From: Mariniblastus sp. | GTDB taxonomy: Bacteria; Planctomycetota; Planctomycetia; Pirellulales; Pirellulaceae | Direction: 5' to 3' | NCBI GenBank assembly: GCA_028823415.1 | Contig: JAPKBL010000001.1 | Coordinates: 1 to 64,000 of the forward strand | DNA length: 64,000 nt | Part shown: positions 1-64,000 of the stretch, piece after piece | How positions within the stretch are numbered: position 1 is the stretch's first letter | Layout: every line of letters begins with the position of its first letter | The notes under the pieces: model-generated | What the model was told of the DNA's origin: nothing | Seen by the model: only the letters and a program-made list of their open reading frames with translations | The model's database searches: none | Made by a program: the position numbers and the translations under genes

Positions 1-55
1 TACAAAAACGCAAACTACAAAAACGCAAACTACAAAAACGCAAACTACAAAAACG
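1..55. repeat. 15-bp tandem repeat array, left end outside the window
   Basis: The unit caaactacaaaaacg is repeated three times without change, preceded by the last 10 bases of another copy. The array starts at base 1, so it probably continues to the left. There are no spacers, so it is not a CRISPR. It lies just past the 3' end of the thioredoxin reductase gene, and no function can be read from it. Confidence 0.9.
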
Positions 56-111
56 AGTATCGCTCGGGAGGGGCTTGAGCCCTAACTACCTCGCCAGCCA
101 CTCGTGAAAGA

Positions 112-1200
112 TCATTCTATGCCGCTCTCCGCTAACCAGCGTTCAACATCCAATGCGGCCATGCAGCCGGTCCCGGCGGACGTGATCGCCTGTCTATAAT
201 AGTCGTCCGCAACATCCCCCGCTGCAAAGACTCCATCAACACTCGTATTGGTGCGAAATGGCTTGGACCATTGAATATATCCCTTCTCGTTCACCTCCAG
301 CTTTCCTCCGAGAAAACTGGTGTTGGGCGTATGGCCAATGGCAACAAACATCCCCCCCACCGTCAATTCACGAGTAGAGCCATCTTGCGTACTTTTTAAC
401 CTAAGTCCCGTAACCAGATTTCCATCTCCCAGAACTTCGTCCACTACGGAATTCCAAATCACTTCGATCTTCGGATGCTTCAGCGCCCTCTCTTGCATGA
501 TTTTGGAAGCCCGCATCTGATCTCGCCGAACGATCATGTAGACCTTCACCGCAGATTTCAGATTGGCCAGATAGGTTGCCTCTTCGACGGCTGAGTCGCC
601 CGCTCCAACCACGGCCAGCGGTTTCGCATGAAACGTGGGAAGCGCACCGTCGCAGACAGCACAGGCACTGACGCCCTTATTCTTGTACTCTTCCTCGGAT
701 TCTAAACCGAGATAATTAGCTCGCGCCCCGGTCGCAACAATGATCGTATGCGCTTCAACTGGATCGCCCTTGGCAGGAATTACCTTGTAAGGCCTCGAAG
801 AAAGATCGATATCAACAATGTCGTCTTCGACAACACGCGTGTCAAAATTAAGCGCCTGCTGTTTCATCAACTCCATCAATTCAATTCCTTGCACGGCATA
901 GTGCGGAGCGATGTCGTCGAGAGAATTGCGGTTTTTTGGATCCTTGGAATGCTCGGGAATTGGCGGAAGATTCCAATGCCGGTCTTTGGAAACCGCACTC
1001 TCGACAAATCCGCGAATGTTACCGAAGGGAAATCCTGGGTAATTCTCGACTTCCGTTGTGTAGGCTAATTGCCCAAGGGGAATCATCTCAGGCCTATAGG
1101 TGCCCTCAAAAACCAGCGGTGAAAGACTCGCTCTTGCAGCATATATTGCCGCCGACCAACCAGCAGGACCACTCCCAATGATAACGACTTTTTCAGCCAA
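112..1200 (-). CDS. trxB: thioredoxin-disulfide reductase
   Basis: This flavoprotein reduces thioredoxin with NADPH in the cytoplasm. Residues 7-14 form the FAD-binding GSGPAG loop, residues 180-183 are the redox pair C-A-V-C followed by DG, and [12 protein letters not shown] is the NADPH-binding loop. The C-terminal [20 protein letters not shown] segment is the conserved FAD-contact region. At 362 residues it is about 45 longer than the usual 310-320. The excess is a hydrophilic insert at about residues 59-104, between YPGFP and the helix GIELMELM. It is transcribed away from cstA. The ATG at 1200 begins directly before the FAD loop. A TATAAT-like hexamer lies on the minus strand at 1301-1306, about 100 bases upstream. 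The family assignment is firm; the role of the insert is unknown. Confidence 0.95.
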
Positions 1201-1546
1201 TGCATTTCCTCCGAAAAAACTGCCGAAGTGCCGTGAGTCATTAAACCTTCGACAGTCCTGGCCTTTTGTGTTTGCTTAAAAGGGTTTATTTGAAAGCGAA
1301 ATTATAAGGCTAAATCGCCTCCGATGGGAGTAGCTTAATCAAAGTTTGACACGAAGGCCTAGGTGCAAGCCACACTGCCTATTCCACCGCTTCGCATCCG
1401 GATTCAGCGGAGAATGAGAAAGCGCAACCCTCAATTCTTACTGCCTAACAGATGCCTCGTTGCTTTCCTCGGTTGGCGATCCTCCGTTGGCGATCCTCAC
1501 TATTATGGTAAAATCATGATTCCATTACCCCCACCGCAGGACCAGC
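1201..1546. other. divergent intergenic region, trxB / cstA
   Basis: No gene is supported here. On the minus strand a TATAAT hexamer (1301-1306) could be a -10 element for trxB, but no good -35 is visible. A 14-bp tandem duplication (gttggcgatcctcc, 1472-1485, then 1486-1499 with one change) lies about 50 bases before cstA. Confidence 0.5.
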
Positions 1547-3424
1547 ATGCTTACTTTCCTCATCGCCATCGGTTCGTTTGCTGGTTTTATTATCGCGTAC
1601 AACACTTATGGGCGGTGGATTGCCAATAGAATATTTAACCTAGATCCAGACGCTTCTGTTCCAAGTTGCGACTTGGAAGACGGAATCGACTTTGTTCCAT
1701 CGAAACGTTCGATTGTTTTTGGCCACCACTTCACCAGCATCGCTGGTACCGGTCCGATCGTTGGCCCCGCCATTGCGGTTTTCTGGGGGTGGCTTCCAGC
1801 GCTAGTCTGGGTGGTTTTCGGCAGTATTTTCATCGGCGCGGTGCATGACTTTGGCGCTTTGGTCGTCAGCCTTCGCAATCGCGGTCAGACCGTTGGTGAA
1901 ATTGCGGGCCGACTCATTTCTCCACGGACCAAACTACTTTTTCTATTCGCCCTCTTTTTTGCATTGACGGTCGTTCTCGCTATTTTTGGCTTGGTCATCG
2001 CCGTCATTTTCAAAACTTACCCGGAATCTGTCTTGGCAGTCTGGGTCTCATTACCAATCGCAATCGTTTTTGGCATCATGATGAGAAAAGGTTCCGAACA
2101 ATTAATACCGATGTCCGCAATTTCGCTTGTGCTCATTTACCTAGCGATATACGTCGGAGCCTACCACTTCCCAATTACACTTCCAGTCAGTAACCCAGTC
2201 GTGGCTTGGACGATCATTCTTCTAATCTATTGTGCGATCGCTTCCGTGCTTCCAGTCTCGTGGCTACTCCAACCGAGAGACTACATTAACAGTCACCAAT
2301 TATTCGTGGCGCTTTTCCTTCTCGTCGTTGGACTGATCATTGCGAGTCTCACTGGAAAGGCTGACTTGATGGCGTCAACGCCGGCAATCACCCAGGAACT
2401 TCCCAAAAACACGCCTCCTATCTGGCCGTTTCTCTTTATTACCATCGCCTGCGGCGCCATTAGTGGTTTTCATTGCCTGGTCAGTAGTGGCACCAGCAGC
2501 AAACAACTCGCCAACGAAAAAGACGCCCTCTCCATCGGATACGGGGCCATGCTTTTAGAAGGAGCCTTGGCCGTTGTCGTCATTTTCGCCTGCTGTGCCG
2601 GGGTCGGAATGGGAAAGTTCTCCAAAGAAAACACGCAGCTTTTGGATGGCACTCGACAAATTAGTTACCAACCCGTACTCAATGAGGAAACGGGCAGACC
2701 ACTGGTTGATCGCGAAGCGTGGAGAATGACATACCAACTCGGCGAAGACAAATCATGGTCGTCTTTTACGCTCACCAGTAAGATTGGTGCATTCGTTGAG
2801 GGTGGTGCGAACTTCCTGAATGTTCTTGGGATTCCCTTAAAACTTGGAATCGGAATCATCGCCGTCTTAGTCGCCTGCTTTGCGGCGACAACGCTCGACT
2901 CCGCCACGAGGCTCCAGCGATACGTGATCCAAGAGCTCGGTGGTACACTCAAAATTGCACCCTTGAAAAATATTTACATTGCGACTTTAGTCGCCGTTAC
3001 CCTCGGAGGGTTGATTGCGATGCTGAAAGGCCCCACTGGAATGGGCTCAGGAGGCCTGTTACTGTGGCCCCTATTTGGCGCAACCAACCAATTACTTGCA
3101 GGCCTCGCTTTTATGGTGACGACGTTTTATCTCTGGCGGCGAAATAAACCAATTGGATTCGTCCTCATTCCAATGATCTTTATGATCGTTCTTCCGGCCT
3201 GGGCGTTGATCTGGCAGCTCTTTAATTTACAGAGCGGTTGGTGGTGGAGTAGTGACAAATATCTCGTCGCGATTATCGGCACGATCACGCTGGGCTTGCA
3301 AATATGGATGGTCGTGGAAGCGATCTTAATTTGGCCCAAAGCGAAGGGAGTTCTCGAATCTCCCTTGCCTCCTCTTTCCGAATCGGACACTCGCCTAAAA
3401 GCTTCAGGAGGACGATCATGTTGA
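1547..3424 (+). CDS. cstA: CstA-family carbon starvation transporter
   Basis: This is a polytopic inner-membrane protein of the CstA family, whose members import peptides or pyruvate when carbon is scarce. At 625 residues it is nearly all hydrophobic helices. The hallmark GTGPIVGPAIAVFWGW segment is at about residues 65-80, followed by the conserved VHDFGALVVS stretch, and AATTLDSATRLQRY lies near residue 450. It is somewhat shorter than the roughly 700-residue E. coli protein. The ATG at 1547 has a weak AGG nine bases upstream. Its stop overlaps the start of the next gene, a small lipoprotein, by seven bases, so the two are probably translated together. The substrate cannot be decided from sequence. 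Confidence 0.93.
   Translation: MLTFLIAIGSFAGFIIAYNTYGRWIANRIFNLDPDASVPSCDLEDGIDFVPSKRSIVFGHHFTSIAGTGPIVGPAIAVFWGWLPALVWVVFGSIFIGAVHDFGALVVSLRNRGQTVGEIAGRLISPRTKLLFLFALFFALTVVLAIFGLVIAVIFKTYPESVLAVWVSLPIAIVFGIMMRKGSEQLIPMSAISLVLIYLAIYVGAYHFPITLPVSNPVVAWTIILLIYCAIASVLPVSWLLQPRDYINSHQLFVALFLLVVGLIIASLTGKADLMASTPAITQELPKNTPPIWPFLFITIACGAISGFHCLVSSGTSSKQLANEKDALSIGYGAMLLEGALAVVVIFACCAGVGMGKFSKENTQLLDGTRQISYQPVLNEETGRPLVDREAWRMTYQLGEDKSWSSFTLTSKIGAFVEGGANFLNVLGIPLKLGIGIIAVLVACFAATTLDSATRLQRYVIQELGGTLKIAPLKNIYIATLVAVTLGGLIAMLKGPTGMGSGGLLLWPLFGATNQLLAGLAFMVTTFYLWRRNKPIGFVLIPMIFMIVLPAWALIWQLFNLQSGWWWSSDKYLVAIIGTITLGLQIWMVVEAILIWPKAKGVLESPLPPLSESDTRLKASGGRSC
3406..3411 (+). promoter_or_regulatory. strong RBS inside the end of cstA
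   Basis: AGGAGG lies within the last codons of cstA, six bases before the ATG at 3418. It fixes the start of the lipoprotein gene there, rather than at the upstream in-frame ATG at 3304, which lies well inside cstA. Confidence 0.8.
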
Positions 3425-3954
3425 GGCATTTAAAGAACGGAAAAATTATCTTGGTTTGGCTCTTTACTGTTTTCCTCGTGGCGGCCACCGGCTGCGACAA
3501 CTCAGCCTCCACCGGATTAAGCACGGCAAAAGTCAATGGCACCGTCACGCTCGACGGAATTCCAGTTGAGGGTGCCGCCATCGTTTTCATTCCTGTCAAT
3601 CTAAGAAACGACGAAAATCAAATCTTGAAACTTGCCTATGCGGACACCGATTCAAAGGGGTATTTCGAGCTCGCTTATTCCGACAACAGCCCCGATATTA
3701 TCGGAACAAAATACAACATTCTCATCACCAAATACAAATCGAATTCAAGCGACAACCATCAACCTCTCGCCGCGCCTTGGCCGCTTGCGCTGTTACCCGA
3801 GTCCATCGCAAAATTCTCAACATTCAACGAGTCGAAAGAACTCATCCCCGAAAACTACAATGTCAATAGCGAACTATTTTTCGAGTTTTCCAGTTCGAGC
3901 GAGAACGTCCGGAAAAATTTCAAATTATCTACGATCGACCCGGCGCTAAAATAA
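3418..3954 (+). CDS. small lipoprotein with a transthyretin-like domain
   Basis: The product is 178 residues. Residues 1-25 form a signal peptide with a charged start and hydrophobic core, ending in the lipobox VAATGC with the lipidated Cys at 26. Residues about 37-58 contain KVNGTVTLDGIPVEGAAIVFIP-like sequence, typical of the carboxypeptidase-regulatory/transthyretin-like beta domain common in small planctomycete lipoproteins. It is predicted to sit on a membrane facing the periplasm. The start overlaps the cstA stop (ATGTTGA) and has an AGGAGG site, so it is co-transcribed with cstA. The link suggests a surface or periplasmic helper, but that is inference and no specific function is known. 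Confidence 0.85.
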   Translation: MLRHLKNGKIILVWLFTVFLVAATGCDNSASTGLSTAKVNGTVTLDGIPVEGAAIVFIPVNLRNDENQILKLAYADTDSKGYFELAYSDNSPDIIGTKYNILITKYKSNSSDNHQPLAAPWPLALLPESIAKFSTFNESKELIPENYNVNSELFFEFSSSSENVRKNFKLSTIDPALK

Positions 3955-3991
3955 TCCTCCGTCCGTGCCCCCTGTCTAGATTCTATTACAC

Positions 3992-4429
3992 ATGAGCAAT
4001 TTCGTATTACACCCTGACCTTGAGCGCGACGGAGTGCTAATCGGGAATTTCCAATTGAGTCGCGTCTTACTCATCAATGATTCTAACTATCCATGGTTTG
4101 TTCTGATTCCCGAAATTCCGGACACATCCGACACAATCGAGCTATCCAAAATAGAACACGAGAGACTGTGGGAAGAGTCAAGAATATTTGGCTTGGCTAT
4201 CATGAAACTGTTTAACGGCGACAAACTAAATGTCGCTTCGCTCGGCAACATGACCCCGCAGCTTCACGTTCATCATATTGTGCGCTATCAGAGCGATCCC
4301 GCTTGGCCAGCGCCGATATGGGGCAAACATCCGATGACTCCTTATTCAGAATTACAATTGAAGCGAATCCGTGAGTTATTTACCTCAGCAGAGCTGGATA
4401 ATTTTACGGCGGCGATCTGCAACGGTTGA
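3992..4429 (+). CDS. HIT-family nucleotide-binding protein
   Basis: This 145-residue protein belongs to the histidine triad superfamily, which hydrolyses or transfers nucleotidyl groups. The motif reads Q-L-H92-V-H94-H95, so the first histidine of the classical HxHxH is replaced by Gln, as in other bacterial HIT proteins of the PQLHxH type. The sequence NMTPQLHVHHIVRYQSDPAWP matches a subgroup that ends in a short helical tail. The ATG at 3992 follows the lipoprotein stop by 37 bases, so it may belong to the cstA operon. The substrate is unknown. Confidence 0.85.
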   Translation: MSNFVLHPDLERDGVLIGNFQLSRVLLINDSNYPWFVLIPEIPDTSDTIELSKIEHERLWEESRIFGLAIMKLFNGDKLNVASLGNMTPQLHVHHIVRYQSDPAWPAPIWGKHPMTPYSELQLKRIRELFTSAELDNFTAAICNG

Positions 4430-4568
4430 ATTGTGAAAAATTCACTCACAAATATCTTACCGATAAGTTCTGGTAGTTCATGGAAAACTGCACTAAAATT
4501 TGAGTCGTGTCGTTTGGATTCGCCAAACTAAATCTTGCGCTGCTTCGATGTAAACCCAGAGGTCTCTC

Positions 4569-6119
4569 GTGTCATCCATTGCACTCCGTGTCATTGCCGG
4601 TTCGATATTCTATCTTTCCATTTTGAGCTGCCCGCAACTGACCTTGGGAGATTCTCCCAAGATCGATCAGGACAAGCCCAACATTTTAATGATTTTCCTG
4701 GACGACTTTGGGTGGCGTGACACCAGTTATATGGGCTCTGATTTCTACGAGACGCCCCATCTCGACAAGCTCGCAAAATCGGGGATGGTGTTCTCCAACG
4801 CCTATTCTTGTGCGGCCAATTGTGCCCCGGCCCGCGCCTGCCTCTTATCCGGCCAGTACACTCCGAGACACAGCATTTACAACGTCGGGACGCGACCGCG
4901 GGGCAAATCGACGCATCGACGGCTTGAGCATGTGCCTGGAGTCGACACCCTTGATCCCGCGATTCAAACGTGGGCTCAACAACTTCAAAAGGCGGGCTAT
5001 CAAACAGCATCCATTGGCAAATGGCATCTCAGCGACGACCCGATCCCCTACGGATTTAACGTCAACGTTGGTGGCACGCATAGCGGCAGCCCTCCGCGGG
5101 GCTACTACCCGCCTCACAATAATATCCCGAGCCTAAAAGGAGCTCCCAAGGACGAATATCTGACCGATCGCCTTACCAACGAAGCCTGCCAATTCATTGA
5201 AGCCAACCAAGCAGCACCTTGGATGGTCTACCTAACACACTTTGCCGTTCACACACCCATTCAGCCAAAAAAAGAACTCGTCCAAAAATACGAAGGCAAA
5301 GAACCGGGACAACTTCACAACAATGTAAAAATGGCAACGATGATCCAAGCCGTCGACGATGGAGTAGGGAAAATCATCGAAACTCTCGAACGACTGAAGA
5401 TTCGCGACAAGACAGTCATCCTGTTCTATTCTGACAACGGAGGATACGGACCCGCCACCGACATGGCACCACTCAAAGGCTACAAAGGCACATATTATGA
5501 GGGAGGAATCAGAGTTCCCTTTTTTGTCAATTGGCCAGGTCGAGTTGCCCCCGGAACCGAATCCAATGAACCCATCACCGGTGTCGATCTCTATCCGACA
5601 CTTTGTGACATCGCCGGAGCCTCGCCCCCTGCCTCGCAGGCTGTCGACGGCAAAAGTCTTTTACCACTCTTTGAACAAAAAACCAAGAGCTTCGACACCG
5701 GCGGCATTCCTCGCTCGCTGTACTGGCATTTCCCTGCTTATTTGGATTCTTACGGTCAAGGACATTCCGCAGAACAGCAAGATGCCCTCTTCCGCTCCCG
5801 TCCCTGCAGTATCATTCGACGCGGGCCCTGGAAATTAATGCAGTTCTTTGAAACAGGGAACCTTGAACTTTACCATCTGTCAAACGACATTGGCGAAGCG
5901 AACAACGTTGCTGAGCAAAACCCTCAGATCGTTGCCGAGCTTCTGAACGACCTACAATCATGGCAAACCAAAGTCAAAGCGGTCATTCCCGTCAAACCCA
6001 ACCCAGATTTCAGCCCCGCCGAAGAGCGAGCGGCGATCGAAGCGAGAGGCAAAAAACCAAACAAAAAAAAGAAACAAGGATCGGGGAAAAACAAATCCGC
6101 TAACCGTCAAAGCAAGTGA
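4569..6119 (+). CDS. secreted sulfatase (CxPxR type) with a lysine-rich tail
   Basis: The product is 516 residues. A GTG start is used; the nearest in-frame upstream ATG is followed at once by a stop. Residues 1-27 look like a signal peptide. The metal site DDFGWRD follows, then C85-A-P-A-R89, where Cys85 is expected to be converted to formylglycine. The sequence IGKWHL and the DNGG segment (SDNGGYGP) are also typical of arylsulfatase A-like family S1 enzymes, which remove sulfate esters from polysaccharides. The last 30 residues are very basic, with KKPNKKKKQ and few acidic residues. The gene stands alone and converges on the SDR gene. The sugar substrate cannot be read from sequence. Confidence 0.93.
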   Translation: MSSIALRVIAGSIFYLSILSCPQLTLGDSPKIDQDKPNILMIFLDDFGWRDTSYMGSDFYETPHLDKLAKSGMVFSNAYSCAANCAPARACLLSGQYTPRHSIYNVGTRPRGKSTHRRLEHVPGVDTLDPAIQTWAQQLQKAGYQTASIGKWHLSDDPIPYGFNVNVGGTHSGSPPRGYYPPHNNIPSLKGAPKDEYLTDRLTNEACQFIEANQAAPWMVYLTHFAVHTPIQPKKELVQKYEGKEPGQLHNNVKMATMIQAVDDGVGKIIETLERLKIRDKTVILFYSDNGGYGPATDMAPLKGYKGTYYEGGIRVPFFVNWPGRVAPGTESNEPITGVDLYPTLCDIAGASPPASQAVDGKSLLPLFEQKTKSFDTGGIPRSLYWHFPAYLDSYGQGHSAEQQDALFRSRPCSIIRRGPWKLMQFFETGNLELYHLSNDIGEANNVAEQNPQIVAELLNDLQSWQTKVKAVIPVKPNPDFSPAEERAAIEARGKKPNKKKKQGSGKNKSANRQSK

Positions 6120-6140
6120 CCCCCAATCCAAACGCTTTGT

Positions 6141-6923
6141 CTAAATCGTCATTGCCGCATAGCCACCATCGACGACCATTTCCGTACCAGTGATGAATGA
6201 CCCCGCGTCACCGGCAAGCAATAGCGTTGCTCCGATCAACTCTGCGGCATCGCCAAATCGATTCATAGGCGTGTGTCCCATGATCTGGGCAACGCGCTCA
6301 GGGGTGAGTACTTTTTTGTTTTGCTCAGCCGGAAAGAAACCGGGGACGAGCGTATTCACCCGGATGTTAAGCGGCGCCCATTCGCGAGCGAGGTTTTTAG
6401 AAATATTGTGCACAGCTGCTTTGGTCGCGGAATAGGTAAACACCCGTGAAAGCGGAATGACGCCCGACATGGATCCGACGTTAATAATCGAACCGCCCTG
6501 ATTTCGCTCAACCAGATACTTTCCAAAAACCTGGCAAGCGAGAAACACTCCCTTCATATTGATTCGAAATATTCGATCAAACTCATCTTCCGGTATCTCC
6601 AAAAACGGAGTCGCACTGTTGGTGCCCGCTCCATTGACAACAATCTCAATCGATCCAAATTGTTTTAAAACGCGATCAAGAAGATTTTCCAAATTTGATT
6701 TTGAATCAACTTCACACGCTTCAAAAACAGCCGAACCGCCAGCCGCTTCAATTTTCGCAATCCTCGCGTTGGCTTTTTCCTCGGATCGGCCTACCAGAAC
6801 TACTTGAGCACCCGCCGACGCCAAGCCTTCCGCCATCGCTCCACACAATTCACCGGTGCCACCGATGACAACTGCAGTTTTCCCGGACAATGAAAACAAT
6901 GACTCCAAATAGGTTTGCGACAT
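6141..6923 (-). CDS. SDR-family oxidoreductase (sugar-acid dehydrogenase-like)
   Basis: This is a 260-residue classical short-chain dehydrogenase. The nucleotide-binding loop is [11 protein letters not shown], a variant of TGxxxGxG. NGAG follows, then the catalytic Ser in GSMSG and the Tyr/Lys pair in YSATKAA. The C-terminus [18 protein letters not shown] is standard. The sequence most resembles gluconate 5-dehydrogenase and fructuronate-reductase-like SDRs, so a role in hexonate or hexuronate breakdown is likely but not proven. It lies 78 bases after the next minus-strand gene (Ldh-family oxidoreductase), and the two with the 2-hydroxyacid dehydrogenase probably form one operon. Confidence 0.88.
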
Positions 6924-7001
6924 CGGCCTGTTTCTCGTTTGATTTTATTATTGGTACTTTAGATTTTCGACACTTTAAACTGCATCATCGGAGTCCGTGA
7001 A

Positions 7002-8096
7002 TCAACCTGCCACCACCAGCGATTCCACATTCCAAAGGGGTTGACTGCACTCTCTGGCAACTTCATTGAAGGCATCCACTTCGGCTTCGGAAAACAACAA
7101 CCCATCGTTTTGTTTTGACCTGGCTGCCGCCTTCGCCTCGATTTGTCCCGGAAGCAGGCACTGCTCGTTACCATGCCCCACAATATCTTCCAAAACCGAT
7201 TTCACATTCTCAGCCTGAGTCTTCCCTTGGGAAAAAGCATTGCCGCTAATTGCGTCTGGGTGGATGACCTGAAAATAAAACGCGGGCGTGTGTTTTTCAT
7301 TTTCGGCTTTACCCCACCGTGAACGAATCGTCGGCAACGATCCCCCGATAAAGGCGCCCATGATTTCATTGATAACGGACAAACCATAGCCTTTGTGCTT
7401 TCCAAACGTCGTCAACGCAGCCACCTGATTGGGATCTGTCGTCATAGCTCCCTCGGAATCGACGGCAGCACCCGGAGGCAAGGCAGTACCTTCCCGCTGA
7501 AATTGCTGAACGCGCCCCATCGCCACCACGGAAGTCGCCCAATCAATCACCAGTGGAAAACCCACCGCTTCGGTCGTCGGGAATCCCCAGGAATGAGGAT
7601 TGGTTCCAAGCGTTGGGTATTTCCCCATAAAGGGAACGACCTCGGCCAACGCAGCAGTGCAATTGGTATAGGCAATGTACCCTTTCTCCGCCGCGTCCAT
7701 GACATACCCTCCACCCCACAGGTAGTGAAACGCGTTGTCGACGGACACCTGCCCAATCCCATATCGGTCAGCCATCGCAATTGCTTCATCCATCGCCGCG
7801 TATGCAGTTGCTTGTCCTAATTTTTTATTGGCATTCCATATTTGAGAGGCGGCGAATCTGGTTTCTCGTTTTTCAATCAACGCACCGGGGACACATCCTT
7901 CCGACTTCGATCCAAAATGATCGTCCAAATGTAGTGCCTTGATCGCGTTATGCGTTCGAATCCCATGCCAACTTGCATAGGCGGAGAATTTCGCCGCCGC
8001 TTCACACTCTTCGTTATCAAATCCGCGATGGGCATAAGCGGCAGCAATTAAATCATTGTGTTGCAAGATCGGCACAACATAAAAAATCTCAGACAT
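7002..8096 (-). CDS. malate/L-lactate dehydrogenase-family oxidoreductase (Ldh2 family)
   Basis: This is an NAD(P)H-dependent 2-oxoacid reductase of the Ldh2/YlbC/DlgD fold, not related to classical lactate dehydrogenase. Family marks are the N-terminal SxHGIRTHN-like stretch (ASWHGIRTHNAIKAL), VSVDNAFHYLWGGGYVM, the PFMG...GTNPHSWGFPT segment and KGYGLSVINEIMGA. I chose the ATG at 8096 (364 residues, near the family length) over the ATG at 8141, because residues before MSEIFYV do not fit the family. It sits between the SDR and 2-hydroxyacid dehydrogenase genes on the same strand. The substrate is probably a sugar-derived 2-keto acid, by inference from context. Confidence 0.88.
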   Translation of the reverse strand: MSEIFYVVPILQHNDLIAAAYAHRGFDNEECEAAAKFSAYASWHGIRTHNAIKALHLDDHFGSKSEGCVPGALIEKRETRFAASQIWNANKKLGQATAYAAMDEAIAMADRYGIGQVSVDNAFHYLWGGGYVMDAAEKGYIAYTNCTAALAEVVPFMGKYPTLGTNPHSWGFPTTEAVGFPLVIDWATSVVAMGRVQQFQREGTALPPGAAVDSEGAMTTDPNQVAALTTFGKHKGYGLSVINEIMGAFIGGSLPTIRSRWGKAENEKHTPAFYFQVIHPDAISGNAFSQGKTQAENVKSVLEDIVGHGNEQCLLPGQIEAKAAARSKQNDGLLFSEAEVDAFNEVARECSQPLWNVESLVVAG

Positions 8097-8212
8097 ATAT
8101 TTTCTCTTGTTTTTTCTAGTCGTCGGACATGAGTAACTCACGCGCCGAACTCAATCACATTTCAAGTCAACAGATTTCAACCACGCGAACTAACCAAGCA
8201 AAGTGGGTGGAA

Positions 8213-9193
8213 TCAAAGGAGCGAATCGGGAACTGGCACATCATTCACTTGAGCCAGCGGCGACTTCCCCCGCAAGCATAGTATCAGATTCTCCGTCGCC
8301 ATCATCGCCTGACGCTCAACCGATTCAAAGGTTCGAGAACCGATGTGGGGAGTGATCAGACAATTCTTTGCCTGCAACAAAGGATGATCAATTTCCGGAG
8401 GTTCCTGATCAAGCACATCGGTTGCATAACCACCCACGGTTCCATTTTCGAGCGCACGCGCCATGTCGATAGAATTCACTAATTCACCTCGCGCACAATT
8501 GATCAGCACGACTCCAGGTTTCATCAGGGCAAGCGTATCCTCGCGAATTAAATTGCGGGTCGCGTCCGTCAAATTCGTGTGTAACGAGATAATATCACAC
8601 TCCTCAAACACCTCTTTAAATTCGGTTGCACGCCGCACCCCGTATTGTTCTGCAAATTCATCCGACCAATATAAATCTAATCCCACCACATTCATCTCAA
8701 AAGCGCTTGCCCGCTTCACAACCTCTTTCCCAATCCGACCCAATCCAATAACGCCAATCGTCTTCCCCATGATCTCATGGCCGGTCATTCGTTTCCAATG
8801 GCCAGTGCGTACCGCATTGGCTTGTTCGAGCAGATGACGGTAGACCCCAAGCAAAAGGCCAAAAGTGTGTTCCGCTACGGTCGTATGGTTAACGCCCGGA
8901 CAAAACGTTAACGGAATCCCCAATTCTGTGCAGCCGTCGACGTCAATCTTATCGACACCGATGCCGTACTTGGAAATAATTTTGAGCCTTGGAAGAGAAC
9001 GATCGAGAACCTCGCGCGTAATCGTATCGTCACCGCACAAGAAGGCATCAAAATCCCCTGCGAGTTCCAGCATTTGTGATTCAGACAGAGGGCCCCGCTC
9101 GCACTGAACCTCAACACCGACGCTCTCTAACAGCGCATGATGTGGGCCGGGGGTATCTTGATAAGATGTCGTTGTTAAAAGCACTTTCACCAT
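8213..9193 (-). CDS. D-isomer-specific 2-hydroxyacid dehydrogenase
   Basis: The 326-residue product belongs to the D-3-phosphoglycerate dehydrogenase/glyoxylate-hydroxypyruvate reductase superfamily. The Rossmann motif is GLGRIGKEV, the catalytic Arg lies in NCARGELV, the Glu in DVLDQEPPE, and the His in TPHIGSRTFES. The chain starts with MVKVLLTTTSYQDTP, so I chose the ATG at 9193; a start at 9250 would add 19 unrelated residues. It has no C-terminal ACT domain, so it is not full-length SerA. It is probably first in the three-gene dehydrogenase operon, with gaps of 116 and 78 bases. It likely reduces a 2-keto acid; the exact substrate is unknown. Confidence 0.88.
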   Translation of the reverse strand: MVKVLLTTTSYQDTPGPHHALLESVGVEVQCERGPLSESQMLELAGDFDAFLCGDDTITREVLDRSLPRLKIISKYGIGVDKIDVDGCTELGIPLTFCPGVNHTTVAEHTFGLLLGVYRHLLEQANAVRTGHWKRMTGHEIMGKTIGVIGLGRIGKEVVKRASAFEMNVVGLDLYWSDEFAEQYGVRRATEFKEVFEECDIISLHTNLTDATRNLIREDTLALMKPGVVLINCARGELVNSIDMARALENGTVGGYATDVLDQEPPEIDHPLLQAKNCLITPHIGSRTFESVERQAMMATENLILCLRGKSPLAQVNDVPVPDSLL

Positions 9194-9495
9194 GGCAAAC
9201 TTCGGTTCAAAAAAGGCTGATTCGATTACTGAAAAAAATCTTAGCACCATCAGTTTAAAGACCCGACTGATAATGAACGAGTCCTATCTGATAAGCTAAG
9301 GCAAATTTTGACGCCCTGCCGTCCCTCAACGCGCCGCTCCACGTCTAAAACCTAATAAATACGTCGAAAACCTCGCAACTCATTCTTCCTAAAGCCACCA
9401 TCGCGAAGAAACACTCCGAATAGAAACATCTAGACCTTTTCGCATTCAATAGCTAGGTTCCTAAACAGGTTGTTTACCGATTAAGAGATAGACGA
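9194..9495. other. divergent intergenic region before the nucleoside phosphorylase gene
   Basis: This is a noncoding gap between divergent genes. No convincing promoter pair, hairpin or repeat was found. A purine stretch, AAGAG, lies 9 bases before the phosphorylase ATG and may serve as a weak RBS. Confidence 0.4.
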
Positions 9496-10773
9496 ATGAA
9501 TGTTGCCCAAATCATTGCGGCCAAACGCGACGGCAAAACGATCGACGACCAAGATATCGGTCGGTTGGTTGCCGGCTATTCCGACCATAGCGTGCCCGAT
9601 TATCAAATGTCAGCATTTGCCATGGCAGTCTATTTCCAAGGGATGACTACGCACGAGACGGCTGTCTTTACCAGATGTATGGTCGATTCCGGCGAACGAT
9701 TGAAGTGGCCCTCTGAGCAAACCATTGTAGATAAACATTCGACCGGCGGGATCGGTGACAAAGTCTCCATCGCACTGGCGCCGCTACTAGCCTGCTGTGG
9801 CGTCAAAGTGCCAAAAATATCCGGACGAGGCCTCGGGGTTACCGGTGGAACGCTCGACAAAATGGAATCGATCTCAGGTTATCGAACGGAACTCACGATC
9901 GATCAGTTTCGCTCCATCGTCAATGACAATGGGTGTTCAATTGCTGGCGCGTCTCAAAACCTAGCGCCCGCCGACAAACGACTATACGCACTTCGGGATG
10001 TCACTGGCACTGTCCCCTCGCCTCCTTTAATTACCGCAAGCATCCTCAGTAAAAAATTTGCCGAAGGCCTCGACTCGCTCATCTTGGATATCAAGTGGGG
10101 CAGCGGGGCATTTATGAAAACAGTTGAACATGCCCGTCAACTAGCAGAGCTGATGGTTCACGTTGGCAATGAAATGGGGGTCAAAACTTCTGCCCTCATT
10201 ACCGACATGAATCAGCCCCTGGGGAACATGATTGGTAACTCGGTTGAAATCAATGAAGCGACGGAAGTGCTTCGCGGCGCTGGACCTGGCGATGTGACAG
10301 AAGTGGTACTCTCGCTGGCCAGCCGATTACTGGTGCAATCCGGAGTCCATCCGAACCTCCAAGATTCACAACACACACTACTCCAACTCATCCAATCCGG
10401 AGCGGCGTTGGACAAACTGGCCGCGATGGTTGGGAGCCACGGCGGGGACCTGCTCGCCGAACGACCTATCGCTAAAAAAACTCCGTTGAACAGTACTCAA
10501 TCGGGATTCATCAGTGAAGTTCATGCCCATCACTTGGGCCTGGCGATAATCGAAATGGGCGGCGGCAGAAAACAAATTGGAGACCCCATCGACCATTCCA
10601 TCGGAATCGAGTTTCTCGTCCGAATCGGAGATTGGGTCGAGCCCGGCATGCCACTGGCCAATATTTTTTGCAATACGCCGGCTGTGAAACATGCTGCCGA
10701 GCTAGTCGAATCATCAATTAAATTAAGCCCTGAACCAGTCGATTCGCCCGAATTAATCGTGGAAGCGATTTGA
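9496..10773 (+). CDS. deoA: thymidine / pyrimidine-nucleoside phosphorylase
   Basis: This enzyme cleaves pyrimidine nucleosides with phosphate to the free base and (deoxy)ribose 1-phosphate. At 425 residues it has the expected length. The phosphate-binding STGGIGDKVS motif is at about residues 81-90, followed by the PKISGRGLGVTGGTLDKMES family signature, LYALRDVTGTVPS and ILSKKFAEGLDSLILDIKWGSGAFM. The C-terminal domain carries the GGGRK loop. Thymidine phosphorylase and broader pyrimidine phosphorylase cannot be told apart with certainty here. It lies 42 bases before cytidine deaminase on the same strand, giving a pyrimidine salvage pair with the CNT transporter gene that converges on it. 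Confidence 0.93.
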   Translation: MNVAQIIAAKRDGKTIDDQDIGRLVAGYSDHSVPDYQMSAFAMAVYFQGMTTHETAVFTRCMVDSGERLKWPSEQTIVDKHSTGGIGDKVSIALAPLLACCGVKVPKISGRGLGVTGGTLDKMESISGYRTELTIDQFRSIVNDNGCSIAGASQNLAPADKRLYALRDVTGTVPSPPLITASILSKKFAEGLDSLILDIKWGSGAFMKTVEHARQLAELMVHVGNEMGVKTSALITDMNQPLGNMIGNSVEINEATEVLRGAGPGDVTEVVLSLASRLLVQSGVHPNLQDSQHTLLQLIQSGAALDKLAAMVGSHGGDLLAERPIAKKTPLNSTQSGFISEVHAHHLGLAIIEMGGGRKQIGDPIDHSIGIEFLVRIGDWVEPGMPLANIFCNTPAVKHAAELVESSIKLSPEPVDSPELIVEAI

Positions 10774-10815
10774 TTTGATTCAGTTCACACAATTTTGTTT
10801 CATCGAGATACAGCC

Positions 10816-11205
10816 ATGACGCCAGACGTTCAACAAGAATTAATTTCACTCGCCATCCAGTCCCGACAATTGGCTTACGCGCCGTACTCAAATTTTCTCG
10901 TAGGGGCAGCACTGCTGGCAACTGACGGCTCCATTTATACCGGCTGCAATGTAGAAAACACGTCCTATGGACTTTGCATTTGTGCCGAACGAACCGCGAT
11001 CTGTAAAGCGGTCTCCGAGGGCCATCAGGAATTCCAAGCAATCGCCGTTGCCGCCAACCCCTTCGCCACCCCTTGCGGGGCCTGTCGCCAATTCATCGTG
11101 GAGTTTGGAAAACAGATTGAAATTATCGCCGTCGATGCGAACAATCCAGACCACGTCAAAACTTGGGTAATCGAAGATTTAATTCCGGAAAATTTTAAAT
11201 TTTGA
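10816..11205 (+). CDS. cdd: cytidine deaminase
   Basis: This enzyme deaminates cytidine and deoxycytidine to uridine forms. Its 129 residues match the small homotetrameric class. The zinc ligands are C56 in C-A-E58 (E58 is the proton shuttle) and C87/C90 in PCGACRQ. The substrate contacts YSNFLVGAALL and GCNVENTSYG are present. I chose the ATG at 10816; a TTG at 10797 is out of frame and the TTG at 10795 would add only seven unrelated residues. It follows the phosphorylase closely, so cytidine can be turned into uridine and then split by the partner enzyme. Confidence 0.95.
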   Translation: MTPDVQQELISLAIQSRQLAYAPYSNFLVGAALLATDGSIYTGCNVENTSYGLCICAERTAICKAVSEGHQEFQAIAVAANPFATPCGACRQFIVEFGKQIEIIAVDANNPDHVKTWVIEDLIPENFKF

Positions 11206-11220
11206 ATCGGCTCTACGGGC

Positions 11221-12750
11221 TCAATTCAACCATCCGTACATGACACCCGCCATACAGGCCGTCATGCAAGCCGCCAGCATTCCGCCGAACATCGCTCGCA
11301 AACCTAACTGAGCAAGATCACTTCTCCGCTCCGGAGCGAGAGGACCGATGCCCCCAATTTGAATGCCAATAGCACCGAAATTAGAAAACCCGCACAAAGC
11401 GTATGTCATAATCACTCTGGTTCGGTCGGTCATCGTGACAACGTTTCCAGAGGCGTCGAGTACTTTTCCATCCATAATTTCGCCCATTTCCGAATAGGCG
11501 ATAAATTCGTTGACGACGACCTTCTTCCCAAGCAACTCGCCTGCGATTGCACAATCACCGGATTCGATTCCCATGATCCAGGCCAATGGGTAGAACAACA
11601 TTGAAAAAAGATTATTCATCGACCAATGAAGATCGACATCGTTGCCTGAACGGCCGAGGTTGATAAAGTACTGGGTTAACTCGCCCAACCCCATCACCAT
11701 TGCATTGAGCAAGGCGAGTAAGGCCAGAAACGCGATCAACATTCCGGTAATATTAATTGCCAATTTCACACCATCACTCGCTCCAATCGCCGCCGCTTCA
11801 ATAATGTTGGTCGCAATCTGTTCGGGAGCCATCGAAACGGCATCAACCTCTTTCGGCGTTTCGGTTTCAGGCTGAAGTACCTTCGCAATCACCAGCGCAG
11901 CAGGTGCGGAAATAATGGACGCGGTTAACAAGTGCCCTGCGCTTATTCCATAGAACACAAAAATCGCCATCAGCGAACCGCTAATCGTGGCAAATCCTCC
12001 AACCATGAGTGCGTTCAATTCGCTGCGTGTCATTTTTTCGACGTACGGCCGAATGACCAACGGAGCCTCCGTGTGCCCCACCAAAACATTTGCCGCAGCA
12101 GCCATACTCTCTGGCCCGGACGTCCCCAATGTCTTCTGCATCACCCAGGCCATTCCCCTGATCAGCAACTGCATCAATCCGAGGTAATATAAAATCGACA
12201 TCAAAGATGCGAAAAAAATTACGGTTGGCAAAACGCCAAACGCAAAAGTACCAAGCAAGACCATCGGATCTGTGGGATTCCCCTCGGGAAGGCCATTGGC
12301 TCGAAAAACAAAAGCAGAACCCTCTCTCACATATTCATTGATACCCGCAAAAAATGCATTCACGCCTGCAAACAAAATTCCACTGGGATACTTCGCAATT
12401 GACATCTCGCCCAGTGATGCATCCACCTCCGCCAAGGTTTTGGTCCCTGTTTGAATGTCGGAATTCAAGGCACCGTAATTCACTGAATCGTCAGCAGTCA
12501 GAAATTGATCCACCGCCTTCACCGAAATATCACCGGAGTCAACTGCCTGCTGTAGCTCAGAAAAACTGCGATAGCTTTCTGTAAACGTCCAATTTTGAGA
12601 TTCGAACAAAATCGCCGCCAACGCAGCCTGTAACAAAATCCCAATCGCGACTAACCGCCAGTTAACGCGCGTTCGATGAGAGCTGACGGTCCAAGCGAGC
12701 GCAACCATCACAAAAATACCGGCCAAACTGATCCAATTCAATGTTTCCAT
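11221..12750 (-). CDS. concentrative nucleoside transporter (CNT/NupC family)
   Basis: This is an inner-membrane symporter for nucleosides. Core CNT marks are LPTVIFFASLMSILYYLGLMQ, GTSGPESMAAAANVLVGHTEAPLVIRPY and MTRSELNALMVGGFATISGS, followed by the C-terminal ALCGFSNFGAIGIQIGGIGPLAPERR. At 509 residues it is about 90 longer than NupC. Most of the excess is an acidic, soluble-looking insert at about residues 55-115, between the second membrane helix and the core. It ends 16 bases from the cdd stop on the opposite strand, so uptake and salvage genes are adjacent but separately transcribed. Confidence 0.93.
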   Translation of the reverse strand: METLNWISLAGIFVMVALAWTVSSHRTRVNWRLVAIGILLQAALAAILFESQNWTFTESYRSFSELQQAVDSGDISVKAVDQFLTADDSVNYGALNSDIQTGTKTLAEVDASLGEMSIAKYPSGILFAGVNAFFAGINEYVREGSAFVFRANGLPEGNPTDPMVLLGTFAFGVLPTVIFFASLMSILYYLGLMQLLIRGMAWVMQKTLGTSGPESMAAAANVLVGHTEAPLVIRPYVEKMTRSELNALMVGGFATISGSLMAIFVFYGISAGHLLTASIISAPAALVIAKVLQPETETPKEVDAVSMAPEQIATNIIEAAAIGASDGVKLAINITGMLIAFLALLALLNAMVMGLGELTQYFINLGRSGNDVDLHWSMNNLFSMLFYPLAWIMGIESGDCAIAGELLGKKVVVNEFIAYSEMGEIMDGKVLDASGNVVTMTDRTRVIMTYALCGFSNFGAIGIQIGGIGPLAPERRSDLAQLGLRAMFGGMLAACMTACMAGVMYGWLN

Positions 12751-12921
12751 TTTTCTTTCGCCTCAAATATCGCTTCCACAGGTTTACTATCCCGCAACTC
12801 AGGCAAATCCTACCGTTTGACGGCTCATCGATTTCGACTCATTTGGCTGATACATTTTCATTCGCAACCGCCATAGAATCGAGTCAATGTAATGATAAAA
12901 CGACCGGCCGGCAAACAGGAA

Positions 12922-14205
12922 CTAATCGCTTTCCGAAGGAGGCGATTCCTTTGGCGACGATTCAACGCCCTCAGCAGGTGCCGATTTCTGAACCTGAGGG
13001 ATTCCGTTTGTATCGGTCTTCAGGGGTGGCAGCTGATAAGTTCGTTTTTCATCAACCAGAAAAATCTCATCCATTTCAGTCTCATCCACATCGTAGCGTA
13101 ACACCAAATAAATCGCCGATGCCATGCACCAAAAAAGACCGTAGAGAAACGCCGCTGCCAATGTCTTGAGAATCGAATTGAAAAAATGAATCATCGAATG
13201 CCCCGATTGCCGCCATCTACTCAGCTCTTCTCCAGAAACATCAACCCCGTCAATAATTTGCTCAAATCGATTCGAACTGGAGATATTGGCGCCCCAAGAA
13301 GATGACCAACCGGACATCTCAACCACTCCCTGTGTCAGTCCCCCAATAACCAACCAGGCAAGACTTCCAACGAGCATGGCGACCAATGCATAAAAAGCAT
13401 AGTGAAATGGACGCTGAAAAGTGTAGGCGTAGCCGCGGGTCATCGCATCAAACGCATTCTGGCCTTCGCAACCGACACTCGCAACCATTAACGGCCAACC
13501 GAACATTAACCCCAACAATAATAACGCCGCCAAACCACCAAACAGTAATACGAACAACCAAAGCCCCGCAGCCACGAAAATGCCAAAGTCGAAATTCATC
13601 AACAGCCCAATCAGCGCCCCCGGAACACAAAGAAACAACACCGCGAGCAACGGTATCCCAATTGCTCCTACGGTCGTCCTCCAATTACTTATTGCAAATC
13701 CAAACGCGTCATCAATTCCAACTCGCTCATTCCGTGTCAATCTCAAGAGACTGATTCTGGCGATCGCGAGCCCCGCAAACGACCACACCAGCACGGTCCA
13801 AATCCCGCCAAATGCAAAATAGGCAAACTCTCGCATACTAGTGTCTGAACTGAAGACGTACTCAAATGGCTTTTCGATCTGGCGAAATACTAATTGTGGT
13901 CCCGCAAGGGCTACACCCGAAATTTCAAGCGATACTGAATCAGCGGAACTCGTCGGTGCGAAAACGCCGCGATAAGGACTACCATTCGTCTCGACAATCT
14001 CAATGAGCTTCGGATCTCGATCCCTGACATCCTCCAGAAAAACATTTTCACTGAGAATCCAGCCCAACGGTGAGAGAACAACTCCCAGTAAAGCAAAAGC
14101 TAAAACGCCAGTCCCCGACGCCACGGAAAAGGTTTTAAAAATCAAAATCCATGGACACAAATTTATCCATGATATTTTTTGTACGATTACAGGCTGTTCA
14201 GTCAT
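12922..14205 (-). CDS. multi-pass membrane protein of unknown function
   Basis: I do not recognise the 427-residue product. It has a first membrane helix at about residues 22-50, then a roughly 85-residue loop that includes NGSPYRGVFAP and ends near FAYFAFGGIWTVLVWSF. At least five further hydrophobic helices follow (two Gly/Leu-rich ones around residues 205-250), and the cytoplasmic tail is acidic and Pro/Ser-rich, ending SSPKESPPSESD. The arrangement recalls bacterial YIP1/DUF-type membrane proteins but is not diagnostic. It is 171 bases from the transporter gene downstream on the same strand. No regulatory signal is visible. Confidence 0.8.
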   Translation of the reverse strand: MTEQPVIVQKISWINLCPWILIFKTFSVASGTGVLAFALLGVVLSPLGWILSENVFLEDVRDRDPKLIEIVETNGSPYRGVFAPTSSADSVSLEISGVALAGPQLVFRQIEKPFEYVFSSDTSMREFAYFAFGGIWTVLVWSFAGLAIARISLLRLTRNERVGIDDAFGFAISNWRTTVGAIGIPLLAVLFLCVPGALIGLLMNFDFGIFVAAGLWLFVLLFGGLAALLLLGLMFGWPLMVASVGCEGQNAFDAMTRGYAYTFQRPFHYAFYALVAMLVGSLAWLVIGGLTQGVVEMSGWSSSWGANISSSNRFEQIIDGVDVSGEELSRWRQSGHSMIHFFNSILKTLAAAFLYGLFWCMASAIYLVLRYDVDETEMDEIFLVDEKRTYQLPPLKTDTNGIPQVQKSAPAEGVESSPKESPPSESD

Positions 14206-14433
14206 TGATGTACGTTCCCGATGTTTGATTCAAGTGATTCCATCCACCGACGCGAGTCGCCTTTGCCGAAACAAATTATCAGACGGTTCTAGAATGGTAC
14301 GAATTCTATTCTCATTGATCCCCAGATGACAACATAGACTCACACCACAGGTTAATTTTCTTCGATTTCAGTAAATCGGATCGGAGGTTCGAACCCTTCC
14401 GTCACCGATGAATTAAGTGCGATCAATGACTGA

Positions 14434-14757
14434 TCACTCGTCTTCCTCTGACATTTCATACTGCGTTAGTGAGGACTCCCCTTCGTGAGGCAGGCGATAC
14501 GACTCATTAAGCCACATCCCAAGATCTATTTGCTTGCAGCGGTTACTGCAAAATGGCATAAACTTCGAGTCCTCCCGGTAGAATTTAGATCCACAATAGG
14601 AACATTGACACTTTGATCTGTCATCGGAAGTTGTCTCCGAATTGGATGCCGCGCCGGGACTACCCGTTTCTTTTCGCGGTTTGGAAGAATTCGAGTCGGA
14701 ATTGGTTGGATTCATCGATTCATTGCTCTCAAATTCACTTGGGGGTTCGTAATTCAT
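14434..14757 (-). CDS. yacG: YacG-like zinc-binding protein (DNA gyrase inhibitor family)
   Basis: The C-terminal half carries the YacG zinc knuckle, C-x2-C (CSYCG), then C-x3-C in PFCSNRCKQIDLGMWL, followed by NESYRLP. Known YacG binds GyrB and inhibits DNA gyrase. The protein is longer than the usual 60-65 residues because of a Ser/Asn-rich disordered N-terminal segment. The start is uncertain: ATG at 14757 (107 residues) or ATG at 14715 (93 residues); a TTG at 14886 would add 43 residues with no family match. The last ten residues are acidic. Whether the long form still acts on gyrase is not known. Confidence 0.85.
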   Translation of the reverse strand: MNYEPPSEFESNESMNPTNSDSNSSKPRKETGSPGAASNSETTSDDRSKCQCSYCGSKFYREDSKFMPFCSNRCKQIDLGMWLNESYRLPHEGESSLTQYEMSEEDE

Positions 14758-14994
14758 CGGCTTAATATCGTAAATTGTTGCAAAACAGGCGATCCCTTGC
14801 CGCCCTCCATCGCTTGCCGGACTTTCGTAGCAATCGACTAATTTGACGGTTTCACCGACGAAATTCAACCGCCCGGACGCTAGCAATTATCGAATCCATC
14901 TGGGTAATCAAAAGGCGAAGTGTTATTTTTTAACGGTTCCCAACGCCGGGACTACTAATGTCACTCCGCACCCGACTTATTAATTTCCATTTTT

Positions 14995-16518
14995 GTGTCC
15001 AATCTCAAAGCCTACATCCTCAATCCCCATGCAAACCAAAACGTCAACTATACCAGTTGGATGTTGGGCTGCCCCGTGGAATGTAAGCTCGTAAAAACGG
15101 CGATCCATGCTTGGGAACCTCCGGACGATACCGGGATTGTCATCACCCACATGCATTATCGCTGGGATGAAATTTCAGCTCTGCGACGAATTTACGAATC
15201 TACTCAGATTCCAATTCTGGTTCTTGCTGATGGCATCCTCGAATACAGGAACACCTGGCAGAATTCAACCATCGCTGACGGTTCAATTTTCCAACCAATG
15301 ATTGGCCACAAACTCGCTTGCATTGGAAATTCACAAGCTCGACATATCGAATCCTGGGGAAACGATGGAAAGTGTGAGGTTACTGGACTTCCAAGATTCG
15401 ACTCCGTTTTCAACAGTGAATATTTACCGGTTCGAAAAGAAGGACCGTTTCGTTTGTTAATCGCTACGGCAAACTCGCCCGCATTCGATGCTCTCCAGAG
15501 AAACCGAGTGGTGCAATCAATCCGCGCACTCCAGCAACAATTTGAAAAACACCCGCAAATCAATCAACGACCTATCGAAGTCACTTGGCGACTGACCGAC
15601 GGGCTCCACGAAGAATTAACCCTTCCACGTCATCCCAACAAATCAACCCGCCAACATAGTCTCTCAGACATGGTTGAATTATCCGATGCCGTAATTACGA
15701 CGCCGTCCACGCTCTACCTCGACAGCGTCACAAAAAACAGACCTACAGCAATCCTTGATTTCAACAACACACCAGCCTACGTCAATTCCGCGTGGACAAT
15801 ATCAGCTCCGCTTCATATCAACGAGGTCTTGAAGGAACTCGAAACCCCCCCGCCACCGAAAATGTTTTACCAACAAACTGCGCTTCGCGACCATCTCGAA
15901 CACCGAGGTTCAGCAAAACAACGAATGCACCAACTGATCAAAACCATGGTTGAAATTGGTGTAGATGCACGAGGCTCAAATCAGACCTTGTCATTCCCAG
16001 CCAAAATCCTCCAAGCCTCCTCACGTGAAATTCAAACTGCAGAGACCGACTGGGACACCCACTGCTTGTATCCCAACAATCCAGTTTTCAAAAACACGCA
16101 AGTCAGTCGCTTGCAGCAAGAATTGAATCAAGCCATTGCTAGATTGAACCAACTTCCTAATGAATTACAAAAGAAGCGAGAACAATTAAAAAAGAAGCAC
16201 GAACATATTGAAAAACAAAAACTGCAGACCCAAAAGATCATCGAGAGCAAAAAGAACGATATGGAGGTCAAAGACCAGTTCATCGACAGCCTTGTCGAGC
16301 AGATGGATCAACTTCTGAATAAAAAATCTGAAATCATCAAACGCAAAAACAGTCACATCGAATCACTTAGTGCGATGTTCCACGAGGTGAACACAGAACT
16401 CAAATCAAGTCGGGCGCAACATGCCGAACAGGCAGTAAAACTTAACGATCTCAGACAGCAAATCGAACAATTTGCAGAATCCATTCGCACCCATCCCCCG
16501 CAACAACGGGCCGCGTGA
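14995..16518 (+). CDS. glycosyltransferase-like protein with a C-terminal coiled coil
   Basis: The 507-residue product starts at a GTG. Residues about 1-330 look like a two-lobed GT-B type fold of the surface-carbohydrate or capsule-synthesis kind. Marks are LVLADGILEYRNTW, the IGNSQARHIESWG stretch and VTGLPRFDS, then SDAVITTPSTLYLDSV, where a nucleotide-sugar site would lie. Residues about 370-500 are a long charged coiled coil (ELQKKREQLKKKHEHIEKQ and similar heptads). There is no signal peptide or membrane helix. It is not next to other polysaccharide genes and converges with a 4-base gap on the membrane gene that follows. The donor and acceptor are unknown, and the transferase role itself is inference. 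Confidence 0.7.
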   Translation: MSNLKAYILNPHANQNVNYTSWMLGCPVECKLVKTAIHAWEPPDDTGIVITHMHYRWDEISALRRIYESTQIPILVLADGILEYRNTWQNSTIADGSIFQPMIGHKLACIGNSQARHIESWGNDGKCEVTGLPRFDSVFNSEYLPVRKEGPFRLLIATANSPAFDALQRNRVVQSIRALQQQFEKHPQINQRPIEVTWRLTDGLHEELTLPRHPNKSTRQHSLSDMVELSDAVITTPSTLYLDSVTKNRPTAILDFNNTPAYVNSAWTISAPLHINEVLKELETPPPPKMFYQQTALRDHLEHRGSAKQRMHQLIKTMVEIGVDARGSNQTLSFPAKILQASSREIQTAETDWDTHCLYPNNPVFKNTQVSRLQQELNQAIARLNQLPNELQKKREQLKKKHEHIEKQKLQTQKIIESKKNDMEVKDQFIDSLVEQMDQLLNKKSEIIKRKNSHIESLSAMFHEVNTELKSSRAQHAEQAVKLNDLRQQIEQFAESIRTHPPQQRAA

Positions 16519-16521
16519 ACA

Positions 16522-17184
16522 CTACCCTTCCGCTGCTTGATTTAGCAGGCGGTGAGACTCCTGCAGAAGGTCCTTACCTCGTTTGAGACAGGTCTCTGAT
16601 TCGTCCACATAGCCATCGGCTGCCGCACTCCACGCTCGATTGACCGACCGCTCACCCGAGGCGAACTGAGTCATAACATCAGCGAAAACATTCAGCCCGT
16701 ACTCGGTTGTAATTAAATTGCGACCGTCGGCAAATTCTCGAAAATCATCCGCGAGTTGTTCATCGATCTGGGCAGTGATTTGACTAGGTGGAAGCTCGTC
16801 TACCGATTTGATAAGCACTTCCAAGTTATCGATTAACCGCGTCAGTCGCTCGCTCAAATCCGCCAAGCTCAAATTCGAACCCTGCTCTCTTTCCTGTTCA
16901 GGACTGCCAGTTTGTTTGAGCATGACAATCCCTGCCACACAAATGACGACAGAAACTCCATACCAAACCCAGGGTATCAGGTGCCAACCTTCTTCCGGAA
17001 TCACCACCGCCTGCATATCAGGTAATTCGAAATCAGCTTTTAACGCATCTTCCGGCGTCATTGTTTTCATGAAATCGACCCCTTCGGCGGGAGCGTAAAA
17101 AACGGTCGCTAGTGATCCGGATAGAAATCCAACCCACAATAAAACATGACCCATTGTTTTCATAGTTAGACCCAATCTTTTCAT
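16522..17184 (-). CDS. small two-helix membrane protein next to the OPT transporter
   Basis: The product has about 220 residues. A hydrophobic helix lies near the N-terminus (HVLLWVGFLSGSLATVFYA) and a second at about residues 70-90 (WVWYGVSVVICVAGIVML). A roughly 130-residue mostly helical, acidic domain then faces the cytoplasm. I do not recognise the family. The start is uncertain: ATG at 17184, GTG at 17202 or ATG at 17163. It follows the OPT-family transporter gene on the same strand by about 65 bases, so the two are probably co-transcribed and may act together; that is inference from position alone. Confidence 0.75.
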   Translation of the reverse strand: MKRLGLTMKTMGHVLLWVGFLSGSLATVFYAPAEGVDFMKTMTPEDALKADFELPDMQAVVIPEEGWHLIPWVWYGVSVVICVAGIVMLKQTGSPEQEREQGSNLSLADLSERLTRLIDNLEVLIKSVDELPPSQITAQIDEQLADDFREFADGRNLITTEYGLNVFADVMTQFASGERSVNRAWSAAADGYVDESETCLKRGKDLLQESHRLLNQAAEG

Positions 17185-17250
17185 GGCTGCCGCGAATGGC
17201 ACCGATCAATGTATTACAAAAATATCCAGCTCTCACTGCAAACCGGCAAC

Positions 17251-19146
17251 TCAGATTGACATCGTTTGGAACAACCCCTCGATGACCTTCGGCAAAGTGA
17301 ACCCCACATCCACCAACGCCTCTCCAATAATCAACCCTGCCGCAATGGGGATTCCAAATTCCTCCGCCCACCGATGCCCTGCTGTCTTGTTACAGACAAT
17401 TCGCATGACACATCCGATGGTGTAGGTCAGAACAATGTTAAAAGGCATGTAAAAACCAAGTGCGACCATCACACCAATCCCTCCCAGCCCACTGATCGCC
17501 AACAAGAATCCTAGACCGCCGGCTGCGGTATAGCGGTAAGAGGGAACATTGCCATCGACGAGGCCTTCGATCACACTCGCCAAAGCGCTCGCCTGAGCTG
17601 CCGGCAAAGCATCACTCCCGATCCCGTATTCCTTCTTTTCAAGATCAAATTTTTGCTTCACGCCAGCCGTTGCATTCTCCGTTGCATTCTCTTGACTACT
17701 TTCGACGACCGCGGTCACCTGCTGATCCACCGTTTCCGGTGGGCGATCGGCATTCTCTAGTAGGAACATCAATCCAATGACGACGCAGGGACCTAGCCAA
17801 GCACCAATAAATTGAGCCATCTGCTGACGCCGTGGAACCGCACCGACCAGATAACCTGATTTCAGATCTAACATCATGTCGCTTGCCTGCGAAATGGCGA
17901 GGCAAATCGCTGCACCGACCACCATGCAACTGACAATCGTTTCCGTTTTGCCTAAACCCATATTGACTGCGATCACAATTAAAATGGTGACGGCGATCAA
18001 AGTCATCCCCGAAAGCGGAGACCAGTTGGTCCGCCCAACACACTCCGCAACGATCACGCCTGCAATCCAAATCCATACGGTTCCCAAAATTGCCATTAGC
18101 AGGGCCGTGGAAAGCGACATTCCGGGAGCCGATTTGTAAGCCAAAAAGACCAAACAGGCTGCCCCCATCACAACCGCCGTGGCGAGCAACTTAATAGGCA
18201 TCTCATCTTGGCTTGCTGCGTCACTTTTACTGGCGCGATTCATGGAGCTGATGGCGCTGCGAATTAAGGGAAATGCCATAATGATTCCCCCCATCGCGGC
18301 CCCAATTAACATCCCAATGCCCGTTGGCTTATAGACAAACTTTCGCATGATCCCGGGCATCTCGACCATGCCCTGCATATCGGACGTGCCAAACGTACTG
18401 ATTATCGGTGAGAGAAACCAGTAACAAATGAATCCCCCGGCCCCAAACCAAAACCCGCCTTTGCCGGATAGGAACCCTACGCCAATCGTCATGAGTGAAC
18501 AATAAAATACAAGGCTGTAACGCGGCGGTAAGCCAAGCATCGATCCAATCTCTAGATCTTCTAAGCCCATTCGTTTTTTCACAATGTAGAAAAACAAGCC
18601 AGATACAATTGCCCCGCCGAAGAGGTACATCGCTTTGGTGATTCCAGCTCCCGGCGACTTTAAAATAGTCGCGACGGCAATGCCGCCAGGATAGGGTAAC
18701 CGCTGAAAATCGATCATCTGTTTTCGCAGCGGAATCACAAATCCCAACCCAATAAATGCCCCTGCAATACAAGCGAATAGCATTAGGGGAACACTAAAAT
18801 CGGCGACTCCCGACAACTCTGGCTTCTTACTTAAAATGAACAGCGCCGGCACGGAAAACATGATCCCGGAGGATGCTCCGTTTACGGCCGAGGCAACCGT
18901 TTGATTAATATTGTTTTCGAGAATACTCGTTCGTCGCATCAATCCCCGCAGTACGCCCCAACCGAGGATCGCCGCCAACTCGGACCCTTCAATGGAAAAT
19001 CCAAGTTTGAGCGCCGCGTAACTGATCGAAACCGCAATCAAGGCTCCCAAAATCCAGCCCACGATAATTGCTTGCCACGTCATTTCAGGGTAGGCACCAC
19101 GACGAATAAGTTCACCCTGCCGCATTTCCAAAGAATCACCGCTCAT
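17251..19146 (-). CDS. OPT-family oligopeptide transporter
   Basis: This is a polytopic membrane protein of the OPT family, whose members import peptides or metal chelates. At about 631 residues it has 14-16 hydrophobic segments. Family marks are the N-terminal EMTWQAIIVGWILGALIAVS, the GSELAAILGWGVLRG and NQTVASAVNGASSGIMFSVPALF segments, and LPYPGGIAVATILKSP. The ATG at 19146 was preferred to the TTG at 19158. A short soluble loop at about residues 480-530 is charged. The gene is followed by the small two-helix membrane protein. The substrate is not predictable. Confidence 0.9.
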   Translation of the reverse strand: MSGDSLEMRQGELIRRGAYPEMTWQAIIVGWILGALIAVSISYAALKLGFSIEGSELAAILGWGVLRGLMRRTSILENNINQTVASAVNGASSGIMFSVPALFILSKKPELSGVADFSVPLMLFACIAGAFIGLGFVIPLRKQMIDFQRLPYPGGIAVATILKSPGAGITKAMYLFGGAIVSGLFFYIVKKRMGLEDLEIGSMLGLPPRYSLVFYCSLMTIGVGFLSGKGGFWFGAGGFICYWFLSPIISTFGTSDMQGMVEMPGIMRKFVYKPTGIGMLIGAAMGGIIMAFPLIRSAISSMNRASKSDAASQDEMPIKLLATAVVMGAACLVFLAYKSAPGMSLSTALLMAILGTVWIWIAGVIVAECVGRTNWSPLSGMTLIAVTILIVIAVNMGLGKTETIVSCMVVGAAICLAISQASDMMLDLKSGYLVGAVPRRQQMAQFIGAWLGPCVVIGLMFLLENADRPPETVDQQVTAVVESSQENATENATAGVKQKFDLEKKEYGIGSDALPAAQASALASVIEGLVDGNVPSYRYTAAGGLGFLLAISGLGGIGVMVALGFYMPFNIVLTYTIGCVMRIVCNKTAGHRWAEEFGIPIAAGLIIGEALVDVGFTLPKVIEGLFQTMSI

Positions 19147-19505
19147 AATTTTTCCCAAACTAGAACAATATCCACGGATCCGGTTTTCACGGAATCAGTT
19201 TTGACGTTGGCAGTTTAAAGGATATTTTTTCGCTTCGAAACTAGCCCGCTAACGACTGACCCAATAAATTCAAGGGAATTCAAAGTCATCCCCCAGTAAC
19301 TTCGATTCCGTCGATACGGGCAATCTATCCCGATTGGACAAACTTGGGGCGTTTTTAACCCGCCCTTAAAAAACCGACGGGTTTCTTGTCTATTTTAATT
19401 GTGAAAAGATAAAGTCGTCACCGCCTGAACCTCCCTCGACGATCCCTTCCAAGGTTCTAGTTGCTAGAATCTTCGGTAGTCGCACGCCTTGCAATGGAGC
19501 TAATA
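19147..19505. other. divergent intergenic region, OPT transporter / AMP nucleosidase
   Basis: No gene is supported here. A six-base inverted repeat (AACCCG at 19357-19362, CGGGTT at 19378-19383) has a 15-base loop and could be a weak hairpin. Otherwise there is nothing clear. Confidence 0.4.
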
Positions 19506-20294
19506 ATGGACACGAACCTAGATATTGACCGCCTCGCGATTGCAAAAGACTGGCTCCCAAGATACACCGGAATGCCAATTGATAAATTTGGTGACCATAT
19601 TCTGCTGACGAATTTTGATTATTACGTCACTCAATTCGCGGAGCGTTTTGGTTGTGATATCTACGGAGAAGGGCGACCGATGCAAGCGGCGACCAATTCG
19701 TCTGGCTTGTCAATTATTAATTTTGGAATTGGCTCCGCCAATGCGGCAACGATCATGGATCTCCTCTCTGCCCGGGACCCCACTGCCGTTTTATTTTTAG
19801 GAAAATGCGGAGGCTTAAAAGCGTCTTCCGAAATTGGACACTTCATCCTTCCCATCGCCGCGGTAAGAGGAGAAGGTACAAGCGGTGATTATTTTCCTCC
19901 CGAGGTTCCTGCCCTGCCATCCTTCAAACTACATAAATTTGTTTCCGAGTGTCTGGTCAACCGTGGCCTTGAATACCGAACCGGAGTGATTTACACCACC
20001 AATCGTCGACTCTGGGAACACGATCAGGAGTTTCGAAAGCGACTCGAAAAATTAACCTGTATCGGAATCGACATGGAAACGGCAACGTTGTTCATTGTCG
20101 GACACTACAACTCAATCGCGCGCGGCGCCTTACTCTTGGTTTCTGACGTGCCTACGACTCCCGAGGGAGTCAAAACCCGCGCATCCGACCGAGAGGTAAC
20201 CAATACCTGGGTAGACCAACACATTGAAATTGGAATTGAAGCGATGACCGATATTGGCGATCGCGGCGAGCAAATCCGGCATTTCCGTTACTAG
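19506..20294 (+). CDS. amn: AMP nucleosidase (short form)
   Basis: AMP nucleosidase splits AMP into adenine and ribose 5-phosphate. The 262-residue product has the nucleoside phosphorylase fold. The sequences INFGIGSANAATIMDLL and FLGKCGGLKASSEIGHFILP form the phosphate and base pockets, and GIDMETATLFIVG carries the M-E ribose contact. LVSDVPTTPEGVKTR is typical of the short bacterial form that lacks the extra N-terminal domain of the E. coli enzyme. The start is fixed by GGAG at 19496-19499, six bases before the ATG; an upstream TTG at 19461 was rejected. It is alone on its strand and converges on putA. Confidence 0.88.
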   Translation: MDTNLDIDRLAIAKDWLPRYTGMPIDKFGDHILLTNFDYYVTQFAERFGCDIYGEGRPMQAATNSSGLSIINFGIGSANAATIMDLLSARDPTAVLFLGKCGGLKASSEIGHFILPIAAVRGEGTSGDYFPPEVPALPSFKLHKFVSECLVNRGLEYRTGVIYTTNRRLWEHDQEFRKRLEKLTCIGIDMETATLFIVGHYNSIARGALLLVSDVPTTPEGVKTRASDREVTNTWVDQHIEIGIEAMTDIGDRGEQIRHFRY

Positions 20295-20345
20295 AACGGT
20301 GCTCCGAGACTTCCATTTCACATCGGCGCCCCGTCCAGCAGTGAA

Positions 20346-20369
20346 ACTGTATTGAACTTGTCAAACAGT
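20346..20369. terminator. hairpin between convergent genes
   Basis: ACTGT (20346-20350) and TTGA (20352-20355) pair with TCAA (20361-20364) and ACAGT (20365-20369) around an ACTTG loop, with one bulged A. It overlaps the stop codon of putA and lies 51 bases after the AMP nucleosidase stop. There is no long U tract, so termination is only a possibility. Confidence 0.3.
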
Positions 20370-23300
20370 CATTCGAACAAATTGCCGTAACGATGAACAG
20401 TTTCCGAAATCGACTGTTCCTTTAAGTAATTCAACAATTCAATTCGCCCATTGGCAAGTGACGAGGCATTAACAATCGGCAAATTACCGATTGCGGACGG
20501 CGAAAACTGCGACCGATCGCATGCCCCAAAAAACCTCAAGGTTCCCCCCTTCATCTCCTGAAGGCGTTCGACCAATGCCTCATTGGTTTCTACGACAAGT
20601 TTCGCGCCGACCGATTTGGCAAATCGAACCAATTCATGATCCCGTTGGGCTGCACTCAACTGTAATTGCGTTCCCACCGTTTGACAGGCCAGCGCGATCA
20701 GTGCGGAGGCAATTCGACAATCTCCAGTCCAGGCACCGGAAAACCGAAGCAAGTGCCACGGGCGAGCGCAGTAACGAAAGTGGTTTGTCTCGCCATGAAT
20801 TTGCGAGGGATCATGCTCAATAGAAAATTCGCGGGCCCACCAATAGGCGTAACTTTCTGCCGCCGCATCAAGCCGCCCAGCATGCGCCTCGCCCAACATC
20901 GACTTAAGCCGACTGAGGACAGATCGGGTTTCAGCGACGGGCTGGCTTCGCAGTTGCGGTAGTTTTTCTTCCGACCAGTCAAAAAAAGTCGATACGTAAT
21001 TTGGGCCCCCAGCTTTGGGTCCCGGCCCCACACAGGAGTCTTTCCATCCGCCGAAAGGCTGTCTCCGAACAATCGCTCCGGTTGTAGTACGGTTGATATA
21101 AGCATTACCGACTTCTACGCGATCCCGCCATTGAGCAATTTCATTGGGGTCTAACGAATGGAGTCCCCCAGTCAATCCGAAGTCACTACTGTTCTGAACT
21201 TGAATCGCTTCTTCAAAATTCTCAACGCACATCACCCCAAGAACCGGGCCGAAACACTCGGTTGAGTGATACCAACCACCGGGCTCAACCCCCATCCGGA
21301 TTCCCGGACTCCAATGACACGGATTGTCGTCGATCATTTTCGGCTCGACCAGCCAGGTTTCACCGGAATCCAATTGCGTGAGCCCCCGTTCGAGATACTC
21401 ATCCGGCTTGCGAATCACCGGGGTGAGGGTCGCTGATGCATCCCATGACCCACCTACGGTAAGGCTCTCTGCGGCATCTTTGAGCTGTTGGATGAATTTT
21501 GGGTTCTCGTAAACTTCTTTTTCGACCAGTGCCAAACTCGTTGCCGAACACTTCTGCCCTGCATGCCCGAACGCCCCGCGAACGAGATCCTTGACGGCTA
21601 AATCGAGGTCGGCTGCAGCGGTAATGATCAAACTGTTCTTGCCACTGGTTTCCGCGTACAGTCGCAACTCCGGCCGCCAACCCTGAAATAATTTTGCAGT
21701 AAAAATACTTCCTGTCAAAATCACGGCACCGACACGCGAATCCGACACCAAACGCTTACCTGCCGCCCCGTCAACGGTCGGCGCAAACTGCAATACTTTT
21801 TTGGGCACGCCTGCCGCCCATAGTTGCTGAACCAACATCCAGGCCACCAGAACCGACTCTCGAGCCGGTTTTAAAATAACGGAGTTTCCAGCCGCTAACG
21901 CGGCCAGCACGCCTCCGGCGGGAATTGCGAAAGGAAAGTTCCAAGGGGGTGTCACGACGACGACCCCACAAGCCCGACTCACAGTGCCGTCATTCCATCC
22001 CGATGCTAACATGCTGTTTGCATAGTAATTTGCAAAATCGATGGCTTCACTGACTTCGACGTCAGCTTCGATAATATTTTTACCTGCATCAAGCAACATC
22101 GCGCCAATCGTGTCGGCACGATGCGCAGACATGACACTCGCAGCATTCCGTAGAATCGACGCCCTCGCGTCCAATCCGCAAGATTCCCATGGTGGCTGTG
22201 ACGCAACTGCCGTTCTCAACGACACGTCAATCGCGTCTTGATCGGCTTGGCAAAAACGATAAGCCTCGCGGCCGGGTCGCGACGGATCTTTACCATGCCC
22301 CGTTAATGACTCACTCTGAAATTCTCCCCCAACTTGAATTGGGATGGGAGCCACTTCAAGATCCTGCCATTTCTCTAAAATTCCTGATGCCCATTGCCGA
22401 TTCTCAGGCAACGAGAAATCAGTATTCGCAACATTATGAAACGGGTCGGTCTCACCGAAAGGACTCGCTGTTTCGCTCAACCGATCTTGAACTCGGTTAG
22501 GCACCGATGACAATCTTGGTTCCACCGACAGTGCAACCGCCTCCCGAAACGCTTCACATTGCCGCTCCCACTCAGCGGTCCCTTCCCGCAGCGCGAACAA
22601 GGCACCGAGAAAACTGCCGGGGGCGGTATTTTCATCGAGCCGGCGAACAAGATAGGCGATCGCAGCCTCAAACTCCGCATCTAAAACGACCGGTGAATAA
22701 ACTAACATCCCCCCCGATCTTTCTTGAACCTCCTTAGATTGAGCATTTGCCATCCCCTCGAGCATTTCAAATTCGATTCGCTGTTCCACTCCGAAATGTT
22801 TCCGCAATAGCATCGCAAATGCAATATCAAACAGATTATGACTTCCTACACCAATCCGCACCGCCGCTGCATTTTCCGGGCGGCAAGCATATCCGAGCAT
22901 CCGTTTATAATTTGCATCCACCTCCAACTTGCTTCGATAAGGCGCCTGTGGCCAATCCTCGAGAGATGCCTCGACCTGCTCCATCGCCAAATTGGCACCT
23001 TTGACAATCCGAATCTTGATGCCCGTTCCAGTGCGTTCTCTTCGCGTCTGAGCCCACCGTGTCAAATCTTGAAGCACATCAAAAGAATCGGGCAGATAAG
23101 CCTGAAGCACGATCCCAGCTTCGAACTGATCAAATTCAGATTCTTCGAGAACCGATTTAAACACATCCACCGTAAGGTGAAGGTCTCGATACTCCTCCAT
23201 GTCCAAGTTCACAAATTTCGGATCTACGGGCGTTCCGCCCTCGATCGCTGCCCGATAGATTGATCGCAATCGTGGTTTAATCAAATCGACCGTTTTCGCA

Positions 23301-23893
23301 TACCCGGTCAAACTGATCTGGCTCACAATCGCAGAGAGCTTGATCGAAATGTAATCCACTCCTGGTTCTATCAATCGTTTGACATTATCTCTCAGTCGGC
23401 GATCTGCTTCTTTGTCTCCCAGAACCGCTTCCCCGAGCTGGTTAAAATTTACGCGGATGTCCTGGCGTTTCCGAGATTGAAGATACGCGGAAAACTCCTT
23501 GTCTTCGGCCGAGATAATGACATGCTCGGAATCCTTGCGAACTTTTTTGGTGACCTGAGGCATCACTAAATTAGGAAACCAGTTGGCAAGTTCATTTCCA
23601 ATTCGCAGCGCGGACTGATCAATCCCGGAAAAATACTTGGGCACTCCATAGTCTTTCACTAACCGATTCATACAATCGGCGGCTCTGGCAGGACGATGGA
23701 TTCGCAACACCTGATCAGCCATCGCGATGGTGAATTTCTTTCCCGCTTCGTCGCGCATCATTCGCGCCATCATGGCTGAACGCTTGCGCTCCTCGGCAGT
23801 TTCATTTTCGCGAGAGGCTTTCAGGATATCAGCGGCTAACTCTATCGCCTGGTCTGCAAGGGTTGATAAATCCAGTTCCGTGTTTGTAGACAT
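20369..23893 (-). CDS. putA: bifunctional proline dehydrogenase / glutamate-semialdehyde dehydrogenase
   Basis: This enzyme oxidises proline to glutamate in two steps, with FAD and then NAD. At 1174 residues it has a helical arm at 1-60, a PRODH barrel at about 60-440 (RIVKGANLAMEQVE, IGVGSHNLFDIAFA, EFEMLEGMA) and an ALDH domain at about 520-1000. The ALDH part shows TPPWNFPFAIPAGGV, AETSGKNSLIIT and the catalytic C782 in GHAGQKCSA. Residues about 1000-1174 form a degenerate ALDH-like tail, as in long PutA proteins where it helps close the channel between sites. There is no N-terminal DNA-binding domain, so it should not act as a repressor. The ATG at 23893 was chosen over 23908. Confidence 0.94.
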   Translation of the reverse strand: MSTNTELDLSTLADQAIELAADILKASRENETAEERKRSAMMARMMRDEAGKKFTIAMADQVLRIHRPARAADCMNRLVKDYGVPKYFSGIDQSALRIGNELANWFPNLVMPQVTKKVRKDSEHVIISAEDKEFSAYLQSRKRQDIRVNFNQLGEAVLGDKEADRRLRDNVKRLIEPGVDYISIKLSAIVSQISLTGYAKTVDLIKPRLRSIYRAAIEGGTPVDPKFVNLDMEEYRDLHLTVDVFKSVLEESEFDQFEAGIVLQAYLPDSFDVLQDLTRWAQTRRERTGTGIKIRIVKGANLAMEQVEASLEDWPQAPYRSKLEVDANYKRMLGYACRPENAAAVRIGVGSHNLFDIAFAMLLRKHFGVEQRIEFEMLEGMANAQSKEVQERSGGMLVYSPVVLDAEFEAAIAYLVRRLDENTAPGSFLGALFALREGTAEWERQCEAFREAVALSVEPRLSSVPNRVQDRLSETASPFGETDPFHNVANTDFSLPENRQWASGILEKWQDLEVAPIPIQVGGEFQSESLTGHGKDPSRPGREAYRFCQADQDAIDVSLRTAVASQPPWESCGLDARASILRNAASVMSAHRADTIGAMLLDAGKNIIEADVEVSEAIDFANYYANSMLASGWNDGTVSRACGVVVVTPPWNFPFAIPAGGVLAALAAGNSVILKPARESVLVAWMLVQQLWAAGVPKKVLQFAPTVDGAAGKRLVSDSRVGAVILTGSIFTAKLFQGWRPELRLYAETSGKNSLIITAAADLDLAVKDLVRGAFGHAGQKCSATSLALVEKEVYENPKFIQQLKDAAESLTVGGSWDASATLTPVIRKPDEYLERGLTQLDSGETWLVEPKMIDDNPCHWSPGIRMGVEPGGWYHSTECFGPVLGVMCVENFEEAIQVQNSSDFGLTGGLHSLDPNEIAQWRDRVEVGNAYINRTTTGAIVRRQPFGGWKDSCVGPGPKAGGPNYVSTFFDWSEEKLPQLRSQPVAETRSVLSRLKSMLGEAHAGRLDAAAESYAYWWAREFSIEHDPSQIHGETNHFRYCARPWHLLRFSGAWTGDCRIASALIALACQTVGTQLQLSAAQRDHELVRFAKSVGAKLVVETNEALVERLQEMKGGTLRFFGACDRSQFSPSAIGNLPIVNASSLANGRIELLNYLKEQSISETVHRYGNLFE

Positions 23894-24060
23894 GCCCGTT
23901 CCCAACATTTCGCGGTTGTATGATGGGCTCTATTATTCTAAACCGGCAGTTTCAATGCTTGTAAAAAAGCGGCGGTCCAGGGTCATTTTTTTCCCAAACA
24001 CGTAGCAACAGAAGCAGTGGGGCGACTGTTCACCCGACGGCTTTCCATTCCAAAATCGAA

Positions 24061-24429
24061 TTACGCGTTAAATGCGTGATCGTTTAGATCATCCATCGAT
24101 ACAAACTCGATGACGGACATATGAGTGGCCTCTAACACAACTTGGGGAGCACGTCCATTTTTCAGAGCCTCTTGCCACCGCAACATGCACAAACACCATT
24201 GATCTCCTGGTTTCAGCCCGGGAAATCCATATTCGGGAATGGGAGTTGAAAGATCGTTACCCACTTGCTGACTAAAGGAAAGAAACTCCTCCGTCATCAC
24301 ACAACAGATGATATGCAGACCTTTATCGCTGATACCTGTGCGGCAGAAACCGTCTCGATAAAACCCCGTCACTGGCGAGGTACAACATGATTGCAACTCG
24401 GTACCGAGGACATTTTTAGGTAATTGCAT
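24061..24429 (-). CDS. DUF2237 family protein
   Basis: The 122-residue protein matches the DUF2237 pattern from end to end. The N-terminal NVLGTELQSCCTSPVTGFYRDGFCRTG contains three conserved cysteines, then VMTEEFLSFSQQVGNDLSTP, the highly conserved EYGFPGLKPGDQWCLC and ARWREAL-like ending. The ATG at 24429 begins directly before the domain. The conserved cysteines suggest metal or redox chemistry, but no function is established for the family. It lies between putA and fhs on the same strand, 79 bases from the fhs stop. Confidence 0.9.
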   Translation of the reverse strand: MQLPKNVLGTELQSCCTSPVTGFYRDGFCRTGISDKGLHIICCVMTEEFLSFSQQVGNDLSTPIPEYGFPGLKPGDQWCLCMLRWQEALKNGRAPQVVLEATHMSVIEFVSMDDLNDHAFNA

Positions 24430-24508
24430 GAAATACTCGCGTGGTGATTCGAACAAATACAATAGCGACTCGTGGCCGCAAGCAACTCAAGAGGAAAGGA
24501 AACCGCTG

Positions 24509-26179
24509 TTAAAACAGCCCGGATATTTCACCGTTTTGATCGATATCAATATTTTCGGATGATGGCGCAGACGGCAGACCAGGCATTCTCATCATGTCTC
24601 CGGTAATAGGAATCAGAAAACCTGCGCCCGCTGCAATTTCAATTTCTCGCACTGTGATTTCAAATCCAACTGGTCGTCCGATCTTTGATGGATCGTCAGA
24701 AAGTGACTTTTGAGTTTTTGCCATACAGATCGGCAAATTCTCAAGCTCAAGTTTTTTGATTATTCGCAAGTCTTTCTTCGCACGCGCTGAATAGTCAACC
24801 GACGCAGCTCCGTAAATATTTTGACAGATCTTTTCGATCTTTTCGGTTACGGGCTGATTCCAATCGTAGAGCGGCCGAAATTCCCCAGGCTCTGATTCGA
24901 TTGCTGAGATCACGGCGTTAGCCAAGTCCTCTGCACCGCCTCCGCCGTCAGCCCAGACATCCGCGATGACCGCTTGAAAACCTAACGACTCGCATCGTTC
25001 CCGAACAGCTTCGATTTCTTCATCGGTGTCAGTCGTGAACCGATTAATCGCAACAACAGCAGGAACATTAAACAGCTTGGTGTTTTCCAGATGCTTTTCC
25101 AAGTTAACCAACCCGCGAACGACCGCTTCAACATTCGGTTCGGTCAATGTTTTTAAGTCAGCCCCGCCGTGGTATTTTAATGCCCGAATCGTCGCCACCA
25201 TCACCATGCCATCCGGAGACAACCCTGCCCCTGCACATTTAATATCAAAAAATTTCTCAGCCCCGAGGTCAGAACCAAAACCAGCTTCTGTGACGACGTA
25301 GTCAGAAAGTGTCATCCCCATCTTGGTTGCCAATACGGAATTGGTTCCCTGAGCGATATTGGCAAACGGGCCGCCATGAATGATCGCTGGCGTTCCCTCG
25401 ATTGTCTGGACCAAATTCGGCTTTATCGCGTCCTTCATTAATGCCGCCATCGCACCGTTTGCCTTCAAATCCCGCGCGTATACCGGTTTACGTTCCCTTG
25501 TAAATCCAATGAAGATATTGCCTAAACGTGTCTTCAAGTCGCTTAGACTGGTGCATAAGCAAAGGATCGCCATAATCTCAGAAGCCGCTGTAATATCGAA
25601 CCCTGTTTCTCTTGGAATTCCATTGCCGGTTCCCCCCAGCCCAATCACGATATTTCGAAGCGCACGGTCATTCATGTCGAACACGCGCTTCCAAACTACG
25701 GTTCTTGGATCGATTCCAAGCGACCGTTTTTTACTTTGCATATTATTATCAACCAAGGCCGCCAGCAAATTGTGCGCCTTTTCAATCGCAGCAAAGTCAC
25801 CGGTAAAGTGAAGGTTGATATCCTCCATCGGAAGAACCTGTGACCAACCCCCTCCTGTCGCACCTCCCTTAATTCCGAAAACCGGCCCGAGCGACGGCTC
25901 TCTCAAGACAACCGTCGTTTGCTTTCCGATCCGATTAAGACCCTGCGCGAGGCCAATCGACATTGTCGTTTTTCCTTCGCCGGCGGGTGTCGGCGAGATC
26001 GCCGTGACGAGAATCAACTTACTTTTCGCGGCTCGTTGCGCGTCAATCAAACTCAGTGGCAACTTGGCTTTAAAATGCCCGTACGGCTCGATATCTGCTT
26101 CCTTGATCCCAAGTGCTCCGGCAATTTTTGCAATAGGCTTTAGCTGGCATTGTCGGGCGATTTCAATATCGTTGGGCAT
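24509..26179 (-). CDS. fhs: formate--tetrahydrofolate ligase
   Basis: This enzyme joins formate to tetrahydrofolate with ATP, giving 10-formyl-THF for one-carbon metabolism. The chosen ATG at 26179 gives 556 residues, the usual family length; the longer start at 26260 would add 27 residues. The P-loop lies in TPAGEGKTTMSIGLAQGL, and REPSLGPVFGIKGGATGGG, IDPRTVVWKRVFDMNDRALR and VTEAGFGSDLGAEKFFDIKC are family signatures. No methylene-THF dehydrogenase or formate dehydrogenase gene is adjacent. The molybdoenzyme upstream is not a recognisable formate dehydrogenase, so the link is likely only positional. Confidence 0.97.
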   Translation of the reverse strand: MPNDIEIARQCQLKPIAKIAGALGIKEADIEPYGHFKAKLPLSLIDAQRAAKSKLILVTAISPTPAGEGKTTMSIGLAQGLNRIGKQTTVVLREPSLGPVFGIKGGATGGGWSQVLPMEDINLHFTGDFAAIEKAHNLLAALVDNNMQSKKRSLGIDPRTVVWKRVFDMNDRALRNIVIGLGGTGNGIPRETGFDITAASEIMAILCLCTSLSDLKTRLGNIFIGFTRERKPVYARDLKANGAMAALMKDAIKPNLVQTIEGTPAIIHGGPFANIAQGTNSVLATKMGMTLSDYVVTEAGFGSDLGAEKFFDIKCAGAGLSPDGMVMVATIRALKYHGGADLKTLTEPNVEAVVRGLVNLEKHLENTKLFNVPAVVAINRFTTDTDEEIEAVRERCESLGFQAVIADVWADGGGGAEDLANAVISAIESEPGEFRPLYDWNQPVTEKIEKICQNIYGAASVDYSARAKKDLRIIKKLELENLPICMAKTQKSLSDDPSKIGRPVGFEITVREIEIAAGAGFLIPITGDMMRMPGLPSAPSSENIDIDQNGEISGLF

Positions 26180-26382
26180 GACCGTGGTTCCGAGGGAAAA
26201 ATTGACGAAATAGGAAAAATCAATCTGGTTGGCTCGCCTCAATGATGAACCATTTGACAATTTTAACCACCAGTCATCTTAAACTAAGTTCGACATCAGA
26301 TCGATAAAACCGATTCACTTCAATGTACCCTACTTTAAGAGCAAAATACGAGTAGACCACCATCATGATCCAACGTTCAGGC

Positions 26383-29247
26383 TTAGACTAACTTTTTGAT
26401 GCTCACCACCGTTGAATGAAACGCTTGCTGACCAGTGACGGGATCCGGTGCAATCGGCATAATTCGATTTTGATTCCAGCCGTTTCCAGTGTTTTGCTTC
26501 CACATTGTGGGATCACCATTCGATTTATCTTCCCACCACATATTCCGCTCCCAGTCAGGATCACGGTAAGTCACTGAATCACTTCCCTGTTGAACCGATC
26601 CATCAGCCGCGCCGTTGTCGCTAGGCGCTCGTTTGGCTTGAGCCACATTCGTGTACTGCCAATGCCCGCAACTGTTACTCATCGCAATTGCACTTGGGTG
26701 GATCCCCTGCATGGTCACGATCGGGACGCGCATCGTACCGGCAATCAACCGGCCTTCGGAATCTTTTTGGTAGTGATCACTGGCCAAATTCGGATTTGAT
26801 TTCTGCAGCATCTTGGAGAAATATCCAGTAAGTTCAATCCAATCACCGTCTTTTAGGCCGAATTTAGCTGCCGTTACGGGGTTTAACCACGCAGGATTGC
26901 TGTGAACAATTTCCGCAAGCCATTTGAGGTTCATGGTTCGACCATGATTATGAACGTTCCATTTAAATGATGTCATGATCAGGTGATCTTCGTCGAGATC
27001 ACGATGCTCCTCAGGCTGCATCCATATTGGCATTTCATCAATCACAACATCGAACTTTTTATGCTGTTCGGGCCGTGGCTTCGTCTTTGACATACTCGAA
27101 AGCTTGATCAGTTCGGTCGTATCTTGATTCAGACCGGTCTGACTTAAAAAGACACTTCGGATCTCAAACTTACGACTGGGTGTTTTAAATCCCCGAACAG
27201 GCTTTCCGTTCATCATGATTCCGATGCCAATCCCATCTTTGGTAATCAAATCGGTCTCTGGATTCGTTTCGCTTCCCTCGAGGTCTTCAGCCGACAGCGA
27301 TCGCAAATGCGGCTCGTAAAACGGTTCAATCTCCGTATTCTCCCAGGTCCCTTCATCCATCAACCTCGCCAGTCCTGACTTGCCAGTCTCTGGGTTCAAC
27401 GGGACATTGGCAGCCCACTGTTCCATGTACTCTTCCTCAGACTCTTGATACCAATCCTCCATCCCGCCACCGATTCTTTTTGCAATCTCGGGGAAGATCC
27501 AGCGTACATCTTTTGCTTCTCCCAGAGGCTCAACCATCGGCATTCTTAAACCAACATAGGGCCGCAAATTGTAACTCGCTCGGGCGTCCAAATCCCAACG
27601 CTCCATGTAGGTTGTCCAAGGCAGCACAACATCCGCATAATGCGCGGTCTCGTTATAAAACGGGTTGATGCAAACGTGGTAGGGAATCAGGTCTTCGTTG
27701 CACATTACATCTTTCGTCAGACTCTCCTCTGGCCAAGTCATCGGAGAATCAAGATTGTAAGTCATGTACGCATCAATTTTCGTCCTCCCCTGCAGGAGAT
27801 ACAGGTACACGATCTCTCCAACCCGCATTCGCCTCCACACATTTGCCAGCGGATACTCCGGCGGATCTTCGAGGACGCTCCAAGTTTTCGCCGACGGGGG
27901 CATTTTGGGCGTCTTCACGATTGGATCCAGTCCCCCCCATGGCGACCAACACCACCCCCCTTTTTTTCCGACACTTCCGACTAAACCGTTAAGTAAGTTA
28001 ATCGCTCGATCATTATAGAAGCCGTTTAGATGAGCCGATGAGCCACGATTGCACATCGTCGTAGCCGCCGGCGCCGCGGCCGCGAATTCCAGAGCGATCC
28101 TTTTAATGTCCGCTGCCGGAACACCGGAGACAGACTCTGCCCATTCTGGCGTTGACTCCCGCAGATGTTCCTTTAACTCATCAGTGCTGCTGGTAGTCCA
28201 ACTATTAATAAAATCCCCATCATAAGCCCCCTCTTTGAGAATCGTCTGGCACATCGCTAATGCAACGGCACCATCGGTTCCAGGAAACGGCGCAAACCAC
28301 TCGTCGCTGGCTCCCGCGGTATTGGACAGCCGAACATCAAATGTCACCATTTTGGCTCCATTATTAAACCGGCCGTTTTGAATTCGATTCGCAAACGGGA
28401 TATGCCCTTGATGCGCTTCAAATGCATTGGAACCAAAATTTAAAATGTATTTCGAATGCTCGACATCATTTAAATCCCAGTCCGATTCCCAAAGGTACGC
28501 CAAGTTGGCCGCGCGTCGGTTACCGCTACATAAACTTCGATGGGACAGCTGAGTTTTTGTTCCAAACGCATCTAAGAATCGTTTGAGTGCATCTTTTGAA
28601 CGCTGCCGGCCCTGATGGAAAGCAAATTTTTCCGGACTTCCCGAATCCCGAATTGGTTTGAGCTTAGCTGAGATTTCATCTAATGCTTCATCCCAAGTCA
28701 ATCGCTTCCACTTCCCTTCACCACGTTTCCCCACCCGCTTGATCGGATAGAGCAATCGCTCGGGATGGTATTGATGGTTGAGACCGGCATGCCCACGCGC
28801 GCACAATCGCCCGCGACTGTTGGGATCATTGGGATTACCCTCCAGCTTAATGATCCGACCATCTTTTACGTGCCCAACAATCCCGCAAATCGTGCTGCAC
28901 AGCTGACACATTCCTGGAACTTTTTTGGTGCCTTTGTATTTATTGGGATCGGGCCACTGGCGTTTGGCATTGGGACCAGGCAAAGGGCAAACACCGGGAG
29001 TTTTTTCCGTACCCTCTGGATACGCCTCCCCTTTCAGTTTTTTCCACTTTTCAAGATCTAATCCCTGCGGTGGAGCATTGCTACCGGCCTTCTCCTGAGT
29101 CGCAGCATTCCCCTGCTGAGGCTGAAAATCCTGAACTGTTTTCTCTTGCTTGCAACCAGACAACACGGAAGCCGAAACGGAAGCCGCTCCGAGTTGTAAA
29201 AACCTGCGTCGTGTTTGCACTGCCTCACGGGGAGAATCGCTAGTCAT
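26383..29247 (-). CDS. Tat-exported molybdopterin oxidoreductase, catalytic subunit
   Basis: This is a 954-residue member of the DMSO-reductase superfamily. The N-terminal TRRRFLQLGAASVSASVLSGC is a twin-arginine signal ending in a lipobox-like Cys. The [4Fe-4S] site is C114-x2-C117-x3-C121-x27-C149. C240 in SHRSLCSGNRR is the likely molybdenum ligand, as in polysulfide, thiosulfate or tetrathionate reductase-like enzymes rather than in selenocysteine formate dehydrogenases. The C-terminal domain around LTGYFSKML is the molybdopterin-binding barrel. The four-cluster ferredoxin subunit lies upstream, 140 bases away. There is no membrane-anchor (NrfD/PsrC) gene nearby. The electron acceptor or donor is unknown. 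Confidence 0.9.
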   Translation of the reverse strand: MTSDSPREAVQTRRRFLQLGAASVSASVLSGCKQEKTVQDFQPQQGNAATQEKAGSNAPPQGLDLEKWKKLKGEAYPEGTEKTPGVCPLPGPNAKRQWPDPNKYKGTKKVPGMCQLCSTICGIVGHVKDGRIIKLEGNPNDPNSRGRLCARGHAGLNHQYHPERLLYPIKRVGKRGEGKWKRLTWDEALDEISAKLKPIRDSGSPEKFAFHQGRQRSKDALKRFLDAFGTKTQLSHRSLCSGNRRAANLAYLWESDWDLNDVEHSKYILNFGSNAFEAHQGHIPFANRIQNGRFNNGAKMVTFDVRLSNTAGASDEWFAPFPGTDGAVALAMCQTILKEGAYDGDFINSWTTSSTDELKEHLRESTPEWAESVSGVPAADIKRIALEFAAAAPAATTMCNRGSSAHLNGFYNDRAINLLNGLVGSVGKKGGWCWSPWGGLDPIVKTPKMPPSAKTWSVLEDPPEYPLANVWRRMRVGEIVYLYLLQGRTKIDAYMTYNLDSPMTWPEESLTKDVMCNEDLIPYHVCINPFYNETAHYADVVLPWTTYMERWDLDARASYNLRPYVGLRMPMVEPLGEAKDVRWIFPEIAKRIGGGMEDWYQESEEEYMEQWAANVPLNPETGKSGLARLMDEGTWENTEIEPFYEPHLRSLSAEDLEGSETNPETDLITKDGIGIGIMMNGKPVRGFKTPSRKFEIRSVFLSQTGLNQDTTELIKLSSMSKTKPRPEQHKKFDVVIDEMPIWMQPEEHRDLDEDHLIMTSFKWNVHNHGRTMNLKWLAEIVHSNPAWLNPVTAAKFGLKDGDWIELTGYFSKMLQKSNPNLASDHYQKDSEGRLIAGTMRVPIVTMQGIHPSAIAMSNSCGHWQYTNVAQAKRAPSDNGAADGSVQQGSDSVTYRDPDWERNMWWEDKSNGDPTMWKQNTGNGWNQNRIMPIAPDPVTGQQAFHSTVVSIKKLV

Positions 29248-29387
29248 TATTTTTATAATCTTTTATATTTTGATATAAGACCTGAAAAAATCAGGCCAGC
29301 GTTGAAACAACTTACAATCTTGACCACCCTCGCCGAAGCGATTGCGCCCAGCGAACTGTTCGCGAGGTGACACACACTCGGTGGACT

Positions 29388-30212
29388 TCAGTCTTTCCAG
29401 TTGTAGATATTGTAGGCGTCGTTATTGTATGATTCGCCTTCCCGCGGAATTCGCGGTTCAATCTGAGCGGGCGCCGGCCCAGCAAACCACATTCTCGGCT
29501 TGGTCTCTTTCTCACCTCGCAACTGCACCAAACCGATATCATTTTCACTGGCTTCCTTCATCGCCAGTGACACTCTCGAATTCGGATCGTTTAGGTCACC
29601 AAAATGAATTGCATCCGAGGGACACGTCGAGGCACACGCGGGCTCCATTCCTTCGTCTATTCGGTGATAGCAATTGTGACACTTGACCGCCTGATTCGCA
29701 GCAGGATCAATATAAATTGCTCCATAGGGGCAAACCTCGACACAAGTCGCGTGACCACAACACTGCTCGTAATCAATGACGACACTTCCACCCTCTCGTT
29801 TGTGAAGGGCTCCGCAGGGGCAAGCCTTAATGCAGGGTGCGTCTTCGCAATGTTGACACGCCATTGGCAAGAACATCCTTGCCACCTTGGGGTACTCTCC
29901 GACATCCTGAAAAAATGTCTGACGAATATAATTCCCCAGAGGGACATCGTTTTCCGCCTTGCACGAAACTTCGCAACCATGACAACCGAAGCACCGACGG
30001 GTGTCTATAAACCAGCCATATTTCTTGCCATCATCCGGAGCTTTGATGCGCTCCTCCCAATAGGACTTGGGCTGGAAGTAGGAAGCCGGCGCATCTTTTC
30101 CATCGGTAGCCGCTGTCCCCTGAGAACCTGAGTTTACCGCCAAGACACCCGAGGCAGCCGCCACGCCAGCAACCCCCAGAAACTCTCGACGATCCTTTTT
30201 CTCGTTAGTCAT
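29388..30212 (-). CDS. four-cluster ferredoxin subunit (DmsB/PsrB-like), Tat-exported
   Basis: The 274-residue protein should pass electrons between the molybdoenzyme and a partner. Residues 6-30 hold a twin-arginine signal (KKDRREFLGVAGVAAASG). Four ferredoxin-type clusters follow: C-x2-C-x2-C in RRCFGCHGCEVSC, the C-x2-C site in CQHCEDAPCIKACPCGAL, CCGHATCVEVCPYGAIY, and CHNCYHRIDEG...CASTCPSDAIHF. The ATG at 30212 was chosen so that the Tat signal begins near the N-terminus. It is first in an apparent two-gene operon with the catalytic subunit. The order B-A and the lack of a membrane subunit are unusual. Confidence 0.9.
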   Translation of the reverse strand: MTNEKKDRREFLGVAGVAAASGVLAVNSGSQGTAATDGKDAPASYFQPKSYWEERIKAPDDGKKYGWFIDTRRCFGCHGCEVSCKAENDVPLGNYIRQTFFQDVGEYPKVARMFLPMACQHCEDAPCIKACPCGALHKREGGSVVIDYEQCCGHATCVEVCPYGAIYIDPAANQAVKCHNCYHRIDEGMEPACASTCPSDAIHFGDLNDPNSRVSLAMKEASENDIGLVQLRGEKETKPRMWFAGPAPAQIEPRIPREGESYNNDAYNIYNWKD

Positions 30213-30484
30213 TTCAACTTCAGTGTTTACGTTTTTGAAGAGCAATAATGAATACACTTACAGGATAAAAAAATTAGTCGTTTTTTTCAATCGGACTCTC
30301 TCGCTCGTTAATCCAAATGTCTCCTAGTTCACCAAATCCCAGAAATTATCCAAAATCAAAACCGCCGAAGACACAAAACAGTCAAACCACCACACATTTT
30401 CGAAATCCTTTTGCGTCTTCAACATCGGTTTGCTAAAACTTCGCTTAACATTTCGAACCCAACCCTTCCAATCGAAAGCGTAAA

Positions 30485-31861
30485 ATGACGATCCTTTCAC
30501 GACTTGTCTGCTTAATCTCGTGTGTCCTCTGCATCGTTTCGATATGCCCTTGCACTCTGGCTCAGGAAGCTGACTCCAATTGGCAACAATTCCGCGGACC
30601 CACTGGAAACGGAGTTTCGACAACTGCCAAGCCGCCGGTTAATTGGAGCGGGGACAGCGAGAACCTAAAATGGAAAACACCCATTCCAGGAAAAGGGAGC
30701 TCCAGCCCGATCGTCTGGGCGGATAAGGTTTACCTAATGACGGCTGTCGATACGGGCAAGACTCCCGCTGGCGAGAAGGAAGTGACTCCTCCTTCGGAGC
30801 AACCACAAGGTGGACGGCCCGGGAGTGGCCGGCCTCGCGGGCGGTTCGGACGCGGCAAGCCACCAACGACGATCAACGAATTTTATCTGATTTGCCTCAA
30901 TCGAAACGATGGCACACTGGAGTGGAAAACTAAATTAAATCAAACGGTGCCCCACGAAGGAAAACATAGCACCAATACATTTTGCTCCGCATCGCCGGTG
31001 ACCGACGGCAAACACGTTTATGCATTGTTCGGCTCATTCGGCCTATTCTGCGTAGACATGAACGGAAAACTCGTTTGGAAACGCGACTTTGGAAAAATGT
31101 CGACCCGGAATTCGTTTGGCGAAGGCGCCTCCCCCGCACTCTACAAAAACAAACTGGCTGTCATTTGGGATCACGAAGGCGATTCATTTATCGAAACGAT
31201 GGACGCAACCACCGGCAAAACAATCTGGAGAAAAGATCGCGTTGAGCCAACCGGCTGGGCGACACCCAGAATCGTCGAACATGGCGGTCGGGTACAAGTT
31301 ATCGCCAACGCAACCAAAGTAAAAAGTTACGATCTCGCCGACGGTTCGCTTTTATGGGAATGCGGAGGACAAACCGGAAACCCCATTCCAACTCCAATCA
31401 TTCTCGATGACTTTGCGATTTGCATGACGGGCTTTAGGAATTCAGCCTGCTATGCAATCCCGCTCGACAGTCGAGGAGACATTACCGACACCGATAAAAT
31501 CATATGGAACACGCGCGATATCGGCCCCTATGTCCCAACGGGCGTGCTTTACGAAGGCATGCTCTACGGTTCTAAATCAAGCTCCGCGGTTCTGACGGCA
31601 ATCGACGCGAAAACAGGAAAGACCATCATTGAAACCTCTCGACTCGATGGAATTCGCTCAATCTACTCATCGATGGTTGCCGCCGATGGCCACATATTTG
31701 TCACCGGCAGAAGCGGCAAGACGATTGTTCTGAAACACGGAAACAAGTTGGACATTGCAGCGACCAATGATCTAGGTGAGGCCGTCGATGCCACACCCGC
31801 ATTGGCCGGAAATCAAATTTTCATTCGTGGAGCAGAAAACTTGTACTGCTTTGAAAACTGA
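30485..31861 (+). CDS. secreted PQQ-like beta-propeller protein
   Basis: The 458-residue product has a signal peptide at 1-26 (LVCLISCVLCIVSICPCTLAQ). It then shows the NWQQFRGPTGNGVS opening typical of planctomycete outer-membrane-biogenesis-like WD40/PQQ repeat proteins. Blades recur as D-G-T-L-E-W-K, D-M-N-G-K-L-V-W-K, D-A-T-T-G-K-T-I-W-R and D-A-K-T-G-K-T-I-I. A Gly/Arg/Pro-rich loop at about residues 105-125 interrupts the first blade. No PQQ-dehydrogenase catalytic residues are evident, so a binding or scaffold role is more likely than enzyme activity. It is divergent from the ferredoxin gene. Confidence 0.85.
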   Translation: MTILSRLVCLISCVLCIVSICPCTLAQEADSNWQQFRGPTGNGVSTTAKPPVNWSGDSENLKWKTPIPGKGSSSPIVWADKVYLMTAVDTGKTPAGEKEVTPPSEQPQGGRPGSGRPRGRFGRGKPPTTINEFYLICLNRNDGTLEWKTKLNQTVPHEGKHSTNTFCSASPVTDGKHVYALFGSFGLFCVDMNGKLVWKRDFGKMSTRNSFGEGASPALYKNKLAVIWDHEGDSFIETMDATTGKTIWRKDRVEPTGWATPRIVEHGGRVQVIANATKVKSYDLADGSLLWECGGQTGNPIPTPIILDDFAICMTGFRNSACYAIPLDSRGDITDTDKIIWNTRDIGPYVPTGVLYEGMLYGSKSSSAVLTAIDAKTGKTIIETSRLDGIRSIYSSMVAADGHIFVTGRSGKTIVLKHGNKLDIAATNDLGEAVDATPALAGNQIFIRGAENLYCFEN

Positions 31862-31886
31862 TGAGTGCCCTGTCAGTTTGACCGCG

Positions 31887-31907
31887 GTTGATTGAATTTC
31901 AATCAAC
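31887..31907. terminator. 8-bp hairpin between convergent genes
   Basis: GTTGATTG (31887-31894) pairs perfectly with CAATCAAC (31900-31907) around the loop AATTT. It overlaps the stop codon of the minus-strand gene and lies 26 bases after the stop of the plus-strand gene. No U tract follows on either side, so a two-way terminator is a guess. Confidence 0.35.
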
Positions 31908-32558
31908 TAAATGAAGTGTTTGCCAAAGGCTTGGGTCTTCCATGATGGGCAACTCAGGCCCCATGGCGAGCGTTTGCCACCCCAACTCACGGTCGTTAAC
32001 CGCGTAATTAAACCCAATCAACTGGTGATCGTCGGTATTCCAACCATGGAGCGTCTTGCCCGGGATAAACGCGGTTAAGCAGTAGCCCTGTTTTGTTATC
32101 TTCGAATTCACATCAATCTTAAACCGGTTTATCGTCGGTGAGTCATCACGACTTCGGTTGATCTTCAACATAGAAGCCATTGGACTTTCGTTTCTAATTC
32201 CACCGCCGCTGGGCAGCAAAACAAACCAATGGCAAAACTTGGATGCCCGATGAACATTGTGAACGTCCCGAGTATCGATCCAAACCTGAAGACCGTCACT
32301 GTCGAGCAACTGAGTCTCTCGGCACCACAGCGATTGCTCTTTTTTGTTGACCTCTAGGCGAAAAAACAATCCTTCTTCACTCCAACCGACGCGCATGTCG
32401 GCGAAATCAACCTGCCCCTCAAAAGCCCCGAAATTAGGGATTCGAAAAGCCTCCGATAGCTCGAGCTTTCCTCCAGGCTTCCCGGGGAATTTTTTACAGG
32501 TGATGCGATATTGAAACAGGAGGTTCTTGGGAACCTGCGAAACGATGGAGTTACTCAT
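31899..32558 (-). CDS. CBM9-like carbohydrate-binding domain protein
   Basis: The 219-residue protein has no signal peptide. Sequence DFADMRVGWSEEGLFFRLEV, the DSDGLQVWIDTRD stretch and the closing GFNYAVNDRELGWQTLAMGPE resemble the CBM9/DOMON-like beta-sandwich fold that binds reducing-end sugars or haem. The D-G-L-Q-V-W-I-D core is the clearest mark. It lies 54 bases after the uvrA stop on the same strand and may be read from the uvrA transcript. A function is not known; cytoplasmic location is inferred from the missing signal. Confidence 0.75.
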   Translation of the reverse strand: MSNSIVSQVPKNLLFQYRITCKKFPGKPGGKLELSEAFRIPNFGAFEGQVDFADMRVGWSEEGLFFRLEVNKKEQSLWCRETQLLDSDGLQVWIDTRDVHNVHRASKFCHWFVLLPSGGGIRNESPMASMLKINRSRDDSPTINRFKIDVNSKITKQGYCLTAFIPGKTLHGWNTDDHQLIGFNYAVNDRELGWQTLAMGPELPIMEDPSLWQTLHLVD

Positions 32559-32612
32559 GGATTTCCACTATTAAAAACTCAAACAACCAACTTAAACACC
32601 AATGTCAAAATC

Positions 32613-35600
32613 CTAATGAGGAATCGACTCTGCATGCTCTACTAAAAAACTCTTCAATTCTTCACTGCTTACCTGCTCAATTTGAGAAAAACTCATTTCC
32701 ACTAAATCGAATCCGCCTTCAGTTCTCACCGTCGGCTCCTCTTCCAATTCTGCGATCACGCCGATTCCTCCGGCATCTACCGGTCGAGACAATCGTAATT
32801 TAACGGCATCGTTTTTCTTGGTCTCAATACTCGCCCAGGGCCTTTCTTGACGCGGAAGAAAAATCTCCACAACCCGTTCTTTACCCCACACAAACTTCCC
32901 GTCGGGAACCGCAGATTGAATAACCCGATGGAGCGTTTCCAGCACCTCTGGCTCCCAGTCGACTTCTGTGCCGCTGGCAAACCCCTTCCGCATGAAATGC
33001 CATTTCTCACCCAGTTTTGCCCACGGCGTCTCGGCCTTAACGTCGACTGGCTTTGCCGCTAACTTGTCTCGAAAGCTCGCGATTGCGTCATCGAGAAAAC
33101 CCCAAAACCCCGGAATGTCGATCTCCGAAAGAGTATGTACCTTGATTTCGATTTCCTGCCAGGACGCTTTTCCCGTTGCAATTTTCACCCGCGGCGTATT
33201 TCCGTAGACAGGAACATCCTCCATGTCATTGGGCCTCAGTAATGGAATCTGGTCAACGAGCTCTTCCCGTCTAAACGTCTTGGGCCGTGCCCGGAATTTC
33301 ATTTTCAGAAACCAGGGATCAGCCGTCGATGCTTCAAAAAATGCACCATGGTTTTGATGGGTACCCTGAATCGACACGGTCGATCGATCGTTCCAATTGG
33401 TCTCGCCGAACCCTTCATGTTGTTGAATAGTATCAACCACTTTGGCAAGAACTTCGCCGTCCCATTTCACAGGTTCGCCGGCTCTGCCAACACGATCCTT
33501 GGTATGCCACTGTCTCCCGTCAGACTCCCAAGGCATTTGAGCATTGGCACCCACATCTTCAATGTCCATGTCCCCCTTTTTCCATCGGTCATCGGTCGAA
33601 GGATCGTAGACTTTTCGTTTTTTATAGGGATCGGAGGCCAGCACCGACTCAAGCGCTTCTCCGGTCCAGCTTCTTGGCATGGAGGCCTTACTCTTCCCTG
33701 ATTTACCAGCTTTTTCCCGCGCCTGCTGAGCGTACTCAACAATCATCTCAGGAGTTCCCTGGATCACGATATTTCCTCCGCCGGCTCCTGCCTCGGGACC
33801 CAAATCGACGACCCAATCAGCCGCCTTGATCATGTCCAAATTATGCTCGATTAAGACCACGGTGTTGCCAATATCAATCAATCGCTGAACAACATCGAGT
33901 AGCTTTTGCAAATCTTCAAAATGCAAACCCGTGGTTGGCTCGTCGAGCAAATACATTGTTCGCCCAGTATCCGGTCGAGCCAATTCCGCCGACAACTTCA
34001 CCCGCTGAGCTTCCCCGCCAGACAAGGTTGGAGCGCTTTGTCCCAATGTGAGATAATCGAGTCCCACATCACAGAGCGTCTGGAGAATTCGACGAATTTT
34101 GGGAATATTATAGAACAGCTCCGCCGCCTCGGCGCAACTCATTTTCAGCACGTCGTCAATGTTCTTACCGTTATACTTAACCGCAAGCGTCTCCTCATTG
34201 TACCGACGACCGTGACAGGTTTCACATGGCACCCAAACATCCGGAAGGAAATGCATCTCGATACAAATGTGACCATTTCCCGTGCACTCCTCACAACGTC
34301 CACCGGGCACATTGAAACTGAACCTGCGGGCGGTGTAACCACGAATTTTCGAATCGGGGAGATGCGCATACAAATCGCGAATCGAATCGAAGGCACCTGT
34401 ATAAGTTGCCGGATTCGACGAGGGAGAATTGCCAAGTGGAGTTTGGTCGACTCGAATCACTTTATTGACATTTTCAATTCCGCGAATCCCCTTGTGAGCT
34501 CCTGGAGTTTGGGTCGACCGATGAAGCCGTCGGGACAAAGCTTTGAATAAAATATCATTTACCAGTGAACTCTTGCCGCAACCACTCGGCCCGGTAACAA
34601 CGGTTAACGTCTCCAGTGGAAATTTGACTTCGATGTCTTTCAAGTTGTTATGACGCGCTCCAACAACGTCAAGCGTACGGGCCAGCGTTTCAGTTTTCTT
34701 AACCACTTTCTTTTTTGCGGAAGTCTGTTTGGCCATTTTCTTATTGACCGTCTTTTTCGCCGTCATGGATTTAATTTGCGCTTCAAGATCGAGAGAAAGG
34801 GCAGGGCGGCGGTTACTCGGAATCGGGATCGCTTTTTTTCCGCTTAAATAGGGACCGGTAACCGACCCGCGTTTTTTCGACAATTCCGATGGAGTCCCCG
34901 AAGCCACAATTTGACCTCCACCACTTCCTGCTTTGGGACCAAAGTCAAAGACTGCATCACTGTTTTCGATCACCTCCTTATCGTGTTCAACAACGATCAT
35001 GGTGTTGCCGAGATCGCGGAGTCGATGCAATGCTTTGAGAAGCCGCTTATTATCGCGAGGGTGAAGTCCAATCGTCGGCTCATCCAGCACATACAGGACC
35101 CCGCACAAACCACTACCTAATTGACTGGCAAGCCGAATGCGTTGCGCCTCGCCATTGGAAAGCGATGCCGCGGTTCGGTTGAGGGTCAAGTATTCCAACC
35201 CAACATCGTTTAGAAAATCCACCCTTGCAGTAATCTCACGAATCAACTCCCCAGCAATCTTTTTCTCTCGGGGATCCAATTTCCATTTCTTGATCGTTTT
35301 TGCAAGCAAACCCATTGGCATTCGACAGATGCCGTCGATCGTGATATCTCGGAAACGCACCGCTGCGGCATCATCTCGCAAGCGACTTCCTCCACAACCA
35401 CCGCACTCAACTTCTCCAATCAGCGACTGCATCCGTTGCCGCAAATTGGCCGACAACCGTGACGCCTCTTCCATCGTCGGATAAACGCCTTTGTATTGAA
35501 ACGAAAACAACACCTCTTCGGCACCGTTGACCACCGCAAACCAACGATTATCTGTACCGTAAAATACCATTCTTCGATGGCGGGCTTCTAGCTGATTGAA

Positions 35601-38600
35601 GGGAACATCGATGGGAATTCCAACGGCTGTCGTCCAGGATTCAAGCATCGCCTGCGAAACCGCTGAATTCAAATTTGGCCAAAGTGAAATTGCACCTTCC
35701 CGGAGGGACAATTCGGCATCATTCATGATTGCCGCCGGATCAGCTCCGGTCTGCGTCCCAATCCCCTCGCAATCCCGACACCAACCAAGCTGGCTGTTGA
35801 ATGAAAAATTATGCGGGGTCAACGCGTCAAAACTGCGACCACAACATGCACACGAAAGATGCTGACTATGCTTGACCGTTGTCCAATGTTGCTCGGAGAC
35901 TTTATCGATCGGTTCGGCAACCGTCAAAACTCCTTTGCCCATGGCAAGCGCCGACTCGACACTTTCTGCAATCCGAGCGCGAGATGCTTTTTTGATCGAG
36001 ATGCGATCCACCACAATTTCAATATTGTGCCGCGAGCGTCGGTTAAGCAACGGTACTTCATCAATACCAAAGGTGACCTGATCAACCCTCACACGCACAA
36101 AGCCATTGGAGCGAATCTCTTCCCATAACTGCTCGTAGGTCTGATTCGCATCAAGCGAGATGGGCGCCATCAATAGCAACCGTGTCCCCTCACTGTATTC
36201 TAGTAATTTGTCAACAATCTCATCGCTGGTCTGCGTACCGATCGGCATATCACAACTGGGACAGTACGGCGTTCCCAATCGCGCCTGTAGAATCCGGAGG
36301 TAGTCGTACACCTCGGTGACCGTTCCAACGGTACTCCGAGGCGTGGAGCCAAGATTCTTTTGCTCAATCGCAATCGCAGGCGAAAGCCCCTCAATTTGCT
36401 CAACCCGGGGTTTCTCCAACTGATTGACGAACTGCCTCGCATACGAACTAAGGCTTTCCACGTAGCGTCGTTGGCCTTCCGCATAAATAGTGTCCATTGC
36501 CAATGAACTCTTGCCGCTACCACTGGGTCCACAAAAGACCGTCATCTTGTCACGGGCAATATCAACATCCACGTTACGCAAACTATGCTGCTGGGCGCCT
36601 CGGACTTTAATTTCCGATGCCTGAACCGGTGTTTTCGATTTCAACTTAGTCGGTTTGGGAATGTCCGGGCGTGGCGCGAGTGATTTTTTTAACGCCATCC
36701 CCGTATAAGACTCCGGACACGCCGCCACTTCCTCTGGCGTTCCGGCGCAAACGACTCGCCCGCCGCCAGAACCACCCTCGGGCCCGATATCAATAATCCA
36801 ATCCGCCGTCTTGATCACATCGAGATTGTGTTCCACCACCAACACAGTGTTCCCGGCATCGACGAAGTTCTGCAATACAGTCAGCAGCAATGAAATATCA
36901 GCAAAATGCAGGCCGGTCGTCGGCTCGTCCAGTAGATAAAGGGTTTTGCCGGTGCTACGTTTCACTAACTCGCGGGCGAGCTTAATTCGCTGGGCCTCTC
37001 CGCCAGAGAGCGTTGGCGAGGGCTGACCAATCTTTAAATAATCAAGCCCGACTGCGTGCAACGTTTCCAATTTCGTAAATACTTTGGGAATGTTTTTAAA
37101 GAACTTCATCGCTTCCTGAATGTCCATATTCAAGACATCCGCAATGGATTTTTCTCGAAATTTAACTTGAAGCGTCTCGCGATTAAAGCGCTGACCCACG
37201 CAAACCGGACACGTAACCCAAACGTCGGCCAAGAAATCCATCTCGAGCTTGTTCGATCCATTCCCTTCACAAGCCTCGCAGCGTCCACCCTTTACATTGA
37301 AACTAAATCTACCGGGCGCGTAACCACGCGTTTTTGCTTCCGGCAGCTGTGTGTATAGCTTGCGTATTTCATCAAACAACTTGATGTACGTACCCGGATT
37401 AGAACGCGGGGTACGTCCGATGGGCGATTGATCGATGGCAATCATTTTGTCCATCAACTCGACGCCTTCAAGTTCGTCGAACTCCCCCGCCTCGCTAATG
37501 CCGCCGTTGAGTATTTCCCTTAACTCTTCTTTAACAATATCATTGACCAGTGAACTCTTCCCGCTTCCACTGACACCTGTGACACAAACAAATTTCCCTA
37601 AAGGGATTTCGACATCAACATTTTTTAAATTGTTATGACGTGCCCCCTTCACTCGGAAAACGCGTTCGGAATCGAAAGCCCGGCGTGTTTCGGGAATTTC
37701 GATTTTAAGATCACCGGATAAATATCTTGCGGTCAGACTTTCCTTGTTTTTGATAATCTCCGAAGGATGTCCTTCGACCACAACCTCGCCACCACGAACG
37801 CCAGGACCCGGACCGAAATCGATCAAATAATCCGCCGCGCGCATCGTATCTTCATCGTGCTCCACGACAACAACTGTGTTGCCAAGATCCCTCAGATGTT
37901 GCAGAGTACTTACCAATCGGTCGTTATCCCGGGGATGAAGTCCAATCGACGGCTCGTCGAGAATATAAAGGACACCCACCAGACCGGCACCAATCTGCCC
38001 AGCCAGTCGTATTCGTTGACTCTCTCCACCGGAAAGCGTGGGCGCTGTCCGGTTCAACATCAGATACTCCAAACCCACATTGAGTAAAAAACCGAGGCGG
38101 TTGCGGATCTCTTTGAGCGGCTCGGTCGCAACGAATTGCCGAGTCTTGCCTAAAACCAATCCGGAAAAGAAATCGTGCGCCTCGGCGATCGATAAATCAC
38201 AGACCTGAGGCAACGATAAACTCGGTTGCTCAGAAAAACGGGAACTCTGGGTTTCCAATCGAAAGAATCGCGCCTGCTGATTGAGCCGGTCACCTTCACA
38301 CTCAATACAATGCACTTCCGCCATGTACTCTTCGAGTTTGCGAATTTTTGCCGCGCCGTTGGTGTTCCGATATTTCTCATCGAGTTCAGCGACAATTCCC
38401 GCAAATTTCCCACCGTACTTCATCGGGGAACTTCCGCCTCGCCACGTGAACGTGATGTTCAGTTCTCCGGTTCCGTAAAGCCAAATATCCTGCTGCTCTT
38501 CGGTTAGGTCTTCCCAAGCCGTCTCGAGAAGATGCCCCGCCTCAAGCCCTTGCTCTCGTTCGACTGTATCGGCCACGCCTTGATAAATATGGCACTTCCA

Positions 38601-39650
38601 ACGCCCCAACTCTTTCCACTTACCAAGAAGGTCAAAACAGCCCTGCTGGAAAGATTTTTGGGTGTTGGATACCAGCAAATCTCGTTCAAAAGTAAATACT
38701 TCACCGAGACCATCGCAACTCGGACACATGCCCTGAGGGCTGTTGAAACTGAACATCTGTGGGGTAGGGGGCGAAAAACTAATCCCGCATGCAGCACACG
38801 CGTAGTCAGCCGAATACACTCGATCTCCATCCACCACCTGAGCCCGCTTGGCTCGCGATTTTCTCGCCGATACACCGTTTAGTTCCTGAGCATCTAAAAC
38901 CTCAGGATTGACAGGAGCCTCGCTAAACCCCTCATCCATGGCAACAATTAACGTTCCTTTGCCAATCTTCAATGCCGTCTCTACCGACTCGGCAAGACGC
39001 GATCGAATCCCCGCCTTAGCAGTTAGTCGGTCGATCACCACTTCGACATGGTGTCGCTTTGACCGATCAAGATTGATTTCCGATCCCAGCGATACTACCT
39101 CACCGTCGACGCGAGCACGGACAAATCCCTTTTTAATTAAATCAATAAAAAGGTCACGATGCTCACCTTTTTGCCCACGAACCACCGGCGCCAAAACCAA
39201 ATACTCTGTACCCAGCTTGAATTGCAAAATACTACCGATGATTTGATCACGCGTCTGAGCTGAAATCGGCTGGTTGCATTTGGGGCAGAACCCCTCGCCG
39301 ACACGCGCGTATAAAATCCTTAAGAAGTCATATATCTCGGTGATTGTTCCGACGGTACTGCGAGGATTATTCCCCGAAGATTTCTGCGAAATGGAAATCG
39401 AGGGGCTCAAGCCAGAAATAAGATCAACATCCGGCTTGGGCATTTGACCAAGGAATTGCCGAGCGAAACTGGAAAGGCTTTCGACATACCTTCGCTGTCC
39501 TTCGGCAAAAACGGTATCGAATGCGAACGAGCTTTTGCCGCTTCCGCTGACACCAGTTAGGCAAATCAATTGATTGCGTGGAAGAACAAGATTAACGTCG
39601 CGAAGGTTATGTTCACGAGCGCCTTTGACAACAATATCCGAAGCGGGCAT
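32613..39650 (-). CDS. uvrA: tandem (double) UvrA excinuclease ABC subunit A with a duplicated C-terminal domain
   Basis: UvrA finds bulky DNA damage for nucleotide excision repair. This chain has 2345 residues, against about 940-970 for normal UvrA. Copy 1 covers about 1-960 with Walker A lysines K39 and K698. Copy 2 covers about 1010-2000 with K1047 and K1693. Each half has both ABC modules, zinc-finger C-x2-C pairs (CPKCNQPI, CPSCDMPI, GRCEACEG, GRCEECTG) and LDEP Walker B motifs. The third signature reads LSNGE, not LSGGE. A Lys/Ala-rich linker lies at 1629-1657. Residues about 2005-2345 are an extension with two related W-rich units, starting at W2041 and W2210. The first methionine at 39650 starts the canonical UvrA N-terminus. 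It replaces the usual UvrA dimer by a single chain, by inference. Confidence 0.95.
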   Translation of the reverse strand: MPASDIVVKGAREHNLRDVNLVLPRNQLICLTGVSGSGKSSFAFDTVFAEGQRRYVESLSSFARQFLGQMPKPDVDLISGLSPSISISQKSSGNNPRSTVGTITEIYDFLRILYARVGEGFCPKCNQPISAQTRDQIIGSILQFKLGTEYLVLAPVVRGQKGEHRDLFIDLIKKGFVRARVDGEVVSLGSEINLDRSKRHHVEVVIDRLTAKAGIRSRLAESVETALKIGKGTLIVAMDEGFSEAPVNPEVLDAQELNGVSARKSRAKRAQVVDGDRVYSADYACAACGISFSPPTPQMFSFNSPQGMCPSCDGLGEVFTFERDLLVSNTQKSFQQGCFDLLGKWKELGRWKCHIYQGVADTVEREQGLEAGHLLETAWEDLTEEQQDIWLYGTGELNITFTWRGGSSPMKYGGKFAGIVAELDEKYRNTNGAAKIRKLEEYMAEVHCIECEGDRLNQQARFFRLETQSSRFSEQPSLSLPQVCDLSIAEAHDFFSGLVLGKTRQFVATEPLKEIRNRLGFLLNVGLEYLMLNRTAPTLSGGESQRIRLAGQIGAGLVGVLYILDEPSIGLHPRDNDRLVSTLQHLRDLGNTVVVVEHDEDTMRAADYLIDFGPGPGVRGGEVVVEGHPSEIIKNKESLTARYLSGDLKIEIPETRRAFDSERVFRVKGARHNNLKNVDVEIPLGKFVCVTGVSGSGKSSLVNDIVKEELREILNGGISEAGEFDELEGVELMDKMIAIDQSPIGRTPRSNPGTYIKLFDEIRKLYTQLPEAKTRGYAPGRFSFNVKGGRCEACEGNGSNKLEMDFLADVWVTCPVCVGQRFNRETLQVKFREKSIADVLNMDIQEAMKFFKNIPKVFTKLETLHAVGLDYLKIGQPSPTLSGGEAQRIKLARELVKRSTGKTLYLLDEPTTGLHFADISLLLTVLQNFVDAGNTVLVVEHNLDVIKTADWIIDIGPEGGSGGGRVVCAGTPEEVAACPESYTGMALKKSLAPRPDIPKPTKLKSKTPVQASEIKVRGAQQHSLRNVDVDIARDKMTVFCGPSGSGKSSLAMDTIYAEGQRRYVESLSSYARQFVNQLEKPRVEQIEGLSPAIAIEQKNLGSTPRSTVGTVTEVYDYLRILQARLGTPYCPSCDMPIGTQTSDEIVDKLLEYSEGTRLLLMAPISLDANQTYEQLWEEIRSNGFVRVRVDQVTFGIDEVPLLNRRSRHNIEIVVDRISIKKASRARIAESVESALAMGKGVLTVAEPIDKVSEQHWTTVKHSQHLSCACCGRSFDALTPHNFSFNSQLGWCRDCEGIGTQTGADPAAIMNDAELSLREGAISLWPNLNSAVSQAMLESWTTAVGIPIDVPFNQLEARHRRMVFYGTDNRWFAVVNGAEEVLFSFQYKGVYPTMEEASRLSANLRQRMQSLIGEVECGGCGGSRLRDDAAAVRFRDITIDGICRMPMGLLAKTIKKWKLDPREKKIAGELIREITARVDFLNDVGLEYLTLNRTAASLSNGEAQRIRLASQLGSGLCGVLYVLDEPTIGLHPRDNKRLLKALHRLRDLGNTMIVVEHDKEVIENSDAVFDFGPKAGSGGGQIVASGTPSELSKKRGSVTGPYLSGKKAIPIPSNRRPALSLDLEAQIKSMTAKKTVNKKMAKQTSAKKKVVKKTETLARTLDVVGARHNNLKDIEVKFPLETLTVVTGPSGCGKSSLVNDILFKALSRRLHRSTQTPGAHKGIRGIENVNKVIRVDQTPLGNSPSSNPATYTGAFDSIRDLYAHLPDSKIRGYTARRFSFNVPGGRCEECTGNGHICIEMHFLPDVWVPCETCHGRRYNEETLAVKYNGKNIDDVLKMSCAEAAELFYNIPKIRRILQTLCDVGLDYLTLGQSAPTLSGGEAQRVKLSAELARPDTGRTMYLLDEPTTGLHFEDLQKLLDVVQRLIDIGNTVVLIEHNLDMIKAADWVVDLGPEAGAGGGNIVIQGTPEMIVEYAQQAREKAGKSGKSKASMPRSWTGEALESVLASDPYKKRKVYDPSTDDRWKKGDMDIEDVGANAQMPWESDGRQWHTKDRVGRAGEPVKWDGEVLAKVVDTIQQHEGFGETNWNDRSTVSIQGTHQNHGAFFEASTADPWFLKMKFRARPKTFRREELVDQIPLLRPNDMEDVPVYGNTPRVKIATGKASWQEIEIKVHTLSEIDIPGFWGFLDDAIASFRDKLAAKPVDVKAETPWAKLGEKWHFMRKGFASGTEVDWEPEVLETLHRVIQSAVPDGKFVWGKERVVEIFLPRQERPWASIETKKNDAVKLRLSRPVDAGGIGVIAELEEEPTVRTEGGFDLVEMSFSQIEQVSSEELKSFLVEHAESIPH

Positions 39651-40131
39651 ATGAGGACGATCTGAATCCGAGGAGCATTAATTTTGAGCAGCCAATTCTA
39701 TCTTCTTGTCGGTGATTCCCCAACCGGCAACCTGATGATTCAGCTACTAAGATTCAAGTACTTTGACATTGACAAACGCTTGTAAATATGTTTGCAAAGC
39801 TTCGTCGACTTACTTGCCTGAAACAACCCCGAGCCAATCCAGCCTCGACGCCAAGTGAATCACAACCCCAACGAAACCGATCGTGAGACCCTGCTCCTTT
39901 CCTGGCTAGGAGCGACTTACAACCCCTTCCATCGAACTAATCGTTGCAACACTAACAACACGATTTACAGGTTAACGCGGTAATCCAGATACAGGGGAAT
40001 AAATTAGCCACCCGCTCAAAGCGACAACTTGAAAACCTAATTTATTAAGTTTTCAACACAAAGCTCTCCCGGATTAACCTAACTTCAGAAAACGCCTACC
40101 TCACCCCTCTTTATCTATTCCCTAAATTCCA
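39651..40131. other. 481-bp divergent intergenic region, uvrA / HD-GYP gene
   Basis: No gene is supported. On the plus strand TTGACA occurs at 39763-39768 and again at 39769-39774 by overlap, followed by AT-rich sequence (tgtaaatatg). The spacing to a -10 is poor, so a promoter is only possible. No LexA-type box was recognised next to uvrA. Confidence 0.4.
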
Positions 40132-41571
40132 ATGAAAAACAAGCCCGGATGGTCGATCGTCATCCTAATTTCATCGGTGCACTTAGCTCTACTACTGCTC
40201 GCGGTAATGATGCTTTCCACTTGGTTTCACACCCAGACCGAAGAGACAATTGGCCAAAGAACCTGTAACGACAATCGAACTCTAGCACTCCAGGTCACTC
40301 GATCACTAAACCATTTTGAATCCGGCACCAAACTCAACCAAGAAGTCGAACTCAACAGACTATGCGAGAAAATTGATTCCATCACAGTGCCCAATGGAGG
40401 GTTCATTATTGTAATCAATCCGCAATCCGCAAAAATCCTATGCTGCTCCCCTCAAAAAGCGATTCCTGTCGACTTCGATCCGACAAGCATCAAACTAAAA
40501 ATGCTCTCCCAATCGCTGGAGGAACAGGTTGACCTTTTGCGGTCGGTCGCACCTAACAATCGTCACCGACATTTCGATGGCCGAGCTGAGATTGCTGGAC
40601 GCGAACATTTTGTAAGCGTCGAATTTCTACCCAAACTTCACTGCATCATGATGCTTGGCCAACCGGCAAAACAATCAATGACGGGGTTGACCAGCTTAAT
40701 TGTTAACACACGGCAACTCGTGTTCACTGCAACACTATTATTGGGCCTCGTCTCGATTTGCTTAATCATGACCATCCTAAATCGTTCCTACCTGAAAAGC
40801 GAAACAATTACTGAAGGCCTCGAAAGCAAAGTTACTCAACGCGAATCCGAATTGCTCCGAACAAAAAATGCGGTGATTTTCGGGTTGGCGAAACTCGCGG
40901 AATCACGCGACAATGACACGGCTGAACATCTGGAACGAATTCGCTCCTACGTTACGATCCTCGCCAAAGACGTGGCTTCGAAGCAAGAGGAACTCGATGA
41001 TGAATGGGTCCGAAATCTAGGACTTGCTTCGTCACTTCACGACATTGGTAAAGTCGGCGTTCCCGACTCCATCCTGCTGAAGCCCGGACCGTTAAGTATG
41101 GAAGAGCGAGCAGTGATCGAACTGCACACCGTTATCGGTGGCGAATGCCTCGAAGCAATTCAGATGCGACTGGGAAATAACTCATTCATGCACACGGCCA
41201 AACAGGTCGCCTTCTTCCACCACGAACGCTGGGACGGCAGTGGCTACCCGCATGGCCTTAAAGAAGAAGAGACTCCGTTGACCGCTCGTATTGTGGCCGT
41301 CGCTGATGTGTACGACGCGCTCACCTCAAAACGGCCTTACAAAACTCCGTTTGGTCACCTCGAAAGCCGCGCCATTATCATCTCGGGGTCAGGCTCTCAA
41401 TTCGATCCTGAAGTCGTCGACGCGTTTCTACGCCACGAAGACGAATTTCGTAAAATCTCTCAGGCCCAAGCTGACATTGCGAACCGAACTGTGCGGAAAC
41501 AATTTGCTAATTCAGAAGAGCTAATAAAAAACATCACGGAACGAACCTCTGAAAACCAAAGCAACCTTTAG
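40132..41571 (+). CDS. membrane HD-GYP domain protein (probable cyclic-di-GMP phosphodiesterase)
   Basis: The 479-residue protein has an N-terminal membrane helix (residues 8-30), a periplasmic sensor-like region to about 190 and a second helix at about 195-222. An HD-GYP domain follows. H303-D304 lies in SLHDIGKVGVPDSILLKPG, then HHERWDGSG, and G371-Y372-P373. Such proteins break down the second messenger c-di-GMP, and the extracytoplasmic domain probably senses a signal. A coil at about 225-245 (TEGLESKVTQRESELLR) links the helix to the domain. It stands alone, 215 bases before the acyltransferase gene. No GGDEF partner is nearby. Confidence 0.93.
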   Translation: MKNKPGWSIVILISSVHLALLLLAVMMLSTWFHTQTEETIGQRTCNDNRTLALQVTRSLNHFESGTKLNQEVELNRLCEKIDSITVPNGGFIIVINPQSAKILCCSPQKAIPVDFDPTSIKLKMLSQSLEEQVDLLRSVAPNNRHRHFDGRAEIAGREHFVSVEFLPKLHCIMMLGQPAKQSMTGLTSLIVNTRQLVFTATLLLGLVSICLIMTILNRSYLKSETITEGLESKVTQRESELLRTKNAVIFGLAKLAESRDNDTAEHLERIRSYVTILAKDVASKQEELDDEWVRNLGLASSLHDIGKVGVPDSILLKPGPLSMEERAVIELHTVIGGECLEAIQMRLGNNSFMHTAKQVAFFHHERWDGSGYPHGLKEEETPLTARIVAVADVYDALTSKRPYKTPFGHLESRAIIISGSGSQFDPEVVDAFLRHEDEFRKISQAQADIANRTVRKQFANSEELIKNITERTSENQSNL

Positions 41572-41786
41572 CAGGTGGGCTTCTATGAATCTGGCCGCGT
41601 TTGATACATGGTTCGTTTGAAATTTATTAGTATCAGCGCCGCAATCTACTTCTGAGAAGAAAGGGGCGACCAAACGGTGGCGGCCAAATCTGAGATTTCC
41701 CCCACCACTTGCTTTCGCACCTAAAGAGAAGAAAATAATAACCAAAGAGCAACCACAGTCTCCTCGGTTCAGCAGATAGCCATCCC

Positions 41787-43025
41787 ATGCATGAAATACT
41801 GGTTGAAAAGCCCTATAAATTCACCCCTCCCATTACATGGCATTGGCCTCAACGACTGCTCACTCGCCTAGGACAGTTTCAACCGTTAATTCGAAAAGAA
41901 CACGGTATCATTGACCACGAGTGTCGCCATGTAGATCGACTGCGCGCTTCGGTTGATGCTGGACATGGAATCATGCTGACCCCCAATCACCCTCGCACGA
42001 CCGATCCGATCGCGATGTATTTCCTTTGCCGTGAAGCGCCAATTTCAATGTACACGATGGCGAGCTGGCATTTATTCAACCAATCGGCTTTCAAGACATT
42101 CATGGTCCGATTAATGGGAGCCTTTAGTGTTAATCGTGAAGGACTCGACCGGTCTGCGGTAGACTATGCCGTCAATGTATTGGTTGAAGCTAAACGCCCG
42201 TTGCTGATATTCCCTGCCGGAGCTACCAGCCGGACAAACGACCGCCTCATGGCATTAATGGAAGGCCCTGGATTTATTGCAAGAACGGCAGCGAAAAAGA
42301 GAGCAAAAACCGATCAAAAAGTTGTCGTTCATCCCATTGCCATCAAATATCTTTATCAAGGTGATATCGAAAAAACGGGCAATCAAGTCCTTACCGATCT
42401 AGAACGAAAACTCACCTGGACTCCCGACCCAACCGTTCCACTAATGGAGCGAATTATAAAACTCGGCAATGCGGTGCTAACACTAAAGGAGCTCGAATTT
42501 AACGTTCAATCCATGCCGGGAAAGACGCTCAGAGAACGACAAAACAACATGGTCGACCACCTGATGTTTCCCCTGGAAAAAGAATGGCTGGGTGCGAGCG
42601 AACCAATAGCAGGCGGGATCCAATCGAGAGTCAAGAACTTAAGAATGAAAATATTTCCTGAGATGAGTCGGGATGAAATTGACCAAACGGAAAAAGACCG
42701 GCGGTGGCAGCAACTTAGCCAAACTTATCTGGCTCAACAAATTGACTGCTACCCAGAAAACTACATTGTTGACCTACCATCGGTCGATCGACTCATCGAC
42801 ACTCTCGAAAAATTCGAAGAAGACCTGATTGGCCAATGTCGCATTCACGGCAAAACAAAAGTCATCCTCGACGTCGGAGAGGCAATTGAAGTCTCCCCCA
42901 AACGTGAACGCGGCGCAAAATCTGACCCGCTGATGGCAGCGATTCGCGAACAGCTCAACGGAAGCCTAGAGCAACTGCAACATGAGTCGCGGATGTACGA
43001 AGGAAAGATTTACGGCCAAGATTGA
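41787..43025 (+). CDS. PlsC-type acyltransferase
   Basis: The 412-residue protein belongs to the 1-acylglycerol-3-phosphate acyltransferase superfamily, which adds fatty acyl groups to lipids at the membrane. Motif I is NHPRTTDP (the HX4D catalytic pair), and motif III is FPAGATSR in place of the common FPEGxRS. It lacks obvious membrane helices. Residues after about 230 form a helical C-terminal domain not found in the short PlsC, so the acceptor may be different from lysophosphatidic acid. It is followed by the convergent sulfatase gene 30 bases away. The ATG at 41787 is well placed. Confidence 0.88.
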   Translation: MHEILVEKPYKFTPPITWHWPQRLLTRLGQFQPLIRKEHGIIDHECRHVDRLRASVDAGHGIMLTPNHPRTTDPIAMYFLCREAPISMYTMASWHLFNQSAFKTFMVRLMGAFSVNREGLDRSAVDYAVNVLVEAKRPLLIFPAGATSRTNDRLMALMEGPGFIARTAAKKRAKTDQKVVVHPIAIKYLYQGDIEKTGNQVLTDLERKLTWTPDPTVPLMERIIKLGNAVLTLKELEFNVQSMPGKTLRERQNNMVDHLMFPLEKEWLGASEPIAGGIQSRVKNLRMKIFPEMSRDEIDQTEKDRRWQQLSQTYLAQQIDCYPENYIVDLPSVDRLIDTLEKFEEDLIGQCRIHGKTKVILDVGEAIEVSPKRERGAKSDPLMAAIREQLNGSLEQLQHESRMYEGKIYGQD

Positions 43026-43054
43026 CAGAGCCAATTCAAAAACATCAAACCTTG

Positions 43055-44608
43055 TTATTCATACTTCCATTTGAGTATCCAAGGATCCTCCAACTTCCGC
43101 TGCTTCGCCTTCATCTTTCCTTGATAAGTTTTTAGCAACTCGGCAAACTCTGGCTTGCCGGCAAGGTTATACGCTTCATCCGGATCATTCTTCATATCAA
43201 ACAATTCAAATTCTGGCCGGTGAATATACTGCCCGACCGTCTTTAATCCATAAGGCGCATCCTCTCCTTTGAGAAACTGTGCCTGCCAACTTGAGGCCGC
43301 CCAAAGATCTGAGGCGAAGGGGTAGTCAAGCTTATAAGCGATATTCCAGATTAACTTATAGCGCTCATCCTGAATGACGCGCATCGGATAGTACATCTGA
43401 ATCTCATGAAAAGTGTGGGATGCAAAAATTGAATCCCAATGATCAACTTCTGGGCCTGCAAGACAATTCAGCCACGACTTCCCTTGATAGCTTCGGAATT
43501 TATTGCCACCGCTCCGATTGTCCTTAGCAAACAGCTCTTTTTCCTTCCAGTATTTATCCGGATCGACCCAATCCTTGGGACCGTTTAACTCGGGGTCGAG
43601 GCCACCGGCAAAATCCAGCAATGTGGGCGCAATGTCGATGTGACTGATCATCGCCTCGGAGACAAAACCGCGTTGTTTTTCGTAGGGGTTTCGAACCACA
43701 AACGGCACTCGCAAACCGGGTTGATAAACTGTCGTTTTAGCACCGGCGAAAGCCATCCCGTGATCAGCCGTAAACACGATCAACGTTTTGTCGTAAACGC
43801 CTGCCTCTTTTAAAATGTCAACAAGCCTTCCCAGCCCTTGATCAATCCGAGCACAGGACTGGTAGTACTGAGCAATTTCAGAACGCGTTTCGGAGGTATC
43901 AGTCAGAAATGGCGGCACAGTGACCTTGTCAGGATCGTAAAATACTTCCTCGACCCCAGGATAAGAACCTCGCTCCGGTTTATTCCCAAACAGGTCAGGC
44001 TTGAGCTTCAACTTGGAGGTCTTATCGATCCCGCCACCTCGGTGTGGATCCGAGGTTCCGAAATACAAGAAAAATGGCCGATCATCAGAGCGGTCCGAAA
44101 TGAAGTCTCGACACTTCTCTGCCATCTCCACAGCACTTCTCGCATTGCCACGCAAATAGGTTTCGAATCGATAAACAGCCTCGGGGCCGACATGATATTT
44201 CCCAATGTGGCCCGTTCGATAACCCGCCTTAGCCAACACTCGTGGCAGGGCAAGCGACACAACGTTGTGGTAGGAATCAAACTTATGGAAATGATGCTGG
44301 TGACCGTACTGCCCATTTTTGTGATTATGCAAACCCGACATCACGACGGATCGACTTGCACTGCAACTTGCGGTCGTCGCGTAGGCGCGATTAAACACAA
44401 CACCGTCCTTGGCCAGTTGATCAATGCAGGGGGTCGCAGCCAGAGGATCACCGTAACAACCAAGCGTAGGACCTTCATCATCGGTAATGAAAAACACGAT
44501 ATTTCGGTCTGCCGGCTCGGAAGCCGTAGCTGGCAACCAACCTGCCCCAAGGAACAGAAACGCAAAGCTCCAAACGAGGCAACTCACACCACAGTTATTT
44601 AAATTCAT
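43055..44608 (-). CDS. secreted sulfatase, N-sulfoglucosamine sulfohydrolase-like
   Basis: The 517-residue product begins with a signal peptide (LVWSFAFLFLGAGWLPATAS). The metal site is ITDDEGPTLGCYG, and C82-S-A-S-R86 is the formylglycine motif (CxxxR form with Ser in place of Pro). The sequence SGLHNHKNGQYGHQH after it and IGKYHVGPE are typical of heparan N-sulfatase (SGSH)-like enzymes in family S1. I chose the ATG at 44608, not the upstream in-frame starts up to 44776, because the signal peptide begins there. It is divergent from the selenoprotein gene, with 190 bases between starts. Desulfation of an N-sulfated or related glycan is inferred. Confidence 0.9.
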   Translation of the reverse strand: MNLNNCGVSCLVWSFAFLFLGAGWLPATASEPADRNIVFFITDDEGPTLGCYGDPLAATPCIDQLAKDGVVFNRAYATTASCSASRSVVMSGLHNHKNGQYGHQHHFHKFDSYHNVVSLALPRVLAKAGYRTGHIGKYHVGPEAVYRFETYLRGNARSAVEMAEKCRDFISDRSDDRPFFLYFGTSDPHRGGGIDKTSKLKLKPDLFGNKPERGSYPGVEEVFYDPDKVTVPPFLTDTSETRSEIAQYYQSCARIDQGLGRLVDILKEAGVYDKTLIVFTADHGMAFAGAKTTVYQPGLRVPFVVRNPYEKQRGFVSEAMISHIDIAPTLLDFAGGLDPELNGPKDWVDPDKYWKEKELFAKDNRSGGNKFRSYQGKSWLNCLAGPEVDHWDSIFASHTFHEIQMYYPMRVIQDERYKLIWNIAYKLDYPFASDLWAASSWQAQFLKGEDAPYGLKTVGQYIHRPEFELFDMKNDPDEAYNLAGKPEFAELLKTYQGKMKAKQRKLEDPWILKWKYE

Positions 44609-44782
44609 TCCCGATCCCAAAACAAAAAAAGAAGTTGATGCGTCGCTAGAAAATTTTTCGCAACTGAGTATAAACGAGTTAACCAACAGATCCAACTTAA
44701 TTAGTTTTGAAAAACTTTCCTTCAAACCGTGGTGAAGGAGTCTGGAGCGCCGCGGTCTAGCCACAACACCAATCATTTATTT

Positions 44783-44789
44783 AGAGGAG
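44783..44789 (+). promoter_or_regulatory. strong RBS of the selenoprotein gene
   Basis: AGAGGAG lies nine bases before the ATG at 44799. It is one of the best ribosome binding sites in the window and argues that translation really starts at this ATG, although a TGA follows at codon 13. Confidence 0.8.
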
Positions 44790-44798
44790 TACTTTTCA

Positions 44799-45146
44799 AT
44801 GCCGAATGTAGACTGGAGTTATCACCGCCCTGGCTGAAAGACCTGTGTAAAAACGCAAGAGTTCCTTGCGAACGCCGGTGTTATCCCCAAGACCGAAACC
44901 AACGCCAAGAAAGAAACCTATCAAAAACAACAGGCACTCGAGCTTGTCGAGGCAGCAAGCCATCTGTTTGTCGCACGGGGAAAAAAAGTCGTCGAACTCA
45001 ATCTTAAAAAAGACGCGCCCACAGAAACCGAAGTTTTAAAGTTGATCCTTGGACCCACCGGAAACCTCCGAGCGCCAACGTTAAGATGCGGCAAGAAACT
45101 AATTGTTGGATTTAACGACGAGATGTATGAAGGTATCTTTGGTTAA
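44799..45146 (+). CDS. selenoprotein, ArsC/Spx-like thioredoxin-fold (Sec-x-x-Cys)
   Basis: Reading from the ATG at 44799, codon 13 is TGA (44835-44837) and the frame then stays open to TAA at 45144-45146, giving 115 residues. The local sequence is YHRPG-U13-K-T-C16-VKTQEFL, a Sec-x-x-Cys redox motif at the start of the first helix. The end, GNLRAPTLRCGKKLIVGFNDEMY, resembles the R-x-P...VGF region of ArsC/Spx proteins. C97 may be a third redox residue. A hairpin fitting a bacterial SECIS follows the TGA, and the RBS is strong. Other genes here stop at TGA, so a changed genetic code is ruled out. It is a probable reductase or thiol oxidoreductase; the substrate is unknown. selA, selB, selC and selD are not in the window. 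Confidence 0.85.
44845..44875 (+). promoter_or_regulatory. candidate bacterial SECIS element
   Basis: Directly after the in-frame TGA, CGCAAG (44854-44859) pairs with CTTGCG (44865-44870) around the loop AGTTC. GTGT (44845-44848) pairs below it with ACGC (44872-44875). The loop starts 22 bases after the TGA and has G as its second base, both within the known limits of bacterial SECIS elements read by SelB. This supports selenocysteine insertion at 44835-44837. Confidence 0.75.
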
Positions 45147-45221
45147 CATTATTTCGAATTTGAGATTCTTATTACCGGCGCTACAGTTAGCTAAAACTCC
45201 GAAAACCAATATGATTTTTAA

Positions 45222-46445
45222 CTAGACGACCTTTGTATGTTTGACCGCCGCGGTTCCCATGGCGACCATTGTAATGATGACGACCAAATTCAGAATCGCA
45301 GTTACCACAACCCAGATTTGCAAGACGACTGTTAAAAATGCTGGAGCTTTGGTTGGGTCGCTTTGGTAGAGCATGCCGACAACCATAATGAAAATGAAAA
45401 ACACCACTAAGTTCGCGACTGATGCGATCCAACTTCCCATCGCTATCTTCGCCGCCTGTTCGACTGCTTTCGCCTTAATGTTTCTGCCTAGACGCTGGAA
45501 AAACAAAAACATAAACAAGACGTTCGCTAACAACAGGGCGACAGGGCTCAACAGTAACGCAAAAGTCAGCATACCTACCACCGCTTCACCGGACTCCTCC
45601 CCTCCGGCGGCACTGAAGCCTAAACCAACAGCGCCGACTACCAGTGCAAAAACAATAGGTAAAACAATCAAAACTAATAGCGAACCGATAGCCAACCCTG
45701 CAAACAATTTCTCGTCCTTGTTGGGTGCAAACAAACATAGAAATTGACCGACAAAAGCGACCAACCCAACAAAAGGCGTGGCAATAAACATGCCGACAAA
45801 AATGACACCCAAGATAATTGCGAATATGCTGTCCGTATCCGGCACAGGTGCTAGGCGGGCGATGATGGATATTATCAAGACAATTACCGCCACAGCTAAA
45901 AGAAGCCACCAAGCAGCCAACTGCATCCACATGCCGATTCGGGCAACACTGTATGGGCGAACGTCGACCGCAGGTGCTTGCTTTTTCTGTTTAAAAATTC
46001 CTTTTGATTTGTTTTTTTGGCTCGAAGCGTAGGGGTTGGCGAGAATCGACTCCATTCCGTCAGATCGGATCTCTTCTTCAACTTCCTGTTTGACAACTTC
46101 TAAATCTGCAAACCCGGGATCCTCGATCGAAAAGTTACCAAGCGGATTGCTTCTTGTGGGTGGAGGAGGCGCCGAAAAAATATCAGCCTGCCGCTTGATG
46201 GCTCCCTCAATCCCCATTTTTGAAATGTCTTGCTGGCTCGGCTGCAGCACCTTGCTTACCGCTTGCTGAGGCTGAGATGCTTTTGTCGACAGTTGCTGCG
46301 CCTGGCCTGGCTTCTCCGTAATCTGCTGAGGTGCCGGCGCGCGGAAACCGGCACCACACTTTTGACATTTCAGAGGCTTTCCCAAAGCACTGTCGGGAAG
46401 ACGATACTTCGTTTTACATTTTGGGCAAGCAATGGAGACAGGCAT
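45222..46445 (-). CDS. MJ0042 zinc-ribbon membrane protein
   Basis: The 407-residue protein opens with a zinc ribbon, CPKCKTKYRLPDSALGKPLKC-x2-C, of the MJ0042 type. A Gln/Pro/Ala-rich linker follows (residues about 40-110), then a charged region with repeated lysines. After residue 165 there are about six hydrophobic helices with short loops. The protein is probably in the inner membrane with the ribbon inside the cell. Similar proteins are frequent in planctomycetes and other bacteria and no function is established. It converges on the selenoprotein gene, with 75 bases between the stops. Confidence 0.85.
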   Translation of the reverse strand: MPVSIACPKCKTKYRLPDSALGKPLKCQKCGAGFRAPAPQQITEKPGQAQQLSTKASQPQQAVSKVLQPSQQDISKMGIEGAIKRQADIFSAPPPPTRSNPLGNFSIEDPGFADLEVVKQEVEEEIRSDGMESILANPYASSQKNKSKGIFKQKKQAPAVDVRPYSVARIGMWMQLAAWWLLLAVAVIVLIISIIARLAPVPDTDSIFAIILGVIFVGMFIATPFVGLVAFVGQFLCLFAPNKDEKLFAGLAIGSLLVLIVLPIVFALVVGAVGLGFSAAGGEESGEAVVGMLTFALLLSPVALLLANVLFMFLFFQRLGRNIKAKAVEQAAKIAMGSWIASVANLVVFFIFIMVVGMLYQSDPTKAPAFLTVVLQIWVVVTAILNLVVIITMVAMGTAAVKHTKVV

Positions 46446-46818
46446 GAAGATTCAGGGGTTTGAAAGAAATAATTCGGGGATGAGCTAATTTGGGAATCAT
46501 TTATATGGACCTAGCTGGAACAGGCGCTAACCCAGTTAAATGACTGCCAATTCGTTTTCAAGCTTCCAATTATAGTTTGCCGGACGAATCGAGGGGGACG
46601 AGCTTCCACGGCAAACTGTATCTTATCGCTGCGAATTGAACATTTTAACCGATTCTACCGATAATTGCCCCTCTCAGCAGAATATTATTTTAGCCAGCGT
46701 TCCTCGAAAACAGCTCCACGGGGCGGCAACTTAAGCAAAACAAACCCGAGCTACACCGACCTGCGGCACTTGCTACGGCTGCATTACTATTAAACCGGCA
46801 TCCCTCTCACGCAGCGGA
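46446..46818. other. intergenic region with an inverted repeat
   Basis: No gene is supported between the MJ0042 gene start and the end of the broken DUF1559 gene. A perfect 9-bp inverted repeat, AGTTTGCCG (46574-46582) and CGGCAAACT (46609-46617), spaced by 26 bases, may be a hairpin that ends the DUF1559 transcript or an operator; no U tract follows. Confidence 0.5.
46574..46617. repeat. 9-bp perfect inverted repeat
   Basis: AGTTTGCCG and CGGCAAACT flank a 26-base loop. With the flanking bases the match extends to TA/TA on the outside after one mismatch. It is 202 bases past the DUF1559 stop on that gene's strand. A role as terminator or binding site is open. Confidence 0.5.
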
Positions 46819-47883
46819 TCAAGGAAGTCCAGCAACCTCGCCTCCGGCACGGGTTCCCATCGCCGCCCAAATCGATCGGGCAATATTATTGGCGACGAAA
46901 CTGACCGACCCATCCATGCGTGCCACATTGACTCCCTGTTCGTGGTAAGAACGAGCGGTTACCGCTGCATAAGTCGGCCTTTCAAGATGCCGGCCTTCCT
47001 GCTGAGAATTGAAATCAATGTCATATTGCTCACCCTCAAACTCATAGGAAACGACTGTATTGGGTGAAAACACGGTGGTAAATCCAGTGTGATGGACTCG
47101 CCCGTCACTCCAGACCGTGTGCCCAGTATTGAGTTCTTTCCCAGCACCCAGCTTGCGCTCAACCGAGTTCATCCCTTGAAAATACCGGGCGTTATCTGGA
47201 AAAGCCCCATCAAACGAGCCATGATTTCGTAGGTAACTGGTAAAAGACTTTACGTCTGAGATCGCCTAGGTATTGCTCAGGCCATCGGTGAAGTCTGAAT
47301 GTCGCGTGGCATTGGAAACACAGAACGATCCATCTCCAGATTTTCGAGACACCGGATCGTAAACCAACCAACTGCCGAGATTAAACCCGTAGCTGGTCGA
47401 GTGGACATAGTCTTTTCCATTCTTCGTGCGATTCCCCGCCTGATAATCACTCGGACAAGAATAAACAGGTGCTCCAAAGGCAGGGATACCGGAATCTACT
47501 TGCTCGTGCCAATCGACGGAAAAATTGATTCCCTGCTGAGCATTCGCCTGCTCAATCATCGGTAGTAATTTTGCATGAATTGACCACGAACCACGCGTCA
47601 GACCACTCTCAGGTATGTCAAAGCTCGTTGGGTACTCAAGAAGTGCTGTTTCATGGTTAGCCACTGCCAGTGAAATTTGACGCAAATTGTTGGCACAACT
47701 CACCCTTCGTGCCGCACTTCGAACCGATTGAATCGCCGGAAGCAACATCCCGATCAAAATCCCAACGATCGCGATCACAACAAGCAACTCAACGAGGGTA
47801 AACCCACGGTTCGGCAAATCATAAAATGCCCTCGAGCGATTCCGAAGTGTCGCATTCAAAATTCTAATTTTACGTTTTGCCAT
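46819..47883 (-). pseudogene. DUF1559 prepilin-type protein gene split by an in-frame amber codon
   Basis: The first 205 residues (47266-47883) carry the type II-pseudopilin start [27 protein letters not shown] and the DUF1559 features [13 protein letters not shown] and GLSNT. A TAG at 47266-47268 then interrupts the frame, and the same frame continues without a shift to 46819 with AISDVKSF, HTGFTTVFSPNT and ARMDGSVSFV, all normal DUF1559 sequence. The expected residue at the stop is Leu or a similar hydrophobic one, so a single TTG-to-TAG or like change explains it. The product would be an exported pseudopilin-like protein. It is either a recent pseudogene, a sequencing error, or two fragments; with a suppressor the full protein would be about 354 residues. 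Confidence 0.88.
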
Positions 47884-48551
47884 ACCGTTATTGGTTTTAA
47901 TGCACTGCTAAATTCAAGCAATTTCTGGCTTTACCCACCCGTCAACCGGCGATCTGTTTTCCGGGGATATGATTACCTAGTTTATGACGACTGAATGCTA
48001 CAGATTACACTCAGCGAACCCAATTCGGCACCGCAGGTAATAGGCTTGCCGAATAACCTTCAACAACAATAATCGCGTCTAGGCTGCAAAAAAACCAGTA
48101 AAAAACTCCTTCCGCATAAAATCACCCCGTCAGCGCAACTCCTGCCACAAGTCGAGGATGACACCCCCGAGGCTAGAGAAACACTCCATCTTCTCATGAG
48201 CGCGATGCCCAAATTGCCGGAGGACCGATTTTGAAAAAACGGAGAAGCCCAGTCTCCCCCAAGCTGTAAAAACTTGTTGATTCCGAAGAAAATTTCGATT
48301 TGTGCAATGGAAACTCCAAGCCTAATTCGATAATCTGAGGTACATTGAACGCCAAAGAAGCAACCCACGGAGGGTTGTCAGAAAGAAACAAGATTTTCTG
48401 TGAATTAACTAATTCCCAAAAATTCGGTTTCCGACGGAAATCCTAGATTAGCTCGATCCTGTCATGCGACACTTCAGCATTTTAAAAATGGCTATTCTGG
48501 CATTTCCTTCATGGACGAATCCAGGCCTGTGACGACGATCGGCATTGATTA
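47884..48551. other. 668-bp intergenic region before sucA
   Basis: No gene is supported. Short open frames exist on both strands but show no family match, no RBS and no codon pattern. The stretch just before sucA may hold its promoter; no clear -35/-10 pair was found. Confidence 0.45.
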
Positions 48552-51335
48552 ATGAACGTATTCAGTCGAGCTTATATCGACAGTCTATTTGACGACTACC
48601 TACAAGATCCAAGTTCGTTGCCACCACAATGGCAAGCCTATTTTGAGAACTTCGATCCCGAGAATAATGAGATCGACTTTTCGTCGCTTCCGGTAGCCGC
48701 TAATGCTGCCTCTTCTCCGCCGGACCACAACACGACCAACAGTCGTAGTGTCGCCCAATTACAAGATCGGGTGGATCAACTCATTCGCGGTTATCGCGTT
48801 CGTGGACACCTCGAGGCGAAAATTGACCCCCTCGGTCGTCCACGGGCAGCCAACAACGAACTGAATCCTGCATCCTATGGTTTGCTGCCATCCGATTTCC
48901 CTAAGAACTTTTCGGCGCGTACCGTCGATGGTCAGAATTTCAGATCGCTCGAAGAAATTGTCGATTTGATGCGGCAAACGTACTGTCGCTCGATTGGCGT
49001 GCAGTTCATGCACATCGATGACCACGATGTCCGCAACTGGCTCCAAACGCGAATGGAAGGTTCTCGCAATCGGATGCAATTGCACCGGAAGACACAACTG
49101 AGAATCCTGACCAAACTGACCGACGCCGTCATTTTCGAAGAATTCATGCGGAAAAAGTTTCTAGGCGCAAAGACGTTCTCGCTCGAAGGCGCCGAGACCC
49201 TCATTCCGTTACTGGATCTCGCACTAGAAAAAGCTGGCGATCACGGAGTCAAGCAAGTTGTTCTCGGAATGGCTCATCGCGGGCGACTCAACGTCCTGGC
49301 GAATATCATGAGCAAAAGGGCTCAAAATATTTTCTGGGGATTCGACGATCCTGATCCTGAAAAACACCGTGGCGGCGGAGATGTGCTGTACCACCTTGGC
49401 CACAGTAACGATTGGGTTACCAGCAAGGGCAAGAACGTTCACATCTCACTTTGTTTCAATCCGAGCCACCTTGAATTCGTCAACCCAGTCGCGATCGGTC
49501 GCTGCCGCAGTAAACAGGATCGAACCTGTGATACCAATCAATCTGAAACGATGACCGTGCTGATTCATGGGGATGCAGCATTTGCCGGGGAAGGAGTTGT
49601 TCAGGAAACGCTGAACTTGAGCCAACTCGATGGTTACAAAGTCGGCGGGACGCTTCACGTGATCGTCAACAATCAGGTCGGGTTCACCACGGATTGCCAC
49701 GATAGTCGTTCGACCACCTACGCCAGCGACGTTGCAAAAATGCTGCAGATCCCAATCTTCCATGTAAACGGAGAGGATCCCGAAGCGGTCGCTCAAGTTG
49801 TCAACTTGGCAATGGAATTTCGACGTGCATTCAATCGAGACGTTGTCATCGACATGTACTGCTATCGAAGGCTCGGTCACAACGAAAGTGATGAGCCAAG
49901 ATTTACCCAACCGTTGATGTACAAATCAATTGATAGTCGCCCCACGATACGCGACAGCTACCTCAAACGACTCCTGAAAATGCAGGAAGTTACCCAGGAA
50001 GAGGCCGATCTGATTGCCGAGCAACGAGGGACTAAACTTCAAGACGAGTTTGAATCCACAAAAATCGCCGGCTTTACTCCAGACACCCAAACGCTCGAAG
50101 GATTATGGTCGGGCTATTACGGTGGAAAAGAGCGCTCCGATGATGAAGCCGACACCTCGGTACCCGAAGCGATTTTGACGGAGATTATTCGCAACACTGC
50201 CAGCGTTCCTGAGACCTTCCATCTGCATCGCAAATTGAAGCGTGTGCTCGAAAGCCGAGTCGACGCCGCCAACGGAAACCGGCCCGTCGACTGGGCGACC
50301 GCTGAACTTGCTGCCCTCGGGACGCTTGCGGTCGAAGGACATCCCATCCGTCTCTCTGGACAAGACTGTGCGCGGGGGACTTTCAGCCAACGTCACGCAG
50401 TCCTGCACGACACCCAAACCGCCCAATCCTACACTCCGCTTAACCACCTTGGCGAGCCACAGGCTAACGTTAACATCATTAACAGTCCGCTGAGCGAAGC
50501 CGGCGTTCTCGGATTCGATTACGGATATAGCCTCGACGCGCCCGATAGTCTGATTATCTGGGAAGCCCAATTCGGTGATTTCTTCAATGCTGCTCAAGTG
50601 ATTGTCGACCAATTCATCTGTAGCGCCGAAGACAAATGGGATCGGCTAAGTGGGCTTACCATGTTCCTTCCGCACGGTTTCGAAGGCGCAGGACCGGAAC
50701 ATTGCAGCGGTCGGCTCGAACGATTTTTAACCTCGGCTGCAGAACATAATTTTCAGGTCGCGATTCCGACAACCGCTGCGCAGCATTTCCACCTGCTCCG
50801 CCGACAGGTCAAACGCAAATGGCGAAAACCCTTGATTGTTTTCACGCCCAAGAGTCTGCTTCGCGAGCCGTACGTCGCTTCGCCGATCGAGCAGTTTACG
50901 ACGGGGCAATTCCAGCGGGTCATTGCCGATGAAGCGGTTCGAAACGACAGTGCGCCACAACGGGTACTTCTGACTGCTGGAAAAATCGGAGTGGAACTGC
51001 TCAAAGCACGGGAACTTGCCCAACGCACCGATTTTGCCGTCATTCGAATCGAACAGCTCTACCCTTTGCCTTACAAAGAAATCGAAGCATGTCTCAGTCA
51101 ATACGCTTCGGGCACGCCGATTTTTTGGGTCCAGGAAGAACCTAGAAACATGGGGGCTTGGTACTTCATGAAAGTCAAATGGGATGAATTCGGTCTAGAA
51201 GAGAAGTGGCCCTTGAAAGTCATCTGTCGACCTGAATCGGCAAGCCCATCCACCGGCTCCAAAAAATCCCATAAGATCGAGCAAGATGAAATCATGAACA
51301 CGGCGATGAGCGTCCCTCGAGCCGCCACCGTTTAA
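48552..51335 (+). CDS. sucA: 2-oxoglutarate dehydrogenase E1 component
   Basis: This thiamine-diphosphate enzyme decarboxylates 2-oxoglutarate in the TCA cycle and loads the succinyl group onto E2. At 927 residues it is full length. The N-terminal FDDYLQDPSSLPPQWQAYFE segment is the E2-binding region, then GYRVRGHLEAKIDPLG. KFSLEGAE-like sequence (KTFSLEGAETLIPLL), GMAHRGRLNVLANIM, HLGHSND and VHVNGEDPEAV-like (FHVNGEDPEAVAQV) form the ThDP and substrate sites, followed by RRLGHNESDEP. It starts the sucA-sucB-lpdA cluster, with 105 bases to sucB. The first ATG follows a TTGATTA stretch without a strong RBS. Confidence 0.97.
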   Translation: MNVFSRAYIDSLFDDYLQDPSSLPPQWQAYFENFDPENNEIDFSSLPVAANAASSPPDHNTTNSRSVAQLQDRVDQLIRGYRVRGHLEAKIDPLGRPRAANNELNPASYGLLPSDFPKNFSARTVDGQNFRSLEEIVDLMRQTYCRSIGVQFMHIDDHDVRNWLQTRMEGSRNRMQLHRKTQLRILTKLTDAVIFEEFMRKKFLGAKTFSLEGAETLIPLLDLALEKAGDHGVKQVVLGMAHRGRLNVLANIMSKRAQNIFWGFDDPDPEKHRGGGDVLYHLGHSNDWVTSKGKNVHISLCFNPSHLEFVNPVAIGRCRSKQDRTCDTNQSETMTVLIHGDAAFAGEGVVQETLNLSQLDGYKVGGTLHVIVNNQVGFTTDCHDSRSTTYASDVAKMLQIPIFHVNGEDPEAVAQVVNLAMEFRRAFNRDVVIDMYCYRRLGHNESDEPRFTQPLMYKSIDSRPTIRDSYLKRLLKMQEVTQEEADLIAEQRGTKLQDEFESTKIAGFTPDTQTLEGLWSGYYGGKERSDDEADTSVPEAILTEIIRNTASVPETFHLHRKLKRVLESRVDAANGNRPVDWATAELAALGTLAVEGHPIRLSGQDCARGTFSQRHAVLHDTQTAQSYTPLNHLGEPQANVNIINSPLSEAGVLGFDYGYSLDAPDSLIIWEAQFGDFFNAAQVIVDQFICSAEDKWDRLSGLTMFLPHGFEGAGPEHCSGRLERFLTSAAEHNFQVAIPTTAAQHFHLLRRQVKRKWRKPLIVFTPKSLLREPYVASPIEQFTTGQFQRVIADEAVRNDSAPQRVLLTAGKIGVELLKARELAQRTDFAVIRIEQLYPLPYKEIEACLSQYASGTPIFWVQEEPRNMGAWYFMKVKWDEFGLEEKWPLKVICRPESASPSTGSKKSHKIEQDEIMNTAMSVPRAATV

Positions 51336-51440
51336 AGCCACCGTTAAAATTTACGAATCAAAAATAGCTGAAAAATCGTCTCTTCGATTTTCGGTTGATC
51401 CTTTCAGCCCCCAAAAAATTCAACTCAGAATCAGTCGAAC

Positions 51441-52697
51441 ATGTTTGAAATCAAAGTCCCCGAATTCGGCGAGTCAATCCAGGAAGTCCAGGTCGCGACA
51501 TGGCTAAAACAGCCCGGCGACTGGATTGAAAAAGACGAAGACATCGTCGAACTCGAATCCGAAAAAGCATCACAAGCATTGAGCTCCGACCGAGCCGGTG
51601 TCTTGCAACAAATCAAAGTTGCCGATGGCGAATTTGCTCACGTCGGTGACATCCTTTGTGTCGTCCAAGAAGGCGAGAAACCGCCTGAAACCGCCATCGC
51701 ATCTGCAACGGCCGCCCGAGGAGGAACAGCGGTTGTCGCAGACACCGCCACAACCGAGTGGATCATGCCGGCTGCAGAACGCGTTCTGAGCGAATATCAA
51801 ATTTCTGCCGATGCAATCACTCCCACCGGTCCCGGTGGACGGTTGCTCAAAGAAGACGTCTTGAATTACGTCCACACCAAAGGACTCAAGCCGACGGATT
51901 CGCAGCCAACCCAGCCAGTTCCGGTAACCGCTCCTGCGAAACCACGACCTCAACCCACCCCCCAACCAGTTGTCGTATCAGCAACTCATCCCAATGAACG
52001 GATTGAAAAATCGGTTCCCATGAGCATGATTCGCCGAACCATCGCCAAAAGGTTAGTCCAAGCCCAACAAACAGCCGCCCTGTTGACGACGTTCAACGAA
52101 ATTGACATGCTCCCGGTGAAAGAGCTTCGCTCAAAGTACAAAGATGCATTCTTAAAAAAGCATGGAGTCAAACTAGGGTTCATGTCCTTTTTTGCGAAGG
52201 CTGTCGTCGAAGGACTTAAGCGTTATCCGGCGATTAACTCTGAAGTTCGAGGCGATCATGTGATCGTTAAGAACTATCACGATATCGGAATCGCCATTGG
52301 AGGAGGCAAGGGATTGGTCGTGCCAATTCTACGTAACGTTGAGAATATGAGCTTCGCGATGGTTGAACAGAAAATCGGTGAGCTTGCTGCCATGGCACAA
52401 GAGAACAAAATCGTTCCCGACGATCTGAAAGGCGGTACGTTTACGATCAGCAACGGGGGTGTCTACGGTTCGTTGCTCTCGACGCCGATTGTAAACCCAC
52501 CTCAAAGCGGAATCCTCGGACTCCATACGATTCAGGAACGTCCAATCGCACTCAACGGCGAAGTCGTGATTCGCCCGATGATGTACGTGGCCCTGACTTA
52601 CGACCACCGAATTGTTGACGGTAAAGAAGCTGTTGGGTTTCTGAAAACAATCAAAGAAGTTCTCGAAGAACCTGCCCGTTTATTCCTGGAAGTGTAA
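51441..52697 (+). CDS. sucB: 2-oxoglutarate dehydrogenase E2 (dihydrolipoyl succinyltransferase)
   Basis: The 418-residue protein has one lipoyl domain with the lipoylated K42 in ELESEKASQ, a Pro/Ala-rich linker, and the E3/E1-binding domain at about residues 110-145 ([32 protein letters not shown]). After a second linker comes the acyltransferase core, ending with H389 in [16 protein letters not shown]. The lipoyl site reads ESEK, as in succinyl transferases of many bacteria. A 24-bp tandem duplication lies in the gap before lpdA. The neighbours sucA and lpdA make the assignment to the 2-oxoglutarate complex firm. Confidence 0.96.
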
Positions 52698-52714
52698 ACG
52701 TCTCAATCCGAGTT

Positions 52715-52762
52715 TAACTCTGGATTTCCAAATCCCAGTAACTCTGGATTTCCCAATCCCAG
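52715..52762. repeat. 24-bp tandem duplication
   Basis: The 24-bp unit from taactctggatttcc to cccag occurs twice end to end (52715-52738, 52739-52762) with one base changed. It lies in the 133-bp gap between sucB and lpdA. It looks like a recent slippage event; no function is seen. Confidence 0.85.
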
Positions 52763-52830
52763 TAAGTCGGTTCGGATCTGCTTATTTTACCCCTGCTCAA
52801 TCTAATCCTCATTGCGATATTTATTCTATT

Positions 52831-54213
52831 ATGGCTGATCAAAAATTTGACCTAATCATTGTTGGAGGTGGCCCCGGTGGATACGTCGCAGCAATTCGTG
52901 CGGCACAATTGGGATTGAAGACAGCCGTCATCGACGAGAATCCGCAATTCGGTGGGACGTGCCTGAGAGTCGGTTGCATTCCAAGCAAAGCACTCCTCGA
53001 GTCCAGCCACCTGCTTGTCGAGGCGCGCGACCATATGGTCGAACATGGGATCACCGCAACCAAACTGACGGTAGATCTTTCGGCCATGATGAAGCGGAAA
53101 TCTAAGATCGTTGATACCCTTACCGGCGGAATCAACATGCTTCTCAAGCGAAACAAAGTGACGACGTACGTCGGTCGCGGAAAATTGGCCGGCGACGGCC
53201 AGATTGTTGTCTCCACCGGTGACACCCTCGTTGCCGAAAACATCATCGTTGCTACCGGCAGCGTCCCAATGCGTCTGCCCGGGATCGAGTTTGACGGCGA
53301 TTTTATCGGCGATAGCACAACGGCACTCAGCTATCCCAACGTACCGCGAAACTTAGTGGTGATTGGCGGTGGGTACATCGGGCTCGAGCTCGGCTCGGTC
53401 TGGAGCCGCCTTGGTTCGAAAGTCATTGTCCTCGAAGGTATGGACCACGTCCTTCCAGGTCTAGATCGGGAAATTGCGAGAATTGCAAAACGGACCTTTG
53501 AAAAACAAGGGCTTGAATTCCACACCAGTATGTGGGTCGAAAGTGCGAAACGCGATGGAAATACATGTGTCGTCAAATGCAAGGACGCCGCTCCAATCCA
53601 ATGCGATCGAGTGCTCGTATCCGCCGGGCGTGTCCCCAACACAGGTGATATTGGCCTAGATACAGCCGGCGTTCAAGTTGACCAGCGTGGATTTATTACC
53701 GTCAACAGCCACCTCGCTACATCCGTTCCCGGAATTTTCGCTATTGGAGATTGCATTGGCGGGGCAATGCTGGCTCATAAAGCATCTGAAGAGGGAGTCG
53801 CCTGCGTCGAACGGATCGTCAACGGAGTTGGCCACGTCAATTACGATACGATCCCAGCTGTCGTTTATACCCACCCTGAAATTGCGATGGTTGGAAAAAC
53901 TGAGGAACAACTCAAAACCGCAGGCATCTCCTACCGAAAGGGCTCATGCCCATTCGGAGCCAACGGCCGCGCTCGGGCGATGGGCGAAGCCGAAGGAAAA
54001 ATCAAAGTCCTCGCCGATGCACAATCCGACCGTATTATCGGCGTCCATGCGATTGGTGCGCGGGCCGGTGACTTAATCGCAGAAGCGGCTGTGGCGATGA
54101 ATTTTGGTGCCTCCAGCGAAGACCTAGCCAGATGCTGCCATGCCCACCCAACACTCTCCGAAATCATGCAGGAAGCTGCCCTGGACGTCGACGGCCGCGC
54201 CATTCACACCTAG
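52831..54213 (+). CDS. lpdA: dihydrolipoyl dehydrogenase (E3)
   Basis: This flavoprotein reoxidises the lipoyl groups of the dehydrogenase complex, passing electrons to NAD. The 460-residue chain has the FAD loop VGGGPGGYVAAIRAAQ, the redox pair C44-x4-C49 in GGTCLRVGCIPSK, the NAD loop VIGGGYIGLELGSVW and the AIGDCIGGAMLAHKASEEGV segment. The C-terminal CCHAHPTLSEIMQEAAL supplies the active-site His-Glu pair. It is third in the sucA-sucB-lpdA cluster, and it could also serve a pyruvate or glycine complex elsewhere. The ATG at 52831 directly precedes the FAD domain. Confidence 0.97.
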   Translation: MADQKFDLIIVGGGPGGYVAAIRAAQLGLKTAVIDENPQFGGTCLRVGCIPSKALLESSHLLVEARDHMVEHGITATKLTVDLSAMMKRKSKIVDTLTGGINMLLKRNKVTTYVGRGKLAGDGQIVVSTGDTLVAENIIVATGSVPMRLPGIEFDGDFIGDSTTALSYPNVPRNLVVIGGGYIGLELGSVWSRLGSKVIVLEGMDHVLPGLDREIARIAKRTFEKQGLEFHTSMWVESAKRDGNTCVVKCKDAAPIQCDRVLVSAGRVPNTGDIGLDTAGVQVDQRGFITVNSHLATSVPGIFAIGDCIGGAMLAHKASEEGVACVERIVNGVGHVNYDTIPAVVYTHPEIAMVGKTEEQLKTAGISYRKGSCPFGANGRARAMGEAEGKIKVLADAQSDRIIGVHAIGARAGDLIAEAAVAMNFGASSEDLARCCHAHPTLSEIMQEAALDVDGRAIHT

Positions 54214-54371
54214 ATCGCTCCATTCGCTATCAGATTCATACCGCCAATTGTGCAAGACGGTAATTTGGGGAACTTCTCAACCAAATTTTCAAAAATTCTC
54301 GAGTGCTAGCTTGCTAAACGTCTGGACTTGCAACTAGGGTTTTTCTAACTTTCCGGCTAACGATTCGTTCC

Positions 54372-54377
54372 CGGAGG
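54372..54377 (+). promoter_or_regulatory. RBS that sets the next start
   Basis: CGGAGG (54372-54377) lies eight bases before the ATG at 54386 and favours that start over the TTG three bases earlier. Confidence 0.75.
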
Positions 54378-54385
54378 TTGCGTTG

Positions 54386-55258
54386 ATGAGAAACCGCGCC
54401 GTGAAATACGCAAAACTGAATTTGCTGTTTGCACTCAGCTGCCTGACTTTCATTCAAGGTGAGAAGGCAAATTTAATGGGACAGGATTTCCGAATTGACT
54501 CTCAGGTATATGTCAGTGGAAAAAATTTACCTGCCTCTGAAAACATCACTCTTTTCTCGTCAGGAATTATCTACGACTTCCAGCTTTCCAATGGCGCCGC
54601 AACCGACGCCGATGAGACAGTTATTTTCGACACTCGCAACAAAAGATTCACGCTCCTGAATCATGTTAAGGAGACGAAACTGGATTTGACAGATTTGCAA
54701 CTGCTTTCAATCTATGAAGGTGTGCGAAAAGAGACGAAGCAGGACCACCGTTCGAAATTCTTAACAGACGATCCTTTCGTCGAAGATATCGACCTAAGCA
54801 TAAACTTAGTCACGCTCTCGACACCCCAAATCGAATATCGCTTTTCCGGGGCTCAGCCGAAAAACGTATTGATTCTCGAGCAATACAATGACTTCCTCTA
54901 TCACTTCACGTTGCTCAATGTCTCCGACCCAACGAAAGTCCCGCCGTTTGCACGAATGGAAGTTAACAAATCAATTAAGAGGCTCGGATGGGTACCGACG
55001 GAAATTGAAATCTCCGTCAAACAGAACAGTCTGTTTCGCGAATCCTATAAGGCAAAATCGAAACACACTGTGAGATATCAGCTTTCCAAAAAAGACCAAG
55101 AAAGAATTGAGTCCATCAAAAAGCGGTGGGCTCAATTTAAACCAGTTTCTCTTGCAGAGTATCGCGGCTTCAATAAAGAACCCCGATTAAAACTACCTGA
55201 AATTAAAACGGCTTCTTTTGAGGAAGACGTTCCCAAGGGCCAGCGAAAGAAGAAATAG
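54386..55258 (+). CDS. secreted protein of unknown function
   Basis: The 290-residue product starts with a signal peptide (LNLLFALSCLTFIQG, residues about 13-27). The mature part is mixed beta/alpha with IDSQVYVSGKNLPASENITLFSSGIIYDF and DETVIFDTRNKRFTLL near its start; lysine-rich stretches and QRKKK end it. It resembles no family I can name. A similar pattern (signal peptide, beta-rich mature part opening with a short D-S-Q-V-Y-like strand) is seen in small planctomycete exported proteins. It lies 172 bases after lpdA and may have its own promoter, since a good RBS precedes it. Confidence 0.75.
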   Translation: MRNRAVKYAKLNLLFALSCLTFIQGEKANLMGQDFRIDSQVYVSGKNLPASENITLFSSGIIYDFQLSNGAATDADETVIFDTRNKRFTLLNHVKETKLDLTDLQLLSIYEGVRKETKQDHRSKFLTDDPFVEDIDLSINLVTLSTPQIEYRFSGAQPKNVLILEQYNDFLYHFTLLNVSDPTKVPPFARMEVNKSIKRLGWVPTEIEISVKQNSLFRESYKAKSKHTVRYQLSKKDQERIESIKKRWAQFKPVSLAEYRGFNKEPRLKLPEIKTASFEEDVPKGQRKKK

Positions 55259-55618
55259 TCAAGTTGTGTATTCTTTTTCACTGGCTTAGCTGATCAATCT
55301 CAGCGGTCAAGTGAGCCCGTCACTCGCGACTTTGGCTGTCGCGGAGGCAAAACGAGAGAGAGACTTCCAAGTTCAAAAAAAACGGTTTAGAACGAATGGG
55401 GGGGATGACGACGACTTGGAACCTTCACAAGGGAGCGTTACACGCCTCAAACTCCATGTTTATCCAGCTCTTTTGAAATTTTGCTTGCGTTGGATATGCC
55501 GTCATTCGATAATTAGCATACAGAGATCTAAGGTAATTGATTTATTTTCCAACAACTGAGCGAGTTGATCGAAACTCAAAACAGTTTTTGGTTTTTCATA
55601 GATAACAGAAGACAGTTG

Positions 55619-55647
55619 GCCAGAATGGGTTCCCCCATCGTTCTGGC
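55619..55647 (+). promoter_or_regulatory. hairpin 1 before the pentapeptide gene
   Basis: GCCAGAA (55619-55625) pairs with TTCTGGC (55641-55647), and TGGG (55626-55629) pairs with CCCA (55634-55637) inside it, leaving a TTCC loop and a 3-base bulge. It lies 71 bases before the next start codon. It could be a terminator of the upstream gene or part of the leader; no U tract follows. Confidence 0.5.
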
Positions 55648-55658
55648 GGACCTTGCGA

Positions 55659-55718
55659 ATGCTCATAGCAATTTTAGTTTGCTATGAGGCCCAGCTTGTT
55701 TCTACCTTGGAGATTTAA
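55659..55718 (+). CDS. possible 19-codon leader ORF
   Basis: ATG at 55659 opens a 19-codon frame (MLIAILVCYEAQLVSTLEI) whose TAA (55716-55718) is directly followed by the ATG of the pentapeptide gene. It has no strong RBS of its own, and overlaps hairpin 2. Coupling of translation is possible; chance is equally so. Confidence 0.2.
   Translation: MLIAILVCYEAQLVSTLEI
55662..55688 (+). promoter_or_regulatory. 10-bp perfect hairpin before the pentapeptide gene
   Basis: CTCATAGCAA (55662-55671) pairs with TTGCTATGAG (55679-55688) without mismatch around the 7-base loop TTTTAGT. It ends 20 bases before the RBS GGAG (55709-55712). It looks like a 5'-leader structure rather than a terminator, since no U run follows. 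Confidence 0.6.
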
Positions 55719-56360
55719 ATGGTCAAAATCCTACACAAACAGTCCGGAAAAATTCTGCTCCGAGCAAAGAATGAGTCCATTCGTGGACGCTTGCTCTCAG
55801 GTCTTGATCTTGCAGGTGCCGATTTTTCGGGTCAAGATTTGTCGGGCTGTAAATTCACCGGTTGCAATCTTTGCGATGCAAACTTTGCCGGTTGCAATTT
55901 GTCGTTTGCGAAGATCGACAACTGCGTCTTGAGGCGTGCTGATTTCTCAGATGCAACCCTGACCAAAGCAGATTTATCCGATAGTATCTTGGACGTTGCT
56001 CTGTTCACGCGTTGCACCGCGGTTGGTATTCTATTCCGTCACGCGAAATTGAACGGGGCGGATTTATCGCGAGGCAACTTCAATAAAGGGGACTTCTCCT
56101 TTTCGGAGGCACGCGCAAAATTCGATCACGCTACGCTAGTCGGTGCGAACCTGTTCGGCGCTGATTTTTGCAGCGCTGACTTTACTCAAGCTGACCTTCG
56201 AAACGCCGATATGACGGATGCTAAAATCGCCAGAGCCACATTCACTTACACAAAACTTGAAGGAAGCATTGGCGCCAATGGCCGCCCCTGGGGCCTCTCT
56301 GCCAAAGGCCCCCATGCGAAAAAAGCATGGTGGAAAGTATGGGACAACGCTGCGGTATGA
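55719..56360 (+). CDS. pentapeptide-repeat protein
   Basis: The 213-residue protein is built of A(D/N)LxX-type five-residue repeats from about residue 27 to 180, for example ADFSGQDLSGCKFTGCNLCDANF and ADLSDSILD. Such chains fold into a right-handed square beta-helix; some members (Qnr, MfpA) mimic DNA and protect gyrase, while most have no known role. There is no signal peptide, so it should be cytoplasmic. The tail (WGLSAKGPHAKKAWWKVWDN) is Trp/Lys-rich. Repeats contain many Cys (GCNLCDANFAGC). The start is set by GGAG six bases before the ATG. It stands alone, with two hairpins upstream. Confidence 0.92.
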   Translation: MVKILHKQSGKILLRAKNESIRGRLLSGLDLAGADFSGQDLSGCKFTGCNLCDANFAGCNLSFAKIDNCVLRRADFSDATLTKADLSDSILDVALFTRCTAVGILFRHAKLNGADLSRGNFNKGDFSFSEARAKFDHATLVGANLFGADFCSADFTQADLRNADMTDAKIARATFTYTKLEGSIGANGRPWGLSAKGPHAKKAWWKVWDNAAV

Positions 56361-56901
56361 AATAGTAGAAATTTCGAATGTTAATATAGTCGATTCCACT
56401 GATGGATTTCGACTTTATTTTTTGCCCATTCCAATGCACCGCGGCGATTTCTAACGTCGTCTCATCTCCGGCACGCTAAAAAATCAGTTCGGTGTTCTCC
56501 AGCAAGATCCTCGCTGGCAATCCAATCCGCAACTCTCGCAACTCTGGCGACTTTAGCTGAAACAGCGAGAGGGCAAAGAATTCTGCAACGGGCCGACGTT
56601 TCCTAATTGTTTAATAAAAACAACCTCGGCCATTTTGACGCCCAAATTTGAGAGGCAATTCATTTTCCGATGCGGTAAAACCGATGTTGCCAATAGAGGA
56701 ATCACCGTTTTTGGGTGCGTCAGAATGGCGCGTATGTAAAACGAGGGCAATAAGGTAAGATTTTAAATTCAAAATCCCCCCAATTTCAGGTGCTGATTAG
56801 TGATTCCGATCGAACCTATCCCCAGTCGACCTATTTAGTCGATCGACGCGAACGCGGATTACGGCGAGAACTTAAATTTAAAATGGCTGAAGGAAACAGC
56901 A
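56361..56901. other. 541-bp intergenic region
   Basis: No gene is supported; open frames here are short and lack family matches. A purine-rich stretch, AAGGAAACAG, lies directly before the GTG of the next gene and may act as its RBS. No repeat or hairpin of note was found. Confidence 0.4.
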
Positions 56902-57765
56902 GTGGTAAACGGCGAGTCGGATAAATCGAATCAATTTCATTGGCCTGACGTCAAAGTCGAAGGCGTCGGGGCCGATTATCGAAAATCCCACCCCGTGGCC
57001 TGGTGGCTGGCATTGGTAGGCCCGGTCGTGATCAGTGCCGCATTGCTAGGCTGCATCGCTCTAATTCAGGGTTCCGACGTCGCCTACAGCTATGCTGCCG
57101 CTGCGGTGTCTGCATTCCTGTTCTTAGGCCGTTTCATCATCCTGATTGGTCAAAACGAACCAAACGCTGACTCGATTTTTTTTCTAAAGCATCTAACCGC
57201 CTCTAACCTATTTGTCATGTTAACCTACATGGACACCATGGTTGCGATGTTCGTTGCGTTTCACATGGGTATCATTTTTCGCCTACCGTGGGTGGGTCCG
57301 CGGATTCAGGGCGTCGTATCGGACAGCCAATTCATTCTTAGAAAACAGCCGTGGATTCGCCGCACAGCTTTCATTGGCCTGGTTGGATTCGTAATTTTCC
57401 CTTCTTCGACGACCGGCAGCGTGGGTGGTTCGATTTTTGGAAGACTCCTCGGAATGAAGCGCTGGCGAGTTGTGGTCGCAATCTTGGTCGGTAGTATTCT
57501 CGGCAATGGGATAATGCTTTTGTTCTCCAAGCAAATAGCAAAGTATATCGACAATGAGAGCTGGACCCTAAGGTTATTAGGAGTGGTCTTGATGATCGTT
57601 GTTCTATTCGTTGTCGAACGAAAATTTCAGAGTATCAAAGCAGAGTACATGGCGCAGGAAGAACTCAATGGGAAACTGGAGCTCCGCGCTGAAGATTCTT
57701 CTGCCACCGACACCTCAGAAAACGATGGCGAGCAACCTGAAGTAACTACCGAAAGTATTGAATGA
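56902..57765 (+). CDS. small multidrug export family membrane protein (COG2426)
   Basis: The 287-residue protein starts at GTG, with a good purine-rich site about seven bases upstream. The soluble N-terminal part (1-30) is followed by about six membrane helices. Marks of the COG2426 family include the stretch FPSSTTGSVGGSIFGRLLGMKRWRVVVAILVGSILGN, which is glycine-rich and conserved in small transporter-like proteins of this group. The C-terminal 60 residues are acidic and likely disordered. Despite the family name its transport substrate is unproven. It lies 15 bases before the uracil-DNA glycosylase gene on the same strand, so the two are probably one unit. Confidence 0.8.
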   Translation: MVNGESDKSNQFHWPDVKVEGVGADYRKSHPVAWWLALVGPVVISAALLGCIALIQGSDVAYSYAAAAVSAFLFLGRFIILIGQNEPNADSIFFLKHLTASNLFVMLTYMDTMVAMFVAFHMGIIFRLPWVGPRIQGVVSDSQFILRKQPWIRRTAFIGLVGFVIFPSSTTGSVGGSIFGRLLGMKRWRVVVAILVGSILGNGIMLLFSKQIAKYIDNESWTLRLLGVVLMIVVLFVVERKFQSIKAEYMAQEELNGKLELRAEDSSATDTSENDGEQPEVTTESIE

Positions 57766-57780
57766 AGCGGGCGGTGATTC

Positions 57781-58503
57781 TTGAGTAAGTCTCGGTCAAT
57801 ACCGTTTCGCTGGAAGCAACTTCAATCCGATGTCATCCACTGCTCCCACTGCCCCCGGTTGATCAACCACTGCCAAGCGGTCGCCCAAAAAAAGCGTCGG
57901 GCTTATGAAACCGACGACTACTGGGGCAAGCCTGTCCCCAATCTTGGCAATCCCAGCGTAGGCTTACTCATCGTTGGGCTTGCCCCCGGAGCTCATGGAG
58001 CCAATCGCACCGGTCGCATGTTCACTGGAGATCGAAGCGGAGAATGGCTTTACCGGGCAATGCACCGTGTGGGATTTGCGAATCAGAAAGACTCAACAGA
58101 TATTCACGACGGACTAAAGTTGAACGACTGCGCCATCACCAATATCTGTCGTTGTGCACCGCCGCAAAATAAACCGTCCCCTGAAGAACTCCAAAACTGT
58201 TCGCCCTACTTTGCAGAAACCCTTGAACTATGCGATCCAATCGTCGTCCTGGCTCTTGGCGGACTAGCCTGGAATGCAACCCTGCGTGAATTAATTCGCG
58301 TTGGCTGGTTCAACCGTCCGCCCAGAAGACCAAAATTCGGCCATGGCGAAAAAGTCCCTCTCAACAACAGCCGGTTTCTGCTGGGAAGCTACCACCCCAG
58401 TCAACAGAACACATTTACTGGAAAACTCACAAAACCCATGCTCGACCGCGTTTTTAAAAATGCCGTGAAATTAATCAAACAAAATCGGGCTGAAATCGAA
58501 TGA
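57781..58503 (+). CDS. uracil-DNA glycosylase family 5 (UDGb)
   Basis: This base-excision repair enzyme removes uracil and related bases from DNA. The 240-residue chain has the family-5 motif [25 protein letters not shown] (family 4 has a different motif) and [15 protein letters not shown] near the end. Four cysteines for the [4Fe-4S] cluster are in CSHCPRL (residues 21-24) and [18 protein letters not shown]. It begins with TTG at 57781, 15 bases after the previous stop; a later internal start would remove the cluster cysteines, so TTG is likely used. It is co-directional with the COG2426 protein. Confidence 0.93.
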
Positions 58504-58686
58504 CAAAGTTTCCCAAGTGCGGTTTAATATTATTAGGCGAGTTGGTTACCGTTGGCTTGCTCGATTTAAACGATCCGACCGGTTGAGTTTTATCCCGCCG
58601 AACCGATTGAAACCCCTGAACTCAATCTCAACCTCAATTACTCAGGCGGCTATCACTGCCTTCCTAACAAACTGAAAAGAAGAATT

Positions 58687-60246
58687 GTGACAACAACTCC
58701 TCCCGAATCGGATCCTGATCACGACCCCAACGATTTAGTTCCCCTCCCGCAAACACGCGTTCACTCGGACGAGGATGAACACGAATTAGTTGACGCGTCG
58801 CTGGTAGAGGCACGTTCTTTTCCGCTTTCGAAAACCGGGATCGTTGCGTGGACAGTCGTTCTCTCAGTTACTCTGCTGATATTTTCATTGGTCACCTATT
58901 CGCAGATTTTTGCGGAACAGGAAATTGGCGGAGACGCCAGTGCAAGTGAACTGATGACTTTGCAAATGCAAGGAAAGTTGATAGTTGGGCAACAACAAAT
59001 AATGGCGTTTGACAAAACTCTACAAACCGATCTCAGCGACAGTTTGCCTGAAGAATTAAATACTGGAAGCTACGAACAAAGACTCTGCTACGCCATCCTC
59101 AAGGGAGAATTGGAAGGACCTAGTGCCGCGATTGAGCAATTGCTTGATCTTGACAAACAGGTTCGCCAATACGACCTGGAATTGACCGCAGATCAAAAGA
59201 AAATCAGTGCGATGATCGAGGAATTGAACCAGCAATATAAATCGGGGGAGCTTAATTCGAGCGACATCCTTCCCTTGATTGATCGTCAATTACTGGAATC
59301 TCGTCTGGGCTGGACCGGTCGACTCGCTCTGTTGCCCGGAGAAACACCACTGACAATAGAGAGGGCGGCAATTGAATCCGAAGCACTCACGATGTTGGTC
59401 ATTTTGATTATTATGAGTGTTGTCGGGTTGGGAATTGGACTGGCGAGCTTAACTTCGGTAATCGTCTTCATTGTAAAATTGACGAAAAAGAAAATCACGC
59501 CACACTTCGAAATTCGGTTTTACAATCACAATATCTATATCGAGACGTTCGCGGTCTGGATGTGTTTATTTTTTGGGACCTCCATTCTTTTAGGGATGTT
59601 GTCGTTCGAGAATCCAACGACGGCGATGTATCTCCAACCGCTCATTTTCTTTGGATCACTCATTTGCTTGGTCTGGCCGATTCTTCGAGGGATTCCATTT
59701 TCGCAAGTCCGCCAGGACATCGGCTGGACTTGGGACAATCCCCTGCGAGAAATAATGTGCGCGATTCCAACTTATCTAGCAACACTCTCGTTACTCCTTC
59801 CTGGTTTTATAATCATGTTTATTTTGATGGCATTGGTTTCCGTCTTCCAGCAAACACCTGAATTTGCAAGCCCTATCGGCCCCAGTCATCCAATTCAAGA
59901 GCTGCTTGCCGAGGGAGGCACAACGATGGTTCTAATGATTTTCGTGACCGCATGTATTGCCGCGCCGATCGTAGAAGAAACCGTTTTTCGAGGAATCCTG
60001 TATCGGCATTTACGAGACGTCAAATCCTTCTCGGCACGGTGGATGAGTGTTCTTTTCGCAGCAATCATTAACGCGCTTATTTTTGCCGCAATTCACCCAC
60101 AAGGAATCTATGGCATACCCCTATTGGCCATGCTTGCCATTGGCTTTTCACTTGCCAGAGAATGGCGAGGCTCGCTGATAAGTTCGATGGCAATGCACGC
60201 GATACACAACACGCTCGTGACTTGTGTCATGCTCACAATTTTGTGA
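58687..60246 (+). CDS. CPBP-family intramembrane metalloprotease
   Basis: The 519-residue protein has an acidic N-terminal tail, one helix at about 58-78, a roughly 150-residue helical domain, then membrane helices from about 238. The CPBP (Abi) motifs are EETVFRGILYRHLR, then NALIFAAIHPQG and a late AMHAIHNTLV. The Glu pair and two His residues form the metal site. Such proteins cleave or process prenyl-like or membrane substrates. A GTG start at 58687 is used. The extra N-terminal domain is unusual for this family, where most members are 200-300 residues. It is 183 bases after the glycosylase gene. Confidence 0.88.
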   Translation: MTTTPPESDPDHDPNDLVPLPQTRVHSDEDEHELVDASLVEARSFPLSKTGIVAWTVVLSVTLLIFSLVTYSQIFAEQEIGGDASASELMTLQMQGKLIVGQQQIMAFDKTLQTDLSDSLPEELNTGSYEQRLCYAILKGELEGPSAAIEQLLDLDKQVRQYDLELTADQKKISAMIEELNQQYKSGELNSSDILPLIDRQLLESRLGWTGRLALLPGETPLTIERAAIESEALTMLVILIIMSVVGLGIGLASLTSVIVFIVKLTKKKITPHFEIRFYNHNIYIETFAVWMCLFFGTSILLGMLSFENPTTAMYLQPLIFFGSLICLVWPILRGIPFSQVRQDIGWTWDNPLREIMCAIPTYLATLSLLLPGFIIMFILMALVSVFQQTPEFASPIGPSHPIQELLAEGGTTMVLMIFVTACIAAPIVEETVFRGILYRHLRDVKSFSARWMSVLFAAIINALIFAAIHPQGIYGIPLLAMLAIGFSLAREWRGSLISSMAMHAIHNTLVTCVMLTIL

Positions 60247-60331
60247 TCATGGTAACTGATCAAAGTTATTAACACAGTTGGTTTCGAACATGTTCGCGAC
60301 CCTATCCGCCCCTAAAAAAGACAAATCATCC

Positions 60332-61573
60332 ATGGCTCGTATTAACGACAATTACTTGAAGCTCCAGGCAGGCTACTTGTTTCCAGAAATTGCACGTCGC
60401 GTCAATGCGTTCTGTGAATCCCAACCCAATGCGGATGTCATCAAAATGGGAATCGGCGATGTTACCCAACCGCTCTGCCCAGCCATTGTAGACGCCATGC
60501 ACAAGGCAATTGACGAGATGGCCATTCGAGAATCATTCCGTGGCTACGGTCCGGAACAGGGGTACGGGTTTCTGCGTGATGCCATTGCCGAAAATGATTA
60601 TCAAAATCGCGGCATTGACATTCAGAGTGATGAGATATTTATCTCGGATGGTTCGAAATGCGATTCCGGAAACCTGCTCGACATTTTTGGAAGCGACAAC
60701 GTCATTGCGGTTCTTGACCCGGTCTATCCGGTTTACGTCGACACGAATGTCATGGCCGGACATACCGGTGAAGCGGACGCGATGGGACGCTACGGCAAAC
60801 TCGTTTATATGCCGGTCACAGCCGAATCAAATTTCGAACCAGTGATCCCCACGGAACACGTTGATTTAATTTACCTCTGTTACCCGAACAATCCGACTGG
60901 AACCGTGGCAACCCGTGAGATGCTCGAGAAATGGGTAGCCTACGCCAAAGAACACAATTCTATCATCTTCTACGATGCCGCCTACGAAGCATTCATTTCC
61001 GAGGAAGATGTTCCCCGTTCAATTTTTGAAATCGAAGGCGCCCGGGAGGTTGCGATCGAACTCAGAAGTTTCAGTAAAACCGCTGGATTCACCGGCACTC
61101 GATGTGCCTTTACCGTGATCCCGAAAGGGCTTGTCGGCAAAACAGCCACCGGTGACTCTCATTCGATTCACGCACTCTGGAATCGGAGACAAAGCACAAA
61201 ATTCAACGGAGTCTCTTACCCTGTCCAATGCGGAGCCGCAGCCGCTTATTCGCAGGAAGGACGGGAACAAATCAGTGAACTCGTGGCCTTTTACATGAAC
61301 AACGCGAAATTACTACGCGAAGGACTCACCGCTGCTGGATTGGAAGTCTTTGGCGGAATCAACGCACCCTACGTTTGGCTAAAAACCCCCGGTGACACCA
61401 GCAGTTGGGATTTCTTCGACGAACTGCTTGAGAAGTCCCACATCGTTGGTACGCCCGGAAGTGGATTCGGAGCTGCCGGCGAAGGCTATTTCCGTCTAAG
61501 TGCATTCAACAGCCTTGAGAATACAGTAACGGCGATCCAACGCATCCAGAAATCGGTGGCTACGAGCGTCTAA
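60332..61573 (+). CDS. dapL: LL-diaminopimelate aminotransferase
   Basis: This PLP enzyme turns tetrahydrodipicolinate directly into LL-diaminopimelate, a short path to lysine and cell-wall diaminopimelate. The chain starting at ATG 60332 has 413 residues, the usual length. The N-terminal [23 protein letters not shown] and [12 protein letters not shown] match the DapL signature, then [15 protein letters not shown] and the PLP lysine K249 in [18 protein letters not shown]. The upstream in-frame ATG at 60278 would add 18 non-matching residues. DapL in bacteria is known in planctomycetes, chlamydiae, spirochaetes and others, which supports the taxon guess. Confidence 0.95.
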
Positions 61574-61615
61574 CCATCATTCGCATCCGCCAGCGTTAGA
61601 TCTGCAGTTCTGATA

Positions 61616-62422
61616 CTAACCCGGTACATCCCCCCGCTGACACGACTGCTCAGTCGTAGCCCGAACCGCGCCGACGGAGATGCCGCCGTCTACCAATAAA
61701 GTCTGACCCGTGATGTATTGGCTCGCATCCGAGGCCAGCAACAGTAACGGACCGGCGAGATCCCCGGGCGCACCCGGACGGCCCAACGGAATCCGTTCGC
61801 AAAGATAATCAACCCAGCCTTCTTGCTCATACATGACTTTATTCTGTTCGGTTTTGAACCACCCAGGTGCTAGACAGTTAACGGTAATGCCGTCACCTCC
61901 CCAATCGTGAGCCAAACTCATGGTAAGTTGCTTGGTCCCTCCTCGGCTTGCTCCGTAGGGGCCTAGTCCCGCATACCCTGCCACACAGGTGACAGAACCA
62001 ATATTGATAATCCGCCCATACTGCTGCTTCGCCATGTGCCTGGCGACTTCCTGGGCAACGAAGAATGCACCTCTCAAATTCGTATCTAAAACGAGATTCC
62101 AATCTTCCCATTGAACGTCAGCGGCTGGCTTGCGCACATTGCACCCCGCGTTATTAACCAAAATATCAATTCGGCCAAAGGTATCGATCACCTCGCCAAT
62201 CGCGTCTTTGATGCTCTGATGATTCCGCACATCTAATCCAATTTTGGCGGTTCGCGCCCCCAATAATTCAACCTCATCGCAGGGACCGTCCAATGAACTC
62301 AGTGTACGACTCGTCATCGCGACACTCGCCCCGGCTTTTGCCAATGTTTTTGCGAAACCCAGCCCGAGGCCGCGGCTTGCACCTGTAACCAAGGCAACTT
62401 TATCTGATAAGTCAAATGACAC
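61616..62422 (-). CDS. SDR-family oxidoreductase (gluconate 5-dehydrogenase-like)
   Basis: The 268-residue short-chain dehydrogenase has the NAD(P) loop TGASRGLGLGFA, NNAGCNV, the catalytic Ser in NIGSVT and Tyr-x3-Arg in place of the Lys in YGASRGGTKQ (the Lys is shifted, K in TKQ). That replacement of the catalytic lysine at the YxxxK position deserves a check. The end is TGQTLLVDGGISVGA. It resembles gluconate 5-dehydrogenase-type SDRs, like the SDR at 6141-6923. The C-terminal 15 residues (ATTEQSCQRGDVPG) look like a non-conserved tail. A zinc alcohol dehydrogenase lies upstream on the same strand 380 bases away. Confidence 0.85.
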   Translation of the reverse strand: MSFDLSDKVALVTGASRGLGLGFAKTLAKAGASVAMTSRTLSSLDGPCDEVELLGARTAKIGLDVRNHQSIKDAIGEVIDTFGRIDILVNNAGCNVRKPAADVQWEDWNLVLDTNLRGAFFVAQEVARHMAKQQYGRIINIGSVTCVAGYAGLGPYGASRGGTKQLTMSLAHDWGGDGITVNCLAPGWFKTEQNKVMYEQEGWVDYLCERIPLGRPGAPGDLAGPLLLLASDASQYITGQTLLVDGGISVGAVRATTEQSCQRGDVPG

Positions 62423-62591
62423 AGTTTACTCCGATATTTAGGTTGTTTTTCACACAGATTCCGATGTTTTCCAGTTCCCTCGATAGCACTCAACACCAGC
62501 TTTGGTTATCCTAGGCAACTCACTTAACCTCACTCATTAGTCCCTCGGTCAGGCGCAAGCCTCATCCTTATTTTTTCGCTCAGAGATTGAT

Positions 62592-62768
62592 ATGCAAAAA
62601 CGTTTAATAATTCTTCTATTCATTTTTGGATTAGGGCTCTGTGGTGTCGGCGGTTTTTATTATTGGCTAGATCAGCAAGTTCCTAAGGCGGACCCGAACT
62701 TCACCAAAGAGCAAGCCGAGCCTGACGAAAATGCAGCCAAAGGGCAAATGGTAGCACCTGCAATGTAG
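62592..62768 (+). CDS. 58-residue single-span membrane peptide
   Basis: ATG at 62592 opens 58 codons to TAG at 62766-62768. Residues 5-25 are strongly hydrophobic (LIILLFIFGLGLCGVGGFYYW), after MQKR; the mature part is acidic (DQQVPKADPNFTKEQAEPDE). This charge pattern (positive start, hydrophobic span, acidic tail) is that of a small inner-membrane protein facing outside. The gene is alone on the plus strand between two minus-strand genes. It matches no family I know. Only a weak purine stretch precedes the start, so it may not be expressed. Confidence 0.5.
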   Translation: MQKRLIILLFIFGLGLCGVGGFYYWLDQQVPKADPNFTKEQAEPDENAAKGQMVAPAM

Positions 62769-62802
62769 TGGATGGTTCATTCCATTCAACACAGGCTCAG
62801 CA

Positions 62803-63834
62803 TTACGGCTGGACCACAACTTTTAGAAGCTCCGGTTCGTGCTTGTAAAGTCGCTGAAAAAATTCTGGCCCCCGATCCAAGGTAGTAACCTGACTGATGA
62901 GGGGGCTGACTTTGATTTGCCCGGACGCCATCAATTCGATGCACCGTGGATATTCGCCGCTTGACCCGCAAGACCCCACTAGTTTAAGTTCTCGCGTCAC
63001 GACCTTCTGAAGTGGTAAGTCAACATTCGGTTGAAGGTTTCCCACGAGTCCGACCTGCCCACCGAGCCGGACACAGTCAATAGCCGTGCGGAGGGGGTCT
63101 GTTTTCCCAACGACTTCCATTGCGATATCGACACCAACGCCATCGGTGATTGCTAAGACTTCCGACACGACATCAACCGCAGTGGCTTGAAGACAGTGAG
63201 TTGCCCCAAGTTCTTTCGCTAGGTTTAATTTAAAAGCGTCGATATCAATGGCGACAATTTGCTTACAACCAGCAACCTTCAATGCCTGAACAACAAGTAA
63301 GCCAATCATTCCAGTGCCAACGACAACCGCAGTCGCACCCGATGGAATATCGAGCAAACTAACAGCATGTACCGCCACCGAAACCGGCTCCACAAGCGCC
63401 GCATGCTCGAATGCCAGATCATCAGGAATCTCGTAAACGATGTGCTCCGGGACCGCGACAAACTCGGCGAAACAACCTGACTGCCGATACGTTTCGCAGG
63501 AAACGCCCAACACCCGACGATCGGCACAGAGATTGGTACTACCCTCAAGACAAACGCGACAGCTTCCACAGGAAATCATCGAATCAAAAGTCACTCGCTG
63601 CCCGACCGAAAACCGAGAAACCTCTGGACCTATTTCCGTCACAACCCCGGCCGCCTCATGGCCCATCACCAAAGGTGGAATTCGGCGACCGCTGCTCCCG
63701 TCGTAGCCGTGAACATCGCTGCCACAGATACCGCAAGCCTTGACCGAAACCAAGACATCGAGGGGGCCCAACACCGGTTTTTCAATCTCTACTACGTTTA
63801 GGTTTTGGTATTCAGATAACAATAAAGCGCGCAT
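62803..63834 (-). CDS. zinc-dependent medium-chain alcohol dehydrogenase
   Basis: The 343-residue protein belongs to the MDR/zinc alcohol dehydrogenase family (sorbitol, threonine or galactitol dehydrogenase-like). Catalytic zinc ligands are C-G-I-C-G-S-D-V-H and GHEAAGVV; the structural zinc knuckle is CGSCRVCLEGSTNLC. The NAD loop is VVGTGMIGLLVVQA, and E in EVVGKTDP is nearby. The start ATG at 63834 opens directly with MRALLLSEY, a common start for this family. It is followed at 380 bases on the same strand by an SDR gene. A polyol or sugar-alcohol oxidation is likely; the substrate is unknown. Confidence 0.92.
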   Translation of the reverse strand: MRALLLSEYQNLNVVEIEKPVLGPLDVLVSVKACGICGSDVHGYDGSSGRRIPPLVMGHEAAGVVTEIGPEVSRFSVGQRVTFDSMISCGSCRVCLEGSTNLCADRRVLGVSCETYRQSGCFAEFVAVPEHIVYEIPDDLAFEHAALVEPVSVAVHAVSLLDIPSGATAVVVGTGMIGLLVVQALKVAGCKQIVAIDIDAFKLNLAKELGATHCLQATAVDVVSEVLAITDGVGVDIAMEVVGKTDPLRTAIDCVRLGGQVGLVGNLQPNVDLPLQKVVTRELKLVGSCGSSGEYPRCIELMASGQIKVSPLISQVTTLDRGPEFFQRLYKHEPELLKVVVQP

Positions 63835-64000
63835 TAAAACCCTTAAAAATTCAATCGAGAATTAAAAAAACACAGATCAATAAGGTGCCCCTAGGATTGT
63901 AGAACGTTCACGCTGCCAACTCAATCATCCAACAGCCAGAAAAGACCAATCAAAGATTCGCTTCATTCAATTCCATTGGCTTTCAAGTGGTCTTGAAACC

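Follow-up and report, generated by a model that had tools for sequence, protein, structure and literature searches.

A Mariniblastus gene with an in-frame TGA at codon 13 is very probably a selenoprotein gene of the ArsC-related family NF041106

The interval 44799-45146 (+) of the window, by which we mean the whole 64,000-nucleotide stretch of Mariniblastus sp. DNA that was analyzed, is very probably a real selenoprotein gene and a further member of the catalogued family NF041106. We read its product as a small selenothiol oxidoreductase of the glutaredoxin/ArsC fold, in which UGA-13 would be recoded with SelB and Sec13 and Cys16 would form a redox cycle, and we place the probability of this whole reading at about 0.8. 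The preliminary description of this DNA had reported a single frame running from an ATG through a TGA at codon 13 to a TAA (115 residues), a ribosome-binding site upstream of the ATG, U-K-T-C at the TGA, and an R-x-P...VGF region in the C-terminal half; all of these were found at their places, with coordinates and translation in agreement. By direct reading, the 115 codons before the TAA include one in-frame TGA only, and with this TGA translated as Sec its protein context is H-R-P-G-U-K-T-C. The interval, a gene that ordinary gene calling would probably break, is now settled. Its features are listed here, with conservation counted over an alignment of 88 family sequences.

44729-45007, + strand: overlapping 92-aa frame with a GTG start, from the frame list, probably spurious
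44785-44789, + strand: AGGAG, RBS-like, 9 nt 5' of the ATG (direct reading)
44799-45146, + strand: coding sequence of the ArsC-family selenoprotein, 115 residues, TGA as Sec, TAA stop included (NF041106 match)
44799-44801, + strand: ATG start codon (direct reading)
44835-44837, + strand: in-frame TGA, codon 13, as selenocysteine (TGA in 77/88 sequences)
44844-44846, + strand: Cys16, presumed resolving Cys of U-x-x-C (88/88 sequences)
44854-44870, + strand: candidate bacterial SECIS apical stem-loop, CGCAAG / AGTTC / CTTGCG
45069-45077, + strand: R91-A-P93 (R91 in 87/88, P93 in 88/88 sequences)
45105-45113, + strand: V103-G104-F105 motif (G104 in 88/88, V103 in 81/88, F105 in 80/88 sequences)
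45144-45146, + strand: TAA stop (direct reading)

When the TGA was treated as a residue, the protein matched the NCBIfam model NF041106, "ArsC family (seleno)protein", over its entire length (model positions 1-107 of 107) and, at 138.8 bits, exceeded the cut-off of 85. The 115-residue protein also exceeded the Pfam ArsC cut-off (38.6 bits; cut-off 24) and narrowly missed the gathering score of the glutaredoxin family PF00462 (20.7 bits; 22.9). The NF041106 family has been in print since 2008: a table of the ocean (GOS) survey of that year has a row "Arsenate reductase 2, UxxC" with 42 sequences (PMC2398784), a table of a 2026 review has a row "Arsenate reductase-like protein, NF041106, UxxC" that cites this survey (PMC13188914), and a row in PMC9312934 is similar to the arsenate reductase-like UxxC entry. 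Selenoproteins of two planctomycetes are described in PMC4807772, and two ArsC-like selenoproteins in the deltaproteobacteria Desulfotalea and Desulfuromonas are reported in PMC1794560. Our literature searches, which covered open-licence papers, found neither a biochemical study of the NF041106 family nor a paper on it in planctomycetes. As regards novelty, the earlier remark that ArsC/Spx-type selenoproteins are little characterized in planctomycetes has to be amended: the family was already catalogued, as the NF041106 record and the table rows in PMC2398784 and PMC13188914 attest.

The in-frame TGA recurs at the same codon in all eight relatives retrieved from other assemblies, which are metagenome-assembled genomes titled Pirellulaceae, Mariniblastus, Planctomycetaceae, and Planctomycetota; seven of these align over the full length with 64-90% identity, and the eighth (L008) ends at a contig edge just past the TGA. 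Because the TGA occupies the same codon in eight of eight relatives from other assemblies, chance or sequencing error is very unlikely; it is this recurrence alone that argues against a fault confined to a single assembly. Across the phylum, 112 of 392 genomes matched the family at E <= 0.001 and 80 exceeded the family cut-off, together carrying 81 copies above it. Exactly one TGA is present in 70 of these copies and none in the remaining 11, whose codon at the Sec position encodes Cys in ten cases and Asp in one (L069). An uncharacterized selenoprotein family is thus common in the phylum, being found in 80 of the 392 sampled genomes, of which 70 have a TGA copy. For the alignment, 94 loci were taken, 93 were read (L113 gave no match), and 88 were kept as 77 Sec and 11 non-Sec sequences, after removal of L008 (contig end) and of L109-L112, which fall below the family cut-off and have one TGA each. 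Position 13 in this set is encoded by TGA in 77 sequences (76 of them from assemblies other than that of the window), Cys in ten, and Asp in one, so that the search suggested in the preliminary description, for homologs with Cys at this position and others with TGA, returned both kinds.

Between Sec and non-Sec labels, the tree of the 88 sequences needs five changes, at least four of which are forced by well-supported branches, compared with a mean of 10.6 for shuffled labels; the tree was built from 117 columns, is poorly resolved, and does not give the direction of the Sec/Cys change. The simple reading of these sequences is that Sec and Cys (or Asp) would have been exchanged repeatedly within the phylum, and the Cys and Asp forms offer ready-made comparisons for finding out what advantage selenium brings. 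One genome, G045, carries two family copies, one with TGA (L083, G045:C5:56898-57212) and one with Asp (L069, G045:C12:140623-140940); the latter reads S-D-A-T-C at the Sec site and is perhaps a paralog with lost or changed activity. Among the matches below the family cut-off, L109 (G065:C1154) and L110 (G107:C1) resemble UxxC relatives, L111 (G223:C717) has C-K-R-T-U-T-C directly before its aligned part and is perhaps another ArsC-like selenoprotein form, and L112 (G018:C217) likewise has a single TGA.

TGA-containing copies co-occur with the selenocysteine elongation factor. Of the 70 genomes that carry a TGA copy, 68 have SelB, vs. 2 of 10 genomes with non-TGA copies only (Fisher p = 6.6e-8; G045, with its TGA and Asp copies, grouped with the TGA genomes), where presence was called from the best match per genome at our own threshold of E < 1e-70, weaker matches presumably representing EF-Tu or other GTPases. 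Four genomes depart from this pattern: G302 and G225, which are 79% and 84% complete and have a TGA copy and no SelB, and G150 and G135, which have a Cys copy and SelB. By the curated cut-off, SelB is present in 235 of the 392 phylum genomes. The source genome of the window (5.45 Mb in 265 contigs, 92.7% complete) encodes tRNA-Sec, i.e. selC (67.4 bits; cut-off 47), SelB (368.9 bits; cut-off 242.25), and SelD (262.9 bits; cut-off 125), and the absence of all sel genes, named earlier as a finding that would count against the proposal, is therefore not what the genome holds. Of the four genes whose presence had been proposed as a check, selA alone was not found in the source assembly, in which the best match reached 19.6 bits; this weak match, on contig C5, was rejected by eye, as the 417-aa frame there (L026) reads like a cysteine desulfurase. 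SelA scored over the cut-off in 9 of the 11 genomes searched (seven of the eight genomes of the named relatives, plus G353 and G307) and was missed in two, the source genome and that of relative L005. When the 4.3-kb selA locus of relative L114, flanks included, was used as the query, the source genome gave no match and all three other relatives gave strong ones. Because the whole 4.3-kb locus carried by the relatives is missing along with selA, the missing gene apparently reflects an assembly gap. A search of the source genome for the HU-like neighbor of selA, run without a positive control, returned nothing. In the source genome, SelD makes up the C-terminal portion of a 740-aa frame (L027, G000:C226:1-2615) whose N-terminal portion, judged by eye, resembles a pyridine-nucleotide oxidoreductase, and a frame similar to this one, truncated at the edge of L122, lies beside selA.

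The preliminary description had noted a candidate SECIS after the TGA, and such a hairpin is present. Its arms at 44854-44859 and 44865-44870 form the stem CGCAAG/CUUGCG around the loop AGUUC, which contains a G and starts 22 nt after the UGA; a distance of about 16-37 nt between UGA and loop is the rule for bacterial SECIS elements. A 58-nt segment taken from the TGA onward has a folding energy of -14.8 kcal/mol (z = -3.46), and none of 200 dinucleotide shuffles was as stable. Because the hairpin stretch is coding, synonymous recoding is the fairer control, and by this control the window copy gives z = -1.71 (p = 0.060), so that its own hairpin excess is only suggestive and becomes clearer across the family. 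The 77 Sec sequences have a mean z of -1.96 against synonymous recoding, with 66 below -1, vs. a mean of -0.74 and 2 of 11 below -1 for the non-Sec sequences (Mann-Whitney p = 7e-5); against dinucleotide shuffles, the means are -1.27 for 76 Sec and -0.71 for 11 non-Sec sequences. Since the non-Sec sequences also lie below zero (Wilcoxon p = 0.001), part of the folding excess is not due to Sec, and since the sequences are related and some are nearly identical, these sequence-based p values overstate independence.

Stems were then counted with nine register and loop choices per sequence at the place of the hairpin in the window. At least six contiguous pairs were present there in 39 of 77 Sec sequences vs. 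0 of 11 non-Sec sequences, and in all 39 a G stands at the first or second loop position; among the 38 Sec sequences without six contiguous pairs at that place, many fold into a hairpin placed elsewhere. Two-sided changes occur among the stems (CGCAAGA/TCTTGCG, GCCCAGG/CCTGGGC, GGCGATG/CATCGCC, and GGCCGACG/CGTCGGCC). Loop conservation alone is no proof, because the GUU in the loop partly follows the conserved Glu-Phe codons. A pairing count at fixed register was discarded, as it mixed two registers and read low (239/497 cells, or 329/497 with a one-base slide), and Rfam had no match for the hairpin.

Seven residues are invariant in all 88 sequences (R10, C16, A36, G85, L90, P93, and G104); Sec or Cys occupies position 13 in 87, and a basic residue (K or R) occupies position 60 in 82. 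Cys97 was considered as a third redox residue and rejected, Cys being present there in 6 of 88 sequences. An AlphaFold2 model built on an alignment of 60 of the 88 sequences (pLDDT 90.5, pTM 0.81) predicts the strand and helix order of a thioredoxin-like core, with a middle insert consisting of a helix (43-52), two strands (55-60 and 63-68), and a second helix (76-83). By sequence profile and fold, the solved relatives are Spx, ArsC-related proteins, and glutaredoxins. The model superimposes on Spx and ArsC-type chains with TM-scores of 0.48-0.57 and rmsd of 6.4-8.8 Å, and because these scores are no higher, the middle insert may differ from that of Spx and ArsC.

The selenothiol oxidoreductase reading is built on five observations: conservation of the Sec/Cys pair, the association of TGA copies with SelB, the hairpin, the Sec genes of the genome, and the confidently predicted fold; from them we infer Sec insertion, the location of the protein, its redox cycle, and the reductant and substrate. 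SelB and Sec-tRNA(Sec) would recode UGA-13, aided by the hairpin just downstream, to give a protein that is probably cytosolic. Given the fold and the conservation, Sec13 is the likely nucleophile and Cys16 the likely resolving residue, with Pro93 and R91 lying next to the active site; Pro93, by analogy with the fold family, is presumed to be in the cis form and near the active site. The Sec13 selenolate would attack an oxidized substrate, which R91 and the basic side chain at position 60 would help to stabilize; the invariant Cys16 would resolve the intermediate as a Se-S bond, and thioredoxin or a low-molecular-weight thiol would then reduce that bond.

Gene neighborhoods were compared at 87 loci, where L029-L057 carry about 1.5 kb or less per side. 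No conserved operon partner was found: among the best 12 clusters, the largest cover 14 of 87 loci each, and their six listed members all belong to family f20. Because no listed cluster covers more than these 14 loci, gene context gives no pointer to the substrate. A cluster with members at 11 loci spans several families, in varying places and strands. The closest relatives keep in part a divergent sulfatase, a downstream membrane protein, and an acyltransferase, which is ordinary synteny. The sulfatase frame in the window (43055-44776, - strand) has its listed start at 44776, and its true start is probably near 44608, where an internal Met begins a stretch resembling a signal peptide. At L034-L037, L040, and L047 (family f20), the six loci listed from an 11-locus cluster, a frame that looks by eye like BtuF, a cobalamin-binding protein, lies upstream of the selenoprotein gene on the same strand, with about 90 bp between the two.

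Several other readings bear on whether the UGA is decoded and on what the protein does. Were the UGA a real stop, the locus would either encode a leader peptide of 12 residues or be a decayed pseudogene, and the selA missing from the source assembly could be cited in favor; the frame beyond the TGA is nonetheless conserved at 64-90% identity in seven relatives, the TGA itself in eight of eight, 70 of the 81 above-cut-off copies in the phylum keep a single TGA, and TGA copies go with SelB, so that we regard a genuine stop as extremely improbable. As to function, a selenium-dependent arsenate reductase, in which Sec13 would attack arsenate and arsenic would be detoxified, agrees with the Pfam ArsC match, with the basic character of position 60 (82 of 88 sequences), and with R91, which we take to sit in the R-x-P motif of the ArsC fold family; the published names, as they appear in the tables of PMC13188914 and PMC2398784, say arsenate reductase-like as well. 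The arsenate reductase model TIGR00014 (arsC), however, gave the 115-residue protein 15.3 bits against a cut-off of 106.05, the invariant second Cys contrasts with the UxxS motif of the selenoprotein entered as arsenate reductase in PMC1088965 and PMC13188914, and no listed neighbor cluster exceeds 14 of 87 loci, although these clusters are unannotated and arsenic genes beside single copies are possible. We consider this reading unlikely.

Another reading is a Spx-like redox-switch regulator that would bind RNA polymerase with the Sec-Cys pair as its sensor. In its favor, Spx proteins head the Foldseek results and account for most of the closest sequence matches of known structure, and the Spx/MgsR model TIGR01617 gives the 115-residue protein 40.6 bits. 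That score is under the curated cut-off of 75.05, TM-scores to Spx chains are only 0.49-0.55 (rmsd 6.4-7.8 Å), and the modeled middle insert contains the strands 55-60 and 63-68, whereas that of Spx is helical; such a regulator we judge very unlikely. A further, tentative proposal, which we find possible though somewhat doubtful, is that the NF041106 proteins form their own branch of the ArsC fold, distinct in function and substrate and neither arsenate reductase nor regulator. The helix/beta-hairpin/helix insert (43-83) with its K/R-G-x-K would then replace the helical insert of Spx and ArsC, and the substrate could be, e.g., an oxidized low-molecular-weight thiol or a metalloid species.

Among known systems, the window copy is most like NF041106 (ArsC_rel_Se_1) itself, which it resembles over the full model, in the UxxC motif, and in having one Sec; we found no feature that separates it from the family. 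What is added here beyond the NF041106 record is the distribution in the phylum, the link to SelB, the hairpin, and the Cys and Asp variants. The Desulfotalea and Desulfuromonas selenoproteins of PMC1794560 are likewise described as ArsC-like. With ArsC (TIGR00014) and the Sargasso Sea UxxS selenoprotein, as entered in PMC1088965, the window protein has the ArsC fold and a Sec/Cys nucleophile in common, and it differs in scoring far below the TIGR00014 cut-off and in its invariant second Cys (UxxC, not UxxS). Spx/MgsR (TIGR01617) shares the ArsC fold, a CxxC that aligns with UxxC, and the R-x-P and V-G-F/Y regions, whereas the window protein is below the TIGR01617 cut-off, has Sec for Cys, and has strands in its modeled middle insert. 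Compared with glutaredoxin (PF00462), it has a longer middle insert and a score just below the cut-off, and the two are alike in the thioredoxin-like core and the C/UxxC active site.
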